From: Lysobacter auxotrophicus
GTDB lineage: Bacteria > Pseudomonadota > Gammaproteobacteria > Xanthomonadales > Xanthomonadaceae
Direction of reading: 5' to 3'
DNA length: 64,000 bases
Assembly (NCBI RefSeq): GCF_027924565.1
Contig: NZ_AP027041.1
Coordinates: forward strand, 1,178,001-1,242,000
A program made the position numbers and the translations under genes. Below the pieces are notes generated by a model. It made no database searches and was not told the DNA's origin. It was given only the letters and a program-made list of their open reading frames with translations. This document shows, piece after piece, positions 1 to 64,000 of this stretch. The stretch's first letter is position 1; each line of letters opens with the position of its first letter.

Positions 1-181
1 CTTCGGCCCGCGCGCCGTGACGATCCAGAAGGTCGGCATGAGCGTGGTCGACGTCGACCTGAACCACCCGATGGCCGGCAAGGACCTGCACTTCGCCATC
101 GAGATCGTCGAGGTGCGCGAAGCCTCGGCGGAAGAGATCGAGCACGGCCACGTGCACGGCGACGGCGGTCACCACCACTGA
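1..181 (+). CDS. slyD: SlyD, FKBP-type peptidyl-prolyl isomerase (C-terminal part)
   Basis: The window opens inside this gene; the first complete codon is at base 2 and the stop is TGA at 179-181. The 59 visible residues are the end of the FKBP fold, with the NHPMAGKDL segment that closes the domain, the strand FAIEIVEVREA, and a short tail with several histidines (HGHVHGD...GHHH). A His-rich metal-binding tail after the FKBP/IF domains is the hallmark of SlyD, a cytoplasmic prolyl isomerase and chaperone involved in nickel delivery. The tail is much shorter than that of Escherichia coli SlyD. Start and N-terminal domain lie outside the window. Confidence 0.9.
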   Translation, partial: FGPRAVTIQKVGMSVVDVDLNHPMAGKDLHFAIEIVEVREASAEEIEHGHVHGDGGHHH

Positions 182-397
182 TCGCGATCGCATTCGCGTT
201 CCAGCAGGATCCGACGGCCCGCGCAAGCGGGCCGTTCTGTTTTCGGCGCAAGGACGACGCCGGTGAGCGGCGAAATCCCACCGTCGAAAGCGGCGTTTTC
301 CGACGCGGGCAAGGACGCGCGTCGCAGGCTTGGCGCTGCGCCGCATGCTCTAATCCCAGTCCGGCACACGGGGGACGGCGATGCGGGATTCGGTGTG

Positions 398-1699
398 GTG
401 ACCACGCAGGCATCGAGCGTGCAGGCTTCGAGCGCGCAGCCGCGCGAGCGGGCGTCGGCAGCGCCCATCGCGGCCAGCGAACGGCTCGTATCGCTGGACG
501 TCCTGCGCGGCCTGGCGTTGCTCGGCATCGGGCTGATGAACGTCGAGTACTTCAGCAAGCCGCTGAGGGACATGGGGCAGGGGCTGGACACGTCGCAGCC
601 GCCGCTGGACTACGCGGCGTCGTGGCTCGTGTACGTCTTCGTGCAGGGCAAGTTCTGGATCCTGTTCTCACTGCTGTTCGGCATGGGCTTCGCGCTGCTG
701 GACGATCGCGCGCGCGTCGCGGGTCGGGATTTCCGCGCGCTGTACCTGCGCCGCGCGGCGGGGCTGCTGGTCATCGGGCTCGTGCATGCCTTGCTGATCT
801 GGGCGGGGGACATCCTCGTCAGCTACGCGCTGGGCGCCTTCGTGCTGTTGTGGTTTCGCGACGCCGAGCCCGCGCGACAGGGTCGTTGGGGCGCGGCGCT
901 GTACGGTGTGCCGGCGCTGGCGTTGCTGCTCATGGCGGGCGCGATGTGGCTTTCGCCAGAGTCCGCGTCGCCCTCCGCGGCGTCTGCGTCCGGGGCCGCG
1001 CGGCTGGCGGCAGAGAAGGCGCACCGTGCGGAGGAAATCGTCGCGTACTCCACCGGTTCATGGGGGGATGCCGTGCGCGTCCGGGCGCGTTTCTTCATCG
1101 ACAATCTCGACGAGACGCTGGTGTTTGAGGTCTTCGCGCTGGGTGTGTTCCTGATGGGCGCCTGGCTGCTGCGCAGTGGCGCCATCGCCGATCCCGTTGC
1201 GCACGCGCGATTGCATCGCATCCTGCGCTCCGTCGCGTTGCCCGTCGGCGTGGCGCTTGCGTTGACCAGCGCGTCCGTCGCGGTGCGGTTCGACTGGGAG
1301 ACCGACGGCGCCCGCGCGCTGCTGGCGATGTCCCTGATGCTGCTGGCGTCGCCGCTGATGAGCCTGGGCTATCTGTCCTGGACGCTGCGGGCCCTGCAGA
1401 CGCAGGCCGGAGCGCGCGCACTTGGAGCGCTCGCGCCGGCCGGGCGCATGGCACTGACCAATTACCTGATGCAGTCGATCGTCGGCACACTGGCGTTCTA
1501 CGGCTACGGCCTGGGATGGTGGGCGCAGGTTCCGCGGCGATGGGAGCTGCTGGGCGTGGCGATGCTGTTCGCGCTGCAGGTCGCCGGCAGCCGCGCCTGG
1601 CTCTCGCGCTTCCGATTCGGCCCGGTCGAATGGCTCTGGCGGGCTTGCACGTACGGTCGATTTCCGCCGATGCGGGCCACGCCCGCCCGGAGCCCCTAA
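398..1699 (+). CDS. DUF418 family polytopic membrane protein
   Basis: About 433 residues if translation begins at one of two adjacent GTG codons (395 or 398). The frame is open from a GTG at 263, but that upstream segment has no family-like sequence. The N-terminal motif RLVSLDVLRGLALLGI and the C-terminal GRMALTNYLMQSIVGT stretch are characteristic of DUF418/YeiB-like proteins. Several hydrophobic segments alternate with charged loops, so it should be an inner-membrane protein of about eight to ten helices. Function is unknown; related acyltransferase-like membrane families suggest transfer of an acyl group, but nothing here proves it. It ends 4 bp before the DadA-like gene. Confidence 0.8.
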   Translation: MTTQASSVQASSAQPRERASAAPIAASERLVSLDVLRGLALLGIGLMNVEYFSKPLRDMGQGLDTSQPPLDYAASWLVYVFVQGKFWILFSLLFGMGFALLDDRARVAGRDFRALYLRRAAGLLVIGLVHALLIWAGDILVSYALGAFVLLWFRDAEPARQGRWGAALYGVPALALLLMAGAMWLSPESASPSAASASGAARLAAEKAHRAEEIVAYSTGSWGDAVRVRARFFIDNLDETLVFEVFALGVFLMGAWLLRSGAIADPVAHARLHRILRSVALPVGVALALTSASVAVRFDWETDGARALLAMSLMLLASPLMSLGYLSWTLRALQTQAGARALGALAPAGRMALTNYLMQSIVGTLAFYGYGLGWWAQVPRRWELLGVAMLFALQVAGSRAWLSRFRFGPVEWLWRACTYGRFPPMRATPARSP

Positions 1700-1703
1700 A
1701 CTC

Positions 1704-2966
1704 ATGCCCATGGAACAGCGCGAAGATGTAGTGATCGTCGGCGCCGGCGTCATCGGTCTGGCCAGCGCCCTGGCTCTTCTGGAAAGCGGACGCAGCGTTC
1801 GCGTGATCGATGCCGGCCGCGTCGGTGGCGGCAGTTCGCATGGCAACTGCGGCACCATCACCCCGAGCCACGCACCGCCGCTCGCCGCCCCCGGCGTGGT
1901 CCTGCGCGCGTTGCGCTGGATGCTCACGCCCGACGCACCGCTTTACGTCGCGCCGCGCTTCGATCCGGCGCTGTGGTCGTGGCTGCTGCGATTCGCGGTG
2001 CGCTGCAACGACCGCGACTGGCGCAGCAGCGCGCGGGCCAAGTCCGCCATCCTCAACGATTCGCGCGAGCGCCTTGCCGACTGGGTGCGCGACTACGGTC
2101 TTTCCTGCGAATTCGCCCATTCCGGCGAGGACTATGTTTTCCGCGATCCGCACGAGTTCGAGCATTTCCAGGACGAGGTCGGCTTCCTGCGCGAACTGGG
2201 CGTGCGCGTGGACGTCGTCGATGGCCCGACGTACGAGTTGATGGAGCCCGCGCTGAAGCCGGGCGTGGCCGGCGCGATCCGTTTCGACGGCGACGCCGTG
2301 CTGCGTCCGGATCGCTACGTGGGCGAGCTCGCGCGCGTGGTGCGTGCCCGCGGCGGCACCATCGTCGAACACTGCGCCTTCAGCGGCGTGCGCGAGGACG
2401 GCGATGGCGTATGCGTGTCGACCGCGCAGGGCGATGTGCGTGCGCGCGAGATGGTGATGGCGCTCGGCGCGTGGTCGCCCAGGCTCGCCGACGCCATCGG
2501 CGCCCCGGCGTTGAAGGCCGCGATCCAGCCGGGCAAGGGCTACTCGATCACGTACTCCACCCCTGCACGCGTGCCGCGCCGGCCACTGGTCCTGCGCGAA
2601 CGCCAGGTGTGCGTGACGTCGTGGGAGAGCGGCTTCCGCCTTGGCAGCACGATGGAATTCAGCGGCTACGACGACACGCTCAATCCGCGTCGTCTCGCGG
2701 CGCTCGAGCGCGGCGCGAGCGAGTACCTTCATGAACCCTATGGCGCACAGAAGCAGGAACAGTGGTTCGGCTGGCGTCCGATGAGTTGCGACGACGTGCC
2801 GATCATCGGCCGCGTGCCGCGCAACGAACGCATCGTGGTCGCGACCGGCCACGGCATGATGGGCGTCAGCATGAGTGTGTCGACGGGACAACTCGTCGCC
2901 GATCTCATCACCGGACGGCGGCCGGACCTCGACCCGACGCCGTACGCCCTCGAGCGCTTCGCGTGA
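1704..2966 (+). CDS. FAD-dependent D-amino-acid dehydrogenase-like oxidoreductase (DadA family)
   Basis: 420 residues from ATG 1704 (GGAGCC upstream); ATG 1710 is an in-frame alternative. The N-terminus has a Rossmann FAD-binding motif (VVIVGAGVIGLASALALL) followed by an acidic end of strand 2 (RVIDAGRVGGGSSHGNCG), as in DadA/DAO enzymes. The C-terminal GWRPMSCDDVPIIGR and GHGMMGVSMS segments are the second FAD-contacting region. It should deaminate a D-amino acid or secondary amine to a 2-oxo acid, passing electrons to the respiratory chain. Substrate cannot be read from sequence; D-hydroxyproline is an alternative for this branch. It starts a tight cluster with gor and the deformylase gene. 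Confidence 0.85.
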   Translation: MPMEQREDVVIVGAGVIGLASALALLESGRSVRVIDAGRVGGGSSHGNCGTITPSHAPPLAAPGVVLRALRWMLTPDAPLYVAPRFDPALWSWLLRFAVRCNDRDWRSSARAKSAILNDSRERLADWVRDYGLSCEFAHSGEDYVFRDPHEFEHFQDEVGFLRELGVRVDVVDGPTYELMEPALKPGVAGAIRFDGDAVLRPDRYVGELARVVRARGGTIVEHCAFSGVREDGDGVCVSTAQGDVRAREMVMALGAWSPRLADAIGAPALKAAIQPGKGYSITYSTPARVPRRPLVLRERQVCVTSWESGFRLGSTMEFSGYDDTLNPRRLAALERGASEYLHEPYGAQKQEQWFGWRPMSCDDVPIIGRVPRNERIVVATGHGMMGVSMSVSTGQLVADLITGRRPDLDPTPYALERFA

Positions 2967-2996
2967 GCGACCGCGCACCCGCATGAGCACACGACC

Positions 2997-4346
2997 ATGA
3001 GCCTGGAAGCGAGCGGATTCGATCTCATCGTCATCGGCGGCGGTTCCGGCGGGCTTGCCGGTGCATTCCGCGCCGCCGAACACGGTGCACGCGTCGCGCT
3101 GCTGGAGCCGCACCTGCTGGGCGGCACCTGCGTGAACGTGGGCTGCGTGCCGAAGAAGGCGATGTGGCTGGCGGCGGACGTCGCCGGGCGCCTGCGCCTC
3201 GCGCAGACGCTGGGGTTCGACGTGCCGCCCGCCACGCTGGACTGGCCGGAGTTCATCGTCCATCGCGAGCGCTACATCGCGAACATCCACGCGAGCTACC
3301 GGCGCCGGCTCGACGCGGCGGGCATCATGGTCGTACCGAGCTTCGCCCGCTTCGTCGATGCGAGAACCGTCGAGTGCGAGAACGGCACGCTGCTGCGCGC
3401 GAAGCGCATCCTCATCGCAACCGGTGGTCGCCCGGCGCGGCCCGACATTCCCGGCGCTGCATCCGGGGGTGTGTCGGATGATTTCTTCCAGTGGCGCGCC
3501 GCGCCCGAGCGCGTGGCGATCATCGGCGGCGGCTACATCGCGGTGGAACTGGCCGGCCTGTTGCAGGGACTCGGCAGCCGGGTCGAACTGTTCGTTCGCG
3601 GCGATCGCCTGCTCAATGGCTTCGATCACGAACTGGCGACGCAACTTGGCGAGGACTATCGGCAGTCGGGCATCCGCCTCCATTTCGGCCATTCCGTCGC
3701 CGCGCTGGAAGACGACGGCAAGCGCGTGCGCTGCGAGGACGGCGCGCTCAGCGATCCGTTCGACGCCGTGCTCTTCGCCACGGGGCGCAAGCCCAACAGC
3801 GAACGCCTGCATCTCGAACGCGCCGGCGTGGCCACCGATGTCGGCGGCCACGTCGCCGTGGACGAACGCCACGCGACCAACGTCGACGGCATCTTCGCCG
3901 TCGGCGACATCACGCCGAATCCGCCGCTTACGCCGGTCGCGATCGCCGCGGCGCGCCGCCTGATGGATCGCCTGTACGGCGGTGCGACCGCATTGCTCGA
4001 TGCACGCGATATTCCGACCGTGGTGTTCTCGCATCCGCCGATCGGGCAGGTGGGCCTGACCGAACGCGAAGCACGCGAGGTGCACGGCGACGCCGTGCAT
4101 GTCTATCGCGCCGGCTTCCGCCCGATGCTGGCGGCGCTCGCCGACATCCCGCAGCGCAGCCTGTTCAAGCTGGTGTGCGTGGGCGACGAGCGGCGCGTCG
4201 TCGGCATCCACCTGTTGGGCGATGCGGCGGACGAGATCCTGCAGGGCTTCGCGGTCGCGCTGAAGCGCGGCATCACCCTCGACGATCTGCGCGACACCGT
4301 CGCCATTCACCCGACCAGCGCCGAAGAAGTGGTGCTGATGCGCTGA
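2997..4346 (+). CDS. gor: Glutathione-disulfide reductase
   Basis: 449 residues, the usual length. It reduces GSSG to GSH with NADPH in the cytoplasm. Visible in order: FAD motif DLIVIGGGSGGLAGA near the start; redox-active disulfide in GGTCVNVGCVPKK (about residues 42-54); second nucleotide-binding fold IIGGGYIAVELAGLL; FAD motif VDGIFAVGDIT; and the C-terminal HPTSAEE segment carrying the acid/base His-Glu pair. In the NADPH-specificity loop the first arginine is present (FVRGDR), but the position of the second E. coli arginine aligns with Asn (LLNGFD). It sits 30 bp after the DadA-like gene and 20 bp before hutG, consistent with one transcript. Confidence 0.95.
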   Translation: MSLEASGFDLIVIGGGSGGLAGAFRAAEHGARVALLEPHLLGGTCVNVGCVPKKAMWLAADVAGRLRLAQTLGFDVPPATLDWPEFIVHRERYIANIHASYRRRLDAAGIMVVPSFARFVDARTVECENGTLLRAKRILIATGGRPARPDIPGAASGGVSDDFFQWRAAPERVAIIGGGYIAVELAGLLQGLGSRVELFVRGDRLLNGFDHELATQLGEDYRQSGIRLHFGHSVAALEDDGKRVRCEDGALSDPFDAVLFATGRKPNSERLHLERAGVATDVGGHVAVDERHATNVDGIFAVGDITPNPPLTPVAIAAARRLMDRLYGGATALLDARDIPTVVFSHPPIGQVGLTEREAREVHGDAVHVYRAGFRPMLAALADIPQRSLFKLVCVGDERRVVGIHLLGDAADEILQGFAVALKRGITLDDLRDTVAIHPTSAEEVVLMR

Positions 4347-4366
4347 GCGCAACGAGACCCCACACG

Positions 4367-5164
4367 ATGAACGCACCACACGACAGCGACGTCTTCACTC
4401 TGCATCGCGGCACCACGCCGCTGCTGGTGAGCCTGCCGCACGACGGCAGCCATATTCCCGAGAACCTCGCCGCGCGCATGGTGCCGGCCGCGCGACGCGC
4501 GCCGGACACCGACTGGCACGTGTCGGTGCTGTACGACTTCGCGCGCGAGTTGGGCGCCTCGATCCTCGTGCCGCGTCACTCGCGTTACGTGGTCGACCTC
4601 AATCGACCGCCCGACGACACATCGCTTTATCCCGGGCAGAACACCACCGGTCTGTGCCCCGCCGTGCAGTTCACCGGCGAGCCGATCTACCTGGAAGGCC
4701 GATCGCCCGACGAGGCAGAAGTCGCCCAGCGCGTGGAGCGCTACTGGCGCCCGTACCACGACGCGCTGGCCGGCGAGATCGAGCGACTGCGCACGCAATA
4801 CGGGCGCGTGGTGCTGTGGGAGGGGCATTCGATCCGCGGCAGCGACCTGCCGTTCCTGTTCGAGGGCCGCCTGCCGGACCTGAACCTCGGCACGTCGGGC
4901 GGCGCGAGCTGTTCGCCGGCGCTGCAGCAGCGCCTCGAGGCAGTGCTGGAAGGACAGATCGATTTCGACCACGTGGTCAACGGCCGCTTCAAGGGCGGCT
5001 ACATCACGCGCCACTACGCCGATCCCGCACGCGGAATCGACGCGGTGCAACTGGAAGTCAGCCAGCGGAATTACATGGACGAGAACACGTTCGCGTACGA
5101 CGCCGGAAAGGCGTCGATCCTGCAGGCCGTCATCCGCAACCTGTTGCTTGCGACCTTGCGCTGA
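4367..5164 (+). CDS. hutG: N-formylglutamate deformylase
   Basis: 265 residues from ATG 4367, 20 bp downstream of gor. The protein has the N-formylglutamate amidohydrolase signatures LLVSLPHDGSHIPE at the N-terminus, DTDWHVSVLYDFA, then VVDLNRPPDD, LWEGHSIRGS and GRFKGGYITRHYADP. The family hydrolyses N-formyl-L-glutamate to formate and glutamate, the last step of one histidine-degradation route, with a metal bound by the His/Asp/Glu motifs. No hutH, hutU or hutI is adjacent, so either the rest of the pathway is elsewhere or this copy serves another formyl-amino-acid substrate. Confidence 0.9.
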   Translation: MNAPHDSDVFTLHRGTTPLLVSLPHDGSHIPENLAARMVPAARRAPDTDWHVSVLYDFARELGASILVPRHSRYVVDLNRPPDDTSLYPGQNTTGLCPAVQFTGEPIYLEGRSPDEAEVAQRVERYWRPYHDALAGEIERLRTQYGRVVLWEGHSIRGSDLPFLFEGRLPDLNLGTSGGASCSPALQQRLEAVLEGQIDFDHVVNGRFKGGYITRHYADPARGIDAVQLEVSQRNYMDENTFAYDAGKASILQAVIRNLLLATLR

Positions 5165-5208
5165 GGTTGCCGACCGCGGCACCAGGACGCGACGATGCGC
5201 GCACGCGG

Positions 5209-5748
5209 TCACCGGTGTCGCGTATGTCGCGGCAAGCGGCTCGCCCCTGGCGCGCTGCGTGCCGTCGGGCATGTTCGCGCCGCAAGGAGCAGGAGCGAGC
5301 CGCTCGCCGTCGCGGGGCGGCCGACATACACATCCGCTCCGCCCGGTACCGCCGGTGCGTGCCACTCCCGTGCCAGAACGAGCCTGGTCGGATCGATGCT
5401 GGTGGGGACGCAGCTGGTGTGGCTGGCGTCGCGGTTCAGCGTTTCCCACTCGCCCAGGGTCGTCACATTCACGCGATAGGTCGCGCTGGCCTGCGGTCCA
5501 AACGCCTGCGTGCACTGCGCATCCAGGCAGGGCGTCACCGACAACTGCCCGATGTAGTTGCGGGTCAACGGGGGCTTGCGAGGGGCGAGTTCGAAGCGGA
5601 ACGCCCCGCGTGCCGGCGCCGGCGCCGGCTGCGGCGAGGGCAGGGACAGAAGCCGGCCGGGCGCATGCGGGCGTCGCGTTCCGGCGACCGCAACCGAGGC
5701 CGCCCGAAGGCGCTCGAAGGTCGCGATAACCGCGGCGACGTCAAACCT
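5209..5748 (-). pseudogene. Decayed fragment of a large exported/outer-membrane-type protein gene
   Basis: The minus strand is open from just inside a TAG at 5749-5751 down to about 5209, with no good start codon (only TTG 5568) and no ribosome-binding site. The middle part looks like genuine protein: NYIGQLSVTPCLDAQCT, then YRVNVTTLGEWETLNRDASH and TSCVPTSIDPTRLVLAREW. From memory this Cys-containing repeat followed by a GEWxTxxRxAxH segment occurs in large secreted beta-propeller-like proteins of xanthomonads, but this needs a search. After about residue 90 the sequence becomes arginine-rich and non-protein-like, so the gene is probably a truncated remnant left between hutG and parE. Confidence 0.5.
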
Positions 5749-7648
5749 CTAGCGTCGCCAGGTCGCCCTTCGTCTCCAGCCACTGCTTGCGGTCGCCCGC
5801 GCGCTTCTTGGCCAGCAGCATGTCCATCAGCGAATGCGTCTGCGTGTCGTCGTCGACGGTGAGCTGCACCAGGCGGCGCGTGTCGGGATGGATCGTCGAT
5901 TCGCGCAGCTGCGAGGGATTCATCTCGCCCAGGCCCTTGAAGCGGGTGACGTTGACCTGGCCGCTGAAACCCTTCTTGCGGTCCCCCTTCTCGCGCTCGA
6001 TCTTCTCCAGCAGGATGTGCTTCTCCTCTTCGTCCAGCGCGTAGAACACCTGCTTGCCCACGTCGACGCGGAACAGCGGCGGCATCGCGACGAACACGTG
6101 CCCGGCAGCGACCAGCGACGGGAAATGCTTGAGGAACAACGCGCTGAGCAACGTGGCGATGTGCAGGCCGTCGGAGTCGGCGTCGGCGAGGATGACCACC
6201 TTGCCGTAGCGCAGGCCCGACAGGTCGTTCTTGCCCGGATCGCAGCCGATCGCGACGGCGAGGTCGTGCACTTCCTGCGATGCAAGCACGCTGCCCGACG
6301 CGACTTCCCAGGTGTTCAGGATCTTGCCGCGCAGCGGAAGGATGGCCTGGAAATCCTTGTCGCGCGCCTGGCGCGCGCTGCCGCCCGCCGAATCGCCTTC
6401 GACCAGGAACAACTCGGTGCGCGAGAGGTCCTGGCTCGAGCAGTCGGCCAGCTTGCCCGGCAGCGCGGGCCCTTGCGTGACCTTCTTGCGGACCACCTGC
6501 TTTTCGGTCTTCAAACGCGCCGCGGCGCGTTCGATGGCGAGCTGCGCGATCTTCTCGCCCAGTTCCACGTGCTGGTTGAGCCACAGCGAGAACGCGTCGT
6601 GCGCGGCGCCCTCGACGAAACCGGCGGCCTGGCGCGAGGACAGGCGTTCCTTGGTCTGGCCGCTGAACTGCGGGTCGGTCATCTTGATGCTGAGCACGAA
6701 GGCGACGCGGTCCCACACGTCTTCCGGCGCGAGCTTCACGCCACGCGGCAGCAGGTTGCGGAAGTCGCAGAACTCGCGCAGCGCATCGGTGAAGCCGGTG
6801 CGCAGGCCGTTGACGTGCGTGCCGTGCTGCGCGGTCGGGATCAGGTTGACGTAGCTTTCCTGCACCAGTTCGCCTTCCACGACCCAGGCGACGGCCCAGT
6901 CGGCGGTCTCGGTGTCCTTGGTCAGCTTGCCGACGAAGAGCTCGGGCGGCAGCAGTTCGCGCTGCGCGAGCTCGCCGCGCAGGTAATCGCGCAGGCCGTC
7001 CTCGTAGTACCACTCGTTGCGCTCGTCGGTGGCTTCGTCGAACAGCTTCACCGTCAGGCCCGGGCACAGCACGGCCTTGGCGCGCAGCAGGTGGCGCAGG
7101 GCGCGGGCGTTGAACTTAGGCGTGTCGAAATACTTGGCGTCCGGCCAGAAGTGCACGCGCGTGCCGGTGTTCTTCTTGCCGACGGTGCCGACGACTTCCA
7201 GCGGCGTGGCGCGGTCGCCATCCTTGAACGTCATGCGGTATTCGTTGCCGTCGCGCTTGATGCGCACTTCGACATGCTTGGACAGCGCGTTGACCACGCT
7301 CACGCCGACGCCGTGCAGGCCGCCGGAGAAGGTGTAGTTCTTGTTGCTGAACTTGCCGCCCGCGTGCAGGCGCGTGAGGATCAGCTCGACGCCGGGGATC
7401 TTCTCCTCCGGGTGGATGTCCACCGGCATGCCGCGGCCGTCGTCGGACACCGAACAGCTGCCATCACTGTGCAGCGTCACCTCGATGGTGCGCGCGTGGC
7501 CGGCGAGGGCTTCGTCGACGGCGTTGTCGATGACCTCCTGCGCCAGATGGTTCGGGCGCGCGGTGTCGGTGTACATGCCGGGGCGGCGCTTGACGGGGTC
7601 AAGGCCGGAAAGGACTTCGATGTCTGCGGCGTTGTAACGGGAACTCAT
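5741..7648 (-). CDS. parE: DNA topoisomerase IV subunit B
   Basis: 635 residues, the usual ParE length (GyrB would be about 800). The GHKL ATPase domain has NAVDEALAGHA, DDGRGMPVDIH and GGLHGVGVSVVNALS. The transducer carries the GQTKERLSS lysine loop. The TOPRIM domain (from about residue 410) has LVEGDSAGGSA and DADSDGLHIA, which bind the catalytic magnesium ions. With ParC it decatenates daughter chromosomes and relaxes supercoils. It is transcribed away from the small secreted protein gene at 7924 and overlaps the end of the remnant at 5748 by a few bases. Confidence 0.97.
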   Translation of the reverse strand: MSSRYNAADIEVLSGLDPVKRRPGMYTDTARPNHLAQEVIDNAVDEALAGHARTIEVTLHSDGSCSVSDDGRGMPVDIHPEEKIPGVELILTRLHAGGKFSNKNYTFSGGLHGVGVSVVNALSKHVEVRIKRDGNEYRMTFKDGDRATPLEVVGTVGKKNTGTRVHFWPDAKYFDTPKFNARALRHLLRAKAVLCPGLTVKLFDEATDERNEWYYEDGLRDYLRGELAQRELLPPELFVGKLTKDTETADWAVAWVVEGELVQESYVNLIPTAQHGTHVNGLRTGFTDALREFCDFRNLLPRGVKLAPEDVWDRVAFVLSIKMTDPQFSGQTKERLSSRQAAGFVEGAAHDAFSLWLNQHVELGEKIAQLAIERAAARLKTEKQVVRKKVTQGPALPGKLADCSSQDLSRTELFLVEGDSAGGSARQARDKDFQAILPLRGKILNTWEVASGSVLASQEVHDLAVAIGCDPGKNDLSGLRYGKVVILADADSDGLHIATLLSALFLKHFPSLVAAGHVFVAMPPLFRVDVGKQVFYALDEEEKHILLEKIEREKGDRKKGFSGQVNVTRFKGLGEMNPSQLRESTIHPDTRRLVQLTVDDDTQTHSLMDMLLAKKRAGDRKQWLETKGDLATLEV

Positions 7649-7923
7649 TCTTCGACGACTTCTTCGACGACGTGCAAGGCGGAGCGGGGATGGTCGGTGG
7701 CCCGGGCCGGAAATTCAACACGGCGTGCGAGCCGGGCTGCCGGGAGGATGCCCGGCGGCCGTCCCGCGGGCTGAGACGGGCACCGGGCCTTGCATCCGGC
7801 CCGCGACCGCCCCACATCGCGGTCAGGCGCCCCGTTCAGTGGCGGCTCCGCGCCGCGCGGGTAGGGTGCCGCCAGCGTCGCGGCCCGCCGCCACGCCGTC
7901 TTTCTCCCCAGGAGGTCGTACCG

Positions 7924-8160
7924 ATGAAGATCCGCAAGCTCGTCCTTCCCGCCATGATCGCCGCCGCGCTGGCGACGCCCGCCTTCGCCCAGCAGTCCGA
8001 GCCCCAGGCCGACGCGGCGAAGAACGCGCAGTCGCAGGACTCTCGCGGCAAGTCGGGCCAGAAGGCCGACGCGCCCAAGTCCGAAACCGGCAAGTCCGGC
8101 AAGAAGGACTCGTCCAAGTCCGATCCGACCCGCGAGCCGGAGGAAGAGGACGATCGCTGA
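7924..8160 (+). CDS. Small secreted protein of unknown function
   Basis: 78 residues preceded by a near-perfect Shine-Dalgarno AGGAGG at 7911-7916, eight bases before ATG 7924. The first 23 residues are a clear Sec signal peptide ending AFA|QQ. The mature part is hydrophilic and low in complexity, rich in Lys, Ser, Asp and Gln (patterns such as KSGKKDSSKSD), ending in an acidic cluster EPEEEDDR. No domain was recognised; it is probably intrinsically disordered in the periplasm. The strong ribosome site and intact signal peptide argue that it is expressed. The following hairpin near 8189-8206 (CGCCCCGCC/GGGGCG) could terminate it. Confidence 0.75.
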   Translation: MKIRKLVLPAMIAAALATPAFAQQSEPQADAAKNAQSQDSRGKSGQKADAPKSETGKSGKKDSSKSDPTREPEEEDDR

Positions 8161-8295
8161 TCGTTCCCCGCCGGTTCCTCGCGCAACGCCCCGCCTTCAG
8201 CGGGGCGTTCGCGTTTTCGGGCGTCGCTGCGCGCGCCGGGCGCACCGGATCGCGCCGCTTTCGTCCGACCATGAACACCGCGCGGCTCGCCCTGA

Positions 8296-10005
<1,710 letters not shown>

Positions 10006-10010
10006 TGGTT

Positions 10011-10037
10011 CGCCGCCCGCAACCGGGGCGGCGTTTC
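10011..10037 (+). terminator. Probable intrinsic terminator after pyrG
   Basis: CGCCGCCC and GGGGCGGCG arms around an AACC-type loop, followed by TTTCT, six bases after the pyrG stop. It could reduce but not abolish read-through into kdsA. Confidence 0.5.
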
Positions 10038-10038
10038 T

Positions 10039-10136
10039 CCCTCCCTTCAGGGGAGGGCCGGGAAGCGATGGTGTTCCTTTCCGGCGACGCTGACGTCCAA
10101 CCCACCCCCACCCAACCCTCCCCCTGAAGGGGAGGG
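10039..10136. repeat. Paired GC-rich hairpins (REP/BIME-like) between pyrG and kdsA
   Basis: Two related palindromes, CCCTCCCTTCAGGGGAGGG (10039-10057) and CCCTCCCC...GGGGAGGG with a TGAA core (10116-10136), flank about 58 bp. The second ends 19 bp before the kdsA start. The doubled arrangement of short palindromes between same-strand genes is typical of REP pairs; a related palindrome recurs after kdsA. Confidence 0.6.
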
Positions 10137-10155
10137 CACTAGAGCGAAGAAGCGA

Positions 10156-10989
10156 ATGAACCTCTGCGGATTCGAAGTCGGCCTGGACCAACCCTTCTTC
10201 CTGATCGCCGGTCCGTGCGTGATCGAGTCGATGCAGCTGCAGCTCGACACCGCCGGCAAGCTGAAGGAAATCACCTCCGAGCTCGGCATCAACTTCATCT
10301 TCAAGTCGAGTTTCGACAAGGCCAACCGCACGTCCGGCACGAGCTTCCGCGGCCCGGGCCTGGAAGAAGGCCTGAAGGTGCTGGCCGAGGTGAAGAAACA
10401 GATCGGCGTGCCGGTGCTCACCGACGTGCATGAGTACACGCCGATGGACGAGGTCGCCTCGGTCGTCGACGTGCTGCAGACGCCGGCCTTCCTGTGCCGC
10501 CAGACGAACTTCATCCAGAACGTCGCCCGCGCCGGTCTGCCTGTGAACATCAAGAAGGGCCAGTTCCTCTCCCCGTGGGAGATGAAGCACGTCACCGACA
10601 AGGCCAAGGCGACCGGCAACACGCAGATCATGGCGTGCGAGCGCGGCGTGTCGTTCGGCTACAACAACCTGGTCAGCGACATGCGCTCGCTGAGCGTGAT
10701 GCGCGACACCGGCTGCCCGGTCGTGTTCGACGCCACCCATTCGGTGCAGCTGCCCGGCGGCGCCGGCGGCAAGAGCGGCGGCCAGCGCGAGTTCGTGCCG
10801 GTGCTGGCGCGCGCGGCGATGGCGGTCGGCATCGACGGCATCTTCATGGAAACCCATCCGGTGCCGGACGAGGCGCTGTCCGACGGCCCCAACGCCTGGC
10901 CGCTGCCTAAGATGCGCGCGCTGCTGGAGACGCTGATGGAGATCGACCGCGTCACCAAGAAGAACGGTTTCCTCGAATCCAGCGTCTGA
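10156..10989 (+). CDS. kdsA: 3-deoxy-8-phosphooctulonate (Kdo-8-P) synthase
   Basis: 277 residues. It condenses phosphoenolpyruvate with arabinose 5-phosphate for Kdo and lipid A core synthesis. The motif [12 protein letters not shown] near the N-terminus has Cys21 at the position that binds a divalent metal in metal-dependent (class II) enzymes; class I enzymes such as E. coli KdsA have Asn there. Further signatures are [34 protein letters not shown] and [14 protein letters not shown]. Start ATG 10156 gives the conserved N-terminus; the upstream spacing includes a GC-rich palindrome. Located between pyrG and eno. Confidence 0.97.
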
Positions 10990-10998
10990 TGCTCCGCT

Positions 10999-11113
10999 CC
11001 CTCCCCTGCACGCAGGGGAGGGTTGGGGAGGGGTTGAAAGCCGCGTTGCGGCGAGCTCGGCGCTTGCGCGCCTCACGCCCCTCCCGACCTCCGCTGCAAG
11101 CAGGGGAGGAGCA
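10999..11113. repeat. GC-rich hairpin pair (REP/BIME-like) between kdsA and eno
   Basis: A perfect 11-bp stem, CCCTCCCCTGC with GCAGGGGAGGG and a two-base loop, lies at 10999-11022. A weaker copy (CTCCGCTGC ... GCAGGGGAG) lies near 11090-11110. The arms match the palindromes upstream of kdsA, so kdsA is bracketed by members of one repeat family. They could also act as terminators or mRNA stabilisers. Confidence 0.6.
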
Positions 11114-11134
11114 GCGCATCCAGTTCTGCTTTAA

Positions 11135-12460
<1,326 letters not shown>

Positions 12461-12478
12461 GGAACGGAGCACGCGCGC

Positions 12479-12823
12479 ATGCGCTGGTTGCGACTGCTGC
12501 TGGTGCTGCTCGCCGGGCTGCTGGCGTTTCTGCAATACCGCCTCTGGGTGGGCGAGGGCGGCAGCCGTTCCGTCGCCCGCCTGGATCGCCAGGTACAGCA
12601 GCAGACCCGCGAAAACGCGGGCCTGCAGCAGCGCAACGACGCGCTCGCGGCGGAAGTGGAGGATCTCAAGTCCGGTGAGGCCGCCGTCGAAGAGCGCGCA
12701 CGCAGCGAGCTGGGCATGATCAAGCCCGGCGAGACGTTCTATCGCGTGGTCGAACCGGAAGGCACGACCCCGTCGCCGCCCGAGGCGCCGCCTGCCGACG
12801 ACGCGCAGGTGCCGGCGCCGTGA
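12479..12823 (+). CDS. ftsB: Cell division protein FtsB
   Basis: 114 residues. A single membrane helix (about residues 5-21, LRLLLVLLAGLLAFLQY) is followed by the typical YRLWVGEGG segment and a coiled coil (about 32-72, LDRQVQQQTRENAGLQQRN). The conserved LGMIKPGETFYRVV motif closes the FtsB fold. It acts in the FtsQ-FtsB-FtsL periplasmic complex at the division septum. The C-terminus adds a proline/alanine-rich tail (TPSPPEAPPADD). Its last codon overlaps the ispD start by four bases, indicating translational coupling. Confidence 0.95.
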   Translation: MRWLRLLLVLLAGLLAFLQYRLWVGEGGSRSVARLDRQVQQQTRENAGLQQRNDALAAEVEDLKSGEAAVEERARSELGMIKPGETFYRVVEPEGTTPSPPEAPPADDAQVPAP

Positions 12824-13524
12824 CGGCGCGCATCTGGGCGGTGCTGCCTGCCGCCGGTCGCGGCACGCGGTTCGGCGGTGAGGTCCCCAAGCAGTACCTC
12901 GAAGCGGCCGGCAAGCCGCTGATCGCGCATGCGCTGGACGCGTTGCTGTCGCATGCGCGCATCGACGGCGCTGTGGTCGCGCTGGCGGCCGACGATCCGC
13001 GCTGGCCGGGCTGGACGACGCGCCACGGCAAGCCGCTGCTGCGTTGCACCGGTGGCGGCGAGCGTGCCGATTCGGTACTCGCCGCATTGCACGCGCTGCC
13101 GTCCGACGTCGGCGACGACGCGCTCGTCCTCGTGCACGACGCGGCGCGACCGAACCTTCGCGCCGGCGACCTCGATCGCCTGATCGACGCCGCCATCGCG
13201 CACCCCGACGGCGCCATCCTCGGCGCGCCGGTGCGCGACACGCTCAAGCGGGCCGACGCCGCATCGCACATCGTCGCGACCGAACCCCGCTCGGCGTTGT
13301 GGCGTGCGTTCACGCCGCAGGCGTTCCGCCGTGGCGCGCTCAGCGCGGCGCTGGAACGCGCACGCGCCGACGGCGTCGTCGTCACCGACGAAGCGATGGC
13401 GATGGAGCGCATGGGCGCGCATCCGGCGCTCGTCGAAGGCCGCGAGGACAACCTGAAAGTGACGACGCCGGCCGACCTCGCGCTGGCGGAGTATCTTCTC
13501 GCGCGAGGCACCGCGGACGGCTGA
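12820..13524 (+). CDS. ispD: 2-C-methyl-D-erythritol 4-phosphate cytidylyltransferase
   Basis: 234 residues, GTG start at 12820 overlapping the ftsB stop (GTGA). It transfers CMP to methylerythritol phosphate in the MEP isoprenoid pathway. The glycine-rich CTP-binding loop [19 protein letters not shown], the LVHDAARP motif and [11 protein letters not shown] are family signatures. Length matches the family. ispF follows 79 bp later, so two consecutive pathway enzymes (steps 2 and 4) are neighbours, as is common in gammaproteobacteria. Confidence 0.97.
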
Positions 13525-13603
13525 CGCGCCGGTCCGCGAAGGCGACGCGTCGTTCGCCCGACTTTTCATCGCGCCTTGCGCGCATCGTTTTGAAGGCAAT
13601 CCC

Positions 13604-14083
13604 ATGAACATCCGCATCGGCCAGGGCTACGACGTGCATGCGTTCGGCGACGGCGACCACGTCATCCTCGGCGGCGTGCGCGTGCCGCACGATCGCGGCG
13701 TGCTCGCCCATTCGGACGGCGACGTCGTCATCCACGCGCTGTGCGACGCGATCCTCGGCGCGCTCGCGCTCGGCGACATCGGCAAGCACTTTCCGCCGAG
13801 CGATCCGCAGTGGAAAGGCGCCGACAGCCGTGCCTTCCTGCGCCATTGCGATGCGCTCGCGCGCGAACGCGGCTGGCGGCTGGGCAATGCCGACGTCACC
13901 GTCGTCTGCGAACGCCCGAAGGTCGGCCCGCACGCGGAGGCGATGCGCGAGGCGCTCGCGCAGGAACTGGCCGTCGAGCTGGACGCGATCAGCATCAAGG
14001 CGACGACCAGCGAGAAACTCGGCTTCACCGGGCGCGGCGAAGGCATCGCGGCGATGGCGGTCTGCCTGCTGGTGAAATCGTGA
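13604..14083 (+). CDS. ispF: 2-C-methyl-D-erythritol 2,4-cyclodiphosphate synthase
   Basis: 159 residues. It closes the cyclodiphosphate ring in the MEP pathway and works as a zinc-dependent trimer. Zinc ligands Asp10, His12 and His44 are visible in GYDVHAFG and [15 protein letters not shown]. The [19 protein letters not shown] segment near the C-terminus binds CDP. The start is ATG 13604, giving the conserved [10 protein letters not shown]-terminus. The stop overlaps the truD GTG start by four bases. Confidence 0.98.
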
Positions 14084-15132
14084 GCGAGCCGACGCTGCCG
14101 CGCGCGCATGGCGACGCCGTCCTGTCGGCGAACATGCGCACGACGCCGGAGGATTTCGTCGTCGAGGAAATCCCCGGATTCGAGCCGACCGGCGCCGGCG
14201 AGCACCTGCTGCTCACGGTCGAGAAGCGCGGCATGAACACCGGCTTCGCGGCGAAGCACATCGCCCAGTGGGCGGGCGTGGGCGAAGTCGCCATCGGTTA
14301 CGCGGGCCTGAAGGATCGCCACGCCGTCACGCGACAGCGTTTCAGCGTGCACCTGCCGAAGAAGGTCGCGCCGGACCTGTCGACGCTGGATTTCGTGCAA
14401 GGCGAGGAACGCCTTACCGTCGTCGAACACACCTGGCATGCGAAGAAGCTCCCGCGCGGCGCGCTGGCCGGCAACCGGTTCGTGCTGACGCTGCGTGCCG
14501 TGCGCGGCGAACGCGATGCGATCGGGCAGCGCCTGGCGGCGATCGCCGAGCGCGGCGTTCCCAACTATTTCGGCGAGCAGCGTTTCGGCCGCGACGGCGA
14601 CAACGTGGCCAACGCGCGCGCGATGTTCAACGGCCGTCGCGTGCGCCGAGAGCAGCGCACGCTGCTGATTTCGGCCGCGCGTTCGGAGCTGTTCAACCGC
14701 GTGCTCGCACAGCGCGTGCAGCGCGGCTGCTGGGACACGCCGCTCGACGGCGAGGTGTGGATGCTCGATGGCAGTCGCAGCGTGTTCGGGCCCGAACCGT
14801 TCGACGATGCGCTGGCGCTGCGGCTGGCGTCGTTCGACATCCATCCGACTGGCCCGCTGTGGGGACGCGGCGAACCGCGCACGACGGGCGAGGCCGCGCA
14901 ACTCGAGGCCGAGGCGCTCTCCGGCGAGGAGGCGCTCGCGTTGCGTGCGGGCCTGGAAGCCGAAGGCCTCAAGCAGGAGCGCCGGGCGCTGCGCCTGAAG
15001 CCGGCGGAACTGGCGTGGTCGTGGCGTGAGGACGACGTGCTGGAGCTCGCTTTCGCGTTGCCGCCGGGGACGTACGCGACGGTCGTGCTCGCCGAATTGG
15101 GCCTCGTGACGTCGGTCGGGCGCGCCGGCTAG
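14080..15132 (+). CDS. truD: tRNA pseudouridine(13) synthase TruD
   Basis: 350 residues from GTG 14080, overlapping the ispF stop (GTGA). It isomerises uridine 13 of tRNAs. The N-terminal [18 protein letters not shown] segment, the catalytic Asp79 in [14 protein letters not shown], and [18 protein letters not shown] are TruD signatures. The C-terminal PAELAWSW...[11 protein letters not shown] segment completes the fold. Gene order ispD-ispF-truD followed by surE-pcm is conserved in gammaproteobacteria, here interrupted by a lipoprotein and an Smr gene. Confidence 0.96.
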
Positions 15133-15280
15133 GCCGCGCGAAGCGCCTCGCCGACCGTTCGTCGGAAAGCACCCGACGGCACTGGCTCTGCCGGAGCGCC
15201 GGCGTATACCGGGCATTGCAGCGTCGCAACGCGCTGTCGCCGCGCCGCGGGGCGCGGCGAACCGTCATGGAGATGTCGTC

Positions 15281-15523
15281 ATGAACGCATCGCTTCGCAT
15301 GGCCCTGTTGCTGTCCCTGGTGGGCCTGTCGGCCTGCGCCGGCATGGAATCCAAGTCAACTTACGTACCCCAACAGCGCTCGCCGTCGCTCAACGACGCC
15401 GACGAGGAATACATCGCGTACGTCGAACGCGTCGCGCGTCGCCGCGGGCTGGAAGTGGTCTGGGTGAACCTGCCGCGCGCGACGGCTGAACAGGCGGAAC
15501 AGACCACCGGACAGCCGAAGTAA
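15281..15523 (+). CDS. Small lipoprotein of unknown function
   Basis: 80 residues with GGAG a few bases before ATG 15281. Residues 1-18 form a lipoprotein signal (LLLSLVGLSAC), with the cysteine at position 19 as lipidation site. The mature part is about 60 residues, with an acidic helix-like stretch DADEEYIAYVERVARRRG and the strand LEVVWVNLP. No known family was recognised. A 9-bp GC hairpin (CGCCGCGCC/GGCGCGGCG, 15238-15259) lies about 20 bp upstream of the start and may terminate truD transcription. Converges on the Smr gene. Confidence 0.8.
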   Translation: MNASLRMALLLSLVGLSACAGMESKSTYVPQQRSPSLNDADEEYIAYVERVARRRGLEVVWVNLPRATAEQAEQTTGQPK

Positions 15524-15554
15524 ACCCTGCCGACGCCCTGCGTCCGCGATCCGA

Positions 15555-16121
15555 TCAGGAGCGCAGGCGACGGGGCGCGAGCAGCACCAGCACCGCTCCG
15601 GTGCCGCCCTGCGCCGGCGGCGCGGAGTGGAACGCGAGCACGTCGGCGCGATGCCGCAGCATGCGATCCACCAGATTCTTCAGCACGGGCTGGCCGCCCG
15701 AGGCGATCGACGCGGCGCCGTGCAATCCCTTTCCGTGCACGATCCGCACGCAGCCCACGCCGTGCTGGCGGGCGTCGTGCAGGAAGGCGCGCACCAGTTG
15801 CTCGGCCTCGCGCGTGTCCGCGCCGTGCAGGTCGAGTTCCTCCTGCACCGAGATCTCGCCACGCTTGAGTTTCTGCAGCAGCCGCGGGGAGACCTCTTCG
15901 CGCCGGTAGCTCAGCGCATCACCGGCCTCCAGCAGGCTGTCTTCCAGTGCGTGGCGGAACTGCTCGCGCGCATGCGCCTCGTCGCGTTCGGCCATGCGCG
16001 CGCGTGGGCGTGGCCGCGGCGCCGACGGCGGCGGCGCGGTTTCGCGCATCGGCCGCACCGGTCCGATCGCCGCGCGGAACAGCTCGGCGTCGTCTTCGTC
16101 ATCGTCGCGTCGTTCGGACAT
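15555..16121 (-). CDS. Smr/MutS2-C domain protein
   Basis: 188 residues. The C-terminal half (about 90-188) is a small MutS-related domain with [19 protein letters not shown] and the [10 protein letters not shown] motif, then LVLLAPRR. Smr domains have nicking endonuclease or ribosome-rescue RNA-cleavage activity in other proteins; the DxH and HGxG residues are present. The N-terminal half is acidic then proline/arginine-rich and likely disordered. It resembles the stand-alone SmrA/SmrB-type proteins of gammaproteobacteria (SmrB cleaves mRNA at collided ribosomes), but the assignment to one subtype is not secure. Confidence 0.85.
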
Positions 16122-16301
16122 GCGACAAGCCTAGCGTCGTAAGTCGATACCGCAAGCCGGGAACGCCGCATTCGCAAGCCGTGCACACCGTCGCCGGGCG
16201 CGCGGGCGGCTTCGGCTATCATGGGCCTTCGCGCGGCGCGGCCCGATCCGCGCCGGCGCCATGTTCCGGCAAGCGTTTCCGAACGAGTCACAAGGGAGTC
16301 C

Positions 16302-17105
16302 ATGCGAGTACTGGTGAGCAACGACGACGGCGTCGACGCGCCCGGCATCCGCGTCCTGGCCGAAGGCCTGCGCGCAGCGGGGCACGACGTCCTGGTGGTG
16401 GCGCCCGACCGCGACCGCTCCGGCGCCAGCAATTCGCTCACCCTGGACGCGCCCGTGCGCGTGCAGCAGCTCGATGGCTCGACCTGGCGCGTGTTCGGCA
16501 CGCCGACCGACTGCGTGCACGTGGCCATCACCGGCATGCTCGAGGTCGAGCCGGACATCGTGGTGTCCGGCATCAACAACACGGCGAACCTCGGCGACGA
16601 CGTGATCTATTCAGGCACCGTCGCGGCGGCGATGGAAGGCCGCTTCCTCGGCCTGCCGGCAGTGGCGATGTCGCTGCAGACGGTCGATCACACCGGCCGT
16701 CATTACGAGACTGCGGCGCGTGCGGCGGCGGAAATCATCGCCCGCCTGCGCGTGGACCCGCTGCCGGCCGACACCATCCTCAACGTGAACGTCCCCGACA
16801 TCCCGTGGGACGAGGTGCGCGGCTTCGAAGTCACGCGCCTGGGCAATCGTCATCGTTCCGAAGCGTGCATCCCGCAGCAGGATCCGCGCGGCCGCCAGTG
16901 GTGGTGGATCGGCCCGGCGGGCGCCGAGCAGGACGCGGGCCCGGGCACGGATTTCCACGCCGTGCGCACGGGGCACATCTCGATCACGCCGATCCAGGTC
17001 GACCTGACGCGCTACCACGCGCTCGAACAGGTGGCCAGCTGGGTCGATGGCCTGGCGACCTCGCTCGGTCATCCGGCCTCGCGCAAGCCGGAGCGCGCGG
17101 CATGA
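16302..17105 (+). CDS. surE: 5'/3'-nucleotidase SurE
   Basis: 267 residues from ATG 16302 with AAGGGAG eight bases upstream; the frame extends further 5' but without family sequence. Metal-binding [11 protein letters not shown] opens the protein, followed by [15 protein letters not shown] and the [19 protein letters not shown] motif that holds the remaining ligands. It dephosphorylates nucleoside monophosphates and related phosphates, linked to stationary-phase survival. The stop overlaps the pcm start (ATGA), the conserved surE-pcm coupling. Confidence 0.97.
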
Positions 17106-17779
17106 CGTTGCGCATGCGGTTGCAGCCGGAGGCGATCGGTTCCGGGATGACGTCGCAGCGCGTGCGCGACCGCCTGGTCGATCGCCTGCGCGAGAACGGC
17201 ATTCGCGACGAGCGCGTGCTCAACGCGATCCGCACCGTGCCGCGCCATCTGTTCGTCGATGAGGCGCTGGCGACGCGCGCCTACGAAGACACGGCGTTGC
17301 CGATCGGCCATGGCCAGACGATTTCGCAGCCGTGGGTCGTCGCGAAGATGACCGAGGCGCTGCTCGAATCGGAACCGAAGAAAGTGCTGGAGATCGGCAC
17401 CGGTTCGGGGTACCAGGCCGCCGTGCTCGCGGCGCTGGGGCTGGAAGTGCACACGGTCGAACGCATCGGCGAGTTGCTGCGCACCGCGCGCAAGCGCTTC
17501 CGCCAGCTCGGCATGAACGTGCGCAGCAAGCACGACGACGGCCGCATCGGCTGGCCGGAAAACGGCCCCTTCGACGCCATCATCGTCACCGCCGCCGCGC
17601 CGGCGCTGGTGGATGCGCTGACCGAACAACTCGCGCCGGGCGGCACCCTGATCGCCCCCGTCGGCGGCGCCGGATCGCAATCGTTGCTGAAGCTGCGGAA
17701 GGATGCGGACGGGAATATCGCCCAGCAGACGCTCGCGCCGGTAGTCTTCGTGCCGCTGCTGTCGGGCATGGTCGACTGA
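17102..17779 (+). CDS. pcm: Protein-L-isoaspartate O-methyltransferase
   Basis: 225 residues from ATG 17102, overlapping surE by four bases. It methylates L-isoaspartyl residues with S-adenosylmethionine to start repair of aged proteins. Signatures: [24 protein letters not shown] (in part), [17 protein letters not shown]-binding [18 protein letters not shown], and [16 protein letters not shown]. The N-terminus adds about 15 residues before the conserved [11 protein letters not shown], so an internal ATG at 17147 is a possible alternative start. Confidence 0.96.
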
Positions 17780-17840
17780 TCGACGCCGCAGCGACACCCC
17801 GCGACACACACTGACGACACCATCCAAGGGCAGGTTGCCG

Positions 17841-18455
17841 TTGAAGATCTTCGGACCGTTGTACGAGCGCGCCCTGGTCTGGGCCCGACACCGCCACGCG
17901 CCGGCCTACCTGGTCGGCCTGAGCTTCATCGAAGCGATCATCTTCCCGATCATGCCCGAGGTGATGCTGGCGCCGATGTGCGTCGCGCAGCCGCGGCGCG
18001 GATTCTGGTTCGCCACGATCAGCCTGGCCGGTTCGATGGTGGGCGCGCTGGTGGGCTATGCGCTGGGGCATTTCGCGTTCGAGGCGGTCAAGCCGCTGTT
18101 CGCCGCGATGGGCATGCTGGGCGGCATCGAAAGCGGCATCGCCACCGTGCAGGCGAAGATGGCCGAGTCGCCGTGGGCGGTGTTCTGGCTGCTGGTGCTG
18201 GGCGGCTTCGCGCCGATCCCGATGAAGGTCTTCACATGGGCCTCGGGTATCGTCGGCGTGCCCATGCCGCAGTACGTGCTGAGCATGTTGATCGGCCGCG
18301 GCAAGCGCGTGTACCTGATCGCGCTGGTCATCCGCATCGGTGGCGTGCGGGCCGAAGCGGCCCTGCGCCGCTACATCGAGCCGATCGGCTGGATCGCGCT
18401 GGTGTTGCTGGTCGCCGCGATCGGCTGGCTGGTCTGGAAGGCCCAGTTTGGATGA
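17841..18455 (+). CDS. YqaA/DedA-family inner-membrane protein
   Basis: About 204 residues. No ATG is available; TTG 17841 is ten bases after AAGGG (17826-17830) and is preferred to TTG 17835. Hydrophobic segments near residues 20-45, 50-75, 110-130 and 180-200 indicate an integral membrane protein. The SNARE-associated/DedA-like core includes FIEAIIFPIMPEVML, SMVGALVGYALGHF and GGFAPIPMKVFTWASG. DedA-superfamily proteins flip lipid carriers or support envelope homeostasis, but the YqaA branch is uncharacterised. The last codons run into a 15-bp tandem repeat that continues into the nlpD start region. Confidence 0.85.
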   Translation: MKIFGPLYERALVWARHRHAPAYLVGLSFIEAIIFPIMPEVMLAPMCVAQPRRGFWFATISLAGSMVGALVGYALGHFAFEAVKPLFAAMGMLGGIESGIATVQAKMAESPWAVFWLLVLGGFAPIPMKVFTWASGIVGVPMPQYVLSMLIGRGKRVYLIALVIRIGGVRAEAALRRYIEPIGWIALVLLVAAIGWLVWKAQFG

Positions 18456-18519
18456 GAGCGGGTTGGATGACAGTGGCTTGGATGAGAGCGGGTTCGATGA
18501 GAACGGGTCGGATGAGAGG
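18450..18519 (+). repeat. 15-bp tandem repeat across the yqaA/nlpD junction
   Basis: Four and a half copies of a 15-base unit, GGATGAGAGCGGGTT and variants, start at 18450, 18465, 18480, 18495 and 18510. The first copy contains the TGA of the upstream gene. Every copy carries an ATG that is in frame with nlpD, read as MRAGW, MTVAW, MRAGS, MRTGR, MRGR. Being a multiple of three, changes in copy number would not shift the frame. Confidence 0.9.
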
Positions 18520-18523
18520 ACGC

Positions 18524-19318
18524 ATGACCGGAACATCGCGATCTGACATCGCACGGATTTCCGTTGCGCGATCCGCGGCCGTTGGCGCGATCGTGGCGAT
18601 CACCGTGCTGCTCGGCGGCTGCTGGACGACCAAGGTCTATCGCGAACCGGGTGCGTCGTCGCAGCCGCCGTCCAAGCCGCGCCCCGGCGTGACCACCACC
18701 GTGCGTCGCGGCGACACGCTGTTCTCGATCGCCTCACGCAACGGCGTGCGCCAGCAGGACCTGGCGGCATGGAACGGCATTGATCCGCCGTACACGATCT
18801 ACCCCGGCCAGAAGCTGCGCCTGTATCCGGCGGGCAAGGGCGGCAGCACGGTCGCGACGCGTCCGCCGACCACGACCACCAAGCCGGCGGCAACCACACC
18901 GCCCGCAGCCGCGCCCGCGCCGAAGCCGGCCGCGCCCGCAGCGAGCGACATCAAGTGGAAGTGGCCGGCCGACGGTGAACTCATCGGCCGCTACGTCGCG
19001 GGCGAACCGACGAAGCAGGGCGTGGACATCGCGGGCGCCAGCGGTGCGCCGGTGCGCGCCGCCGCCGATGGCGTCGTCGTGTATTCCGGTTCGGGCCTGG
19101 TCGGCTATGGCGAACTGATCATCATCAAGCACAACGAACAGTGGTTGTCCGCGTACGGCCACAACCGCAACCGCCTAGTCAACGAAGGGCAGGTCGTGCG
19201 TTCGGGCCAGCAGATCGCCGAGATGGGCCGCAGCGGCGCGCCGCGCGAAATGCTGCATTTCGAAGTCCGCTACAACGGCAAGCCGGTCGATCCGCTGATC
19301 TACCTGCCCAAGCGATGA
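18524..19318 (+). CDS. nlpD: NlpD-like LysM/M23 lipoprotein (amidase activator)
   Basis: 264 residues from ATG 18524 (GAGAGGA just upstream); in-frame ATGs in the tandem repeat at 18452-18512 are alternatives. A signal ends in the lipobox LLGGC (Cys about 28). A LysM domain (about 50-96, VRRGDTLFSIASRNGV...GQKLRLYP) binds peptidoglycan, then a Pro/Ala/Thr linker, then an M23 domain. The M23 zinc ligands are degenerate: the HxxxD histidine is Lys in TKQGVDIAG, and the first His of HxH is Met in EMLHFEV. This matches NlpD, which activates the amidase AmiC at the septum rather than cutting itself. The stop overlaps the next gene by four bases. Confidence 0.9.
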   Translation: MTGTSRSDIARISVARSAAVGAIVAITVLLGGCWTTKVYREPGASSQPPSKPRPGVTTTVRRGDTLFSIASRNGVRQQDLAAWNGIDPPYTIYPGQKLRLYPAGKGGSTVATRPPTTTTKPAATTPPAAAPAPKPAAPAASDIKWKWPADGELIGRYVAGEPTKQGVDIAGASGAPVRAAADGVVVYSGSGLVGYGELIIIKHNEQWLSAYGHNRNRLVNEGQVVRSGQQIAEMGRSGAPREMLHFEVRYNGKPVDPLIYLPKR

Positions 19319-20208
19319 GCCTCGCGTCCGCGCCTTGCGGACGCCGCGTTCACCGCGCGGTTTTGGTGCGACGCATGGGACGGTGGTGGCTCGCGGCGAT
19401 GCTGGCGTTGCTCGCCGGCTGCGCATCGACGAACGCGCGCGACGACGCATCGGCGCTGGAGATCGTCACCCTCAACCTCTGGCACGATCGCGAAGACTGG
19501 CCGCATCGCCAGGCGATGATCGAAGCCGAACTGCGCCGCCTTTCGCCCGATGCGATCGTGTTGCAGGAAGTGCTGCAACGCGACGGCCTGCCGAATCAGG
19601 CGGAGACGCTCGCGCAGCGTCTGGGCTATCACGCGTACTTCGTGTCGGTCGATCCGACCGATCGCGCCCGCCGTTACGGCAATGCCATCCTCACGCGCGA
19701 ACCGGCCACGAAGCGCGGGTTCCGTCGCCTGGACCCTGTAAACGCCTATCGCATCGCCGGCTGGGTGCGCACGAGCGTGCGCGGCCGCGAGGTGAACCTG
19801 TACGTCGTGCACCTGGATTTCGAGGACCGCAGCGGAGCGACGCGCGCGCGTCAGATCGCGGATCTGCTCGCGTTCGTCGATGCCACGCGTGGCAACGCGC
19901 CGGTCGTGATCGGCGGCGATTTCAACGTCGCGGCGGACGCGCCCGAACTCGCGCCGCTGCGCGCGCGTTTTGTCGATGCCTATGCGGCTGCACATCCCGG
20001 GACCGACGTCGAAACCCTCGCGCATGCCACGCTCAACCCGCGCTTCAATCCACCGGCGCGGATCGATCGCATTTACGGCTCCGCGAACTTCGGCACGCCG
20101 GACGCGCGGCGCATCCTCGACACGCCCGATGCCCGCGGACGCTGGGCGTCGGATCACTACGGCGTGTGGGTGCGGCTGCCCTTGGTGGGCGACGACGCGT
20201 CGCGTTAG
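19315..20208 (+). CDS. Exported endonuclease/exonuclease/phosphatase (EEP) family hydrolase
   Basis: 297 residues from ATG 19315 (ATGA overlap with nlpD); ATG 19375 gives a cleaner lipoprotein signal, MGRWWLAAMLALLAGC. After the lipobox the EEP fold follows: IVTLNLWHDR, DAIVLQEVLQRDG, YGNAILTR, VVHLDFEDRSGATRARQ, VVIGGDFNVAAD and WASDHYGVWVRL with the catalytic Asp-His pair. The family cleaves phosphodiesters in DNA, RNA, inositol phosphates or sphingomyelin; the substrate is open. As a lipoprotein it would act in the periplasm or outer membrane. Its end overlaps the convergent gene at 20205 by four bases. Confidence 0.85.
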   Translation: MSLASAPCGRRVHRAVLVRRMGRWWLAAMLALLAGCASTNARDDASALEIVTLNLWHDREDWPHRQAMIEAELRRLSPDAIVLQEVLQRDGLPNQAETLAQRLGYHAYFVSVDPTDRARRYGNAILTREPATKRGFRRLDPVNAYRIAGWVRTSVRGREVNLYVVHLDFEDRSGATRARQIADLLAFVDATRGNAPVVIGGDFNVAADAPELAPLRARFVDAYAAAHPGTDVETLAHATLNPRFNPPARIDRIYGSANFGTPDARRILDTPDARGRWASDHYGVWVRLPLVGDDASR

Positions 20209-20588
20209 CCGGGCTGTCGGGGTAGCACGAACGCGGCGACGACGCGGCGTCCTTCGCTGGCCAGCACGTTGAACGTGCGCGCGGCGGCCGCGTTGGTCAT
20301 GGTTTCGATGCCGACGCCGCGCCGCAGGCAATGCGCGAGCACCGCCGCCGGCGGGAACGCCTGCGTGGCGCCGCTGCCGAGCAGGATCACTTCCGGTTCC
20401 ATCGCGAGGACGGCGTCCAGGTCGTCCGGCGTCATCGCCTTTACCTCGACGACCGGCCAGCCTTCCACGAGGCGGTCGGGCGAGAGCACGAAACTGTTCG
20501 TCAGGGTGCGCTCGTTCACCCGCACGGACTCGCCGTCGGCGCCGCGCAGGAGGAACTCGTGATCGGGGTGTTCGAGGTTGAGCTGCAT
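20205..20588 (-). CDS. Mth938-like domain (DUF498) protein
   Basis: 127 residues. The single domain has the family pattern: VRVNERTLTNSFVLSPDRLVE-type strand-helix region, then EVILLGSGATQAFP and GVGIETMTNAAAARTFNVLASEGRRVVAAF. Members include bacterial XcC-type proteins and the mitochondrial complex I assembly factor NDUFAF3; bacterial function is not established. A conserved Gly-rich loop and the MTNxAAARTFN helix suggest ligand binding. It stands alone between the convergent EEP gene and yhbY. Confidence 0.85.
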   Translation of the reverse strand: MQLNLEHPDHEFLLRGADGESVRVNERTLTNSFVLSPDRLVEGWPVVEVKAMTPDDLDAVLAMEPEVILLGSGATQAFPPAAVLAHCLRRGVGIETMTNAAAARTFNVLASEGRRVVAAFVLPRQPG

Positions 20589-20694
20589 GGACGATGCCGG
20601 GATCTCGGGGGCGGACTTAAGAGGATCGCAGGGACGTTGCGAGCGTCGCGGCAGTCCTGCGTTAACGATCCCGGATCCGGATCGGAACCCGCGA

Positions 20695-21000
20695 TCAGGC
20701 CCGCGGCAGGACGATGTGGCGCCGTTCCTTGCTCGGGCGGTACAGCACGGCCGTGTGGCCGATGCGCTGCACCAGGGCCGCGCCGGTGCGCTGGGCGATC
20801 TCGTCGATCATCGCGTCGCGGGCGTCGCGGTCCTCGGCGCCGACCTTCACCTTGATGAGCTCATGGTGTTCCAGCGCCAGGTCGATCTCGGCCACCAGCG
20901 GGTCGGTGATCCCCTTGCCGCCCACCTGCAGCATCGCCTTGAGATCGTGGGCCTGGCCCCGCAGGAAGCGGGTCTGGGCGGCGGTCAGGACGGTCTGCAT
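20695..21000 (-). CDS. yhbY: YhbY-type ribosome-associated RNA-binding protein (CRM domain)
   Basis: 101 residues, the standard length for the single CRM domain. The pattern [43 protein letters not shown] and [19 protein letters not shown] is diagnostic; the GxxG-like loop (GGKG) contacts RNA. E. coli YhbY binds the pre-50S particle. It is divergent from rlmE, a 23S rRNA methyltransferase, with 73 bp between starts; the same pairing occurs in other gammaproteobacteria. Confidence 0.93.
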
Positions 21001-21073
21001 CGGGAGTCGGAAAACCTCTGGGGGGCGCGCAGGGTATCATGACCACCCCCACGCTCACCCCGACGCCGCGCCG

Positions 21074-21721
21074 ATGGCGAGCCGCAGCAAGTCCAGCCAG
21101 CGCTGGCTCAAGGAACACTTTTCCGACCCCTTCGTGAAGAAGGCCAAGGCCGAAGGCCTGCGCTCGCGCGCGGCCTACAAGCTGGAGGAGCTGGTCGAAC
21201 GCGACCGGCTGCTCAAGCCCGGCATGGTGGTGGTCGACCTGGGCGCCGCCCCCGGCGGCTGGTCCCAGTGGGTGCGGCAGGAGCTCGACCGGCTCGATGC
21301 CGCCCGCCCGGGCCGCGTCATCGCCCTGGACATCCTCGAGATGCCCTCGCTCGCCGGGGTCGAATTCCTTCATGGCGATTTCAGGGAGGATGCGGTCCTA
21401 TCCCAGCTGGTGGGCGCCCTGAACGGACAGCCGGTGGACCTTGTCCTGTCCGACATGGCCCCCAATAAGAGTGGCGTGGACGCGGTCGACATGCCCCGGG
21501 CGATGTACCTGTCGGAGCTGGCGATGGACTTCGCCGACAAGCACCTGCGTACCGGCGGCAACTTCCTGATCAAGTTGTTCCAGGGGGTCGGTTTCGACGA
21601 GTACGTCAAGGAACTGCGCCGACGCTACGACCGGGTCGTGATCCGCAAGCCGGAGGCCTCGCGCAAGCGGTCGCCTGAGGTCTACGCGCTGGCACAGGGC
21701 AAGCGCGCGGTAATGAAGTAA
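21074..21721 (+). CDS. rlmE: 23S rRNA (uridine2552-2'-O)-methyltransferase RlmE
   Basis: 215 residues from ATG 21074, matching the conserved [18 protein letters not shown] start. It 2'-O-methylates U2552 of 23S rRNA late in 50S assembly. Catalytic tetrad segments are visible: [10 protein letters not shown] (Lys), [12 protein letters not shown] (Asp), NFLIKLFQG (Lys) and [12 protein letters not shown] (Glu). The SAM loop is [14 protein letters not shown]. ftsH follows 88 bp downstream, the classic rlmE-ftsH pair. Confidence 0.97.
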
Positions 21722-21809
21722 GGTTCGAAAAGCTAGTTGTACGGCGACGCCCCCGGATGGAGCGCGCCGCCCCCGCTGCAATGCGCCGCAGGCGCCAGGT
21801 AGGAACTGA

Positions 21810-23708
<1,899 letters not shown>

Positions 23709-23736
23709 CCGGTCGCGCAGCGCGAAACAGCATCGA

Positions 23737-23766
23737 AGAGCCGGCCTTGGGCCGGCTCTTTCGTTT
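23737..23766 (+). terminator. Intrinsic terminator after ftsH
   Basis: GAGCCGGCC and GGCCGGCTC arms with a TT(G) loop, followed by TTTCGTTT, 29 bp after the ftsH stop. Confidence 0.8.
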
Positions 23767-23789
23767 CGCGGTTCGGCGACGCTGCGTTG

Positions 23790-23865
23790 GTAGTGCAGGT
23801 AAGGCGAAGCCACTGCCGGGATCGCGCGCCGTATCGCCCGGGTGCGCTTGGCTTGCCCGGGCTAC
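23790..23865. repeat. GTAG-type REP palindrome (copy 1, decayed left arm)
   Basis: Starts GTAG and ends CTAC. The right arm CGCCCGGGTGCGCTTGG then CTTGCCCGGGCTAC matches the other copies at 40621 and 62215; the left arm is diverged (GTAGTGCAGGTAAGGCG). Lies between ftsH and folP. Confidence 0.7.
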
Positions 23866-23940
23866 ACCGGCAACGACGCAATGACGCCCGCGTGCTGTCA
23901 GCCCGTAAGATCGCGCTTTCCCCTGCGATCACGGTCCGCC

Positions 23941-24840
23941 ATGTTCGACACCACGCCCATCCTCGACTGCAACGGCCGCCCGCTCGCGCTTGATCGCCCG
24001 CGCGTGATGGGCATCGTCAACGTCACGCCGGATTCGTTCTCCGATGGCGGCGCGCACGACACGCTGGACGCCGCCGTGGCTCACGGCATGAAGCTCGCGG
24101 AGGAGGGCGCCGACGTGCTCGATATCGGCGGCGAGTCCACGCGTCCCGGCGCGGCAGAGGTGCCGGTCGAGGAAGAACTGCGTCGCACGATTCCCGTCAT
24201 CGAACGACTCGCGAAGCAGACGACGCTGCCGATCAGCATCGACACGTCCAAGCCCGAGGTGATGCGCGCCGCCGTGCAGGCCGGCGCCGGCATCATCAAC
24301 GACGTCTACGCGTTGCGACGCGAAGGCGCGCTCGATGCCGCGGCCGGACTCGGCGTGCCGGTCGTGCTGATGCACATGCAGGGCGAGCCGCGTTCGATGC
24401 AGGACGCACCGCAGTACGACGATGTCGTCGCCGACGTGCATCGCTTCCTCGCCGAGCGCATCTTCGCCGCCGAAATGGCCGGCATCGCGAAGAAGAAGAT
24501 CGTCGTCGATCCGGGATTCGGTTTCGGGAAGAACACGCAGCACAACCTCGCCTTGCTCGCGCAGCTGGAGCGTCTTGCCGAGCTCGGCGTTCCGGTGCTC
24601 GCCGGCCTGTCGCGCAAGCGCACGATCGGCGAACTCACCGGGCGCGACGATCCCCGCGAACGCGCGATGGGTTCGGTTGCAGCGCACCTCATCGCGGCAC
24701 AGCGCGGCGCGAAGTTGCTGCGCGTGCATGACGTCGCGGCGACCGTGGACGCGTTGAAGGTCTGGAGCGCGGTAGCCGCGCAGGCGATGCCCCGCGCGAA
24801 GAGCACGCCGTCGATGCCGAAGTGGCCGGACGACGAGTGA
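23941..24840 (+). CDS. folP: Dihydropteroate synthase
   Basis: 299 residues from ATG 23941. It joins p-aminobenzoate to the pterin pyrophosphate in folate synthesis and is the sulfonamide target. Signatures: RVMGIVNVTPDSFSDGG, DIGGESTRPGA, ISIDTSKPEVM, VDPGFGFGKN and the C-terminal RVHDVA that binds the pyrophosphate. No strong Shine-Dalgarno is seen. ftsH-folP adjacency is conserved, but in E. coli glmM follows; here an 800-bp repeat region comes next. Confidence 0.96.
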   Translation: MFDTTPILDCNGRPLALDRPRVMGIVNVTPDSFSDGGAHDTLDAAVAHGMKLAEEGADVLDIGGESTRPGAAEVPVEEELRRTIPVIERLAKQTTLPISIDTSKPEVMRAAVQAGAGIINDVYALRREGALDAAAGLGVPVVLMHMQGEPRSMQDAPQYDDVVADVHRFLAERIFAAEMAGIAKKKIVVDPGFGFGKNTQHNLALLAQLERLAELGVPVLAGLSRKRTIGELTGRDDPRERAMGSVAAHLIAAQRGAKLLRVHDVAATVDALKVWSAVAAQAMPRAKSTPSMPKWPDDE

Positions 24841-24929
24841 TTCGCCGGTTGGCGATTTTTTGACCGAACATGCTACGCGCCTTGCGGGGCAAGGCGCGCA
24901 GTGCGATACGCACATCGCTGTCCGCATGC

Positions 24930-24952
24930 TTGTCCACAGCAGGTGTGGATAC
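24930..24952. promoter_or_regulatory. DnaA-box-like inverted pair 1
   Basis: TTGTCCACA, five bases, TGTGGATAC. Each 9-mer differs from the E. coli box TTATCCACA (read on the appropriate strand) by one base; TTGTCCACA is the preferred box in some high-GC bacteria. Confidence 0.6.
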
Positions 24953-25077
24953 CGTGCGATGCGATGCCGAAAACGACCCCGACGTCAAACGATTTCTCTG
25001 GTCAATTTTTAGCCAAACTTCGGCAACGCTTGCGGCGCAAGGCATGCAGCGTGGTCTCCACACCGATGTCCCAAGGC

Positions 25078-25100
25078 TTGTCCACAAGCGATGTGGATAG
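25078..25100. promoter_or_regulatory. DnaA-box-like inverted pair 2
   Basis: TTGTCCACA, AGCGA, TGTGGATAG; same geometry as pair 1, 148 bp further on. Confidence 0.6.
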
Positions 25101-25249
25101 CCGTCGTCGGCGCATGCGTGGGCACTGCAGCGCGATGCCGAATTCGCCTCGCAAGTCAAACGTTTTTCGCGATCAATTTTTCGCCAAACCTCTTGCAATG
25201 CTTGCGCTGCAAGGGGTGCAGCGTGGTCTCCACATCGATGTCCCAAGGC

Positions 25250-25272
25250 TTGTCCACAGGCGGTGTGGATAG
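25250..25272. promoter_or_regulatory. DnaA-box-like inverted pair 3
   Basis: TTGTCCACA, GGCGG, TGTGGATAG; 172 bp after pair 2. Confidence 0.6.
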
Positions 25273-25432
25273 CCGGCATTACCGTGCCGGGTAGCGTGTT
25301 CGCACGCATCGTGGTCGATGCCGAAAGTGCCGTGTTCGTCAAGCAGAACGTGTGGTGATTTTTTAGCCAGAATTGCGCGCGGCCCCGTGGCTGCGATGTC
25401 TGCGGCGGATGCCCACATCGCTGTCCGCAGGC

Positions 25433-25455
25433 TTGTCCACAGGCTGTGTGGATAG
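25433..25455. promoter_or_regulatory. DnaA-box-like inverted pair 4
   Basis: TTGTCCACA, GGCTG, TGTGGATAG; 183 bp after pair 3. Confidence 0.6.
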
Positions 25456-25546
25456 CCGTGGCGAGCTGGCCAAAATTTCGCCAAACACCCGAAGAACCTT
25501 GCCGCGCCTGGGCTGGACTGTCTTATCAACAGCTTTGCCCCAGCGG

Positions 25547-25569
25547 TTCTCCACACCTTGTGTGGAAAG
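25547..25569. promoter_or_regulatory. DnaA-box-like inverted pair 5 (degenerate)
   Basis: TTCTCCACA, CCTTG, TGTGGAAAG; keeps the TCCACA-N5-TGTGGA core and spacing. A single TTATCAACA (25523-25531) lies just upstream. The pair ends 68 bp before the miaA start. Confidence 0.45.
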
Positions 25570-25637
25570 CGCGGGTGGCGGCGTTTTCCCCGACGCCGCC
25601 CTGTGCGAGGCTACGCCCTCGACCCGTCGCCTCCGAC

Positions 25638-26612
25638 ATGCCCGCCGACACGCGCCCCATCGCGATTGCCCTGATGGGCCCGACCGCCTCGGGCAAGACG
25701 GCGCTCGCGCTCGACTGGGCGGAGCGCTTCGGCGGCGAGATCGTCAGCGTCGATTCCGCGCTGGTGTACCGGCGCCTCGATATCGGCTCGGCCAAGCCGA
25801 CGCCCGACGAACAGGCCCGGGTGCCGCACCACCTGATCGACCTGCGCGAACCGTGGCAGCCGTATTCGGCGGCGGAGTTCGCGCTGGACGCGCGGCGCGC
25901 GGTGGAGGACATCGTGCGTCGCGGACGGCTGCCGATCCTGGCGGGCGGCACCGGCCTGTACTTCCACGCGCTGCTGCACGGTCTTTCGCCGATGCCGGAG
26001 GCGGACGCGGCGACGCGAGCCCAGCTGGAAGCCGAAGCGGACGACCGCGGCTGGGTGGCGCTGCACGCCGAGCTGACCGCGATCGATCCCGAGGCCGCCG
26101 CGCGCATCCACGCCACCGACGCCCAGCGCATCCAGCGGGCGCTGGAGGTGTTCCGGTTGTCGGGCCGCACGATCAGCGATTGGCGCCGCGAGCCGCGGCC
26201 GCCCCGCCTGCCGGTACGGGTCCTGAAGCTGGTGCTCGCGCCGGCGGACCGCGCCGAACTGCACGAGCGGATCGCCCGCCGCTTCGACCTCATGCTGCAA
26301 GCGGATTTCCTCGACGAAGTGCGCGCGCTGCGGGCCATGCCGGAGCTGCGCGCGCACCCGGCGCCGCTCGACCTTCCGGCCTTGCGCGCGGTCGGTTATC
26401 GCCAGGCCTGGGAGCATCTGGATGGCGCGACCACGCCGGCCCAGTTCCGCGACCGCGGCATCCAGGCGACCCGGCAGCTCGCCAAGCGCCAGCTCACCTG
26501 GCTGCGCGGCGAACTCGACGCGATGTGGTTCGATCCGCTACGGCAGCGCGAGGCCCTGGAGGCGGTGCGGACGGGCTTCATGGGAGCGGCCGGGGAGCCC
26601 GCGACGGGTTGA
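25638..26612 (+). CDS. miaA: tRNA dimethylallyltransferase MiaA
   Basis: 324 residues from ATG 25638. It adds a dimethylallyl group to A37 of tRNAs reading UNN codons. The P-loop [17 protein letters not shown], the [17 protein letters not shown] segment, [16 protein letters not shown] and the C-terminal [10 protein letters not shown] are family signatures. The frame is open further upstream through the repeat region, but that part is not conserved. hfq follows 136 bp downstream, the usual miaA-hfq-hflX-hflK-hflC order. Confidence 0.96.
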
Positions 26613-26748
26613 ATCCGGTGCGCGTGCATGGCCGCGGGTTTGCGCTACCATCGGGCCGTCGCCGCTGTGGGGACGGGCCGGCGATCGCGGCTCGGCTGCC
26701 GTGCGGCTGCAACACCACTGATAACTAGAACGAGTTGGGGAACAACGC

Positions 26749-27024
26749 ATGTCCAAGGGACAGTCTTTGCAGGATCCTTTCCTGAACGCGCTTCGTCGCG
26801 AACGAGTGCCGGTTTCGGTCTACCTGGTCAACGGCATCAAGCTGCAGGGCACCATCGAGTCCTTCGACCAGTTCGTCGTGCTGCTGCGCAACACCGTCAG
26901 CCAGATGGTCTACAAGCACGCCATCTCCACCGTCGTGCCGGCGCGCAACGTGCGCGTGGGACCGGGCGGCGGCTACGTCCAGTCGTCCGAATCCGGCGGC
27001 GAGGACACCGAGGAAACCGAATAA
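26749..27024 (+). CDS. hfq: RNA chaperone Hfq
   Basis: 91 residues, with GGGGAA upstream of ATG 26749. The Sm-like core has [27 protein letters not shown] (Sm1 within it) and the Sm2 motif [12 protein letters not shown] with the KH pair that binds poly(U) at the proximal face. The C-terminal tail is short, Gly-rich and acidic (GEDTEETE). It pairs small RNAs with mRNAs as a ring hexamer. The gene lies between miaA and hflX. Confidence 0.98.
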
Positions 27025-27140
27025 CCCGCAACGGCGGCCGGCGATCCTGACCGGCCGGCGGCGCGATGACCTGCGGCCCTTGTGCGGCCGCGGGTCGGTG
27101 CCCATCTTGTCTTCCTGTCCCGGTACAGGTTGACCTCCGT

Positions 27141-28457
27141 TTGTTCGAACGATCCCGCAAAGGCGAGCACGCCCTCCTGATCCAACCCCATGCCGGCGGA
27201 CCGCCGGACGAGGGACTGCTGGAGGAGTTCGCCGATCTCGCCCGTTCCGCGGGCGCCACGGTCGCCGCGGTGCTCACCGCACGCATCGACCGTCCCAACG
27301 CCGCGATGCTCATCGGCAGCGGCAAGCTGGAAGAAGTGAAGGCGGCCGCCGACGCGACCGGCGCCGACCTCATCCTGGTGAACCATCCGCTCTCGCCCGG
27401 CCAGGAGCGCAACCTCGAGCGTGCGCTGCAGCGCCGCGTGGTCGACCGCACCGGCCTGATCCTCGACATCTTCGCCCAGCGCGCCCACAGCCACGACGGC
27501 AAGCTCCAGGTCGAACTCGCCCAGCTCAAGCACATGGCCACGCGACTGGTGCGCGGCTGGACCCACCTGGAGCGCCAGCGCGGCGGTTCGATCGGCCTGC
27601 GCGGCCCCGGCGAAACGCAGCTGGAAACCGACCGCCGCCTGCTTCAGAAGCGGCTGGAGCAACTGCAGCGACGCCTCGAGAAAGTTGAAGTGCAGCGCAC
27701 GCAGATGCGCCGCGCGCGCGTGCGCAGCGAGCTGCCGCGGGTGGCGCTGGTCGGCTACACGAACGCCGGCAAGTCGACGCTGTTCAACGCGATGACCGGC
27801 GCGGACGCCTACGCCGCCGATCAGTTGTTCGCGACGCTGGACCCGACGGTGCGCCGCATCGAACTCTCCGGCGGTGGCGTCGTGCTGGCCGATACGGTCG
27901 GTTTCGTGCGCGACCTGCCGCACGAACTCGTCGCCGCGTTCCGCTCGACCCTGTCGGAGGCGCGCGAAGCCGACCTGCTGCTGCACGTGGTCGACGCCGC
28001 CGATCCGCTGCGCGACGAACGCATCGCGCAGGTGGACGAAGTGCTCAAGGACATCGGCGCCGGCGAACTGCCGCAGGTGCTGGTGTTCAACAAGATCGAC
28101 CGGCTAGGCGAGGACGGCGAAACCGTCGCGCCGCGCATCGACCGCCCGGCCGAAGGGCGCGTCCGCGTCTGGTTGTCCGCGCGCGATGGCGTGGGGCTGG
28201 ACCTGCTGCGGCAGGCGCTGGCCGAAGCGCTGGAGCTGCGGCACGTGGTGGGCGAGGTGCGGTTGCCGCCGCAGGCCGCGAAACTGCGCGCGCGCCTGCA
28301 CGACCTGGGCGCCGTGCGGGGTGAGGAGCACGACGAGCACGGCTGGCGCATCCGCGTCGACCTGCCGCTGGCCGATGCGCAGCGCCTGTTCGTCCAGGCC
28401 CACGGCGAAGCGCTGCGGCCGCTTTTGCCCGAGCAGGACGACGAGGATGCGGCCTGA
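27141..28457 (+). CDS. hflX: GTPase HflX
   Basis: 438 residues if TTG 27141 is the start, which gives the family-like LFERSRKGEHALLIQPH N-terminus; the frame is open to 27066. The N-terminal HflX domain (with ARIDRPNAAMLIGSGKLEEV and HPLSPGQERNLE), a helical linker and the G domain (GYTNAGKSTLFN, DTVGFVRDLPH, NKIDRL) are in order. HflX binds ribosomes and splits stalled 70S particles after heat shock. The tail is acidic (EQDDEDAA). It is downstream of hfq and upstream of hflK. Confidence 0.94.
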   Translation: MFERSRKGEHALLIQPHAGGPPDEGLLEEFADLARSAGATVAAVLTARIDRPNAAMLIGSGKLEEVKAAADATGADLILVNHPLSPGQERNLERALQRRVVDRTGLILDIFAQRAHSHDGKLQVELAQLKHMATRLVRGWTHLERQRGGSIGLRGPGETQLETDRRLLQKRLEQLQRRLEKVEVQRTQMRRARVRSELPRVALVGYTNAGKSTLFNAMTGADAYAADQLFATLDPTVRRIELSGGGVVLADTVGFVRDLPHELVAAFRSTLSEAREADLLLHVVDAADPLRDERIAQVDEVLKDIGAGELPQVLVFNKIDRLGEDGETVAPRIDRPAEGRVRVWLSARDGVGLDLLRQALAEALELRHVVGEVRLPPQAAKLRARLHDLGAVRGEEHDEHGWRIRVDLPLADAQRLFVQAHGEALRPLLPEQDDEDAA

Positions 28458-28569
28458 GCGGGTTCGCGGCGCGCCCGCGCGCCTTGCTTGAGGCACATCG
28501 CACCCCCACCTAGAATCGACGCACGCCCGCGCGGCTGAATGCGGCGGCAATCCCCTCCTTGGAGCAGGC

Positions 28570-29685
28570 ATGGCCTGGAACACCCCTGGCAGTGACAATT
28601 CCGGCGGTCCGAACGGACGAAATCCCCGCCGCCGGCCCGGCGGCCGCGGCCTGGACGCGCTGATCGATCCGCTGCGCGGGCTGTTCGGAGGCGGCGCTGG
28701 TGGCGGCGGGAGCATCCTGCGCTGGGTCGGGATCGTGTTCGCGCTGTGGCTGGTCTTCAACTGCTTCGTCCTGGTGACCGAGCAGGAGCGCGGCGTCGTG
28801 CTGCGCTTTGGCCAGTTCTCGCGCGTGCTGCAGCCCGGGCCGCACTTCAAGCTGCCCTGGCCGATCGAGCGCGTGACCAAGGTCAACGCCACGCAGAGCA
28901 ACGCCTACAGCGACACGGTGCCGGTGTTCACCCGCGACGCGAACATGGTGAACGTCGAGATCAACGTGCAGTACCACATCGGCGATCCGCAGATGTACCT
29001 GTTCGGTTCGCGCGACGCCGACCGCGTGCTGAAGGAAGCCGCGCAGAGCGCCGTGCGCGAACAGGTCGGCCGTTCGGACCTGGACACCGTGCTCAACGCC
29101 CGCGCCGAACTCACCACTACCGTGACCGAGCGCCTGCAGGCATCGCTGCGCGCGTACCGCACGGGCCTGGTCGTGACCGAGCTCAACCTCCCCAACGCGC
29201 GTCCGCCGGATGAAGTGAAGGACGCGTTCGACGAGGTGCAGCGCGCCGCGTCCGACAAGACCACGCAGATCAACCAGGCGCAGGCCTACGCCAAGCAGGT
29301 CGTGCCCGAAGCGCGCGGCCAGGCGGCGCAGGTGCGCGCGGCGGCGGAGGGCTACAAGACGGCCTCGATCGCCCGCGCCGAAGGCGACGCCTCGCGTTTC
29401 TCGCAGATGGTCGAGCAGTACAAGGCCGCGCCCGACGTCACCCGCAAGCGTCTGTGGCTGGACACGGTGCAGGACGTCCTGTCCGACAACCGCACCATCG
29501 TCGGCGGCGATGGTCGCAACGTGATCTACGTGCCGATGGGCGAACGCCGCGCGCCGACGCCCGCGCCGAACTCGCCGCTGCTCACGCCCGACCTGCTGGC
29601 GCCGACCACCAGCACCGAACCGGCCGACTCGGCCCGACCCGCACGCTCGGCCCGGCCTTCCGGTCGCGAGGAGGTGACGCGATGA
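28570..29685 (+). CDS. hflK: FtsH modulator HflK
   Basis: 371 residues with GGAG upstream of ATG 28570. A Gly/Pro/Arg-rich cytoplasmic start is followed by one membrane helix (about 51-70) and an SPFH/prohibitin domain (EQERGVVLRFGQFSRVLQPGPHFK), then helical repeats (AQAYAKQVVPEARGQAAQ). With HflC it forms large membrane cages around FtsH that regulate access of substrates. The C-terminal tail is Pro/Ser/Ala/Arg-rich. Its stop overlaps the hflC start (ATGA). Confidence 0.96.
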   Translation: MAWNTPGSDNSGGPNGRNPRRRPGGRGLDALIDPLRGLFGGGAGGGGSILRWVGIVFALWLVFNCFVLVTEQERGVVLRFGQFSRVLQPGPHFKLPWPIERVTKVNATQSNAYSDTVPVFTRDANMVNVEINVQYHIGDPQMYLFGSRDADRVLKEAAQSAVREQVGRSDLDTVLNARAELTTTVTERLQASLRAYRTGLVVTELNLPNARPPDEVKDAFDEVQRAASDKTTQINQAQAYAKQVVPEARGQAAQVRAAAEGYKTASIARAEGDASRFSQMVEQYKAAPDVTRKRLWLDTVQDVLSDNRTIVGGDGRNVIYVPMGERRAPTPAPNSPLLTPDLLAPTTSTEPADSARPARSARPSGREEVTR

Positions 29686-30545
29686 AATTCTCCCTGTGGA
29701 TCGCCCTCGTCGTCGCGGCGCTGTTCGCGCTGCTCGGCTCGGTGTTCGTCGTCAGCGAAGGCCACAGCGCCATGGTGCTGAACCTGGGCCGCGTCGTGCG
29801 CACCGACATCGGCCCCGGCCTGCATTTCAAGTGGCCGCTGGTCGAATCGGCGCGCGTGTTCGACCGCCGCCTGCAGGTGCTCGACGCCGAACCCGAGCGC
29901 TACCTCACCTACGACAAGCAGAACGTGAGCGTCGACTTCTTCGCGCTGGGTCGCATCAACGACATGCGCGCCTTCTACCGTGCGACCGGCGGCGACGAAA
30001 CCACGGCCGTCGCGCGACTGGCGCCGATCATCCGCGATTCGCTGCGCAACGAGATCAACTCGCGCACGCTGCAGCAGGTGGTGTCGGGCGATCGCGCGGC
30101 GACCATCGGCGGGCAGCTCGCGGCGATCAACCGCGGCGCCGAGACGCTGGGCGTGAAGATCGTCGACATCCGCATCAAGCGCATCGACCTGCCGCAGGAC
30201 AGCAACGTCGTCGGCTCGGTCTACAACCAGATGCGCAGCCAGCGCCTGCAGGTTGCCAGCCAGCTGCGCGCCGAAGGCCTGGAGCAGGCGCAGGCGATCC
30301 GCGCGAAGGCCGATCGCGACAAGCAGGTGATCGTCGCCGAGGCCGAACGCGACGCGCAGAAGCTGCGCGGCGAGGGCGATGCCGAAGCCACGCGCCTGTA
30401 CGCGCAGGCGGCCAACAAGGATCCGGGCTTCTTCGCGTTCCAGCGCAGCCTGGATGCGTACCGCAAGTCCTTCGCCAACGGCGACGGCGTGATCGTGCTG
30501 AGCAAGGACGATCCGTTCCTGCAGTACCTGCGTTCGGAGCGCTGA
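29682..30545 (+). CDS. hflC: FtsH modulator HflC
   Basis: 287 residues from ATG 29682, with GAGGAGGTGA immediately upstream and a four-base overlap with hflK. An N-terminal membrane helix (about 3-23) is followed by the SPFH domain (EGHSAMVLNLGRVVRTDIGPGLHFKW in part) and a helical region with QLRAEGLEQAQAIRAKADRD. The conserved C-terminal FFAFQRSLDAYRKSF segment is present. Partner of HflK in the FtsH holoenzyme. Confidence 0.97.
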   Translation: MKFSLWIALVVAALFALLGSVFVVSEGHSAMVLNLGRVVRTDIGPGLHFKWPLVESARVFDRRLQVLDAEPERYLTYDKQNVSVDFFALGRINDMRAFYRATGGDETTAVARLAPIIRDSLRNEINSRTLQQVVSGDRAATIGGQLAAINRGAETLGVKIVDIRIKRIDLPQDSNVVGSVYNQMRSQRLQVASQLRAEGLEQAQAIRAKADRDKQVIVAEAERDAQKLRGEGDAEATRLYAQAANKDPGFFAFQRSLDAYRKSFANGDGVIVLSKDDPFLQYLRSER

Positions 30546-30564
30546 TCGTCATGTCCGGGGCCGC

Positions 30565-30753
30565 GTGTTAGAGCTCATCTCGGCCCTGTGCCTGGTAGCG
30601 GTGCTGGAGGGGCTGTTCCTATTCGTCGCGCCGCGCGGCTGGAAGCGGGCCGCCGAGCAGCTCCATGCACTGCCGGACCGTCACCTGCGCGTGGTCGGTG
30701 CGATCGTGGTCGGGCTCGGGCTGTTGTCGTTGTGGCTCGTTCGGGCGGTCTGA
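30565..30753 (+). CDS. DUF2065 (YjeT-like) small inner-membrane protein
   Basis: 62 residues from GTG 30565, 19 bp after hflC. Two hydrophobic helices (about 3-24 and 42-60) are separated by WKRAAEQLHALPDRHLR. DUF2065 genes sit between hflC and purA in many gammaproteobacteria; the function is unknown, but the position suggests a link to the FtsH-HflKC complex. Confidence 0.85.
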   Translation: MLELISALCLVAVLEGLFLFVAPRGWKRAAEQLHALPDRHLRVVGAIVVGLGLLSLWLVRAV

Positions 30754-30898
30754 CGCCGCGTAACGCCGCCAACGCCGCTGGCCTTCACGCGCGGACCTGA
30801 TCGAATCGGTCGGTTCGCCGGTGTGAAGGCCGCTTCGGCGCGGAACCGCGTGCCGATCGTCGTGCCGGGGTGGTCCCACCCACCCAAAACCCGGATAA

Positions 30899-32317
<1,419 letters not shown>

Positions 32318-32338
32318 TACGCAACGGACTGTGATGCG

Positions 32339-32366
32339 AAAAGGCCCCGCATTGCGGGGCCTTTTC
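32339..32366. terminator. Bidirectional terminator between purA and the chemoreceptor gene
   Basis: AAAAGGCCCCGCA and TGCGGGGCCTTTT form a near-perfect stem with A and T tracts on both sides, positioned between two convergent genes. Confidence 0.88.
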
Positions 32367-32387
32367 TTTGGCTGCGATCCCGCCGAC

Positions 32388-34499
32388 TCACGCCGCCGCG
32401 GCGAACGCCTTCGTCGTACCCTGCGTGCGGAAGACCGACACGGCGTTGCCGAGCTGCGCCGCCTGGTCGACCATCGACTTGGCCGTGGCCGAAGCTTCCT
32501 CGACCAACGCTGCGTTCTGCTGCGTCGCTTCGTCCATGTGCACGACGGTGCGGCTGACCTGCTCGATGCCGGTGGCCTGTTCCTGCGAAGCGGCGGCGAT
32601 TTCCGCCATCAGGCCGGTCACGCGCTGCACCGAATCGACGATGCGTTGCATCGTGCCGCCGGCCTGCGAGACGAGCTGCGAACCGCTGGCGACCTGCGTC
32701 ACCGAGTCGTCGATCAGGCCCTTGATCTCCTTCGCCGCGCCCGCCGAACGCTGCGCGAGCGCGCGCACTTCGCCGGCCACCACCGCGAAACCACGGCCCT
32801 GTTCGCCTGCGCGTGCCGCTTCCACCGCCGCATTGAGCGCGAGGATGTTGGTCTGGAAGGCGATGCCGTCGATCACGCCGATGATCTCGGCGATGCGACG
32901 CGACGACTTCTCGATCCCTTCCATCGTCGCGACGACGTCGCCGACCACACGGCCGCCATCGCGCGCCACGTCGGCCGCGTCGGCAGCCTGCTGGCTCGCT
33001 TCGCGTGCGGTCTGCGCGTTCTGCCGCACGGTGGTGGTCAGTTCCTCCATCGACGCCGCGGTTTCCTCCAGGCTCGCCGCCTGCTGTTCGGTGCGCTGCG
33101 CGAGGTCGTTGTTGCCGGCGGAAATCTCCGCCGCGGCGCCGTTGATCGCGCGCGTCGCCGCGGCGATGCCACCGACGATCTCCACCAGCTGCGCCACGGT
33201 CGCGTTCGCGTCGTCACGCATGGTCGCGAACACGCCACGGTGCTCGCCCTCCATGCGTGCGGTGAGGTCGCCGTCGGCAATGGCGCGCAGCAGCGAGGAG
33301 ACCTGCTGCAGGTTGTGGTTGGTGCCGGACATCAGGCGGTTGAGGCCGCCCACCATCTCGCGGAAATCGTGCTGGAACGCCGCTTCATCGCCGCGCGTGG
33401 CGAAATCGCCCTGCGCCGCGCACGCGACGAGGCGGCGGATCTCGGCGTTGATGGCGCCGAGGTTGCGCTTGGATGCGGCCATCGCCTGCGTGATGGACGC
33501 TTTCTCGCCTGGCAGTTCCTCCATGTCGACCGACAGGTCGCCCACGGCGTAGCGCTGCATCACGCCGAGCATGCGTTCGATCAGCGCCACCTGCGTGGCG
33601 ACGAGCGCGTTGGTGTCCTCGACCATGCGGCCGAACGCGCCGGGGAAGCGCGAAGCGTCCATGCGGAAACCCATCTGGCCGGCGTCGTGGCGCGCGGCCA
33701 TGTCGGCCTGCGCATCGGAGACGGCGGTGAGCGTCGCGGTGACCTCGAGCATGGCGCGGGCGAGGGTGCCGATCTCGTCGCGCGTGGTCACCGCGAGGCG
33801 CGCATCGAGCTCGCCTCGCGAGACCGACTGCGCGGCGCGCGCGACGTCCACGATCGGACGCACGATCGCGCGGCGCACCCACCAGCCGATGACGGTGATC
33901 AGCGCGAGCGCTGCGAACACGGTCAGCGCGGCGGCGATGACGAGGCTGCGGCGCGAATCCTGCGAGTTCTTCTGCACGGCGGCGTCGGCCAGCACCTTGG
34001 TGCGGTCGATCAGCGTTTCCAGCGTGCGCGTGGGTTCGCGGTCCATGCCGTGCACCGCGGCGTCGCCGACGCGCGTGTCGTAGCCCGAATCGGCGAAGGT
34101 CGTCAGTGCGGCGAGATAGCGCGCCTGCAGGGTCTGGTGTTGCGCCGCGAAGTCGCGCGCGATCTTCGCTGCGCCGGGATCGGCCAGGCCGTCCGCGAGG
34201 CGCAGCGTGAGGTCGTGCACCTGCGCGCCGTTGTCCTTGAACGCGGTCAGGTGCTTCTCGCGCATCGCCGCATCGTTGCCGCGGATCAGCACGTTCTTCC
34301 ACTCCTGCACTTGCGCGCGGAATTCACGGCCGACGCGCTCGGCGTCGGTGGCCTGCTGGACCTGGGGCGGGACTTCGGTGGACAGATTGAGCCACGCGGA
34401 GGCGAGACCGCCGAGCGCGCAGAAGAGGATGACGGTGAGGCCGAGCGCGAGCGCGCCCAGCAGTTTGGTTTGCAGGCTGGTCGAACGTGGGGAAGTCAT
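32388..34499 (-). CDS. Methyl-accepting chemotaxis protein
   Basis: 703 residues. Membrane helices near residues 13-37 and 184-208 enclose a helical periplasmic sensor domain of about 145 residues. A HAMP domain ([18 protein letters not shown]) is followed by two further HAMP-like segments ([19 protein letters not shown] and [16 protein letters not shown]), then the long signalling coiled coil. The conserved hairpin tip [21 protein letters not shown] (in part) that contacts CheA and CheW is intact. No C-terminal CheR/CheB-docking pentapeptide is seen. No che gene is nearby; ligand unknown. Confidence 0.93.
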
Positions 34500-34623
34500 G
34501 GGATTTCTGGAGGCCTAAGGGACGCAGGACCTCCATTCCCCGCATGGCCACTATCGGCCTGTGGGCGCGGCCCTTTAGCAGGCCGCAGCGCATCTTTCGT
34601 TCAGTTTTCGCGGATCGCAGCAG

Positions 34624-35265
34624 CTAGAACAGCATGTCGATCCAGCCCGCGGCGGCAGTCGCCAGGCTGCCGGACAGCACGCCGAACACCCCGATCGCGA
34701 TGACGCCGGCGCCCCACGCCACCGCCATCAGCCAGCCGTCGCGTTCGAGCAGTGCGAACGCGAACAGCAGCAGCAACGCGCCGAACAGGTAATTGGTGAA
34801 GGGGATCGGCAGCGACAGCAGCAGGCCGAGCAACACCAACAGCACGCCGGTGAAGAAGTCGGCGACGCGATGGTCCAGCAGCACCGGCAGGCGCGGCTTC
34901 ACGACCTTCTCCAGACGCGTGAGCCACGGCGCCAGCAGGTCGCGGAAGCGCGCCATCGCATGGCGATGCGGCCCGCGGCGCGCGAGGAATTTCGGCAACC
35001 ACGGCTGGCGCAGGCCGATCAGCAACTGCAGGCCGATGAGGATCACCAGCGGTCCACTGATCGCGCCGCCCACGCCCGGGATCGGAATGAACGCCGGGAT
35101 GGTCGAGACGAACAGCAGCATGCCGAAGGAGCGATCGCCCAGGCCGTGCAGCACATCGCCCATGCGCAGCTGTTCGTCCGGATCGCCCGCCGCGAACACG
35201 TCGAGCAGGGCGCGCGTGCCGGCCTCGCGGTACTCGTGGCGGTCGTGGTCAGCCGGAGGCGTCAT
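34624..35265 (-). CDS. ExoD-family membrane protein
   Basis: 213 residues. The family pattern is clear: LRMGDVLHGLGDRSFGMLLF, then FIPIPGVGGAISGPLVILIGLQLL, LPKFLARR and LLVLLGLLLSLPIPFTNYLF. Four to five hydrophobic segments make it an inner-membrane protein. ExoD was found in Sinorhizobium as affecting exopolysaccharide and alkaline tolerance; its biochemical role is unknown. Its start overlaps the end of the upstream CNNM/CBS gene by 17 bases, so the two are translationally linked. Confidence 0.88.
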   Translation of the reverse strand: MTPPADHDRHEYREAGTRALLDVFAAGDPDEQLRMGDVLHGLGDRSFGMLLFVSTIPAFIPIPGVGGAISGPLVILIGLQLLIGLRQPWLPKFLARRGPHRHAMARFRDLLAPWLTRLEKVVKPRLPVLLDHRVADFFTGVLLVLLGLLLSLPIPFTNYLFGALLLLFAFALLERDGWLMAVAWGAGVIAIGVFGVLSGSLATAAAGWIDMLF

Positions 35266-36586
35266 CCGTCACCGGTTCGGGTTCGGGCTTCCGTGCGAGC
35301 AGCAGCTTGTCGATGCGCGGGCCGTCCAGGTCGACGACTTCGATGCGCCACTGCGCCCAGTCGAAATGCTCGCCCACGTAGGGAATGCGACCGAAGTGCG
35401 CGATCACCATGCCTGCGGCGGTGTGGAAATCGTGCTCGTCCTCGTCGGGCAGGCGCCCGCCGCCGATGAGTTCGCGCAGGTCTTCCACCGGCAGCGAGCC
35501 GTCCAGCAGGAACGAGCCGTCGGCGCGCTCCACCACCGGCGCATGGCTGTCGTCCTCGGCCTCGCCGAGCACGCCGCCGATGGCGTGCACGCGTCCGACG
35601 ATGGCGTCCATCAGGTCGGCCACGGTGACCATGCCGGTAACGTCGCCGTATTCGTCGACGACCAGCGCGAGCGATTGCTGTTCTTCGCGGAAGATCTCCA
35701 GCAGCTTCATCGCGTGCGTGGATTCGGAGACGAACAGCGGCTCGCGCAATTCCTTGAACAGATCCGGGGCGCGTTCGTCGAGGCGATCCAGGAGCGATTT
35801 GACCTCCAGGATGCCCAGTACCTCGCTGTCGTTCTCGCGATACACCGGATAGCGCGAGAACGGCGTCTCGCGCATCGTCGCCAGGTTCTCGGCGAAATCG
35901 ACCGAAGCATCGAGCCACGTGATGCGCGTGCGCGGCGTCATCAGGCTCTCGGCGGTGCGATCGCCCAGGCCCAGCACGCGGTTCATCATCTTGCGCTCGT
36001 CGGCGTCGATCACGCCCTGCTCGTGGCCTTCGCTCACCAGCAGGCGGATTTCCTCTTCGCTGATGGCGTTGCGCGCGTCGTCCTTCACGCCGAGCAGGCG
36101 AAGGAACAGCCGGTTGATCGCGCCCAGCGAGGCGACGATGGGACGCGCGATGCGCGACAGCCAGTACAGCGGAATGGCGACCGAGCACGCGATGCGCTCG
36201 GACGCGGTGAGCGCCAGGCGCTTGGGGATCAGCTCGCCGAAGATGACGGAGGCGGCCGTGATCAGCGTGACCGCCGTGCCGATGCCGATGGCGCGCGCGT
36301 ACTGCGCCGCGTCCGGCCAGACGCCCTGGAACCAGCTGGCGATCGCCAGGCCGATCGACTCGCCGCCGAAGGTGCCGGTGAGGATGCCGATGCCGGTGAT
36401 GCCCACCTGCACGGTCGAGAGCAGGTTGTCGGGATGCTCCGCCAGCTCGAACGCGACCTGCGCGCCGCGGCTGGTTTCGGCCATCTGCTTGAGTTTGATC
36501 TTGCGCGAGGTCATCAGCGCCATCTCCGACATCGCGAAGAAGGCGTTGAGGACGATCAGGGCAATGACGATCAGCAGTTCCAGCAT
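35249..36586 (-). CDS. CNNM/CBS-domain transporter (hemolysin-family, CorC/HlyC type)
   Basis: 445 residues. The N-terminal DUF21/CNNM membrane domain (about 1-190; AFFAMSEMALMTSRKIKLKQ, VQVGITGIGILTGTFGG, VIFGELIPKRLAL) is followed by two CBS domains (about 205-330; MTPRTRITWLDAS, VVDEYGDVTGMVTVADLMD) and a C-terminal transporter-associated domain (ERADGSFLLDGSLPVEDL). Relatives move magnesium or sodium ions or protect against metal stress; older names call them hemolysins without proof. It is upstream of and overlaps the exoD-like gene. Confidence 0.92.
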   Translation of the reverse strand: MLELLIVIALIVLNAFFAMSEMALMTSRKIKLKQMAETSRGAQVAFELAEHPDNLLSTVQVGITGIGILTGTFGGESIGLAIASWFQGVWPDAAQYARAIGIGTAVTLITAASVIFGELIPKRLALTASERIACSVAIPLYWLSRIARPIVASLGAINRLFLRLLGVKDDARNAISEEEIRLLVSEGHEQGVIDADERKMMNRVLGLGDRTAESLMTPRTRITWLDASVDFAENLATMRETPFSRYPVYRENDSEVLGILEVKSLLDRLDERAPDLFKELREPLFVSESTHAMKLLEIFREEQQSLALVVDEYGDVTGMVTVADLMDAIVGRVHAIGGVLGEAEDDSHAPVVERADGSFLLDGSLPVEDLRELIGGGRLPDEDEHDFHTAAGMVIAHFGRIPYVGEHFDWAQWRIEVVDLDGPRIDKLLLARKPEPEPVTDDASG

Positions 36587-36864
36587 GCGGTCCGTCCGTC
36601 AGGATGTTGGCAGGCTGGGGTGCAGGCGCCGTGAGGGCGCTGGCCGTGTGGGCGCGCGATGCGCGCGAAGGCGGGGGTGGGCGGCCGTTCTGGGTCGTCG
36701 TCCATTGCGTGGAGGCTGGGTGAAAAGGGGGATAAGCGTCTGGATGGTAGCAGGACGGCGGAAATCAACCCGGCAACGGGCGCGCGCCGATGTCCCCAAA
36801 CCGTCATAATTCGCCCCGCAGACCCACCGAGCCGGCCGTTCCGGCACCACGAGGCCCCCTCCGC

Positions 36865-37491
36865 ATGTTCTCCCTGCAAACGATCTTCGGCCAAGGCAAC
36901 CAGTTCTATACGCTGCTGGAAGAGGCCGCCGTCGCCGCCCACGACAGCACCCGCGCCCTCCACGCCATGCTCAAGGCCGCCGATCGCCAGCCCGCGCTGG
37001 ACGCCTTCAAGCTGGCCCGCCAGCGCGAGCGCGAAGCGTCCGACAAGATCAGCCACGAGCTGGTCAACAGCTTCATCACCCCGATCGAACGCGAGGACAT
37101 CGAAGCCCTGGCCTCGGCGCTGTACAAGATTCCCAAGCAGGTCGAGAAGTTCGCCGACCGCTACTCGCTCGCCACGCGCCACCTGGAGCACATCGATTTC
37201 GCGCCGCGCGCGGCGATGCTGGAGCAGGCCTCGGCGGTCGTGGTGAAGATGGTGCACGAGCTGCGCAACCTGAAGCTCGAGCCGATGAAGGCGCTCAACG
37301 ACCAGTTGCGCTCCATCGAGAACGAAGCCGACCGCCTGATGCTCGAGCTGTACCGCGACATCTACTCCGGCCGGCTCGACAACCTGCAAATGTTCCTGCT
37401 CAAGGAATTCTTCGAGATCCTGGAGAAGGCCATCGACCGCTGCCGCGAAGCGGGCGTGGTCGCGTACGAAATCGTGTTGAAGAACTCCTGA
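36865..37491 (+). CDS. DUF47 (PhoU-like) phosphate transport accessory protein
   Basis: 208 residues from ATG 36865; the frame is open upstream but not conserved. The all-helical PhoU-like fold shows FGQGNQFYTLLEEAA, ELVNSFITPIEREDIEALA, IPKQVEKFADRY and IENEADRLMLELYRDIYSG, with the ExxxD metal-binding pattern. DUF47 proteins are normally encoded next to Pit transporters and are thought to control them; here pit follows 138 bp downstream. Confidence 0.92.
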   Translation: MFSLQTIFGQGNQFYTLLEEAAVAAHDSTRALHAMLKAADRQPALDAFKLARQREREASDKISHELVNSFITPIEREDIEALASALYKIPKQVEKFADRYSLATRHLEHIDFAPRAAMLEQASAVVVKMVHELRNLKLEPMKALNDQLRSIENEADRLMLELYRDIYSGRLDNLQMFLLKEFFEILEKAIDRCREAGVVAYEIVLKNS

Positions 37492-37582
37492 TGCATACCG
37501 CACGACGCTCCACGCACACCGGCTTCGGCGGCGCGTGCATCGGCGGTGCCGATGCACTCAAGTCGCTTACCCATAACCCCGC

Positions 37583-37624
37583 CTCGCCGCTGCGCGGCGA
37601 GTCCGCCCCCTCAAGCTAAGGGGG
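37583..37624 (+). promoter_or_regulatory. Two hairpins in the pit leader; the second covers the ribosome-binding site
   Basis: CTCGCCGC/GCGGCGAG (37583-37601) and CCCCCT-CAAGCTA-AGGGGG (37606-37624). The right arm of the second is the pit Shine-Dalgarno sequence AAGGGGG, five bases before ATG 37630. Confidence 0.6.
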
Positions 37625-37629
37625 CAACG

Positions 37630-38757
37630 ATGCTGACCCTCGTTCTGGTGGTGGTATTCGCGGCGCTTGCCTTCGAGTACATCAACGGCTTCCACGACAC
37701 CGCCAACTCCATCGCCACCGTCGTGGCGACCAAGGTGCTGTCGCCGATCCAGGCGGTGATGCTGGCGGCGAGCACCAACCTGCTGGGCGCGCTGTGGGGC
37801 ACCGCGGTGGCCAAGACGATCGCGTCCGGCCTGCTCGACACCGGCGTGGTGGAAGTCACCTCGCAGCTGATCCTGTGCGCGCTGCTCGGCGCGATCGTGT
37901 GGAACCTGATCACGTGGTGGAAGGGCCTGCCGTCCTCGTCCTCGCACGCGCTGATCGGCGGACTGTGCGGTGCGGCCGTGGCCGCGGCCAGCAACAACTT
38001 CCACTCGGTGATCTGGTCGCAGCCCGCGGACCCCTGGTACAAGAGCGCCGGCGTGCTGTGGAAGGTCGTCGTGCCGATGTTCTCCTCGCCGCTGCTCGGC
38101 TTCGCCGCCGGTTTCCTGGTGATGGGCGTGCTGTTCGCGATCATCTCCTTCATGGCGCGCAGCGGCGGCATCCTGGGCCGCATGGCGCGTCCGCGCTGGG
38201 TCAATGCGTTCTTCGGCAAGGCGCAGCTGGCCTCGGCCGCGGGCATGGGCTTCGCGCACGGCATGAACGACGCGCAGAAGACGATGGGCATCATCGCGCT
38301 GGCGCTGGTCGGCGCGCAGTCGGCGGGCACGCTGGACAACCTGCCGTCGTGGCTGGCGTTCCTGCATCCCTCGCAGGCCGCGCTGGAGAACAACGACATC
38401 GACCTGTGGATCAAGCTCACCTGCGCCATCGTGATGGCCGCCGGCACCGCCGCGGGCGGCTGGCGCATCATCAAGACGCTCGGCCACAAGCTGGTGAAGC
38501 TGCATCCGATCAACGGTTTCGCCGCCGAAACCAGCGCCGCGGCGGTGATCATGGCCGCCTCGTCGCTCGGCATCCCGGTGTCGACCACGCACAACATCTC
38601 CTCGGCCATCATGGGCGTGGGCACGGCCAAGCGCTTCAACGCGATCAAGTGGACCGTGGTGGAAAAGATGATCTGGGCGTGGATCCTCACGATCCCGGCC
38701 GCTGCCGGCATCGCGTATGCGTTCTTCGAGGCGTTCCGGTTCTTCGGCTGGGCGTGA
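37630..38757 (+). CDS. pit: Low-affinity inorganic phosphate transporter, Pit family
   Basis: 375 residues from ATG 37630. The two inverted-repeat signatures of the PiT family are present: FEYINGFHDTANSIATVVAT near the start (residues about 12-31) and GFAHGMNDAQKTMGIIALAL in the second half, each with the GxxDxx core that binds phosphate and cation. About ten membrane helices can be seen. A second conserved VSTTHNISSAIMGVG repeats SSSSHALIGGLCG. It imports phosphate or metal-phosphate with protons. The DUF47 gene upstream is its usual partner; the leader can hide the ribosome site (37583-37624). Confidence 0.95.
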   Translation: MLTLVLVVVFAALAFEYINGFHDTANSIATVVATKVLSPIQAVMLAASTNLLGALWGTAVAKTIASGLLDTGVVEVTSQLILCALLGAIVWNLITWWKGLPSSSSHALIGGLCGAAVAAASNNFHSVIWSQPADPWYKSAGVLWKVVVPMFSSPLLGFAAGFLVMGVLFAIISFMARSGGILGRMARPRWVNAFFGKAQLASAAGMGFAHGMNDAQKTMGIIALALVGAQSAGTLDNLPSWLAFLHPSQAALENNDIDLWIKLTCAIVMAAGTAAGGWRIIKTLGHKLVKLHPINGFAAETSAAAVIMAASSLGIPVSTTHNISSAIMGVGTAKRFNAIKWTVVEKMIWAWILTIPAAAGIAYAFFEAFRFFGWA

Positions 38758-38792
38758 CCTTCCGGGATTCCTGATAACCATCACAAGCAGCG

Positions 38793-38823
38793 AAAAGGCC
38801 CGCCAATCGGCGGGCCTTTTGTT
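38793..38823 (+). terminator. Intrinsic terminator after pit
   Basis: AAAAGGCCCGCC and GGCGGGCCTTTT with an AATC-type loop and T-rich tail, 36 bp after the stop; also usable by the convergent gene. A GATTCCC heptamer repeated three times follows (38836-38856). Confidence 0.88.
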
Positions 38824-38866
38824 TCACGATCTTTCGATTCCCGATTCCCGATTCCCGGATCCGGCC

Positions 38867-39277
38867 TCAGAACAGATCGCCACCGGCCGACAGCATGCGT
38901 TCCATGCGATCGCCGAGGCCGCCGATTTCCAGCACGAGGCGATCGATTTCCGCCGCGTCGAGGCCGTCGTAGGGACGGTTCTCGCACAGTTGCAGGTGCG
39001 GCACGCCGTCGAGGTCGCCGATCGCCAGATACCCCACGCGGCTCTGCCAGTTGAAGATCAGTGCACGCTTCGCGTCCAGGCCGGTGATCGGCGCCACCGC
39101 GGTGCTGACGCGCAGGTACGGGCGGCCGTCGTCGTCGTCCAGTTCGGACAGGAAGATCGCCTGGTGGCGGGTGCCCTGTTCGAGCGACAGTTCGATGCAC
39201 AGCACGTCGACGTCGTGGTCGGTCAGGCGGAATTTCGCGGCCTGGAGGTGGCTGCGGATCGAATCGAAGTTGCGCAC
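38867..39277 (-). CDS. Uncharacterised small protein (possible YbjN/secretion-chaperone-like fold)
   Basis: 136 residues from GTG 39277, chosen because AGGAG lies eight bases upstream on the minus strand; a longer frame reaches 39493 but runs through the divergent gene. The sequence alternates strands and helices: FDSIRSHLQAAKFRLT, VDVLCIELSLEQ, HQAIFLSELDDDDGRPYLRVST, YLAIGDLDGVPHLQLCEN, then a helical end LVLEIGGLGDRMERML. The helix-strand-strand-strand-helix order resembles YbjN or type III chaperone-like domains, but I do not recognise a specific family. It is divergent from the alkyltransferase-like gene with 39 bp between starts. Confidence 0.75.
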   Translation of the reverse strand: MRNFDSIRSHLQAAKFRLTDHDVDVLCIELSLEQGTRHQAIFLSELDDDDGRPYLRVSTAVAPITGLDAKRALIFNWQSRVGYLAIGDLDGVPHLQLCENRPYDGLDAAEIDRLVLEIGGLGDRMERMLSAGGDLF

Positions 39278-39316
39278 GGAGCGGCTCCTGCCGGGGGAGA
39301 CCGGTATGCTACCGCG

Positions 39317-39775
39317 ATGAGCAAGGCGCCTGCCGACGACGCACATGGACGGATTCTCGCCGCGATCCTGGCGATCCCCGCGGGCGAGGTCGCGGGCTAC
39401 GGTGAAGTCGCCCGTCGCGCGGGCCTGCCGGGACGTGCGCGGCTCGTCGCGCGGCTGCTCGGACAGAACGAGGATCCCGCGCTGCCGTGGCATCGCGTGC
39501 TGCGCTCGGACGGCCGCATCGCGTTTCCGGAAGGCTCCAGGGGCTTTCGCGAACAGAGCCAGCGCCTGCGCGCCGAGGGCGTGCGTGTGGAATCGGGCAA
39601 GGTGAAGGGCCAGCGCGCCGCCGCGACGCTGGACGAGCAGATGTGGGGCATGCCGATGTCGGCGCCGCCGCCCACGCGCCCGCGTCGCAGTGCGCCCGTC
39701 AAGACGTCCAAGACCGCCCGCAACGCGGCGAAGCCCGTCGCCGGCAACGCCCGGCGGCGCGGCGCCAACGGCTGA
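39317..39775 (+). CDS. Alkyltransferase-like protein (ATL, MGMT-related without catalytic Cys)
   Basis: 152 residues from ATG 39317. The first 105 residues are an MGMT-type DNA-binding domain with IPAGEVAGYGEVARRAGLPGRAR, but the acceptor-cysteine motif PCHRV is PWHRV (Trp58), the defining change of ATL proteins. Tyr28 and Arg40 are in position for nucleotide flipping and finger insertion. ATLs bind O6-alkylguanine without repairing it and hand it to nucleotide excision repair. The C-terminal 45 residues are a basic Pro/Ala/Arg/Lys tail (RPRRSAPVKTSKTAR) not found in the core domain, likely extra DNA contact. Confidence 0.88.
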   Translation: MSKAPADDAHGRILAAILAIPAGEVAGYGEVARRAGLPGRARLVARLLGQNEDPALPWHRVLRSDGRIAFPEGSRGFREQSQRLRAEGVRVESGKVKGQRAAATLDEQMWGMPMSAPPPTRPRRSAPVKTSKTARNAAKPVAGNARRRGANG

Positions 39776-39862
39776 TCGACGAAGCCGCCCGCGGCGTGTA
39801 TCGCGCGCGAACGCAGTCGGCCGTCGCGGCGGCTACCATGTAGTGCACCCGAAGGAGCCGTG

Positions 39863-40519
39863 ATGTTTTCCAACCTTCCCCCCGTCACCAAGGCCCTGCT
39901 CATCGCGAACGGACTGGTGTTCGTGCTGCAGCTGATCATCGGTGACGTCGCACTCGCGCAATTCATGCTGTGGCCGCCGCACAGCGATGCCGACCTGTAC
40001 GGCGTCGGCTTCATGCCGTGGCAGCTGGCCACCTACGGTTTCATGCACGGCGGCTTCGCCCATCTGCTCTTCAACATGCTCGCGCTGGCGATGTTCGGCG
40101 CGCCGCTGGAGCATGTGTGGGGCGATCGCCGTTACCTCACCTACTACATGGTCTGCATCGTGGGCGCCGCGCTGTGCCAGCTGGCGGTCGGCATGTGGAC
40201 GGTGTCGCAGGGCGAAGCGGCGTATCCGACCGTCGGTGCGTCCGGCGGCATTTTCGGACTGCTGCTCGCGTACGGGATGCTGTTCCCGAACCAGCGCGTG
40301 ATGCTGCTCATCCCGCCGATCCCGATGAAGGCGCGCACGCTGGTGATCGTCTACGGCGCGATCGAGCTGCTGCTGGGCGTGACGAACACGATGCCGGGCG
40401 TCGCGCATTTCGCGCACCTGGGCGGAATGCTGTTCGGCTGGCTGCTGATCCGCTATTGGCGCGGGCAGCCGCCGTTCCGGCGCAAGGGTGGGCCGCCGCG
40501 CATGCGTGTGGTGAGGTGA
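39863..40519 (+). CDS. Rhomboid-family intramembrane serine protease
   Basis: 218 residues; ATG 39863 is five bases after GAAGGAG, so preferred to GTG 39860. Six hydrophobic segments are seen. Catalytic residues are Ser127 in VGASGGIFGLLLAY and His185 in VAHFAHLGGMLFGW; the GFMHGGFAHLLFNMLALAMFG segment (in part) holds the oxyanion-region His and Asn. It cleaves membrane-spanning substrates within the bilayer; the substrate is unknown. The C-terminus is basic (FRRKGGPPRMRVVR). Downstream lie palindromic repeats and the convergent M13 peptidase gene. Confidence 0.93.
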   Translation: MFSNLPPVTKALLIANGLVFVLQLIIGDVALAQFMLWPPHSDADLYGVGFMPWQLATYGFMHGGFAHLLFNMLALAMFGAPLEHVWGDRRYLTYYMVCIVGAALCQLAVGMWTVSQGEAAYPTVGASGGIFGLLLAYGMLFPNQRVMLLIPPIPMKARTLVIVYGAIELLLGVTNTMPGVAHFAHLGGMLFGWLLIRYWRGQPPFRRKGGPPRMRVVR

Positions 40520-40568
40520 TCGCAATCGATGCGCTGTCGATCGCCATAGGCCCGTCATTGCGCCCCTG

Positions 40569-40600
40569 ATCGTCATCCCCGCGAAGGCGGGGATCCAAGG
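40569..40600. repeat. Dispersed CCCCGC-GAAGG-CGGGG palindrome
   Basis: ATCGTCATCCCCGCGAAGGC followed by GGGGATCCA: arms CCCCGC and GCGGGG around GAAG. The type is common in many proteobacterial genomes as a dispersed repeat and encodes the frequent spurious peptide PWIPAFAGMT on the minus strand. Confidence 0.6.
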
Positions 40601-40620
40601 GCTCTCCACGCTTTCCTTTT

Positions 40621-40697
40621 GTAGCCCGGGTAAGCGAGGCGCATCCGGGAACACTGCCGCCTGTCCAACCCGGGTGCGCTTCGCTTACCCGGGCGAC
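40621..40697. repeat. GTAG-type REP palindrome (copy 2)
   Basis: Left arm GTAGCCCGGGTAAGCG, right arm CGCTTACCCGGGCGAC, with internal CCCGGGT/ACCCGGG-type dyads and a central loop near 40650-40668. It lies between the convergent rhomboid and M13 genes. Confidence 0.8.
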
Positions 40698-40716
40698 AAC
40701 CGCAAAATCCGCTGCC

Positions 40717-42732
40717 TTACGGGAACAGCCGGATCTGCTGATCCGCTGCCAATTGCATCGCCGTCCCTGCCTTGCAGGCATTGGCTTCGCCGAACGAAGC
40801 CTGGTTGCGCAGCGGGCCGTTCGTGCGCCACTGGCCCGGCGCATGCACGCTCGTTGCGGCGCGCTGGCGTGCGACGTCCTCGCTCATGCGCTGCGGCCAC
40901 AGCGACGCCCAGCCCTTGTAGAACGACTGCTGCGTCGGCTTGGCGGCCGACGCGTCGGCCGCGCGGAACGCCGACCATGCCAGTTCGACGCCCGCCATGT
41001 CGGCGATGTTCTCGTCCGCCGTCTGTGCGCCGTTGACCTTCACGCCTTTCAGGTCGGGGAAGTCGAAGCCGGAATACTGCAACGCGACGCGCTTGCCCAA
41101 CGCATCCCAGGCGCTGGCTTCGGCCGGCGTCCACCAGTCGCGCAGGTCCTGCCTGGCATCCACGTAGCGGCCGCGATTGTCGAAGCCATGGCTCAGCTCA
41201 TGACCGACGAGCGCGCCGTACGAGCCGTACAGCCACGCCGCGTCCTTCGTCGTGTCGAACACCGGCGGCTGCAGCATCGCCGCGGTGACGATCAGGCGGT
41301 TCTGCGTGATGTCGTAGGCGAGTGAGGGATCCTGCGGCAACACGTCCCAGCGACGATCGGCATTGCCACGGCCGATGCGCTTCATTTCCTCGCGATGGCG
41401 CCACGTCGAGGCGATCAGCATGTTGCTGCCGAAACTGCCACGGCCCATCGGCTGCACGGTGTAGTCCAGGTCGCGATTGGGCGTGCCGACTTCGATCTTC
41501 AGCTTGTCGAGCTTCGCCTTCGCTTCGGCCTTCGCGGCCGCGCTGAAACGCGTGTCGCGCTCCAGCGCCTGCGCCAGCGCGTCGCGCACCTGCGCCGCCA
41601 TGTCTTCGGCGCGCTTGTCGGTCGCCGGCGAATAGTACCGCGCCGCGTATTCGTGACCGACCATCGGGCCGGCGGCAAGCGTGATCGCATCGAGCACCTG
41701 CTGCGGGCGCGACAGCGGCGCAGCGAGGCCGCGCAGCACGCGGCCCCGGAATTCGAACTCCGCGTCGCGGAAGGATTTCGCCAGGTACGGCGCCATCGCG
41801 TCGCCCACGCGCCAGCGCAGGTACGCCTTCCACTGCGCGGGTTTGAGGCTGCCGACGAGGTTGTCCAGCTGCGCGAACAACTGCGGATTCGCCATCGACA
41901 CGCGATCGTCGCTGACGCCCTGTGCTTTGAGGAAATCCCCCAGCTGCAGGCGCTTGTACTGCTTGGCCAGCGTCTTCGTGTCGACCGGCGCGAAGTTCGC
42001 GCGCGGATCGCGTAGATCCAGCAGCGACTTCGATGCCGTTGCGATACGCGTTTCCAGGTCGAGCACCGATTGCGCGTCGGCCTTGAGCTGCGCTTCCGGC
42101 GTGCCGGTCAGCGCGAGGATCTTTTCGATGTAGGTCCGGTACCGGGCCATCAGTGCCTGCGTATCGGCGTCGTTGCGCGTGTAGTAGGCCGGATCGGGCA
42201 GGCCGAGGCCGCCCTGCGCGAAATAGCCGATGTGCCGGTTCAGATCCTGCAGGTCCACGTCGGCGCCGAAGTTGAACACCACCGGGATGCCCACCTGGTG
42301 CAGCGCGGCGATCGACGGCGGGATGTCCTTGGCGTTCCTGATGGCGTCGATGCGCGCGATCAGCGGCGCGATTGGCTGCGCACCATCGCGCTCGACCGCG
42401 GCTTCGTCCAGGCCGCTGGCCCAGAAGTCGCCGAGCAGTTTCTGCACGTTGTTCTGCGGCGACTTCGACGCGGCATCGAGCAGGTCGAGCTGCTGCTGCC
42501 GCGAGCGCGCGGTGAGCTGTTCCAGCGCGGAGGTCGAGCCCGACGCGGGCGGCGTCGTATTGCTGCGCAGCCAGTCGGCGTTGGCGCTGGCGTAGAAGTC
42601 GGTGCAGGCGGTCGGTGCGGCCGGGGCCTTGGGCTTGGCGCGCTTCTTCTGCGCGTCGGCGTGGGGCATGGCGATGAGGCAGGCGATCAGCGCGCAGGCG
42701 AGCGGACGCAGGGTCATGGCGGCACGGTTCAT
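40717..42732 (-). CDS. M13-family (neprilysin-like) zinc metallopeptidase, exported
   Basis: 671 residues from ATG 42732 (GGAG upstream); the frame is open to 42804. A signal peptide (LACALIACLIAMPHADA|Q) precedes the M13 domain. Zinc motif HELSH is at 511-515 (VGHELSHGFD), and ENIADMAGV supplies the third ligand. The N-terminal FYASANADWLRSNTTPP and QNRLIVTAAMLQPPVF segments are typical. It should cleave small peptides in the periplasm or outside. A second M13 gene follows upstream at 42905, and the two probably arose by duplication, though they have diverged strongly. Confidence 0.93.
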   Translation of the reverse strand: MNRAAMTLRPLACALIACLIAMPHADAQKKRAKPKAPAAPTACTDFYASANADWLRSNTTPPASGSTSALEQLTARSRQQQLDLLDAASKSPQNNVQKLLGDFWASGLDEAAVERDGAQPIAPLIARIDAIRNAKDIPPSIAALHQVGIPVVFNFGADVDLQDLNRHIGYFAQGGLGLPDPAYYTRNDADTQALMARYRTYIEKILALTGTPEAQLKADAQSVLDLETRIATASKSLLDLRDPRANFAPVDTKTLAKQYKRLQLGDFLKAQGVSDDRVSMANPQLFAQLDNLVGSLKPAQWKAYLRWRVGDAMAPYLAKSFRDAEFEFRGRVLRGLAAPLSRPQQVLDAITLAAGPMVGHEYAARYYSPATDKRAEDMAAQVRDALAQALERDTRFSAAAKAEAKAKLDKLKIEVGTPNRDLDYTVQPMGRGSFGSNMLIASTWRHREEMKRIGRGNADRRWDVLPQDPSLAYDITQNRLIVTAAMLQPPVFDTTKDAAWLYGSYGALVGHELSHGFDNRGRYVDARQDLRDWWTPAEASAWDALGKRVALQYSGFDFPDLKGVKVNGAQTADENIADMAGVELAWSAFRAADASAAKPTQQSFYKGWASLWPQRMSEDVARQRAATSVHAPGQWRTNGPLRNQASFGEANACKAGTAMQLAADQQIRLFP

Positions 42733-42821
42733 GGCGGCTCCGGACCTGGGGGGAGGGCAGGGTGGCCGGAGTCTAGCAACGGGGATGTGAGCGCCCGTGC
42801 TCACGCGCCCGCGTTGCCTTG

Positions 42822-42855
42822 AGAAAAAAAGAAGGCCCGGGGAACCCGGGCCTTC
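42822..42855 (-). terminator. Intrinsic terminator of the second M13 gene
   Basis: On the minus strand GAAGGCCCGGG and CCCGGGCCTTC pair around a three-base loop and are followed by TTTTTTTCTC. Lies between the two M13 genes. Confidence 0.88.
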
Positions 42856-42904
42856 GCGCGGCCGACGACGAGTGCGGCCGTGTCTTACGGTGTAGCCTTC
42901 GCGA

Positions 42905-45013
42905 TTACCAGATCACGACCTGCTTGTCGCCTTCGCGCACCATCGGCTGGCCCGGCTTGCACTCGAACGCGGCGGCGAAAGCCGGCAGGTTCGACGGCGC
43001 GCCGATCGCGCGGAAGTTGGCCGGCGCGTGCGGGTCGGTCTTCAGGCGGACCTGCAGCTCTTCGGGCTTGAAGTTGCGGCGCCACACGGTGCCCCAGTTG
43101 AGGAAGAAGCGCTGGTCGCGGGTCAGGCCGTCGGTCTTCGGATCTTCCTTGCCTTCGGTCGCCTTCTTCATCGCGTCGTAGGCCGTCGCCAGGCCGCCGA
43201 GGTCGGCGATGTTCTCGCCCAGCGTCAGCTTGCCGTTGACGTGCGCGCCCTTCGCGGCTTCATAGCCGTTGAACTGCTGCACCAGCTTGTCGGTGCGGCC
43301 GGTGAAGCCCTTCGCGTCGGCGTCGGTCCACCAGTTCTCGAAGTTGCCCGAGGCACCGAAGCGGCTGCCCTGGTCGTCGTAGCCGTGCGTCATTTCGTGG
43401 CCGATCACCGCGCCGATGCCGCCGTAGTTGGTGGCGTCGTCGGCGTTCGGATCGAAGAACGGCGGCTGCAGGATGGCGGCCGGGAAGACGATCTCGTTCT
43501 GCAGCGGGTTGTAGTAGGCGTTCACCATCTGCGGCGGCATGCCCCATTCGGTGCGGTCGACCGGCTTGCCGATCTTGCCCAGGTTCCACTTGTAGTTGAA
43601 CTCGTTGGCGGCCAGCACGTTGCCGATGTAGCTGTCGCGGTTGGTCTCAAGGCCGGACCAGTCGCGCCACTTGTCCGGGTAACCGATCTTCGGCGTGAAG
43701 GCGGCCCACTTCTCCTCAGCCTTCTTCTTGGTCTCGTCGGACATCCAGGCGAGGTTCTCGATGCGCGTCTTCAGCGAAGCGGAGAGGTTCTTCACCAGCT
43801 CCTCCATGCGCGCCTTCGACTCGGCCGGGAAGGCAACCTTGACGTACATCTGGCCCATCGCTTCGCCGGCTTCGTTCTCGATCGTGTCGAGCACGCGCTT
43901 GCCGCGCTCCTTCAGCTCGGACTGGCCGCGCAGGGTCTTGTTGTAGAAGTTGAAGTTTTCCTGCACGAAGTTGTCCGACAGGAACGGCGAGGCGCTGTCG
44001 ACCGTGTGGAAACGCAGGTAGCTCTGCCACTGCTGCGCCGGCACGTCGCCCAGCATCTTGCTCACCTCGGCGTGGAACTCCGGCACCGACAGCGAGAACA
44101 TCGCAGGCGCCGCGACGCCCTGCGACTCGAAGAACTTCGTCCACGGGAAGTTCGGCGCCAGCTTGTCGGCGTTGGCCAGGCTGACCGGGTGGTAGTACAG
44201 CGACACGTCGCGCGAGAGTTCCTCGCTCGACTTGGAGACCTTGGCCAGGCGCGTTTCGAACGCGATCACGTCCTGCGCCTGCTTGGCGGCATCGGCGGCC
44301 GGAACGCCCGACAGTTCGAGCACCTTGGCGATGTGCGCCTGGTAGGCGTCGAGCTTTTCCTTGTTCTCGGCCTTGGTGTAGTACTCCTTGTCCGGCAGGC
44401 CCAGGCCGCCCTGCGAGGCGTAGGCGATGTTGTTCTTGGAGTCCTTGAAGTCCGCTTCGGCGCCGAAGCCGAACAGGTAGTTCTCGCCCTTCGCCGCCGT
44501 GGTGCGGATGTAGTCGGCGATCTTCTCCGGGGTGTCGAGCGCGGCGATCGCGTCGAGCTTGCCCTGGATCGGCTTGATGCCTTGTTCGTTGATCTTCGCC
44601 GCGTCCATGCCGGTGGCCCAGAAGTCGCCGACGATCTTCTCCACGCCCTTGGCGTTGGTGTCGGCGGCGGCCTGCTCGGCCAGCTGGCGCTGCACGGCGG
44701 TGGAGCGCTCGTCGAGCATTTCGAACGCGCCCCACGAGGTGCGGTCGGCCGGGATCGCGTTGGCGGCGAGCCACTTGCCGTTGACGTAACCGCCGAAGTC
44801 GTCGCACGCGTTCTTGGAGGTGTCGAGGTCAGCGACGGTGAAGCGGTTCACGCCCGGCAGCTTGCTCTCGTCGAGCTTGTAGGCGACGGCCGTGTCGGCC
44901 GGCTTGGCGGCGTCGGCCGCCGGGGCGGCGGCTTCGTCCTTCTTCCCGCACGCGGTCAGCGCGGCGGCGACGGCAAGGGACAGGACAAGGACTTGGGGTT
45001 TCTTGAGGCTCAC
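42905..45013 (-). CDS. M13-family zinc metallopeptidase, lipoprotein
   Basis: 702 residues from GTG 45013 with GGAG seven bases upstream; the open frame to 45181 is not conserved. The signal ends in the lipobox LTAC (Cys about 20) followed by an Ala-rich linker. M13 signatures: DDFGGYVNGKWLAANAIP, ASQGGLGLPDKEYY, zinc site HEMTH at 539-543 (IGHEMTHGYDDQG), GENIADLGGL and the C-terminal RLKTDPHAPANFRAIG. It is a peptide-cleaving enzyme held at the membrane. A strong terminator follows, so it is transcribed separately from the other M13 gene. Confidence 0.95.
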   Translation of the reverse strand: MSLKKPQVLVLSLAVAAALTACGKKDEAAAPAADAAKPADTAVAYKLDESKLPGVNRFTVADLDTSKNACDDFGGYVNGKWLAANAIPADRTSWGAFEMLDERSTAVQRQLAEQAAADTNAKGVEKIVGDFWATGMDAAKINEQGIKPIQGKLDAIAALDTPEKIADYIRTTAAKGENYLFGFGAEADFKDSKNNIAYASQGGLGLPDKEYYTKAENKEKLDAYQAHIAKVLELSGVPAADAAKQAQDVIAFETRLAKVSKSSEELSRDVSLYYHPVSLANADKLAPNFPWTKFFESQGVAAPAMFSLSVPEFHAEVSKMLGDVPAQQWQSYLRFHTVDSASPFLSDNFVQENFNFYNKTLRGQSELKERGKRVLDTIENEAGEAMGQMYVKVAFPAESKARMEELVKNLSASLKTRIENLAWMSDETKKKAEEKWAAFTPKIGYPDKWRDWSGLETNRDSYIGNVLAANEFNYKWNLGKIGKPVDRTEWGMPPQMVNAYYNPLQNEIVFPAAILQPPFFDPNADDATNYGGIGAVIGHEMTHGYDDQGSRFGASGNFENWWTDADAKGFTGRTDKLVQQFNGYEAAKGAHVNGKLTLGENIADLGGLATAYDAMKKATEGKEDPKTDGLTRDQRFFLNWGTVWRRNFKPEELQVRLKTDPHAPANFRAIGAPSNLPAFAAAFECKPGQPMVREGDKQVVIW

Positions 45014-45318
45014 GAAGGGCTCCAGCCGGCAGGCATAAGGGAGTTGGGACAGACCCCTGGCGGGGCATCGGGCGACATTAGACCCGATTGTCCCAAGTCG
45101 AGGGTGTCGAAGGTCACGTTGACGCGGCCGCCCGGAACCCCCGGTTGGCCGCCCGGACGGGTGGACCGCCCGGTCCGGCAAAGTCGCCGTTCGCGAGCGG
45201 CGTCTGCGTGGGTTTGGCGCGCGCGAACGTACCCCGCAACCGCACGCGCGCTGAACGTATCCCTTGTAGCAAGGCGAGGGCGCTTGCCAAGCTCCGCCGA
45301 TCCGTAAGGGGGATATTC
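45014..45318. other. 305-bp divergent intergenic region, nothing firm seen
   Basis: Lies between the divergent M13 lipoprotein and S33 hydrolase genes and must hold both promoters, but no convincing -35/-10 pair, hairpin or repeat was identified by eye. Confidence 0.5.
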
Positions 45319-46446
45319 ATGAAACGACTGCCGATCGTGCGTTTTCTCGTCGCCTGCGCGCTGGCCGCGGGCGCCTTCGCCGCGCATGCGCAGGCCTGCA
45401 AGGACACCGCCGCCTACGAGCCGGCGCGCAAGATCATCGCCGACCTTGGCCGCATCGAAACGCCCAACGGCGTGCAGGCGTCCTACAAGACCCGCATCAA
45501 CGGCATCGACCAGTGGGTCAGCGTGCGCGGCCAGGATCGCGACAACCCGATCATCCTGTTCGTGCACGGCGGCCCGGCGTCGCCGCTGACGCCGACGCTG
45601 TGGCAGTTCCAGCGTCCGCTGGAGGAGTACTTCACGATGGTGACGTACGACCAGCGCGGCGCGGGCAAGACCTTCGTCGCCAACGACGAAGCCAAGGTCG
45701 CCGATACCATCCACATCCCGAACTTCGTCGACGACGTCGTCGCGATGGCTGAAGATGTGCGCGCGCGTTACGGCAAACGCAAGCTGATCCTGATGGGCCA
45801 CAGCTGGGGCACGATCATCTCGATGCAGGCGGCGCTGAAGCGGCCGGACCTCTTCCACGCGTACATCGGCATCGGCCAGGTCATCAACGTGCGCGAGAAC
45901 GAACGCATCAGCTTCGATTTCGCGATGGCGACGGCAAAGGCGAAGGGCAACGCCGAGGCGGTGCGCGAGATGGAAGCCATCGCGCCGTATCCGGGCAACA
46001 CGCCGATCACGCGCGAACGCATCATCGCCGCGCGCAAGTGGGCGCAGTACTACGGCGGCCTCACCGCCTATCGCGACGAATCCATGTACTTCCACCGCGC
46101 GCCACTGCTGTCGCCGGAATACACCGATGCCGAACGTTGCGCGGTCGATGGCGGCAACGTGTTCACGCTCGGAAGGATCCTGCCGGAGTTCCTGCAGGTC
46201 GACATGTCGGGCGTGCGCGAATTCCCGATCCCCGTGCTGATGTTCATGGGCCGCCACGACTACACCACGCCATCCGAACCGACCGATGCGTGGCTCAAGC
46301 AGGTGAAGGCGCCCTACAAGCAGGGCGTGTGGTTCGAGCACGCCTCGCACATGGTGCCGTGGGAGGAGCCGGGCAAGCTGCTGGTGAGCCTCGTGCAGTA
46401 CGTGCGTCCGCTTGCCGACGACACGCGCGGCGTCACGGCGAAGTAA
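45319..46446 (+). CDS. Exported alpha/beta hydrolase, proline iminopeptidase-like (S33)
   Basis: 375 residues from ATG 45319 with AAGGGGG upstream. A signal peptide (FLVACALAAGAFAAHA|Q) is followed by an alpha/beta hydrolase. The oxyanion motif FVHGGPASPLTP and the YDQRGAGKT segment are typical of prolyl iminopeptidases. Ser162 in MGHSWGTIISM is the nucleophile, with Asp in GRHDYTTPSEP and His in HASHMVPWEEP. It may remove N-terminal Pro or other residues from peptides outside the cytoplasm, in line with the neighbouring M13 peptidases. The substrate is uncertain: the cap domain (about 215-300) is not diagnostic. Confidence 0.85.
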   Translation: MKRLPIVRFLVACALAAGAFAAHAQACKDTAAYEPARKIIADLGRIETPNGVQASYKTRINGIDQWVSVRGQDRDNPIILFVHGGPASPLTPTLWQFQRPLEEYFTMVTYDQRGAGKTFVANDEAKVADTIHIPNFVDDVVAMAEDVRARYGKRKLILMGHSWGTIISMQAALKRPDLFHAYIGIGQVINVRENERISFDFAMATAKAKGNAEAVREMEAIAPYPGNTPITRERIIAARKWAQYYGGLTAYRDESMYFHRAPLLSPEYTDAERCAVDGGNVFTLGRILPEFLQVDMSGVREFPIPVLMFMGRHDYTTPSEPTDAWLKQVKAPYKQGVWFEHASHMVPWEEPGKLLVSLVQYVRPLADDTRGVTAK

Positions 46447-46472
46447 CGTCTCCTCCGGTTTGCTTTGACGCG

Positions 46473-46796
46473 ATGGCATACGTGCGCACCTACACCGCCG
46501 ACGAGCCCGCCCGCGCCGAGGTCGACGCATGGGCGGGCACGTCGGTGCTCGAGTTCGGCACGAACTGGTGCGGCTTCTGCACCGGCGCGCAGGCGGCGAT
46601 CGAAGCCGTGCTGTCGCCGCGCGACGACGTGCGCCACGTGAAGGTCGAGGACGGCCCCGGCCGTCCGCTCGGTCGCTCGTATCGCATCAAGCTTTGGCCC
46701 ACGCTGGTCGTGCTGCGCGATGGCGAGGAGGTCGCCCGTGTCGTCCGGCCTTCGAATGCGGAAGAGATACGGCAGGCGCTTGCGGCGGTCGAATAA
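46473..46796 (+). CDS. Thioredoxin-family protein
   Basis: 107 residues from ATG 46473, 26 bp after the hydrolase gene. The fold is short and signal-less, so cytoplasmic. The active site is W32-C-G-F-C36, with Phe in place of the Pro of classical thioredoxin, a change that usually shifts redox potential. The cis-Pro loop LWPTLVVLRDG is intact. It likely reduces protein disulfides. The gene is between the exported hydrolase and the ROK-like gene on the same strand. Confidence 0.88.
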   Translation: MAYVRTYTADEPARAEVDAWAGTSVLEFGTNWCGFCTGAQAAIEAVLSPRDDVRHVKVEDGPGRPLGRSYRIKLWPTLVVLRDGEEVARVVRPSNAEEIRQALAAVE

Positions 46797-46844
46797 GGCA
46801 CCTGCTTTGACGCGCCCTAACTGTCGCGCGCCGGAAGATGGCGC

Positions 46845-47921
46845 ATGGCCGACCAACCCGCTCGCAAACGTCCCGCAACCCGCCGCACGAAGACCGGCGG
46901 CCCGCACGGCGTTTCGCGCCTTCCGGGGCTGACGATCGACAGCTACAACCTCGCGATCCCCGATCCCGATGGCGAGGGCTTTCTCGGCGATCGCGCGAGC
47001 CAGACGGCGTTCCGCGAGGTGCTCGACACCGTGCGCAAAATGCACGCGACCGGCAAGGACCCGTTCGGTCGCACGCGCAGCGACGAGCTGTCGAAGAAGG
47101 ACATCGACCTGGTGCTGCTCGGCGGCGATGCCGATGCCTCGCACGTGACGCACCTGGCGATCGAGGAGTACGCGCGCCGGCTCGTGCATGTCGTGCAGTG
47201 TTTCCGCGCGCAGCCGTCGTGGAGCGAGGTGAAGCGCATCGTGATCGGCGGCGGCATGCCGGAAGGCCAGTTCGGCAAGCTCGCCATCCGGCGCGCGCAA
47301 CGCATGTTGCGTGGCGCGCGCAGCGGCGTGTCGCTCTGCGTGCTTTCGCACGATCCCGACGAGGGCGGACTGATCGGCTGGACGCAGTTGCTGCCGGCGC
47401 GCTTCCGGCGCTCCGACGCGTTCCTCGCCGTGGACGTGGGCGGCACCAACATCCGCTGCGGCATCGTCGAGCCGCGGCTGGACCGGTCGGCCGACGGCGC
47501 GAAGGCGCGCGTGATCGAAAGCATGCAATGGCGCCACGCCGACGACGATCCCGATCGCGGCGAAGCCATCGCGCGCCTGGCGGCGATGCTCAACGGTCTG
47601 TCCGCGTTCTCGCGCACGATCGGGCTGCGGCTTGCGCCGTTCGTCGGCATCGCGTGCCCGGGCCAGATCGAGCCGGACGGCCGCATTCCGCAGGGCGCGC
47701 AGAACCTGCCGGGCGACTGGGAAGCGCCGTTCGATCTTCCGCGCGAGCTCACGCGGCGCCTGGACCGCATCGGCGGCCGCGCGCCGGTCGTCGCGATGCA
47801 CAACGATGCCGTCGTTCAGGGCTTGAGCGAGCGGCCGCGCATGCGCGCGGCGACGCGATGGGGCGTGCTTACCATCGGCACGGGCCTGGGCAACGCGAGC
47901 TTCACCAACCTGCGCGGCTGA
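46845..47921 (+). CDS. ROK/glucokinase-like ASKHA-fold protein
   Basis: 358 residues. The C-terminal half is an ASKHA ATPase: phosphate-1 motif AVDVGGTNIRCGIVEP starting at about 196, GIACPGQIEPDGRIPQGAQN, then AMHNDAVVQGL and the adenosine loop TIGTGLGNASFTN. The order matches ROK-type sugar kinases. The first 190 residues are unusual: a basic start (ARKRPATRRTK) and an alpha/beta region with LVLLGGDADASHVTHLAIEEY. The CXCGXXGCxE zinc motif typical of ROK regulators is absent. It may phosphorylate a sugar, but the substrate and the role of the N-terminal part are unknown. Confidence 0.7.
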   Translation: MADQPARKRPATRRTKTGGPHGVSRLPGLTIDSYNLAIPDPDGEGFLGDRASQTAFREVLDTVRKMHATGKDPFGRTRSDELSKKDIDLVLLGGDADASHVTHLAIEEYARRLVHVVQCFRAQPSWSEVKRIVIGGGMPEGQFGKLAIRRAQRMLRGARSGVSLCVLSHDPDEGGLIGWTQLLPARFRRSDAFLAVDVGGTNIRCGIVEPRLDRSADGAKARVIESMQWRHADDDPDRGEAIARLAAMLNGLSAFSRTIGLRLAPFVGIACPGQIEPDGRIPQGAQNLPGDWEAPFDLPRELTRRLDRIGGRAPVVAMHNDAVVQGLSERPRMRAATRWGVLTIGTGLGNASFTNLRG

Positions 47922-48013
47922 GGCGGTCGTCACGCGCGACTCACGGCAAGCTCCACGTCGGAATCACGTTGCCTCGCGAAGACTTCGGCCGTCACCCACT
48001 CACGGAGCGCACG

Positions 48014-48322
48014 ATGGACAGCACGGTTGCCACCGCCGCGTACGGCGCCAATTCGTTCCTCTTTCTCTGCATTTTCATCTTCGGCCTGATCCTGGCGGTC
48101 CTGTGGATCCTCGTGCCGTTCGCCGTGTTCGGCATCAAGGGCCTGCTGCGTCGCATCGCACGCAGCCTGGAAGTCATCGAGAAGCAGAACGTCGATCTGC
48201 TCGCCGCGTGGCGCGATACGCCGCGCGATTACGCGCGTCCGGCCGAAAGCGTCGTGTATCGCGACGTTCGCGCCGACGGCACGGTGGTGCGCGAGGAGCG
48301 CATCGTGCCGCCGCCGCGCTGA
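48014..48322 (+). CDS. Small single-helix membrane protein
   Basis: 102 residues from ATG 48014, with CGGAG nine bases upstream. One long hydrophobic segment (about 14-40, FLFLCIFIFGLILAVLWIL) is followed by a basic amphipathic part IKGLLRRIARSLEVIEKQN and a hydrophilic tail with VVYRDVRADGTVVREERIV. The layout resembles YebO-like or other small membrane proteins in which a short coiled coil follows the helix; no family was recognised. Neighbours suggest no role. Confidence 0.75.
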   Translation: MDSTVATAAYGANSFLFLCIFIFGLILAVLWILVPFAVFGIKGLLRRIARSLEVIEKQNVDLLAAWRDTPRDYARPAESVVYRDVRADGTVVREERIVPPPR

Positions 48323-48373
48323 CGCAACGCCGGACACGCTCCGTGCTAGCGTGCGCGCACGAGGAGGAATCCC

Positions 48374-49762
48374 ATGCGCGTCCATTTCCACGGAGCGGCC
48401 GGCGAGGTCACCGGTTCGCTGCATGAAGTCGAAGCGGCCGGGCAGCGCGTGCTGCTCGACTGCGGCATGATCCAGGGCAGTCCCGAAGCGGAACGGCGCA
48501 ACGCCGAAGCGTTTGGATTCGAACCCGCCGCGATCGATGCGCTCGTTGTCAGCCACGCGCACATCGACCACATCGGCCGCATTCCGTTGCTGGTGCAGCG
48601 CGGATATCGTGGGCCGATCCACGCGCAGCAGGCTACCGCGGAGCTGATGCCGATCATGCTGATGGATGCGGCGTCGATTTCCGAAGGCGACGCCGAACGC
48701 CACAACCGCTATCGCCGCGCCGGCGAACCCGAAGCGCGGCCGTTGTTCACGCGCGAGGACGTGACGGCTGCGATGGAACGGGTCCGTCCGCTTCCGTACG
48801 ACACGCGAACGACGATCCTTCCGGGCGTGGACATCGCCTTCCGCGAGGCAGGGCACATCCTTGGTTCGTCGAGCGTGGAGTTGTGGGCGGACGGAAAAAA
48901 GCTCGTGTTCTCCGGCGACCTGGGGCCGAAGGGCACGCCGATCCTGCGCGATCCGGCGGACATCGACCGCGCGGACCTGGTGATGATGGAATCGACCTAC
49001 GGCGACCGGTTGCACCGCGATCGCGCGGAGACGATCCGCGAGCTCGGCGACATCCTCAACGCCGCATGGGACGAAGGCGGAAACGTGCTGATTCCGGCCT
49101 TCGCCGTCGGCCGCAGCCAGGAACTGCTGTATTGGTTCGCGCGCCATTGGGACGAGTGGAAGCTGTCGCGCTGGCAGATCTTCCTCGACAGCCCGATGGC
49201 GGCGAAGGTGGTGTCCGTCTACGACCGCCACGCCGAACTGTTCGACGAGGACGCCCAGCGCGTGTGGCGCGAGAAGCCCAATCCGTTCCGCCTGCCGAAC
49301 CTGCATTTCACGCAGACGCGCGAGGAGTCGGTGGCGATCAATCGCATCGAACGCGGGGCGATCGTCATCGCCGGATCGGGCATGGCGAACGCGGGGCGCA
49401 TCCTGCATCACTTCCGCCATCGACTCGATCGCCGCCAGACGCACGTGGTGTTCGTGGGCTACCAGGCCGAAGGCACGCTCGGCCGGCGCCTCGTCGATGG
49501 CGCGCGCTGGGTGCGCATCCACGGCCACGACGTGCGCGTGAACGCGCAGCGGCACACGGTCGGCGGCCTGTCGGCGCACACCGACCAGCGCGGTCTGATG
49601 GCGTGGTATGGCGCGATCGCCGGCAGCGGCGGCGCCGCGCATCCGCCGCTCGCGCTGGTGCACGGCGAGGATCGCGCACGAGAGGCGCTCGCCGGCGAAA
49701 TCGGTGACACGTACGGCGTGCAGGCCACGCTGGCGCGGCCCGGCGTGGTGCTCGACGTCTAG
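48374..49762 (+). CDS. Beta-CASP metallo-beta-lactamase-fold ribonuclease (CPSF/YSH1-like)
   Basis: 462 residues with GAGGAGG before ATG 48374. Zinc motif SHAHIDHIG begins at residue 60; the further motifs are FREAGHILGSSSVEL, FSGDLGPKGTP, MMESTYGDRLH, then the beta-CASP insert with IPAFAVGRSQELLY, IVIAGSGMANAGRI and VGGLSAHTDQRGL. This order matches archaeal and bacterial CPSF-100/73-type RNases. It may cleave or trim RNA in the cytoplasm. The N-terminal KH domains seen in archaeal relatives are absent. Confidence 0.93.
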   Translation: MRVHFHGAAGEVTGSLHEVEAAGQRVLLDCGMIQGSPEAERRNAEAFGFEPAAIDALVVSHAHIDHIGRIPLLVQRGYRGPIHAQQATAELMPIMLMDAASISEGDAERHNRYRRAGEPEARPLFTREDVTAAMERVRPLPYDTRTTILPGVDIAFREAGHILGSSSVELWADGKKLVFSGDLGPKGTPILRDPADIDRADLVMMESTYGDRLHRDRAETIRELGDILNAAWDEGGNVLIPAFAVGRSQELLYWFARHWDEWKLSRWQIFLDSPMAAKVVSVYDRHAELFDEDAQRVWREKPNPFRLPNLHFTQTREESVAINRIERGAIVIAGSGMANAGRILHHFRHRLDRRQTHVVFVGYQAEGTLGRRLVDGARWVRIHGHDVRVNAQRHTVGGLSAHTDQRGLMAWYGAIAGSGGAAHPPLALVHGEDRAREALAGEIGDTYGVQATLARPGVVLDV

Positions 49763-49822
49763 ACGCGAGCGGAGCGCGTGGGCGCTCGCCCGCTGCTGCC
49801 GCTCACCGCTCGCCGTTCCGCA

Positions 49823-51649
49823 TCACTCGTTGCGGCCCTGTGCCGCTTCCGCGGTTTCCGCAGTGAGCGGCGTGGCCGCCGTACGCGGCTTGGTGAACGG
49901 CGTCGGCGTCGGGCCCAGTGCAACGTTGCCGATCATCAGGCGCGTACCGGCCATGACGCCTTCGGCCAGCTCCAGCTGCACGCGTTCGGCGTCGCGGCGG
50001 CGAACCTCGTCGACGATCTCCAGCGCCTCGTCCTTCGGCACGCCGAGCTGGCACAGCGCGTGGTGGCCAAAGCGGATCGCCGACTCGAACGTCTCGCGCA
50101 CCTGCACGTCGACGCCGGCGTTGATCAGCTCCAGCGAATGCTCGCGATCGAACGAGCGCACGAGCAGCTTCGCCTGCGAGAACTCGGCCTTGGCCAGTTC
50201 GACGATGCGGTTGGCGGCGTCCTTCTTGTCGACGCACACCGCGATGACCTGCGCCTTGTCGGCGCCGGATGCGCGCAGCACGTCCAGGCGCGTGCCATCG
50301 CCGTAGTAGATCTTGAAGCCGAACGTGCCGGCGCTGCGGATCATCTCGACGTCGGTGTCGATGATGGTGACGTCCACGCCGCGCGCAAGCAGCGACTGGC
50401 TGACGACCTGGCCGAAGCGGCCGAAGCCGATCATCAGCACACTGCCGGACAGGCCTTCGGCGATGTCGAGATCGTCGATCTTCTCTTCCTTTTGCTTCAG
50501 CCACGGCCGCGCCGCGAGCACGACCAGCGGCGTCAGGGCCATCGACAGCACGACGATCGCGGTGAGGTTGGCGTTCTGCGCGGCGGCGATCACGCCGCTC
50601 GCGGCGGCCGTCGAATAGAGCACGAAGGCGAACTCGCCGCCCTGGGCCATCAACGTGGCGCGATCGAGCGCTTCGTGGTGGCTCGACTCGGTCAGTCGCG
50701 CGACGGCGTAGATGCACAGCGCCTTGACCAGCATCATCGCCAGCACCGCGCCGAGGATCGGCATCCAGTTCTGGCTGACCACCGACAGGTCCAGCGCCAT
50801 GCCGACGCCGAGGAAGAACAGGCCGAGCAGCAGGCCGCGGAAGGGTTCTACGTCGGCTTCGAGCTGATGGCGGAAGGTGGACTCCGACAGCAGCACGCCG
50901 GCGAGGAACGCGCCCATCGCCATCGACAGCCCGCCCAGCTGCATCAGCAGCGCCGAGCCCAGCACCACCAGCAGCGCGGCCGCCGTCATCACTTCGCGCG
51001 CCCGCGCGGCGGCGAGCAGCCGGAAGAGCGGATTGAGCAGCCAGATACCGGCCGCGACCAGCGCCACGAGCACGCCGGCGGCGATGCCTATCGAGGTCCA
51101 GCGCGATGCATCGCTGCTGGGCTCGCCCGGCGCGAGCAGAGCCACCAGCACCAGCAGCGGCACGATCAGCAGGTCTTCGAACAGCAGCACCGAGACGATC
51201 TTCTGCCCGTGGGGCAGGGCGATGTCGCCGCGTTCGGCCAGCAGCTGCATGACGATGGCGGTGGACGTCAGCACGAAGCCCATCGCACCGATGAATGCGA
51301 CGACCGGCGCGTAGCCGAACAGCAGGCCGACGCCGGTGAGCGCGGCGGTGCAGGCGGCGATCTGCAGCGTGCCCAGGCCGAAGATCTGGCGACGCAGGCT
51401 CCACAGGTGCGAGGGCCGCATTTCCAGGCCGATGACGAACAGGAACATCACCACGCCCAGCTCGGCGACGTGCAGGATCGCCTGCGGGTCGGAGAACCAG
51501 CCCAGCCCGAACGGCCCGATCGCCAGCCCCGCGGCCAGGTACCCGAGCACCGAACCCAGCCCCAGGCGCCTGAACACCGGCACCGCCACCACGGCCGCGC
51601 CGAGCAACGCCACCACCTTGACCAGATCGGTCGAACCGACTTCCGCCAT
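49823..51649 (-). CDS. KefB-type cation:proton antiporter (CPA2) with RCK domain
   Basis: 608 residues from ATG 51649 with GGGGAAA upstream. The first 390 residues form about twelve membrane helices of the CPA2 family: GSVLGYLAAGLAIGPFGLGW, ELGVVMFLFVIGLEM, SVLLFEDLLIVPLL (with the ion-binding acidic residue) and LLLGLFFLGVGMALDLSVV. An RCK/Trk-N domain follows (about 405-525; VLMIGFGRFGQVVSQ, IIDTDVEMIRSAG). The C-terminal tail is Thr/Ala/Pro-rich. Likely glutathione-gated or NAD(H)-regulated potassium efflux; no KefF/KefG partner is adjacent. Confidence 0.93.
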   Translation of the reverse strand: MAEVGSTDLVKVVALLGAAVVAVPVFRRLGLGSVLGYLAAGLAIGPFGLGWFSDPQAILHVAELGVVMFLFVIGLEMRPSHLWSLRRQIFGLGTLQIAACTAALTGVGLLFGYAPVVAFIGAMGFVLTSTAIVMQLLAERGDIALPHGQKIVSVLLFEDLLIVPLLVLVALLAPGEPSSDASRWTSIGIAAGVLVALVAAGIWLLNPLFRLLAAARAREVMTAAALLVVLGSALLMQLGGLSMAMGAFLAGVLLSESTFRHQLEADVEPFRGLLLGLFFLGVGMALDLSVVSQNWMPILGAVLAMMLVKALCIYAVARLTESSHHEALDRATLMAQGGEFAFVLYSTAAASGVIAAAQNANLTAIVVLSMALTPLVVLAARPWLKQKEEKIDDLDIAEGLSGSVLMIGFGRFGQVVSQSLLARGVDVTIIDTDVEMIRSAGTFGFKIYYGDGTRLDVLRASGADKAQVIAVCVDKKDAANRIVELAKAEFSQAKLLVRSFDREHSLELINAGVDVQVRETFESAIRFGHHALCQLGVPKDEALEIVDEVRRRDAERVQLELAEGVMAGTRLMIGNVALGPTPTPFTKPRTAATPLTAETAEAAQGRNE

Positions 51650-51993
51650 CTGTTTCCCCAATCACATGAACCGCATGGACCGATGAAGCCTACACGGGTG
51701 GCAAGGCAGGCCGCTTTCGCGTAGAGTCCGCCCCGTTCAGCGCACGGCTGCCTCCCCGCAAGGGTACGTTTCCCAGGTATGCCCGCCGTGGCCCGCATCG
51801 CGGTCCGAGCAAACGGCTTCTATCCCGCACGTCTTTCGTAGCGCAGACACGGCCCGGATCGTCCGGTCGCCGTCCAATCAGATCGCCGCCGGCGCGGTTC
51901 GAGGGAACGCCGGGGCCATCACGCGACGTAATGTTCGTCGCCGTCCCATGGGACGGTGCGACGCGATGGCGCGCGACAAGGAGCAACACCCGC

Positions 51994-53304
51994 ATGACGT
52001 TCGAAACTCTCGGGCTTTCGCCCGCGCTGCTGCGCGCCCTGGCGGAGCAGAACTACACCACCCCGACCCCGATCCAGGAGCAGGCCATCCCGCTGGCGCT
52101 GGCCGGCCACGACCTGCTGGGCGGCGCCCAGACCGGCACCGGCAAGACGGCCGCGTTCGGCCTGCCGCTGCTGCATCGCCTGTCCAAGCAGACCGCACCG
52201 AACGGCTACCGTCGTCCGCGCGCGCTCGTGCTGGTCCCCACGCGCGAACTCGCCGTGCAGGTCGCCGACAACCTGCGCAGCTACGCCAAGCACCTGCGCA
52301 TGAACGTCAGCGTGATCTTCGGCGGCGCCGGTATGGGCCCGCAGGTCGAGATGTTCCGCCGTGGCATGGACGTGCTCGTCGCCACGCCGGGTCGCCTGAT
52401 CGACCACCTCGATCGCGGCACCGCCAAGCTCGATTCGGTCGAGCTGCTGGTGCTGGACGAAGCCGACCGCATGCTCGACATGGGCTTCCTGCCGGCGATG
52501 AAGCGCATCCTCGGCAAGCTGCCGCGCGAGCGCCAGACGATGATGTTCTCGGCCACGTTCGAAGCGCAGCTCAAGGCGCTTGCCGTGGAGTTCATGCGCA
52601 CGCCCAAGCAGGTGCAGGTGGCCGCGCAGAACACCATCGCCCAGACCATCAGCCACCGCGTGCACGTGGTCGATGCCGGCCGCAAGCGCGACCTGCTGGT
52701 GAGCGTGCTGAGCTCGCGCCACACCGATCAGGCGATCGTGTTCGGCCGTACCAAGCACGGCTGCAACCGCCTCGCCGAACAGCTGGAAGAAGCCGGCCTC
52801 GCGGCCGTCGCGATCCATGGCAACAAGAGCCAGGCGCAGCGCCAGAAGGCGCTCAACGCGTTCAAGGCCGGCAAGGCGCGCGTGCTGGTCGCCACCGACG
52901 TCGCCGCGCGCGGTCTGGACATCCCGAACCTGCCGCTGGTGATCAACTTCGAGCTGCCGATGGTCGCCGAGGACTACGTGCACCGCATCGGCCGCACGGG
53001 CCGTAACGGCGCCAGCGGCGAAGCGCTGTCGCTGGTCGCGCCGGAAGAGGGCGGCCTGCTGCGCCAGGTGCAGAACATGCTGAAGACGACGGTGGAACTG
53101 GTCGAAGTCGAAGGCTTCGCACCGAGCCGCCCGATCCAGATGAACGCGCCGCTGCCGAATCCGCGCCAGAAGGCGCCGGCACAGCGTCGTCCGGCCAACC
53201 GTCCGCACGGCAAGCCGGCGCAGCGCCACGCGCACGCCGGTCCGAAGCAGCATCGCGGCGGTGGCCAGGGCCGCGGTTCGCGCAGCGGTGTCGCGAACGG
53301 CTGA
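51994..53304 (+). CDS. rhlE: DEAD-box RNA helicase, RhlE type
   Basis: 436 residues from ATG 51994 with AAGGAG upstream; the frame is open to 51931. Motifs in order: Q-motif PTPIQEQAIPLAL, Walker A AQTGTGKTAA, PTRELAVQV, TPGRLIDHL, DEAD (LDEADRMLDMGF), FSATF, then the second RecA domain with IVFGRTKHGCNRLAEQ, ATDVAARGLDIPN and HRIGRTGRNG. The C-terminal 60 residues are a basic Arg/Gly/Pro/His tail typical of RhlE, which unwinds RNA in ribosome assembly or decay. A terminator follows at 53331. Confidence 0.93.
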   Translation: MTFETLGLSPALLRALAEQNYTTPTPIQEQAIPLALAGHDLLGGAQTGTGKTAAFGLPLLHRLSKQTAPNGYRRPRALVLVPTRELAVQVADNLRSYAKHLRMNVSVIFGGAGMGPQVEMFRRGMDVLVATPGRLIDHLDRGTAKLDSVELLVLDEADRMLDMGFLPAMKRILGKLPRERQTMMFSATFEAQLKALAVEFMRTPKQVQVAAQNTIAQTISHRVHVVDAGRKRDLLVSVLSSRHTDQAIVFGRTKHGCNRLAEQLEEAGLAAVAIHGNKSQAQRQKALNAFKAGKARVLVATDVAARGLDIPNLPLVINFELPMVAEDYVHRIGRTGRNGASGEALSLVAPEEGGLLRQVQNMLKTTVELVEVEGFAPSRPIQMNAPLPNPRQKAPAQRRPANRPHGKPAQRHAHAGPKQHRGGGQGRGSRSGVANG

Positions 53305-53330
53305 TCCGCGCTGCAACGTCGTTCGAATGC

Positions 53331-53358
53331 GAAGCCCCGGCCGATGCCGGGGCTTCGT
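53331..53358 (+). terminator. Intrinsic terminator after the helicase gene
   Basis: GAAGCCCCGGC and GCCGGGGCTTC with a CGAT loop, followed by GTCGTTTC; sits between convergent genes and may serve both. Confidence 0.75.
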
Positions 53359-53370
53359 CGTTTCAGGCGG

Positions 53371-53811
53371 TCACGCGCGTTGCAAACGTGCCTTGAGCGT
53401 TTCGTGCTCGATGGGCGCCGACGTGTGTTCGTGCACGACCTTCCACTCGCCATCGCGTCGTCGCAGCACCACCGTCATCCGGTTCGACAGCGAACGCAGG
53501 ACGGCGCCGTCGGTTCCCTGCGCGCTGTAGGTGACGGTCGCATGGCCGCACGCCAGGTCGTGCTCGACGGACGATCCGACGTCGTCGAACGTCACGACCA
53601 CGCGCTCGTCGCCGAGCGATCCGAACCAGCCTTCGGCCATCCGGCGCCATGCGGCCACGCCCTGCAGCGACCAGTCGCCCCACATGTCGAAGACGTGCAC
53701 GTCCGCGTCGTACAGGCGAACGAAGGCGTCGACGTCCTTGGCGAAGACGGCATCGCGATACGCGTCGAGCATGCGGACGACGGGATCGTGCGATTGGCGT
53801 GCGGTGTCCAT
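53371..53811 (-). CDS. SnoaL/NTF2-like (DUF4440-type) protein
   Basis: 146 residues forming a single cone-shaped NTF2-like fold: VVRMLDAYRDAVFAKDVDAFVRLYD, VHVFDMWGDWSLQG, AWRRMAEGWFGSL, then strands ending VVLRRRDGEWKVVHEHTSAP. The last motif (WKVVHEHxS) is typical of the SnoaL_3/DUF4440 group. Members are enzymes or ligand-binding proteins of varied function; none can be assigned. It lies 16 bp after the L,D-transpeptidase gene on the same strand and is probably co-transcribed. Confidence 0.87.
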   Translation of the reverse strand: MDTARQSHDPVVRMLDAYRDAVFAKDVDAFVRLYDADVHVFDMWGDWSLQGVAAWRRMAEGWFGSLGDERVVVTFDDVGSSVEHDLACGHATVTYSAQGTDGAVLRSLSNRMTVVLRRRDGEWKVVHEHTSAPIEHETLKARLQRA

Positions 53812-53827
53812 GGAGGCTCCGTGTCGA

Positions 53828-54865
53828 TCAGGTTTGCGGTGGATCCGAATCGAGCACCTGCACCGGCGCGCCGCCGGTCGTTCCGGGATTCACGCCGGCG
53901 TCGGTGACCAGCATCACCACGCCGGGCGTGAGCAGCGGCAGCACGGCGGCCACGAAATCGTGCGGAATCACCACGCGATCGATCGTTTCCGGCCCGAGCA
54001 GGCGTCCGGCATCAGGACCGTTGCCCGGAATGCCGATGGTGCTCCAGTTCGGCATGCGCGTGCCGGGCAACAGCGGATTGTCGCCGTCGATGAAACCGTC
54101 CTTGACGATGTACGCGCGCGTGCCGAGCGGTTGTTCCGGGTTGCGGATCAGCACGCGCGAGCGGCCGATCTCGATGCCGTTGCGGAAGACGATGATGTCG
54201 CCATCCGCGGCGCTGAGCAGGAGCGACACGGGGCCTTCGGTCGACAGCTCCGGGCGCCACCGGTATTTCTGTCCCGCTTCCAGCGGCGGGATGTCCGCTT
54301 CGGCACCGGTCGTCGGATTGATCGGAATCAGCGCGCCCGGATGCGTCACGTCCTGTGGCGAACGACCTTCCTGCGAGACCACCACGACCATGCCCATGTT
54401 CGACGAATCGAACAGCAGCCGCGCGAATTCCGACGGAAGGTGCACGCACCCGTGCGACTCGGGATACCCGGGCAATCCGCCCGCGTGCAGCGCCACGCCG
54501 TCCCACGTCAGCCGCTGCATGTACGGCATGGGCGCGGCGTTGTACTTGTTCGACCGGTGATCCTTGTCCTTCTGCAGGATCGTGAAGACGCCGGTCGGCG
54601 TCTCGTAGCCTTTCCTGCCCGTGCTGACGGTCGTAACGCCGATGGGCAGACCGTTGCGATAGACTACCGCGCGTTGCTCGGTCAGGCTCACGACCACTGC
54701 CAGCGGGCCCTCGCGGCTATCGCCGCCCCAGATCCATTCCCCGGGTTTCAGCTGCGCCAACGGCGTATTCGCAGGACTCGATTGACGGGCTCCCCATACG
54801 GGAACCGCGGACAACGCGGTGCCGCAGAGCAACGACAGCGATAGTGCCAACAGGAGGCGGGACAT
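53828..54865 (-). CDS. L,D-transpeptidase (YkuD domain), exported
   Basis: 345 residues. A signal peptide (LLLALSLSLLCGTALSA) is followed by a YkuD domain (about 50-165) with the catalytic motif LHAGGLPGYPESHGCVHLP; Cys140 is the nucleophile and the HxxG...SHGC pattern is intact. Such enzymes make 3-3 cross-links in peptidoglycan or attach lipoproteins to it. The remaining 180 residues have a second, unassigned region with repeats of a VxFRNGIEIGRSRV type that mirrors VVYRNGLPIGVTTVS in the first domain, suggesting a degenerate second YkuD-like domain without a Cys. Confidence 0.9.
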   Translation of the reverse strand: MSRLLLALSLSLLCGTALSAVPVWGARQSSPANTPLAQLKPGEWIWGGDSREGPLAVVVSLTEQRAVVYRNGLPIGVTTVSTGRKGYETPTGVFTILQKDKDHRSNKYNAAPMPYMQRLTWDGVALHAGGLPGYPESHGCVHLPSEFARLLFDSSNMGMVVVVSQEGRSPQDVTHPGALIPINPTTGAEADIPPLEAGQKYRWRPELSTEGPVSLLLSAADGDIIVFRNGIEIGRSRVLIRNPEQPLGTRAYIVKDGFIDGDNPLLPGTRMPNWSTIGIPGNGPDAGRLLGPETIDRVVIPHDFVAAVLPLLTPGVVMLVTDAGVNPGTTGGAPVQVLDSDPPQT

Positions 54866-54914
54866 TGCGGAATCCGTTCATCAAGGTCGGATCCAGCCTA
54901 GCCTGAAGAGAAGG

Positions 54915-54943
54915 CTTCCCGCCATCGGGAAGTGAGGTTTTTT
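54915..54943 (+). terminator. Hairpin followed by T6 in the divergent region
   Basis: CTTCCCG-CCAT-CGGGAAG, then TGAGG and TTTTTT. It lies between the divergent L,D-transpeptidase and methyltransferase genes. The T-run is five bases from the stem, so it may be an attenuator or incidental. Confidence 0.3.
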
Positions 54944-55048
54944 CAGACGGTTCTCATTCTGCACGGCGAGACCGGCCGCCAAGATTCCACACATGACGCA
55001 GGGCTGTGGGCTCTGTCATCCAGTGGCTTTCAATCGAGGCGCATCATC

Positions 55049-55810
55049 ATGAACAACCTGCACAACCCGGCCGAAGCGGTCCCGCAATTGTGGAAGACCC
55101 GCTACGGCGTCATGAATTCCGTGCCCGGTCGTTGCCCCGCATCCCGCTCGCTGGCGCAGTACGGCGAGTGGATCGAGCAGGAGCTCGACCAGCTGAGCGA
55201 GATCGTCGCCGACGATCAGCACGTCCTCGAATTCGGTAGCGAATACGGCGCGCATGCGTTGTGGTTCGCGCGCGCCGTCGGCGATCGCGGCAAGGTGCAC
55301 GTCATCGAACCGCGCCGCATGGTCATGCAGCAGCTGTGCGCGAACGTCGCGCTCAACGGACTGCAGAACGTGCACACGCATCCCATGTGGCTGGGCAGCG
55401 CCAGCGCGATGGTCGAACTGGGCTCGGTGCTGCCGGGCCTGGAAAGCGTCAGCGAGCGCAAGGAACGCGTGCCGGTGCGCACGCTGGACGAACTCGACCT
55501 CGATGCGCTGCACCTGCTCAAGATCAATTACCCCGGCGAGCTGATGTCGGTGCTCGAAGGCGCTGGCGGCACGATCCGTCGCCTGCGTCCCAACCTGTAT
55601 TTCCGCATGGGCGACCAGGACATCGCCGAAGAGGAAGTGCGTCGCGTGAAGGATCTGGGTTACCGCGTGTGGTCGCACCTGCCGTACCTCTACTCGCGCA
55701 ACAACCAGGTCGGCAACACAGTCAACATCTTCCCCGGCCGCGTGTACCAGAACGTCATCGCGACGCCGCAGGAAGGTGGAGTCGCGTTCGAACGACTGAT
55801 CGAGCTCTGA
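55049..55810 (+). CDS. FkbM-family methyltransferase
   Basis: 253 residues from ATG 55049 with GAGG upstream. The SAM-binding region reads HVLEFGSEYGAHALWFARAVG, then VHVIEPRRMVMQQLCANVALNGLQNV, and the family motif VRTLDELDLDALHLLKINYPGE with VLEGA follows. The order matches FkbM-like methyltransferases, which O-methylate sugars, polyketides or phosphate esters; the substrate is unknown. The DLxxLHLLKIN...G motif replaces the usual KIDVEGxE. It is 32 bp upstream of the large TPR gene, in the same direction. Confidence 0.8.
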   Translation: MNNLHNPAEAVPQLWKTRYGVMNSVPGRCPASRSLAQYGEWIEQELDQLSEIVADDQHVLEFGSEYGAHALWFARAVGDRGKVHVIEPRRMVMQQLCANVALNGLQNVHTHPMWLGSASAMVELGSVLPGLESVSERKERVPVRTLDELDLDALHLLKINYPGELMSVLEGAGGTIRRLRPNLYFRMGDQDIAEEEVRRVKDLGYRVWSHLPYLYSRNNQVGNTVNIFPGRVYQNVIATPQEGGVAFERLIEL

Positions 55811-55842
55811 CCGCGCGCGCGGCGTCGGCACGGGCGGGCAGC

Positions 55843-58800
55843 ATGGACAGGGCCACTACCTCGCACGAAAGGCGCGCCGTTCGTCTGCGCGCCCTTCGCT
55901 GGCGCTTCGCCGCTGCGGCGGCGGTGCTGCTGGCCGCCTGCGCGCGATGGCCGATGCCGCTGCCCGGCGTGTCCGCCGCCGATGCGGCGCCGAAACTGAT
56001 CGCCGCATCGGAGCCCGACCAGACCGCGTCGCCAACTCGCGCGACGACGCTGCCCGATCACACCGATGGGTTGCGCTCCAGGTTCGTTGACTCATCGAAT
56101 GCCTACGGCGCCGGCTCGAGCGCCGGTGCGAAGGCGGACGTTGATGCGACGCCTGCGCCCGGCGTGCCCGCGAGCGGAATTGCGAGCGAGCCGTCCGTCG
56201 GCGATGCCACGACGGGTTCTTCCGTCGCGCCGGACGCCACCATCGTTGCGAGCGCGGCGACCGATGCTGGCGGCGGCGAAGCCACCGCTACCGATGTTCA
56301 CGCCGCCCCAGAGGCGGTCGCCCAGATCGCGGTGCCGTCCGCCTCCCCGCCGTCCACGGCCGCAGGTGCCGCCTCCACGCACGCGGTCGGCGATGCGGCG
56401 CAGCGCGCCATCGCGGCGTCCATCGTGCCGGTCGCGCAGCGCGACGAACGCAAGCTCCAGGAGATCAACGAGCGGGCCAAGTGGTGGCTCATCGGCATCG
56501 CGGCCACGCTCGTGCTGCTTTTCACCGTTGGACGGCGCAAACGCCGCCCGCAGAGGGTCATGAAGATGAACACGCACAGAGCCGAACCGGTCGGAACGCA
56601 ACCGCCGATGTCGCCGTCGCGCACGCGGGCGACCGAGCGTCCGCGTGTCCGCATGTTCTCCGCCTACGAGATCTATGCGCCCACCCATGAGTCGCACCGC
56701 GGGCCGTGGGAGGCACCGGTGACCACCGAGCGCGGGTTCGCGCACCGGTACGAACTGGGCGATGAAGTGGCTGACGGTCTGCTGTTCGTTCCCCAGCCGG
56801 AGTTCGCCCAAACGATGGCGTCGCCGGTTTCGCATGCATCCGATCCGGCCTCGTTCGCCGCGACGGTGACGTTACCGGCGAGCCACGCCGCGGAGCCGAG
56901 CGCGATTGCGGCGCCGGTCGAGGAAGCGATCGAGCCTGGCGTGCCGCTGGCGCTCCCGGCCGAATCGGAGCCCGAACCGCGAATGGCGGAAACGGCAGCG
57001 CTGGCATTCGTGGCCGACGTGCCGCCGGCCATCTCGGCGCCGGAAGTTCCTGTCGTCGCTTCCACGCCGCAGGTACCCGTCGCATCGCTTCCGGTCGATG
57101 CCGCCATTGCCGCCATCGCGGCGATTGCCACGGGTGAACGCGAGGCGAGGAGCGTGGGCGTGACCCGCGACCCGTCCGGCACGAACCAAACGCTTCCGAC
57201 TCCGGAATCGCCCGCTGCGCAAAGTGCGCCGACGATGGCCGCGCCGGAGATCGCGCAATCGACCGGTGCGACGATGTTCGCGCCTGCCGAACTCGGGCTT
57301 ACACCGGATGCCAGGCGCGAGCCTTCTCCTGTCGCGGCACTCGCTACCGACGTTCCGACCGAAGCCCCGGTCCAGGCGGCACCGAAGCCGGAAGCGAGCC
57401 GACGCGATTCGATCGAGGAGGCCCGCAAGCTCGTCGATGCCGCCGACTATGCGGGCGCGTTGGCGCAACTTGAAGACGCGATGCGTTCCTCGCACCCGCC
57501 GACCGAAGTCTGGGTGATGTCGGCGCTGTGCTGGTGGCAGATCGCGCGGGCCGATGGCGGCTCGAAGGCGTACGCAAACGCGGCCGATGCGATGGAACGC
57601 CTGCTCGAACGCGATCCGTCGCAAGCCGACATCTGGTATCGCGCGGGCAGCTGCCGACTGTTGCAGGCCGCCGGCGAACGCAGCGCCGCGCAGCGTGCGA
57701 CGCTGGACCTCGCCGTTGCCGCACTGCGACGCGCGGTGCCGGACGGCGGGCAAGCCGATCCGCTGCGTGCGGCCACGCTCGGCGATGCGTTGTTCGAACG
57801 CGCGCTTGCGGCCACGGACGAAACCGCCGCCTCGCGGGCCAAACGCATGTCCGACGCGGTGCATGTATTGCGCGATGCGGCGCGGGCCGCACGCGATCCG
57901 GCGTCGACGGCCTCGTGGAAGTTGCAGCAGGTGCTGCAGGCGCAGGCGAACCTGTTGTCGAGCACGGACGCCTCCAAGGCGCGCCTGGAAGCCGATGCGA
58001 TCCTCGCAGCCGGCGTCGAAGGCGCGACCGAGCAGGAGCGCCGCGGCTGGTACGTGGCGAAGGTGGAGAACGAACTCGCGCATGCCGAACTCGCCGAAGG
58101 CGCGACGCGTACGCTCCACCTGCGCACGTTCCGCGAAACCTATCGCGACGTGCTGACCGGCCCCGACGCCGCGCCGGAGCTTCTGCTGAGCTGGCTCGAA
58201 CTGCTCGCGCTGGAAACCGGACATTTGCGGGGCGATGCCGCGCGCTCGCGCTTCGATGAAGGCGAGGCCATCCTCAAGCGGCTCGACGAGATGCTGCCGG
58301 GCAACGCGCACGTGGCGCTCGCCCGTGCGCGCCTGCTCCGCCGCCGCGCGGCGCAGTCCAATGCGGTGTCGCGCCCGGCGGCACTGTCGGATGCCATCGC
58401 GGGCCTGATGCCGCTCGTCGAGCGTGGCGATGCGCCGCAATTGCAGATCGAAGCGGCCGAACTGCTGCTGGATCGCGCTGCGTGTGTGCCGCCAGCACAG
58501 GGCAGCGAGGAACATGCGCGCGCCGAGGCGATGGCGTCGGGCCTGCTGGAGCATCCGGTGTTCGCGATGGCGGCGGCGCGATGCGTGTTGCAGGCGCGGC
58601 TCGGGCAATGGCCGGGTGCGATCGACGCATCGGTATGCCGCCGGCTGGAGGCCCTCGCCGGAAACGACGTCCGTTCGCGCTGGCTGCTTGCGCGCGCTGC
58701 ATTGCGAAACAATGCGCCGCGCGAAGCCTGCGGTCATTGCGAAGCGGCGGCGCGTTCCGGCGTGCGACTCGATCAATCGCTGGTGCAGCTGTGGGATCAG

Positions 58801-58887
58801 GCCAGTCGCCAGTGGAGCTCGACGCTCCATGGCCAGAAGGATCCCGCGTGGCTTGCCAACCGCCAGAGCCTGCGTTCCGCGAGCTGA
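55843..58887 (+). CDS. Large TPR-containing membrane protein, uncharacterised
   Basis: 1014 residues from ATG 55843; the frame is open further upstream inside the methyltransferase gene but is not coding there. Residues about 18-37 are hydrophobic and end LLAACARW, either a signal anchor or lipoprotein signal. A 170-residue Ala/Thr/Ser/Pro-rich stretch leads to a membrane helix at 214-230 (WWLIGIAATLVLLFTVG) with a basic stop RRKRRPQR. A second low-complexity part (about 300-515) leads to a helical-repeat domain (about 525-1014) with TPR-like features: AADYAGALAQLEDAMRSS and LLERDPSQADIWYRAGSCRLL. So the TPR part is probably cytoplasmic. No enzymatic motif is seen. Confidence 0.75.
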   Translation: MDRATTSHERRAVRLRALRWRFAAAAAVLLAACARWPMPLPGVSAADAAPKLIAASEPDQTASPTRATTLPDHTDGLRSRFVDSSNAYGAGSSAGAKADVDATPAPGVPASGIASEPSVGDATTGSSVAPDATIVASAATDAGGGEATATDVHAAPEAVAQIAVPSASPPSTAAGAASTHAVGDAAQRAIAASIVPVAQRDERKLQEINERAKWWLIGIAATLVLLFTVGRRKRRPQRVMKMNTHRAEPVGTQPPMSPSRTRATERPRVRMFSAYEIYAPTHESHRGPWEAPVTTERGFAHRYELGDEVADGLLFVPQPEFAQTMASPVSHASDPASFAATVTLPASHAAEPSAIAAPVEEAIEPGVPLALPAESEPEPRMAETAALAFVADVPPAISAPEVPVVASTPQVPVASLPVDAAIAAIAAIATGEREARSVGVTRDPSGTNQTLPTPESPAAQSAPTMAAPEIAQSTGATMFAPAELGLTPDARREPSPVAALATDVPTEAPVQAAPKPEASRRDSIEEARKLVDAADYAGALAQLEDAMRSSHPPTEVWVMSALCWWQIARADGGSKAYANAADAMERLLERDPSQADIWYRAGSCRLLQAAGERSAAQRATLDLAVAALRRAVPDGGQADPLRAATLGDALFERALAATDETAASRAKRMSDAVHVLRDAARAARDPASTASWKLQQVLQAQANLLSSTDASKARLEADAILAAGVEGATEQERRGWYVAKVENELAHAELAEGATRTLHLRTFRETYRDVLTGPDAAPELLLSWLELLALETGHLRGDAARSRFDEGEAILKRLDEMLPGNAHVALARARLLRRRAAQSNAVSRPAALSDAIAGLMPLVERGDAPQLQIEAAELLLDRAACVPPAQGSEEHARAEAMASGLLEHPVFAMAAARCVLQARLGQWPGAIDASVCRRLEALAGNDVRSRWLLARAALRNNAPREACGHCEAAARSGVRLDQSLVQLWDQASRQWSSTLHGQKDPAWLANRQSLRSAS

Positions 58888-58967
58888 GCGGGCGAACCAA
58901 TGCGCTGGTGATTGTTCGATGCCGCGTTGATGGAGTCCATGCGGCGATGTAGCCGTCGCCTTCAAAC

Positions 58968-59014
58968 GAGCGCCCGGTGATCCGTCACCGCGGGTGACCG
59001 ATCACCAGGCGCTC
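58968..59014. repeat. Long imperfect palindrome between convergent genes
   Basis: Three consecutive paired blocks, GAGCGCC/GGCGCTC, GGTGATC/GATCACC and GTCACC/GGTGAC, with single mismatches between blocks and a GCG loop: 20 paired bases per arm. No T-run on either side. It lies between the TPR gene and the second L,D-transpeptidase-family gene. Confidence 0.85.
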
Positions 59015-59018
59015 GAAA

Positions 59019-59789
59019 TCAGCCGGACGTAGGGCCGCGCCCCTGCGTTGCATGCGCAAGCGTCCCGCGCGCAGCAGGGCAGTTCAGCAGCGCGGAGCGC
59101 GCGAGCCACGCCTGGTCGGGGTAATACGAGAACACGAACTGGCCGTCCTTGAGCAGGTCGATCATCGGGCGCGCCACGGCGCTTCGTACCGCCGGGCATC
59201 CCCAGCTGCGACCGAGGCGGCCCATGCGCTGTGCCTGGGCGGGATCCACGTACGGTGCGCCGTGCATGACGATGGCGCGCGCCATCGCCGCATCGTTCAC
59301 CCCGGGCTCCAGTCCGCGCATGCGCAGCGAGTAACCGTTCTTGCCCGTGTACGTGTCGGCGGTAACGAACAATCCCAGGCTCGACTGGTGGCTGCCATCG
59401 AGGTTGGAGAATCGCGTCGCCATGTTGTCGCCCGACCCCTGGCCGTGCGCGACGACTTCCTCGTACAGCAGGCGGCCAGCCGCGAGATCGAACACCCACA
59501 GCCGCGGCAGCAGCGACGGACGGCTGTAGTCGATGACGGCGAGGCGGCGCGCGTCGGTGCCGACGCCGCTCGCCTGCGCGCACTGCATCGCCGACACGGC
59601 CAGCTCGAGCACCTTCGGATCGGCCGCCGGCGCAAGGCGCGAAAGCCAGCGTCCGCCCGGCTGGAGGTTCGCGGGCTTCGCCGGCGCCGAGGCCACCGTC
59701 GCAGGTGCGGGAAGGCGATCGGCTTCCGCTGCGATCGGCGCGGACAGCAGCAGGGCGGCAACGGTAAGAAAGCGCGGCAGGGCAGGCAT
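59019..59789 (-). CDS. Murein L,D-transpeptidase catalytic-domain family protein (YkuD_2), exported
   Basis: 256 residues from ATG 59789 (GTG 59819 is an alternative). A signal peptide (FLTVAALLLSAPIAAEA) is followed by the domain with AVIDYSRPSLLPRLWVFDL, YEEVVAHGQGSGDNMATRFSN, GLFVTADTYTGKNGYSLRM and IVMHGAPYVDP. The catalytic segment RLGRSWGCPAVR carries Cys198. This pattern matches the YkuD_2 group (E. coli YcfS-like relatives excluded), often annotated as murein L,D-transpeptidase; activity is plausible but not proven for the group. A good promoter is seen about 80 bp upstream. Confidence 0.88.
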   Translation of the reverse strand: MPALPRFLTVAALLLSAPIAAEADRLPAPATVASAPAKPANLQPGGRWLSRLAPAADPKVLELAVSAMQCAQASGVGTDARRLAVIDYSRPSLLPRLWVFDLAAGRLLYEEVVAHGQGSGDNMATRFSNLDGSHQSSLGLFVTADTYTGKNGYSLRMRGLEPGVNDAAMARAIVMHGAPYVDPAQAQRMGRLGRSWGCPAVRSAVARPMIDLLKDGQFVFSYYPDQAWLARSALLNCPAARGTLAHATQGRGPTSG

Positions 59790-59869
59790 GACGTCACGTG
59801 GGGTGCGAGGTCGGATCACAGGTCCGACGGGGCACCCGGAGCAGCGGCGGCCAGGCGCAGGAACCTCGA

Positions 59870-59906
59870 AATATAAGGGGCACGTGCGGGTTCACAACCC
59901 GTGCCC
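59870..59906 (-). promoter_or_regulatory. Sigma-70-like promoter overlapped by a dyad, upstream of the YkuD_2 gene
   Basis: On the minus strand TTGTGA (59892-59897), 16-base spacer, TATATT (59870-59875). A CGGGTT-CAC-AACCCG dyad with flanking GGGCA/TGCCC (59877-59906) covers the -35 region and could be an operator. Confidence 0.45.
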
Positions 59907-60211
59907 GACGTGGGCGCGAGGCTCGTTCAGGTCTGCGGAAGCGTCGTGTCCACGCGCGGAACAATCACGCGATTCCACCACAACGGGCGCCGCCTGCGGA
60001 AGGAATCGGGCAGGGCGGGCTCACCCTCGCCCAGGGCGTGAACCTGATCGGGCCCGGAGAGCACGAGCCGTCGCCCTCATCCGTGCGACAAGCCCACGGG
60101 GTCGCCGTTCATACCATGCCAGGCGGCGGCGGGCTGCTGCGCTGGTCTTGCGGTAACGACGAGCGGGCCACGAACGGCTTGAGCACCATCAACCCTTCGC
60201 GACCGCGACAA
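59907..60211. other. Intergenic stretch, nothing further seen
   Basis: About 300 bp between the YkuD_2 promoter and the DUF885 terminator. Short open frames here lack ribosome sites and protein-like composition; no repeat or RNA gene was recognised. Confidence 0.5.
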
Positions 60212-60240
60212 AGAAAAAGGCCGAGCCCAAGGGCCCGGCC
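60212..60240 (-). terminator. Intrinsic terminator of the first DUF885 gene
   Basis: Read on the minus strand, GGCCGGGCCC and GGGCTCGGCC pair (one mismatch) and are followed by TTTTTCTTTG. Confidence 0.82.
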
Positions 60241-60276
60241 TCCTTCCAATCGAACGCGAGAAGCGAAACCGCCGAA

Positions 60277-62103
60277 TCAGCCCTTCTTGCTCGCGATCCA
60301 GCGGTCGATCTTCTGCTCCAGCACGGCCAGCGGCACGGCGCCGTCCTTGAGCACTTCGTTGTGGAACTCGCGCACGTCGAACTTGGCGCCCAGTTCCTTC
60401 TCGGCCTTCGCGCGCAGCTCCTTGATCTTCAGCTCGCCGATCTTGTACGCCAGCGCCTGGCCCGGCCACGCGATGTAACGCTCGGCTTCGGCGACGGCGG
60501 TGGTGTCGCTGACGGCGGAGTTCTCCTTCATGTACGCGATGACCTGGTCGCGCGTCCAGCCCTTGCTGTGCAGGCCGGTATCGGTGACCAGGCGGATCGC
60601 GCGCCACAGCTCGTTCTGCAGGTAGCCGAAGTAGGAATACGGATCGGTGTACACGCCCAGATCCTTGCCCAGCGATTCGGCGTACAGGCCCCAGCCTTCG
60701 GCGAACGCGCTCTGGATGCTCCAGCGACGGAACGCCGGCAGGTCCTTCAGCTCGATCTGCGTGGCGATCTGGAAGTGGTGGCCCGGGATCGCTTCATGCA
60801 GGTACAGGTCTTCCGCGTCCCAGATCTTGCGCGACGGCAGATCGTAGGTGTTGACGTAGAAGATGCCCGGGCGCGTGCCGTCCTCGCTCGGCGGGTAGTA
60901 CTGGCCACCGGCCGCGGACTTCTCGCGGAACGGCTCCACCGGGCGGATCTCGAACGGCGACTTCGGCACCACCGAGAACTGCGTCGGGATCTTCTCGTTG
61001 ACCTTCGCTTCCAGGCCGCGGTAGTACTTCAGCAGCTCGTCCTGGCTCTTGAACTCGAACTTCTTGTCGGTCTGCACGTACTTGAAGAAGTCCTGCAGCG
61101 AGCCCTTGAAGCCGACCTCTGTCATCACCTTCTGCATCTCGCCGTGGATGCGCGCGACTTCGTCCAGGCCGATCTGGTGGATCTGCGCCGGCGTGAGGTC
61201 GGTCGTGGTGCTCTGCTTGGCGTTGAAGGCGTACCACGCGGCGCCGTTGGGCAGCTTGTCCAGGCCGAAGGTGTCGCGCGTCTTGGGCAGGTATTCGTCC
61301 TGGATGAAGGCGCGCAGCTTCTTGTACGCCGGCATCAGCTGCTCGGCGATCATCTTGCGATAGGCCTCCGTCAGGCGCTGCTTGTCGGCGTCGCTGAACT
61401 CCTTGGGGAAGTTGGTGATCGGGCCCCAGAAGAGCGTGTCTTCCGGCTTGTCCTTGATCAGCGCGTCGAGCTGCGGGACGACCTTCTCCATCAGCGCCTT
61501 GGGCTGCACGACGCCGGCGGCGATGCCCTGCTTCATGTTGGCGATCTCGGTGTCGAACAGCACCGGGATGCGCGCGCCGCGGGCGAGCCAGTTGTCGTAG
61601 TCCTGCACGGTCTTGAACGGCTGCGCGCCGCTGCCGGAACCGAACTGCACGGCGAGGCTCGCGGTGCTGTCCATCTGGTTGACCGGGGTCATCCAGCCGG
61701 GGAACTGGAAGGATTCGATCTGGTCCTTCGCGTCCTTGGTGAAGATCTCGTAGTTCAGCAGGTCCTGGCCGGTGAGGCCTTCGGAGCCGACGGCTTCCAC
61801 CTTGGCGAGCCAGTCCTGCAGGAACTTCTTCTGCTCGTCGCGATACTGCTGCGAACCGAAGTCCGGCAGCTCGGCGTTGTAGCGCGTGTCGCCGGTGAAG
61901 GTCGCCAGCACCGGATTGTTCTTGAGCGTCGCCTCCCAGAACTCGGTGTAGAGCTTGTTGAGCTGGTCGGCGCGGGCCTGCGGGGACTGCGCGTTCTGCG
62001 TGGCGGCGGGCTTGTCGGTCGCGGCGGTATCGGGCGCGGGCTTGGAGCAGCCGGCGACCGCGGCGGAGACGGAGAGGGCAAGCAACAACGGGCGGAGCTT
62101 CAT
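60277..62103 (-). CDS. DUF885 lipoprotein, putative metallopeptidase
   Basis: 608 residues with AGGAGA before ATG 62103. The signal ends in lipobox VAGC (Cys 19). The DUF885 domain has LDEVARIHGEMQKVM, IFYVNTYDLPSRKIWD, the metal-binding HEAIPGHHFQ (436-445), AFAEGWGLYAESLG and PGQALAYKIGELKIKELR. The HExxxxHH plus distant Glu pattern is that of zinc carboxypeptidase/gluzincin-like enzymes, so peptide hydrolysis at the envelope is likely. A close paralogue lies immediately upstream, in the same orientation. Confidence 0.9.
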   Translation of the reverse strand: MKLRPLLLALSVSAAVAGCSKPAPDTAATDKPAATQNAQSPQARADQLNKLYTEFWEATLKNNPVLATFTGDTRYNAELPDFGSQQYRDEQKKFLQDWLAKVEAVGSEGLTGQDLLNYEIFTKDAKDQIESFQFPGWMTPVNQMDSTASLAVQFGSGSGAQPFKTVQDYDNWLARGARIPVLFDTEIANMKQGIAAGVVQPKALMEKVVPQLDALIKDKPEDTLFWGPITNFPKEFSDADKQRLTEAYRKMIAEQLMPAYKKLRAFIQDEYLPKTRDTFGLDKLPNGAAWYAFNAKQSTTTDLTPAQIHQIGLDEVARIHGEMQKVMTEVGFKGSLQDFFKYVQTDKKFEFKSQDELLKYYRGLEAKVNEKIPTQFSVVPKSPFEIRPVEPFREKSAAGGQYYPPSEDGTRPGIFYVNTYDLPSRKIWDAEDLYLHEAIPGHHFQIATQIELKDLPAFRRWSIQSAFAEGWGLYAESLGKDLGVYTDPYSYFGYLQNELWRAIRLVTDTGLHSKGWTRDQVIAYMKENSAVSDTTAVAEAERYIAWPGQALAYKIGELKIKELRAKAEKELGAKFDVREFHNEVLKDGAVPLAVLEQKIDRWIASKKG

Positions 62104-62214
62104 GCGGTTCTCCTGGTGGATGGTGTGCGTCGGGCCGGTTCAGGCGGCTCGGAGCGCAGCGTAAGGCGGGCGGGCGACGGGAGCAAAGATCGCATTGCGG
62201 TTTTGCTGGCGTTT

Positions 62215-62288
62215 GTAGCCCGGGTAAGCGGAGCGCACCCGGGAACCTGTCACGCATGACCCGGGTGCGCTGCGCTTACCCGGGCTAC
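62215..62288. repeat. GTAG-type REP palindrome (copy 3, best preserved)
   Basis: GTAGCCCGGGTAAGCG and CGCTTACCCGGGCTAC are perfect 16-bp arms, extended by GAGCGCACCCGGG/CCCGGGTGCGCTG. Each arm also holds its own CCCGGGT...ACCCGGG dyad. Lies between the two DUF885 genes. Confidence 0.9.
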
Positions 62289-62304
62289 AACAGCTCAGCG
62301 GGCC

Positions 62305-64000
62305 TCAGCCCTGCTTCTCGTCGATCCAGCGATCGATCTTGCGCTCCAGGATCTCCAGCGGCACCGAGCCGTCCTTCAGCACTTCGGCATGGAACTCGCG
62401 CACGTCGAACTTGTCGCCCAACGCCTTCTCGGCCTTCGCGCGCACCTGCTTGATCTTCAGCTCGCCCATCTTGTACGCGAGCGCCTGGCCGGGAATCGCC
62501 ATGTAGCGTTCGGCCTCGGCGGTGGACTGTGTTTCGCTCTCGGCGGAGTTGTCGAGCATGTACTTGATGACCTGTTCGCGCGTCCAGCCCTTGCTGTGCA
62601 GGCCGGTATCGACGACCAGGCGGATCGCGCGCCACAGCTCGTTCTGCAGGTAACCGAAGTAGTTGTATGGATCGGTGTACACGCCCAGGTCCTTGCCGAG
62701 CGATTCGGCGTACAGGCCCCAGCCTTCGCTGAAGGCGATCTCGCTGCCGAAGCGGCGGAACTTCGGCAGGCCCGTCAGCTCCTGCTGCAGCGCGAGCTGG
62801 AAGTGATGGCCCGGGATCGCCTCGTGCAGGTACAGGTCTTCGACATCCCACGTCTTGCGCGTCGGCAAGTCGTAGGTGTTGACGTAGAACACGCCCGGAC
62901 GCGAGCCGTCCTGGCTCGGCCGCATGTACGAACCGCCCGCGGCGGACTGCGCGCGGAACGGCTCGACCGGACGGATCTCGAACGCCGCCTTCGGGATCAG
63001 CGAGAACTGTTCGGGGATCTTCTGGTTGATCTTGTCTTCCAGCCCACGGTAGTACGCGAGCAGCGCCGGTTCATCGGCGAAGGTGAAGCGCGGGTCGTTC
63101 TGCATGAACTTGAAGAAGTCCTGCATCGACCCCTTGAACCCCACCTGCTTCATCACGCCCTCGATCTGGCCGTGGATGCGCTTCACCTCATCCAGTCCGA
63201 TCTGGTGGATCTGCGCCGGCGTCAGGTCGGTCGTCGTCGAATTGCGCGCGTTGAAGGCGTACCACGCCGCGCCGTCGGGCAGTGCGTCCAGGCCCGACGT
63301 CGTGCGCGTCTTCGGCAGGTACTCGTCGGCCACGAACGTGCGCAGTTCGCGATAGGCCGGCATCAGCTTGCCTTCGATCAGCTGCTTGTACTGCGTCGTC
63401 AGGCGCTGCTTGTCGGCGTCGCTGAAATCGGCCGGGAAGTTCTTGATCGGGCCCCAGAACAGCGTGTCCTCGGCCTTGTCCTTGATCAGGGCATCGAGCT
63501 GCGGGATCACCTTCACCATCAGCGCGCGCGGCTGCACGACGCCGCTGCTCATGCCCTCGCGCGAATTGGCGATGGCCTGGTCGAAGATCACCGGCGCCTG
63601 CGCGGCGCGCTTGAGCCAGTTGTCGTAGTCCTTCACCGTCTTGAACGGCTGCGCGCCGGTGCCGGCGCCCAGTTGCACGAACGTCGCGGCGAAGTTGTAG
63701 AACTGGTTGATCGGCTGTTGCCAGGTCGGGAATTTCTCGGCTTCCAGCGAATCCTCGCGATCGCGCACGAAGATCTCGTAGCTCAGCAGGTCCTGTCCGC
63801 TCAGCCCGTCGCTGCCGACGTCCTTCACCTGCTTCAGCCAGCGCGTATTGAACTCGTGCTGCTGCTGGCGGTATTGCGCCGACAGCGTGTTCGGCAGCTG
63901 GTCGTTGTAGCGGTTGTCGCCCTGGAAGGTGGCCTGCAGCGGGTTGGCGCGCAGCAGCTCTTCCCAGTACTGCTCGTACATCGCGTTGAGGCGCGTGGCC
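62305..64000 (-). CDS. DUF885 putative metallopeptidase, second copy (N-terminus outside window)
   Basis: At least 565 residues; the frame continues past base 64000 (upstream codons read ATRLNAMYEQYWEELL), so the signal sequence is not visible. Nearly every block of the first DUF885 protein is repeated: WGPIKNFPADFSDADKQRLT, HQIGLDEVKRIHG, VNTYDLPTRKTWD, the metal site HEAIPGHHFQ, FSEGWGLYAESLGKDLGVY and PGQALAYKMGELKIK. Tandem duplication is evident. Differences concentrate in the N-terminal third and in LQQELTGLPKFRRFGSE near the active site, which may change specificity. Confidence 0.92.
   Translation of the reverse strand, partial: ATRLNAMYEQYWEELLRANPLQATFQGDNRYNDQLPNTLSAQYRQQQHEFNTRWLKQVKDVGSDGLSGQDLLSYEIFVRDREDSLEAEKFPTWQQPINQFYNFAATFVQLGAGTGAQPFKTVKDYDNWLKRAAQAPVIFDQAIANSREGMSSGVVQPRALMVKVIPQLDALIKDKAEDTLFWGPIKNFPADFSDADKQRLTTQYKQLIEGKLMPAYRELRTFVADEYLPKTRTTSGLDALPDGAAWYAFNARNSTTTDLTPAQIHQIGLDEVKRIHGQIEGVMKQVGFKGSMQDFFKFMQNDPRFTFADEPALLAYYRGLEDKINQKIPEQFSLIPKAAFEIRPVEPFRAQSAAGGSYMRPSQDGSRPGVFYVNTYDLPTRKTWDVEDLYLHEAIPGHHFQLALQQELTGLPKFRRFGSEIAFSEGWGLYAESLGKDLGVYTDPYNYFGYLQNELWRAIRLVVDTGLHSKGWTREQVIKYMLDNSAESETQSTAEAERYMAIPGQALAYKMGELKIKQVRAKAEKALGDKFDVREFHAEVLKDGSVPLEILERKIDRWIDEKQG

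Follow-up and report, generated by a model that had tools for sequence, protein, structure and literature searches.

The intergenic DNA between folP and miaA in Lysobacter auxotrophicus carries a five-unit repeat array that is probably a tandem cluster of DARS1-like modules promoting ADP-to-ATP exchange on DnaA. As the array units are near-copies of an element closely resembling the DnaA-recharging site of E. coli, they suggest that these bacteria have multiplied that switch. The reading draws on the observed geometry, conservation and position of the units and on their profile match to DARS1. Inspection of the window, the whole 64-kb stretch of DNA that was analysed, located the five units of a preliminary description at 24840-25569, each with a head-to-head pair of DnaA boxes separated by a 5-bp spacer (boxes II and I, Table 1) and with pair-to-pair spacings of 148, 172, 183 and 114 bp. 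The distance from the CC of the flanking motif to the box, also described as fixed, measured 66, 65, 66, 66 and 66 bp in units 1-5. Every unit also has two boxes that are missing from that first description: a third, which is weaker and precedes TTGTCCACA by 3 bp, and a fourth, which precedes the third by the same distance. Boxes I-III are numbered as in E. coli DARS, and 'box IV' is a label introduced here.

Table 1. Features of the folP-miaA interval and the single-copy element of the same genome. Positions are those of the window unless given on contig C1.
Feature	Position	Strand	Sequence	Basis
folP, upstream neighbour	23941..24840	+		open reading frame; name read from translation
DARS1-like unit 1	24840..24952	+		R1 profile match 24840-24951, 33.7 bits
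Unit 1 motif	24851-24865		GGCGATTTTTTGACC	sequence
Unit 1 box IV	24906-24914		ATACGCACA	box phase
Unit 1 box III	24918-24926		CTGTCCGCA	box phase
Unit 1 box II	24930-24938		TTGTCCACA	
Unit 1 box I	24944-24952	-		
DARS1-like unit 2	24994..25100	+		R1 match 24994-25099, 28.0 bits
Unit 2 motif	25000-25014		GGTCAATTTTTAGCC	
Unit 2 box IV	25054-25062		GTCTCCACA	
Unit 2 box III	25066-25074		ATGTCCCAA	
Unit 2 box II	25078-25086			
Unit 2 box I	25092-25100			
DARS1-like unit 3	25170..25272	+		R1 match 25170-25271, 27.0 bits
Unit 3 motif	25171-25185		GATCAATTTTTCGCC	
Unit 3 box IV	25226-25234		GTCTCCACA	
Unit 3 box III	25238-25246		ATGTCCCAA	
Unit 3 box II	25250-25258			
Unit 3 box I	25264-25272			
DARS1-like unit 4	25350..25455	+		R1 match 25350-25454, 36.8 bits, E=2.7e-10
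Unit 4 motif	25354-25368		GGTGATTTTTTAGCC	
Unit 4 box IV	25409-25417		ATGCCCACA	
Unit 4 box III	25421-25429		CTGTCCGCA	
Unit 4 box II	25433-25441			
Unit 4 box I	25447-25455			
Terminal unit 5, distinct form	25462..25569	+		R1 match 25462-25567, 19.4 bits
Unit 5 motif	25468-25482		GGCCAAAATTTCGCC	
Unit 5 box IV	25523-25531		TTATCAACA	
Unit 5 box III-like	25535-25543		TTGCCCCAG	
Unit 5 box II	25547-25555		TTCTCCACA	
Unit 5 box I	25561-25569			
miaA, downstream neighbour	25638..26612	+		tblastn with E. coli MiaA
hfq, hflX, hflK, hflC, purA	after miaA			tblastn with E. coli Hfq, HflX, HflK and PurA; hflC by position only
Single-copy full-length DARS-type element (L030), beside priA, with IHF-like site	C1:368938-369071	-		own genome

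Within the 4.155-Mb, one-contig genome, the pattern TTGTCCACA-N5-TGTGGAT with up to two mismatches gave seven strand-wise matches, corresponding to the five array units and to one palindromic site at C1:368938 that was matched on both strands, and the reversed control pattern gave none. The co-occurrence of DnaA boxes and T-tracts could also point to a replication origin or a plasmid-like iteron origin, the least probable of the readings considered. The dnaA gene, with boxes of its own, lies at C1:322, however, 1.2 Mb from the array (C1:1202840-1203569), in agreement with the earlier remark that no dnaA is nearby. The dnaA region contains two perfect TTGTCCACA boxes, so this box type is also found at the presumed origin.

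To compare the units with known DnaA-binding loci, a profile (R1) was built purely from sequence, using 27 single-copy sites of the order and excluding both the array units and E. coli; of 28 such sites, L012 was omitted because it is without a third box and without the flank. R1 matched all five array units (Table 1) as well as E. coli DARS1, the latter at 36.2 bits (E=4.2e-10 in 94 kb). A run on the whole L. auxotrophicus genome gave 10 matches at E<=1, none of them outside the array and the priA-side site. The datA locus scored 20.2 bits without the head-to-head half, above both the terminal array unit and the DARS2 site, the latter being a weak match of 16.3 bits. As datA and DARS2 reach scores close to that of the weakest array unit, it is DARS1 to which the array is strongly linked. 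A score restricted to the flank (columns 1-100, boxes excluded) gave DARS1 +17.1 at register 0, with z = 5.1 against 5000 shuffles, and no more than -6.6 at any other register within 12 shifts. The flanks of the five array units gave z = 2.7-3.2 at register 0, although two of the five fitted marginally better at register -1 and a third at +2. An E. coli pair at L127:2952-2974, considered as the DARS2 core, was set aside as R1 points to L127:2636-2670; the DARS2 flank z of 0.6 is uninformative because it was computed on the former pair.

DARS1 in MG1655 DNA reads TTATCCACT-N5-TGTGGATAA-N3-TGTGTATTA. Like the array, DARS1 is intergenic (bioD-uvrB), follows the order box I, N5, box II, N3, box III and has a T-tract/CCAA flank at the same profile column. 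It differs in being one element at another location, with TTATCCAC-type boxes and no in-phase fourth box. E. coli DARS1 needs no IHF. The array units likewise have three boxes with box I opposed to boxes II and III, box III being weak, and the flank about 50 bp beyond box III was recovered by both the register test and the profile. In excerpts of PMC5742627, the box spacing of DARS1 and DARS2 is identical, with box I opposing II and III, and DARS1 is given as 101 bp long; the array units share the 5- and 3-bp spacing and, in L. auxotrophicus, cover profile positions 24-34 to 133-134, or about 100-112 bp. DARS2, in the rppH-mutH interval, resembles the array in the core spacing of its profile-found site, and a Fis-like motif is possible in both. 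DARS2 requires IHF and Fis (excerpt of PMC4245941), whereas at the profile position 0 of 50 array units came within three mismatches of the IHF consensus, which was taken from PMC8682772 (excerpt) with the first base relaxed to Y for this analysis.

These unit statistics cover 50 array units from 12 genomes, with the terminal units of L135 and L139 (box TTGCCCACA) outside the 50, and since the array sequences come from related genomes the units are not independent. Across 39 genomes (own, genus, family and order), the pattern TTRTCCACA...TGTGGAYA with a spacer of 0-30 bp allowed had exactly 5 bp in 116 of 124 strand-wise matches, palindromic sites being counted on both strands. The exceptions were six matches in G017 and one each in G021 and G036, and the reversed control gave a single match. 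The spacing of the box pair is the constrained quantity. Box III agreed with TTRTCCACA at 7/9 positions in 38 of the 50 units, at 6/9 in 2 and at 5/9 in 10 terminal units. Box IV, in 12-bp phase and 3 bp before box III, reached at least 6/9 in 45 of 50 array units versus 0 of 27 single-copy sites; it is usual in array units of the genus itself and was found in 4 of 23 non-terminal units (eight loci) of other genera. Both TTGTCCACA and CTATCCACA fall outside the E. coli box consensus TTWTNCACA. A Fis-like 15-mer, GnnYAnnnnnTRnnC (consensus from an excerpt of PMC8682772), was present in the T-tract with at most one mismatch in 47 of 50 array units; the corresponding figures were 13 of 50 for a control position and 16% for shuffles. 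Single-copy sites gave a modest 14 of 27 at the same threshold, against 5 of 27 at the control place.

In E. coli, DnaA molecules on boxes I and II meet head-to-head and ADP is released (excerpts of PMC8682772, PMC5742627). By analogy, each module would have DnaA molecules bound head-to-head at box II and the opposed box I, and box III, together with box IV, would extend a tandem DnaA run at the 12-bp phase. As at E. coli DARS, ADP would be loosened from DnaA in this assembly, and the apo-DnaA set free would take up ATP and so supply more ATP-DnaA for initiation. The T-tract/CCAA motif, some 50 bp beyond box III, would correspond to the stimulatory flank of DARS1 and is a possible Fis-binding site. 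We infer in this way that the array binds DnaA and Fis, supports nucleotide exchange and affects initiation. Recharging is possibly Fis-assisted; a Fis homologue was identified in 8 of 8 genomes examined, that of L. auxotrophicus included. A DiaA homologue was present in 2 of 8 genomes examined, with none in the whole L. auxotrophicus genome at E<=1e-4.

The main rival, considered unlikely, is that the array is a DnaA sink or a datA-like inactivation site, at which the boxes would titrate DnaA or promote ATP hydrolysis and thereby restrain initiation. The clustering of boxes would suit such a role, as 10 of the 11 boxes in the 64-kb window that match TTRTCCACA at 8/9 or better lie inside 24841-25600 (760 bp), and many copies could equally titrate DnaA. 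DARS1, DARS2 and datA are themselves also treated as titration loci (excerpt of PMC12371093). In addition, datA (glyY-queG) is likewise a box cluster upstream of miaA, about 6.3 kb away in E. coli, and gives the partial R1 match described above. Pure titration, however, needs neither the exact N5/N3 geometry nor the flank register. The boxes of datA form an N3-spaced pair with no N5 head-to-head core, and the opposed half is missing from its profile match. Moreover, datA is IHF-dependent (excerpt of PMC4585315), and the scan at the profile position found in array units no IHF-like site of the kind that lies between the essential boxes of datA. As a model for the array, datA was therefore disfavoured on geometry, though the neighbourhoods overlap. 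The initial proposal of a 'datA- or DARS-like DnaA-binding locus' stands at the level of sequence, with the evidence favouring DARS over datA because the N5 pair, the N3-spaced third box and the position of the flank fit DARS1 and datA has an N3 pair. DnaA titration could nevertheless act alongside recharging.

The placement of the array is not random in close relatives, as it lies between folP and miaA in 11 of 11 congeners, and four or five pairs occupy this interval in all 12 genomes of the genus, L. auxotrophicus included. The N5 pair itself was present in 36 of the 39 genomes, the exact pattern missing three relatives, and in at least 141 of 149 genomes of a family sample. In a profile search across the family, a full-length R1 site was found in 43 of 44 genera, 7 of the 44 genomes having contributed to R1. 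In 12 of these 44 genera, comparison of positions placed short sites upstream of miaA at a distance of no more than 3 kb, and draft assemblies may hide others. Short sites elsewhere also form doublets, about 113-138 bp start to start.

The fifth pair, previously called degenerate, is instead a distinct terminal form, and does not look like decay because the same spacing and form recur across the genus and in other genera. In each of the 12 genus genomes this last pair starts exactly 114 bp past the preceding one, and the distance is 114-115 bp in 8 of 9 other-genus loci with at least two pairs, the exception (L178) having two weak pairs 202 bp apart. The form TTCTCCACA...TGTGGAAAG occurs in 8 of the 12 genus genomes and variants of it in 4. 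Box IV of the terminal, miaA-proximal unit is TTATCAACA in 9 of 10 counted units of the genus and in 6 of 8 loci of other genera, the remaining two having TTCTCAACA.

Given that miaA begins 84-134 bp after the start of the last pair in all 12 genus genomes, the array might be a DnaA-dependent control region of the miaA-hfq operon, a reading that is disfavoured and rated improbable. In Alkalisalibacterium (L078, L141), the pairs come directly after folP and are separated from miaA by putP, so the cluster keeps to folP and not to the miaA promoter. Nine further genera have short sites about 0.8-2.8 kb upstream of miaA, and neither folP nor miaA was matched within 6-8 kb at the clusters L087, L089, L142 and L144. 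Furthermore, no sigma-70-like promoter was detected in 24700-25750: the promoter and terminator scan gave 0 promoters in this interval, and two terminator-like sites where 1.1 would be expected. The open reading frame preceding miaA is putP in L155, a relative whose miaA-upstream stretch, as far as examined, contains no array.

Each box pair can also fold as a hairpin, and unit 1 contains a GC-rich inverted repeat, as might be seen in repeated structured RNA genes or transcript hairpins. This reading is likewise disfavoured, and was rejected as highly improbable on the results of Rfam and consensus folding. No Rfam match reached the gathering score in the window, where two implausible sub-threshold matches were returned, and consensus folding of 37 units (terminal ones omitted) gave the box pair as the sole helix, with 0 compensatory changes.

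The single-copy element beside priA in L. auxotrophicus has the same core spacing as an array unit and a T-tract/CCAA motif at equal distance, but differs by its IHF-like site, its TTATCCACA boxes, its single copy and its lack of a fourth box. Alignment of the 27 single sites gave an architecture of an IHF-like YAANNNNTTGATW, a TTGGCA-TTTTTT-CCAA stretch, box III, 3 bp, box II, 5 bp and box I. The IHF-like YAANNNNTTGATW is perfect in 13 of 27 sites and within one mismatch in 19 of 27 (0.1% and 1.9% of shuffles, respectively), and a fourth box above 4/9 was seen in 0 of 27. In the 39-genome set, the usual site outside array genomes is one palindromic TTATCCACA-N5-TGTGGATAA; array units depart from single sites in their TTGTCCACA boxes, in having no far IHF-like site and in their distinct last unit. 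Measured from dnaA, the single site is 7-9% of the chromosome away, and the array 28.9% in L. auxotrophicus and about 33% in G006, G010 and G011.

Across a class-wide sample of gammaproteobacteria, at least 101 of 114 genomes matched R1 at E<=0.001. Among the matches listed, 52 genomes had two, 26 had one, 23 had three or more and 13 had none, counts that include weak and both-strand matches. In 17 hand-picked stretches around class-wide sites, that of L. auxotrophicus included, priA adjoins the site in six (L194, L199, L205, L207, L208, L210), with rimO near it in two (L198, L203) and polA in two (L206, L209). A broader reading, on which opinion is evenly balanced, is that Lysobacter and its relatives turned a single ADP-DnaA recharging site into a tandem DARS array of variable copy number, in which the core has four boxes and the terminal module is fixed, array length serving as a dial for initiation timing. 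The ancestral element would comprise an IHF-like site, a T-tract/CCAA motif and a three-box core, often beside priA. If it is present in most Gammaproteobacteria, DARS recharging would be general to the class, beyond the relatives of E. coli. DARS and its conservation are described for E. coli and for the beta- and gammaproteobacteria proximal to it, and conservation of DARS2 in E. coli-related proteobacteria has already been reported (PMC4245941, PMC5742627). The literature used for comparison consisted of excerpts of PMC4585315, PMC8682772, PMC11317965, PMC4245941, PMC12371093 and PMC5742627; among the papers listed by a search judged on title and start of abstract, outside which most subscription journals fell, none reported such an array or a class-wide profile. 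A profile that recovers DARS1 unseen and matches this share of the class makes the generality of DnaA recharging testable, and a natural array of varying copy number offers a dosage series.

Several further arrangements were observed. Clusters of two or three N5 pairs occur in stretches with no folP or miaA (L087, L089, L043, L071; Lysobacter sp. yr284, L. enzymogenes and Tahibacter), and Lysobacter sp. yr284 has two clusters on one contig. The longest array seen, at G140:C77:49540-51194 (part in L177), lies upstream of miaA and comprises nine distinct N5 pairs. L144 (G033:C24), from a different family within the order, contains a five-pair array with 114-115 bp doublets and no miaA or folP match in 6.4 kb. 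In the 5-Mb family member G017 (contig C1), short DARS-like sites are spread over several places; in three of them the boxes are 28 bp apart, and the site nearest to miaA is about 128 kb from it.
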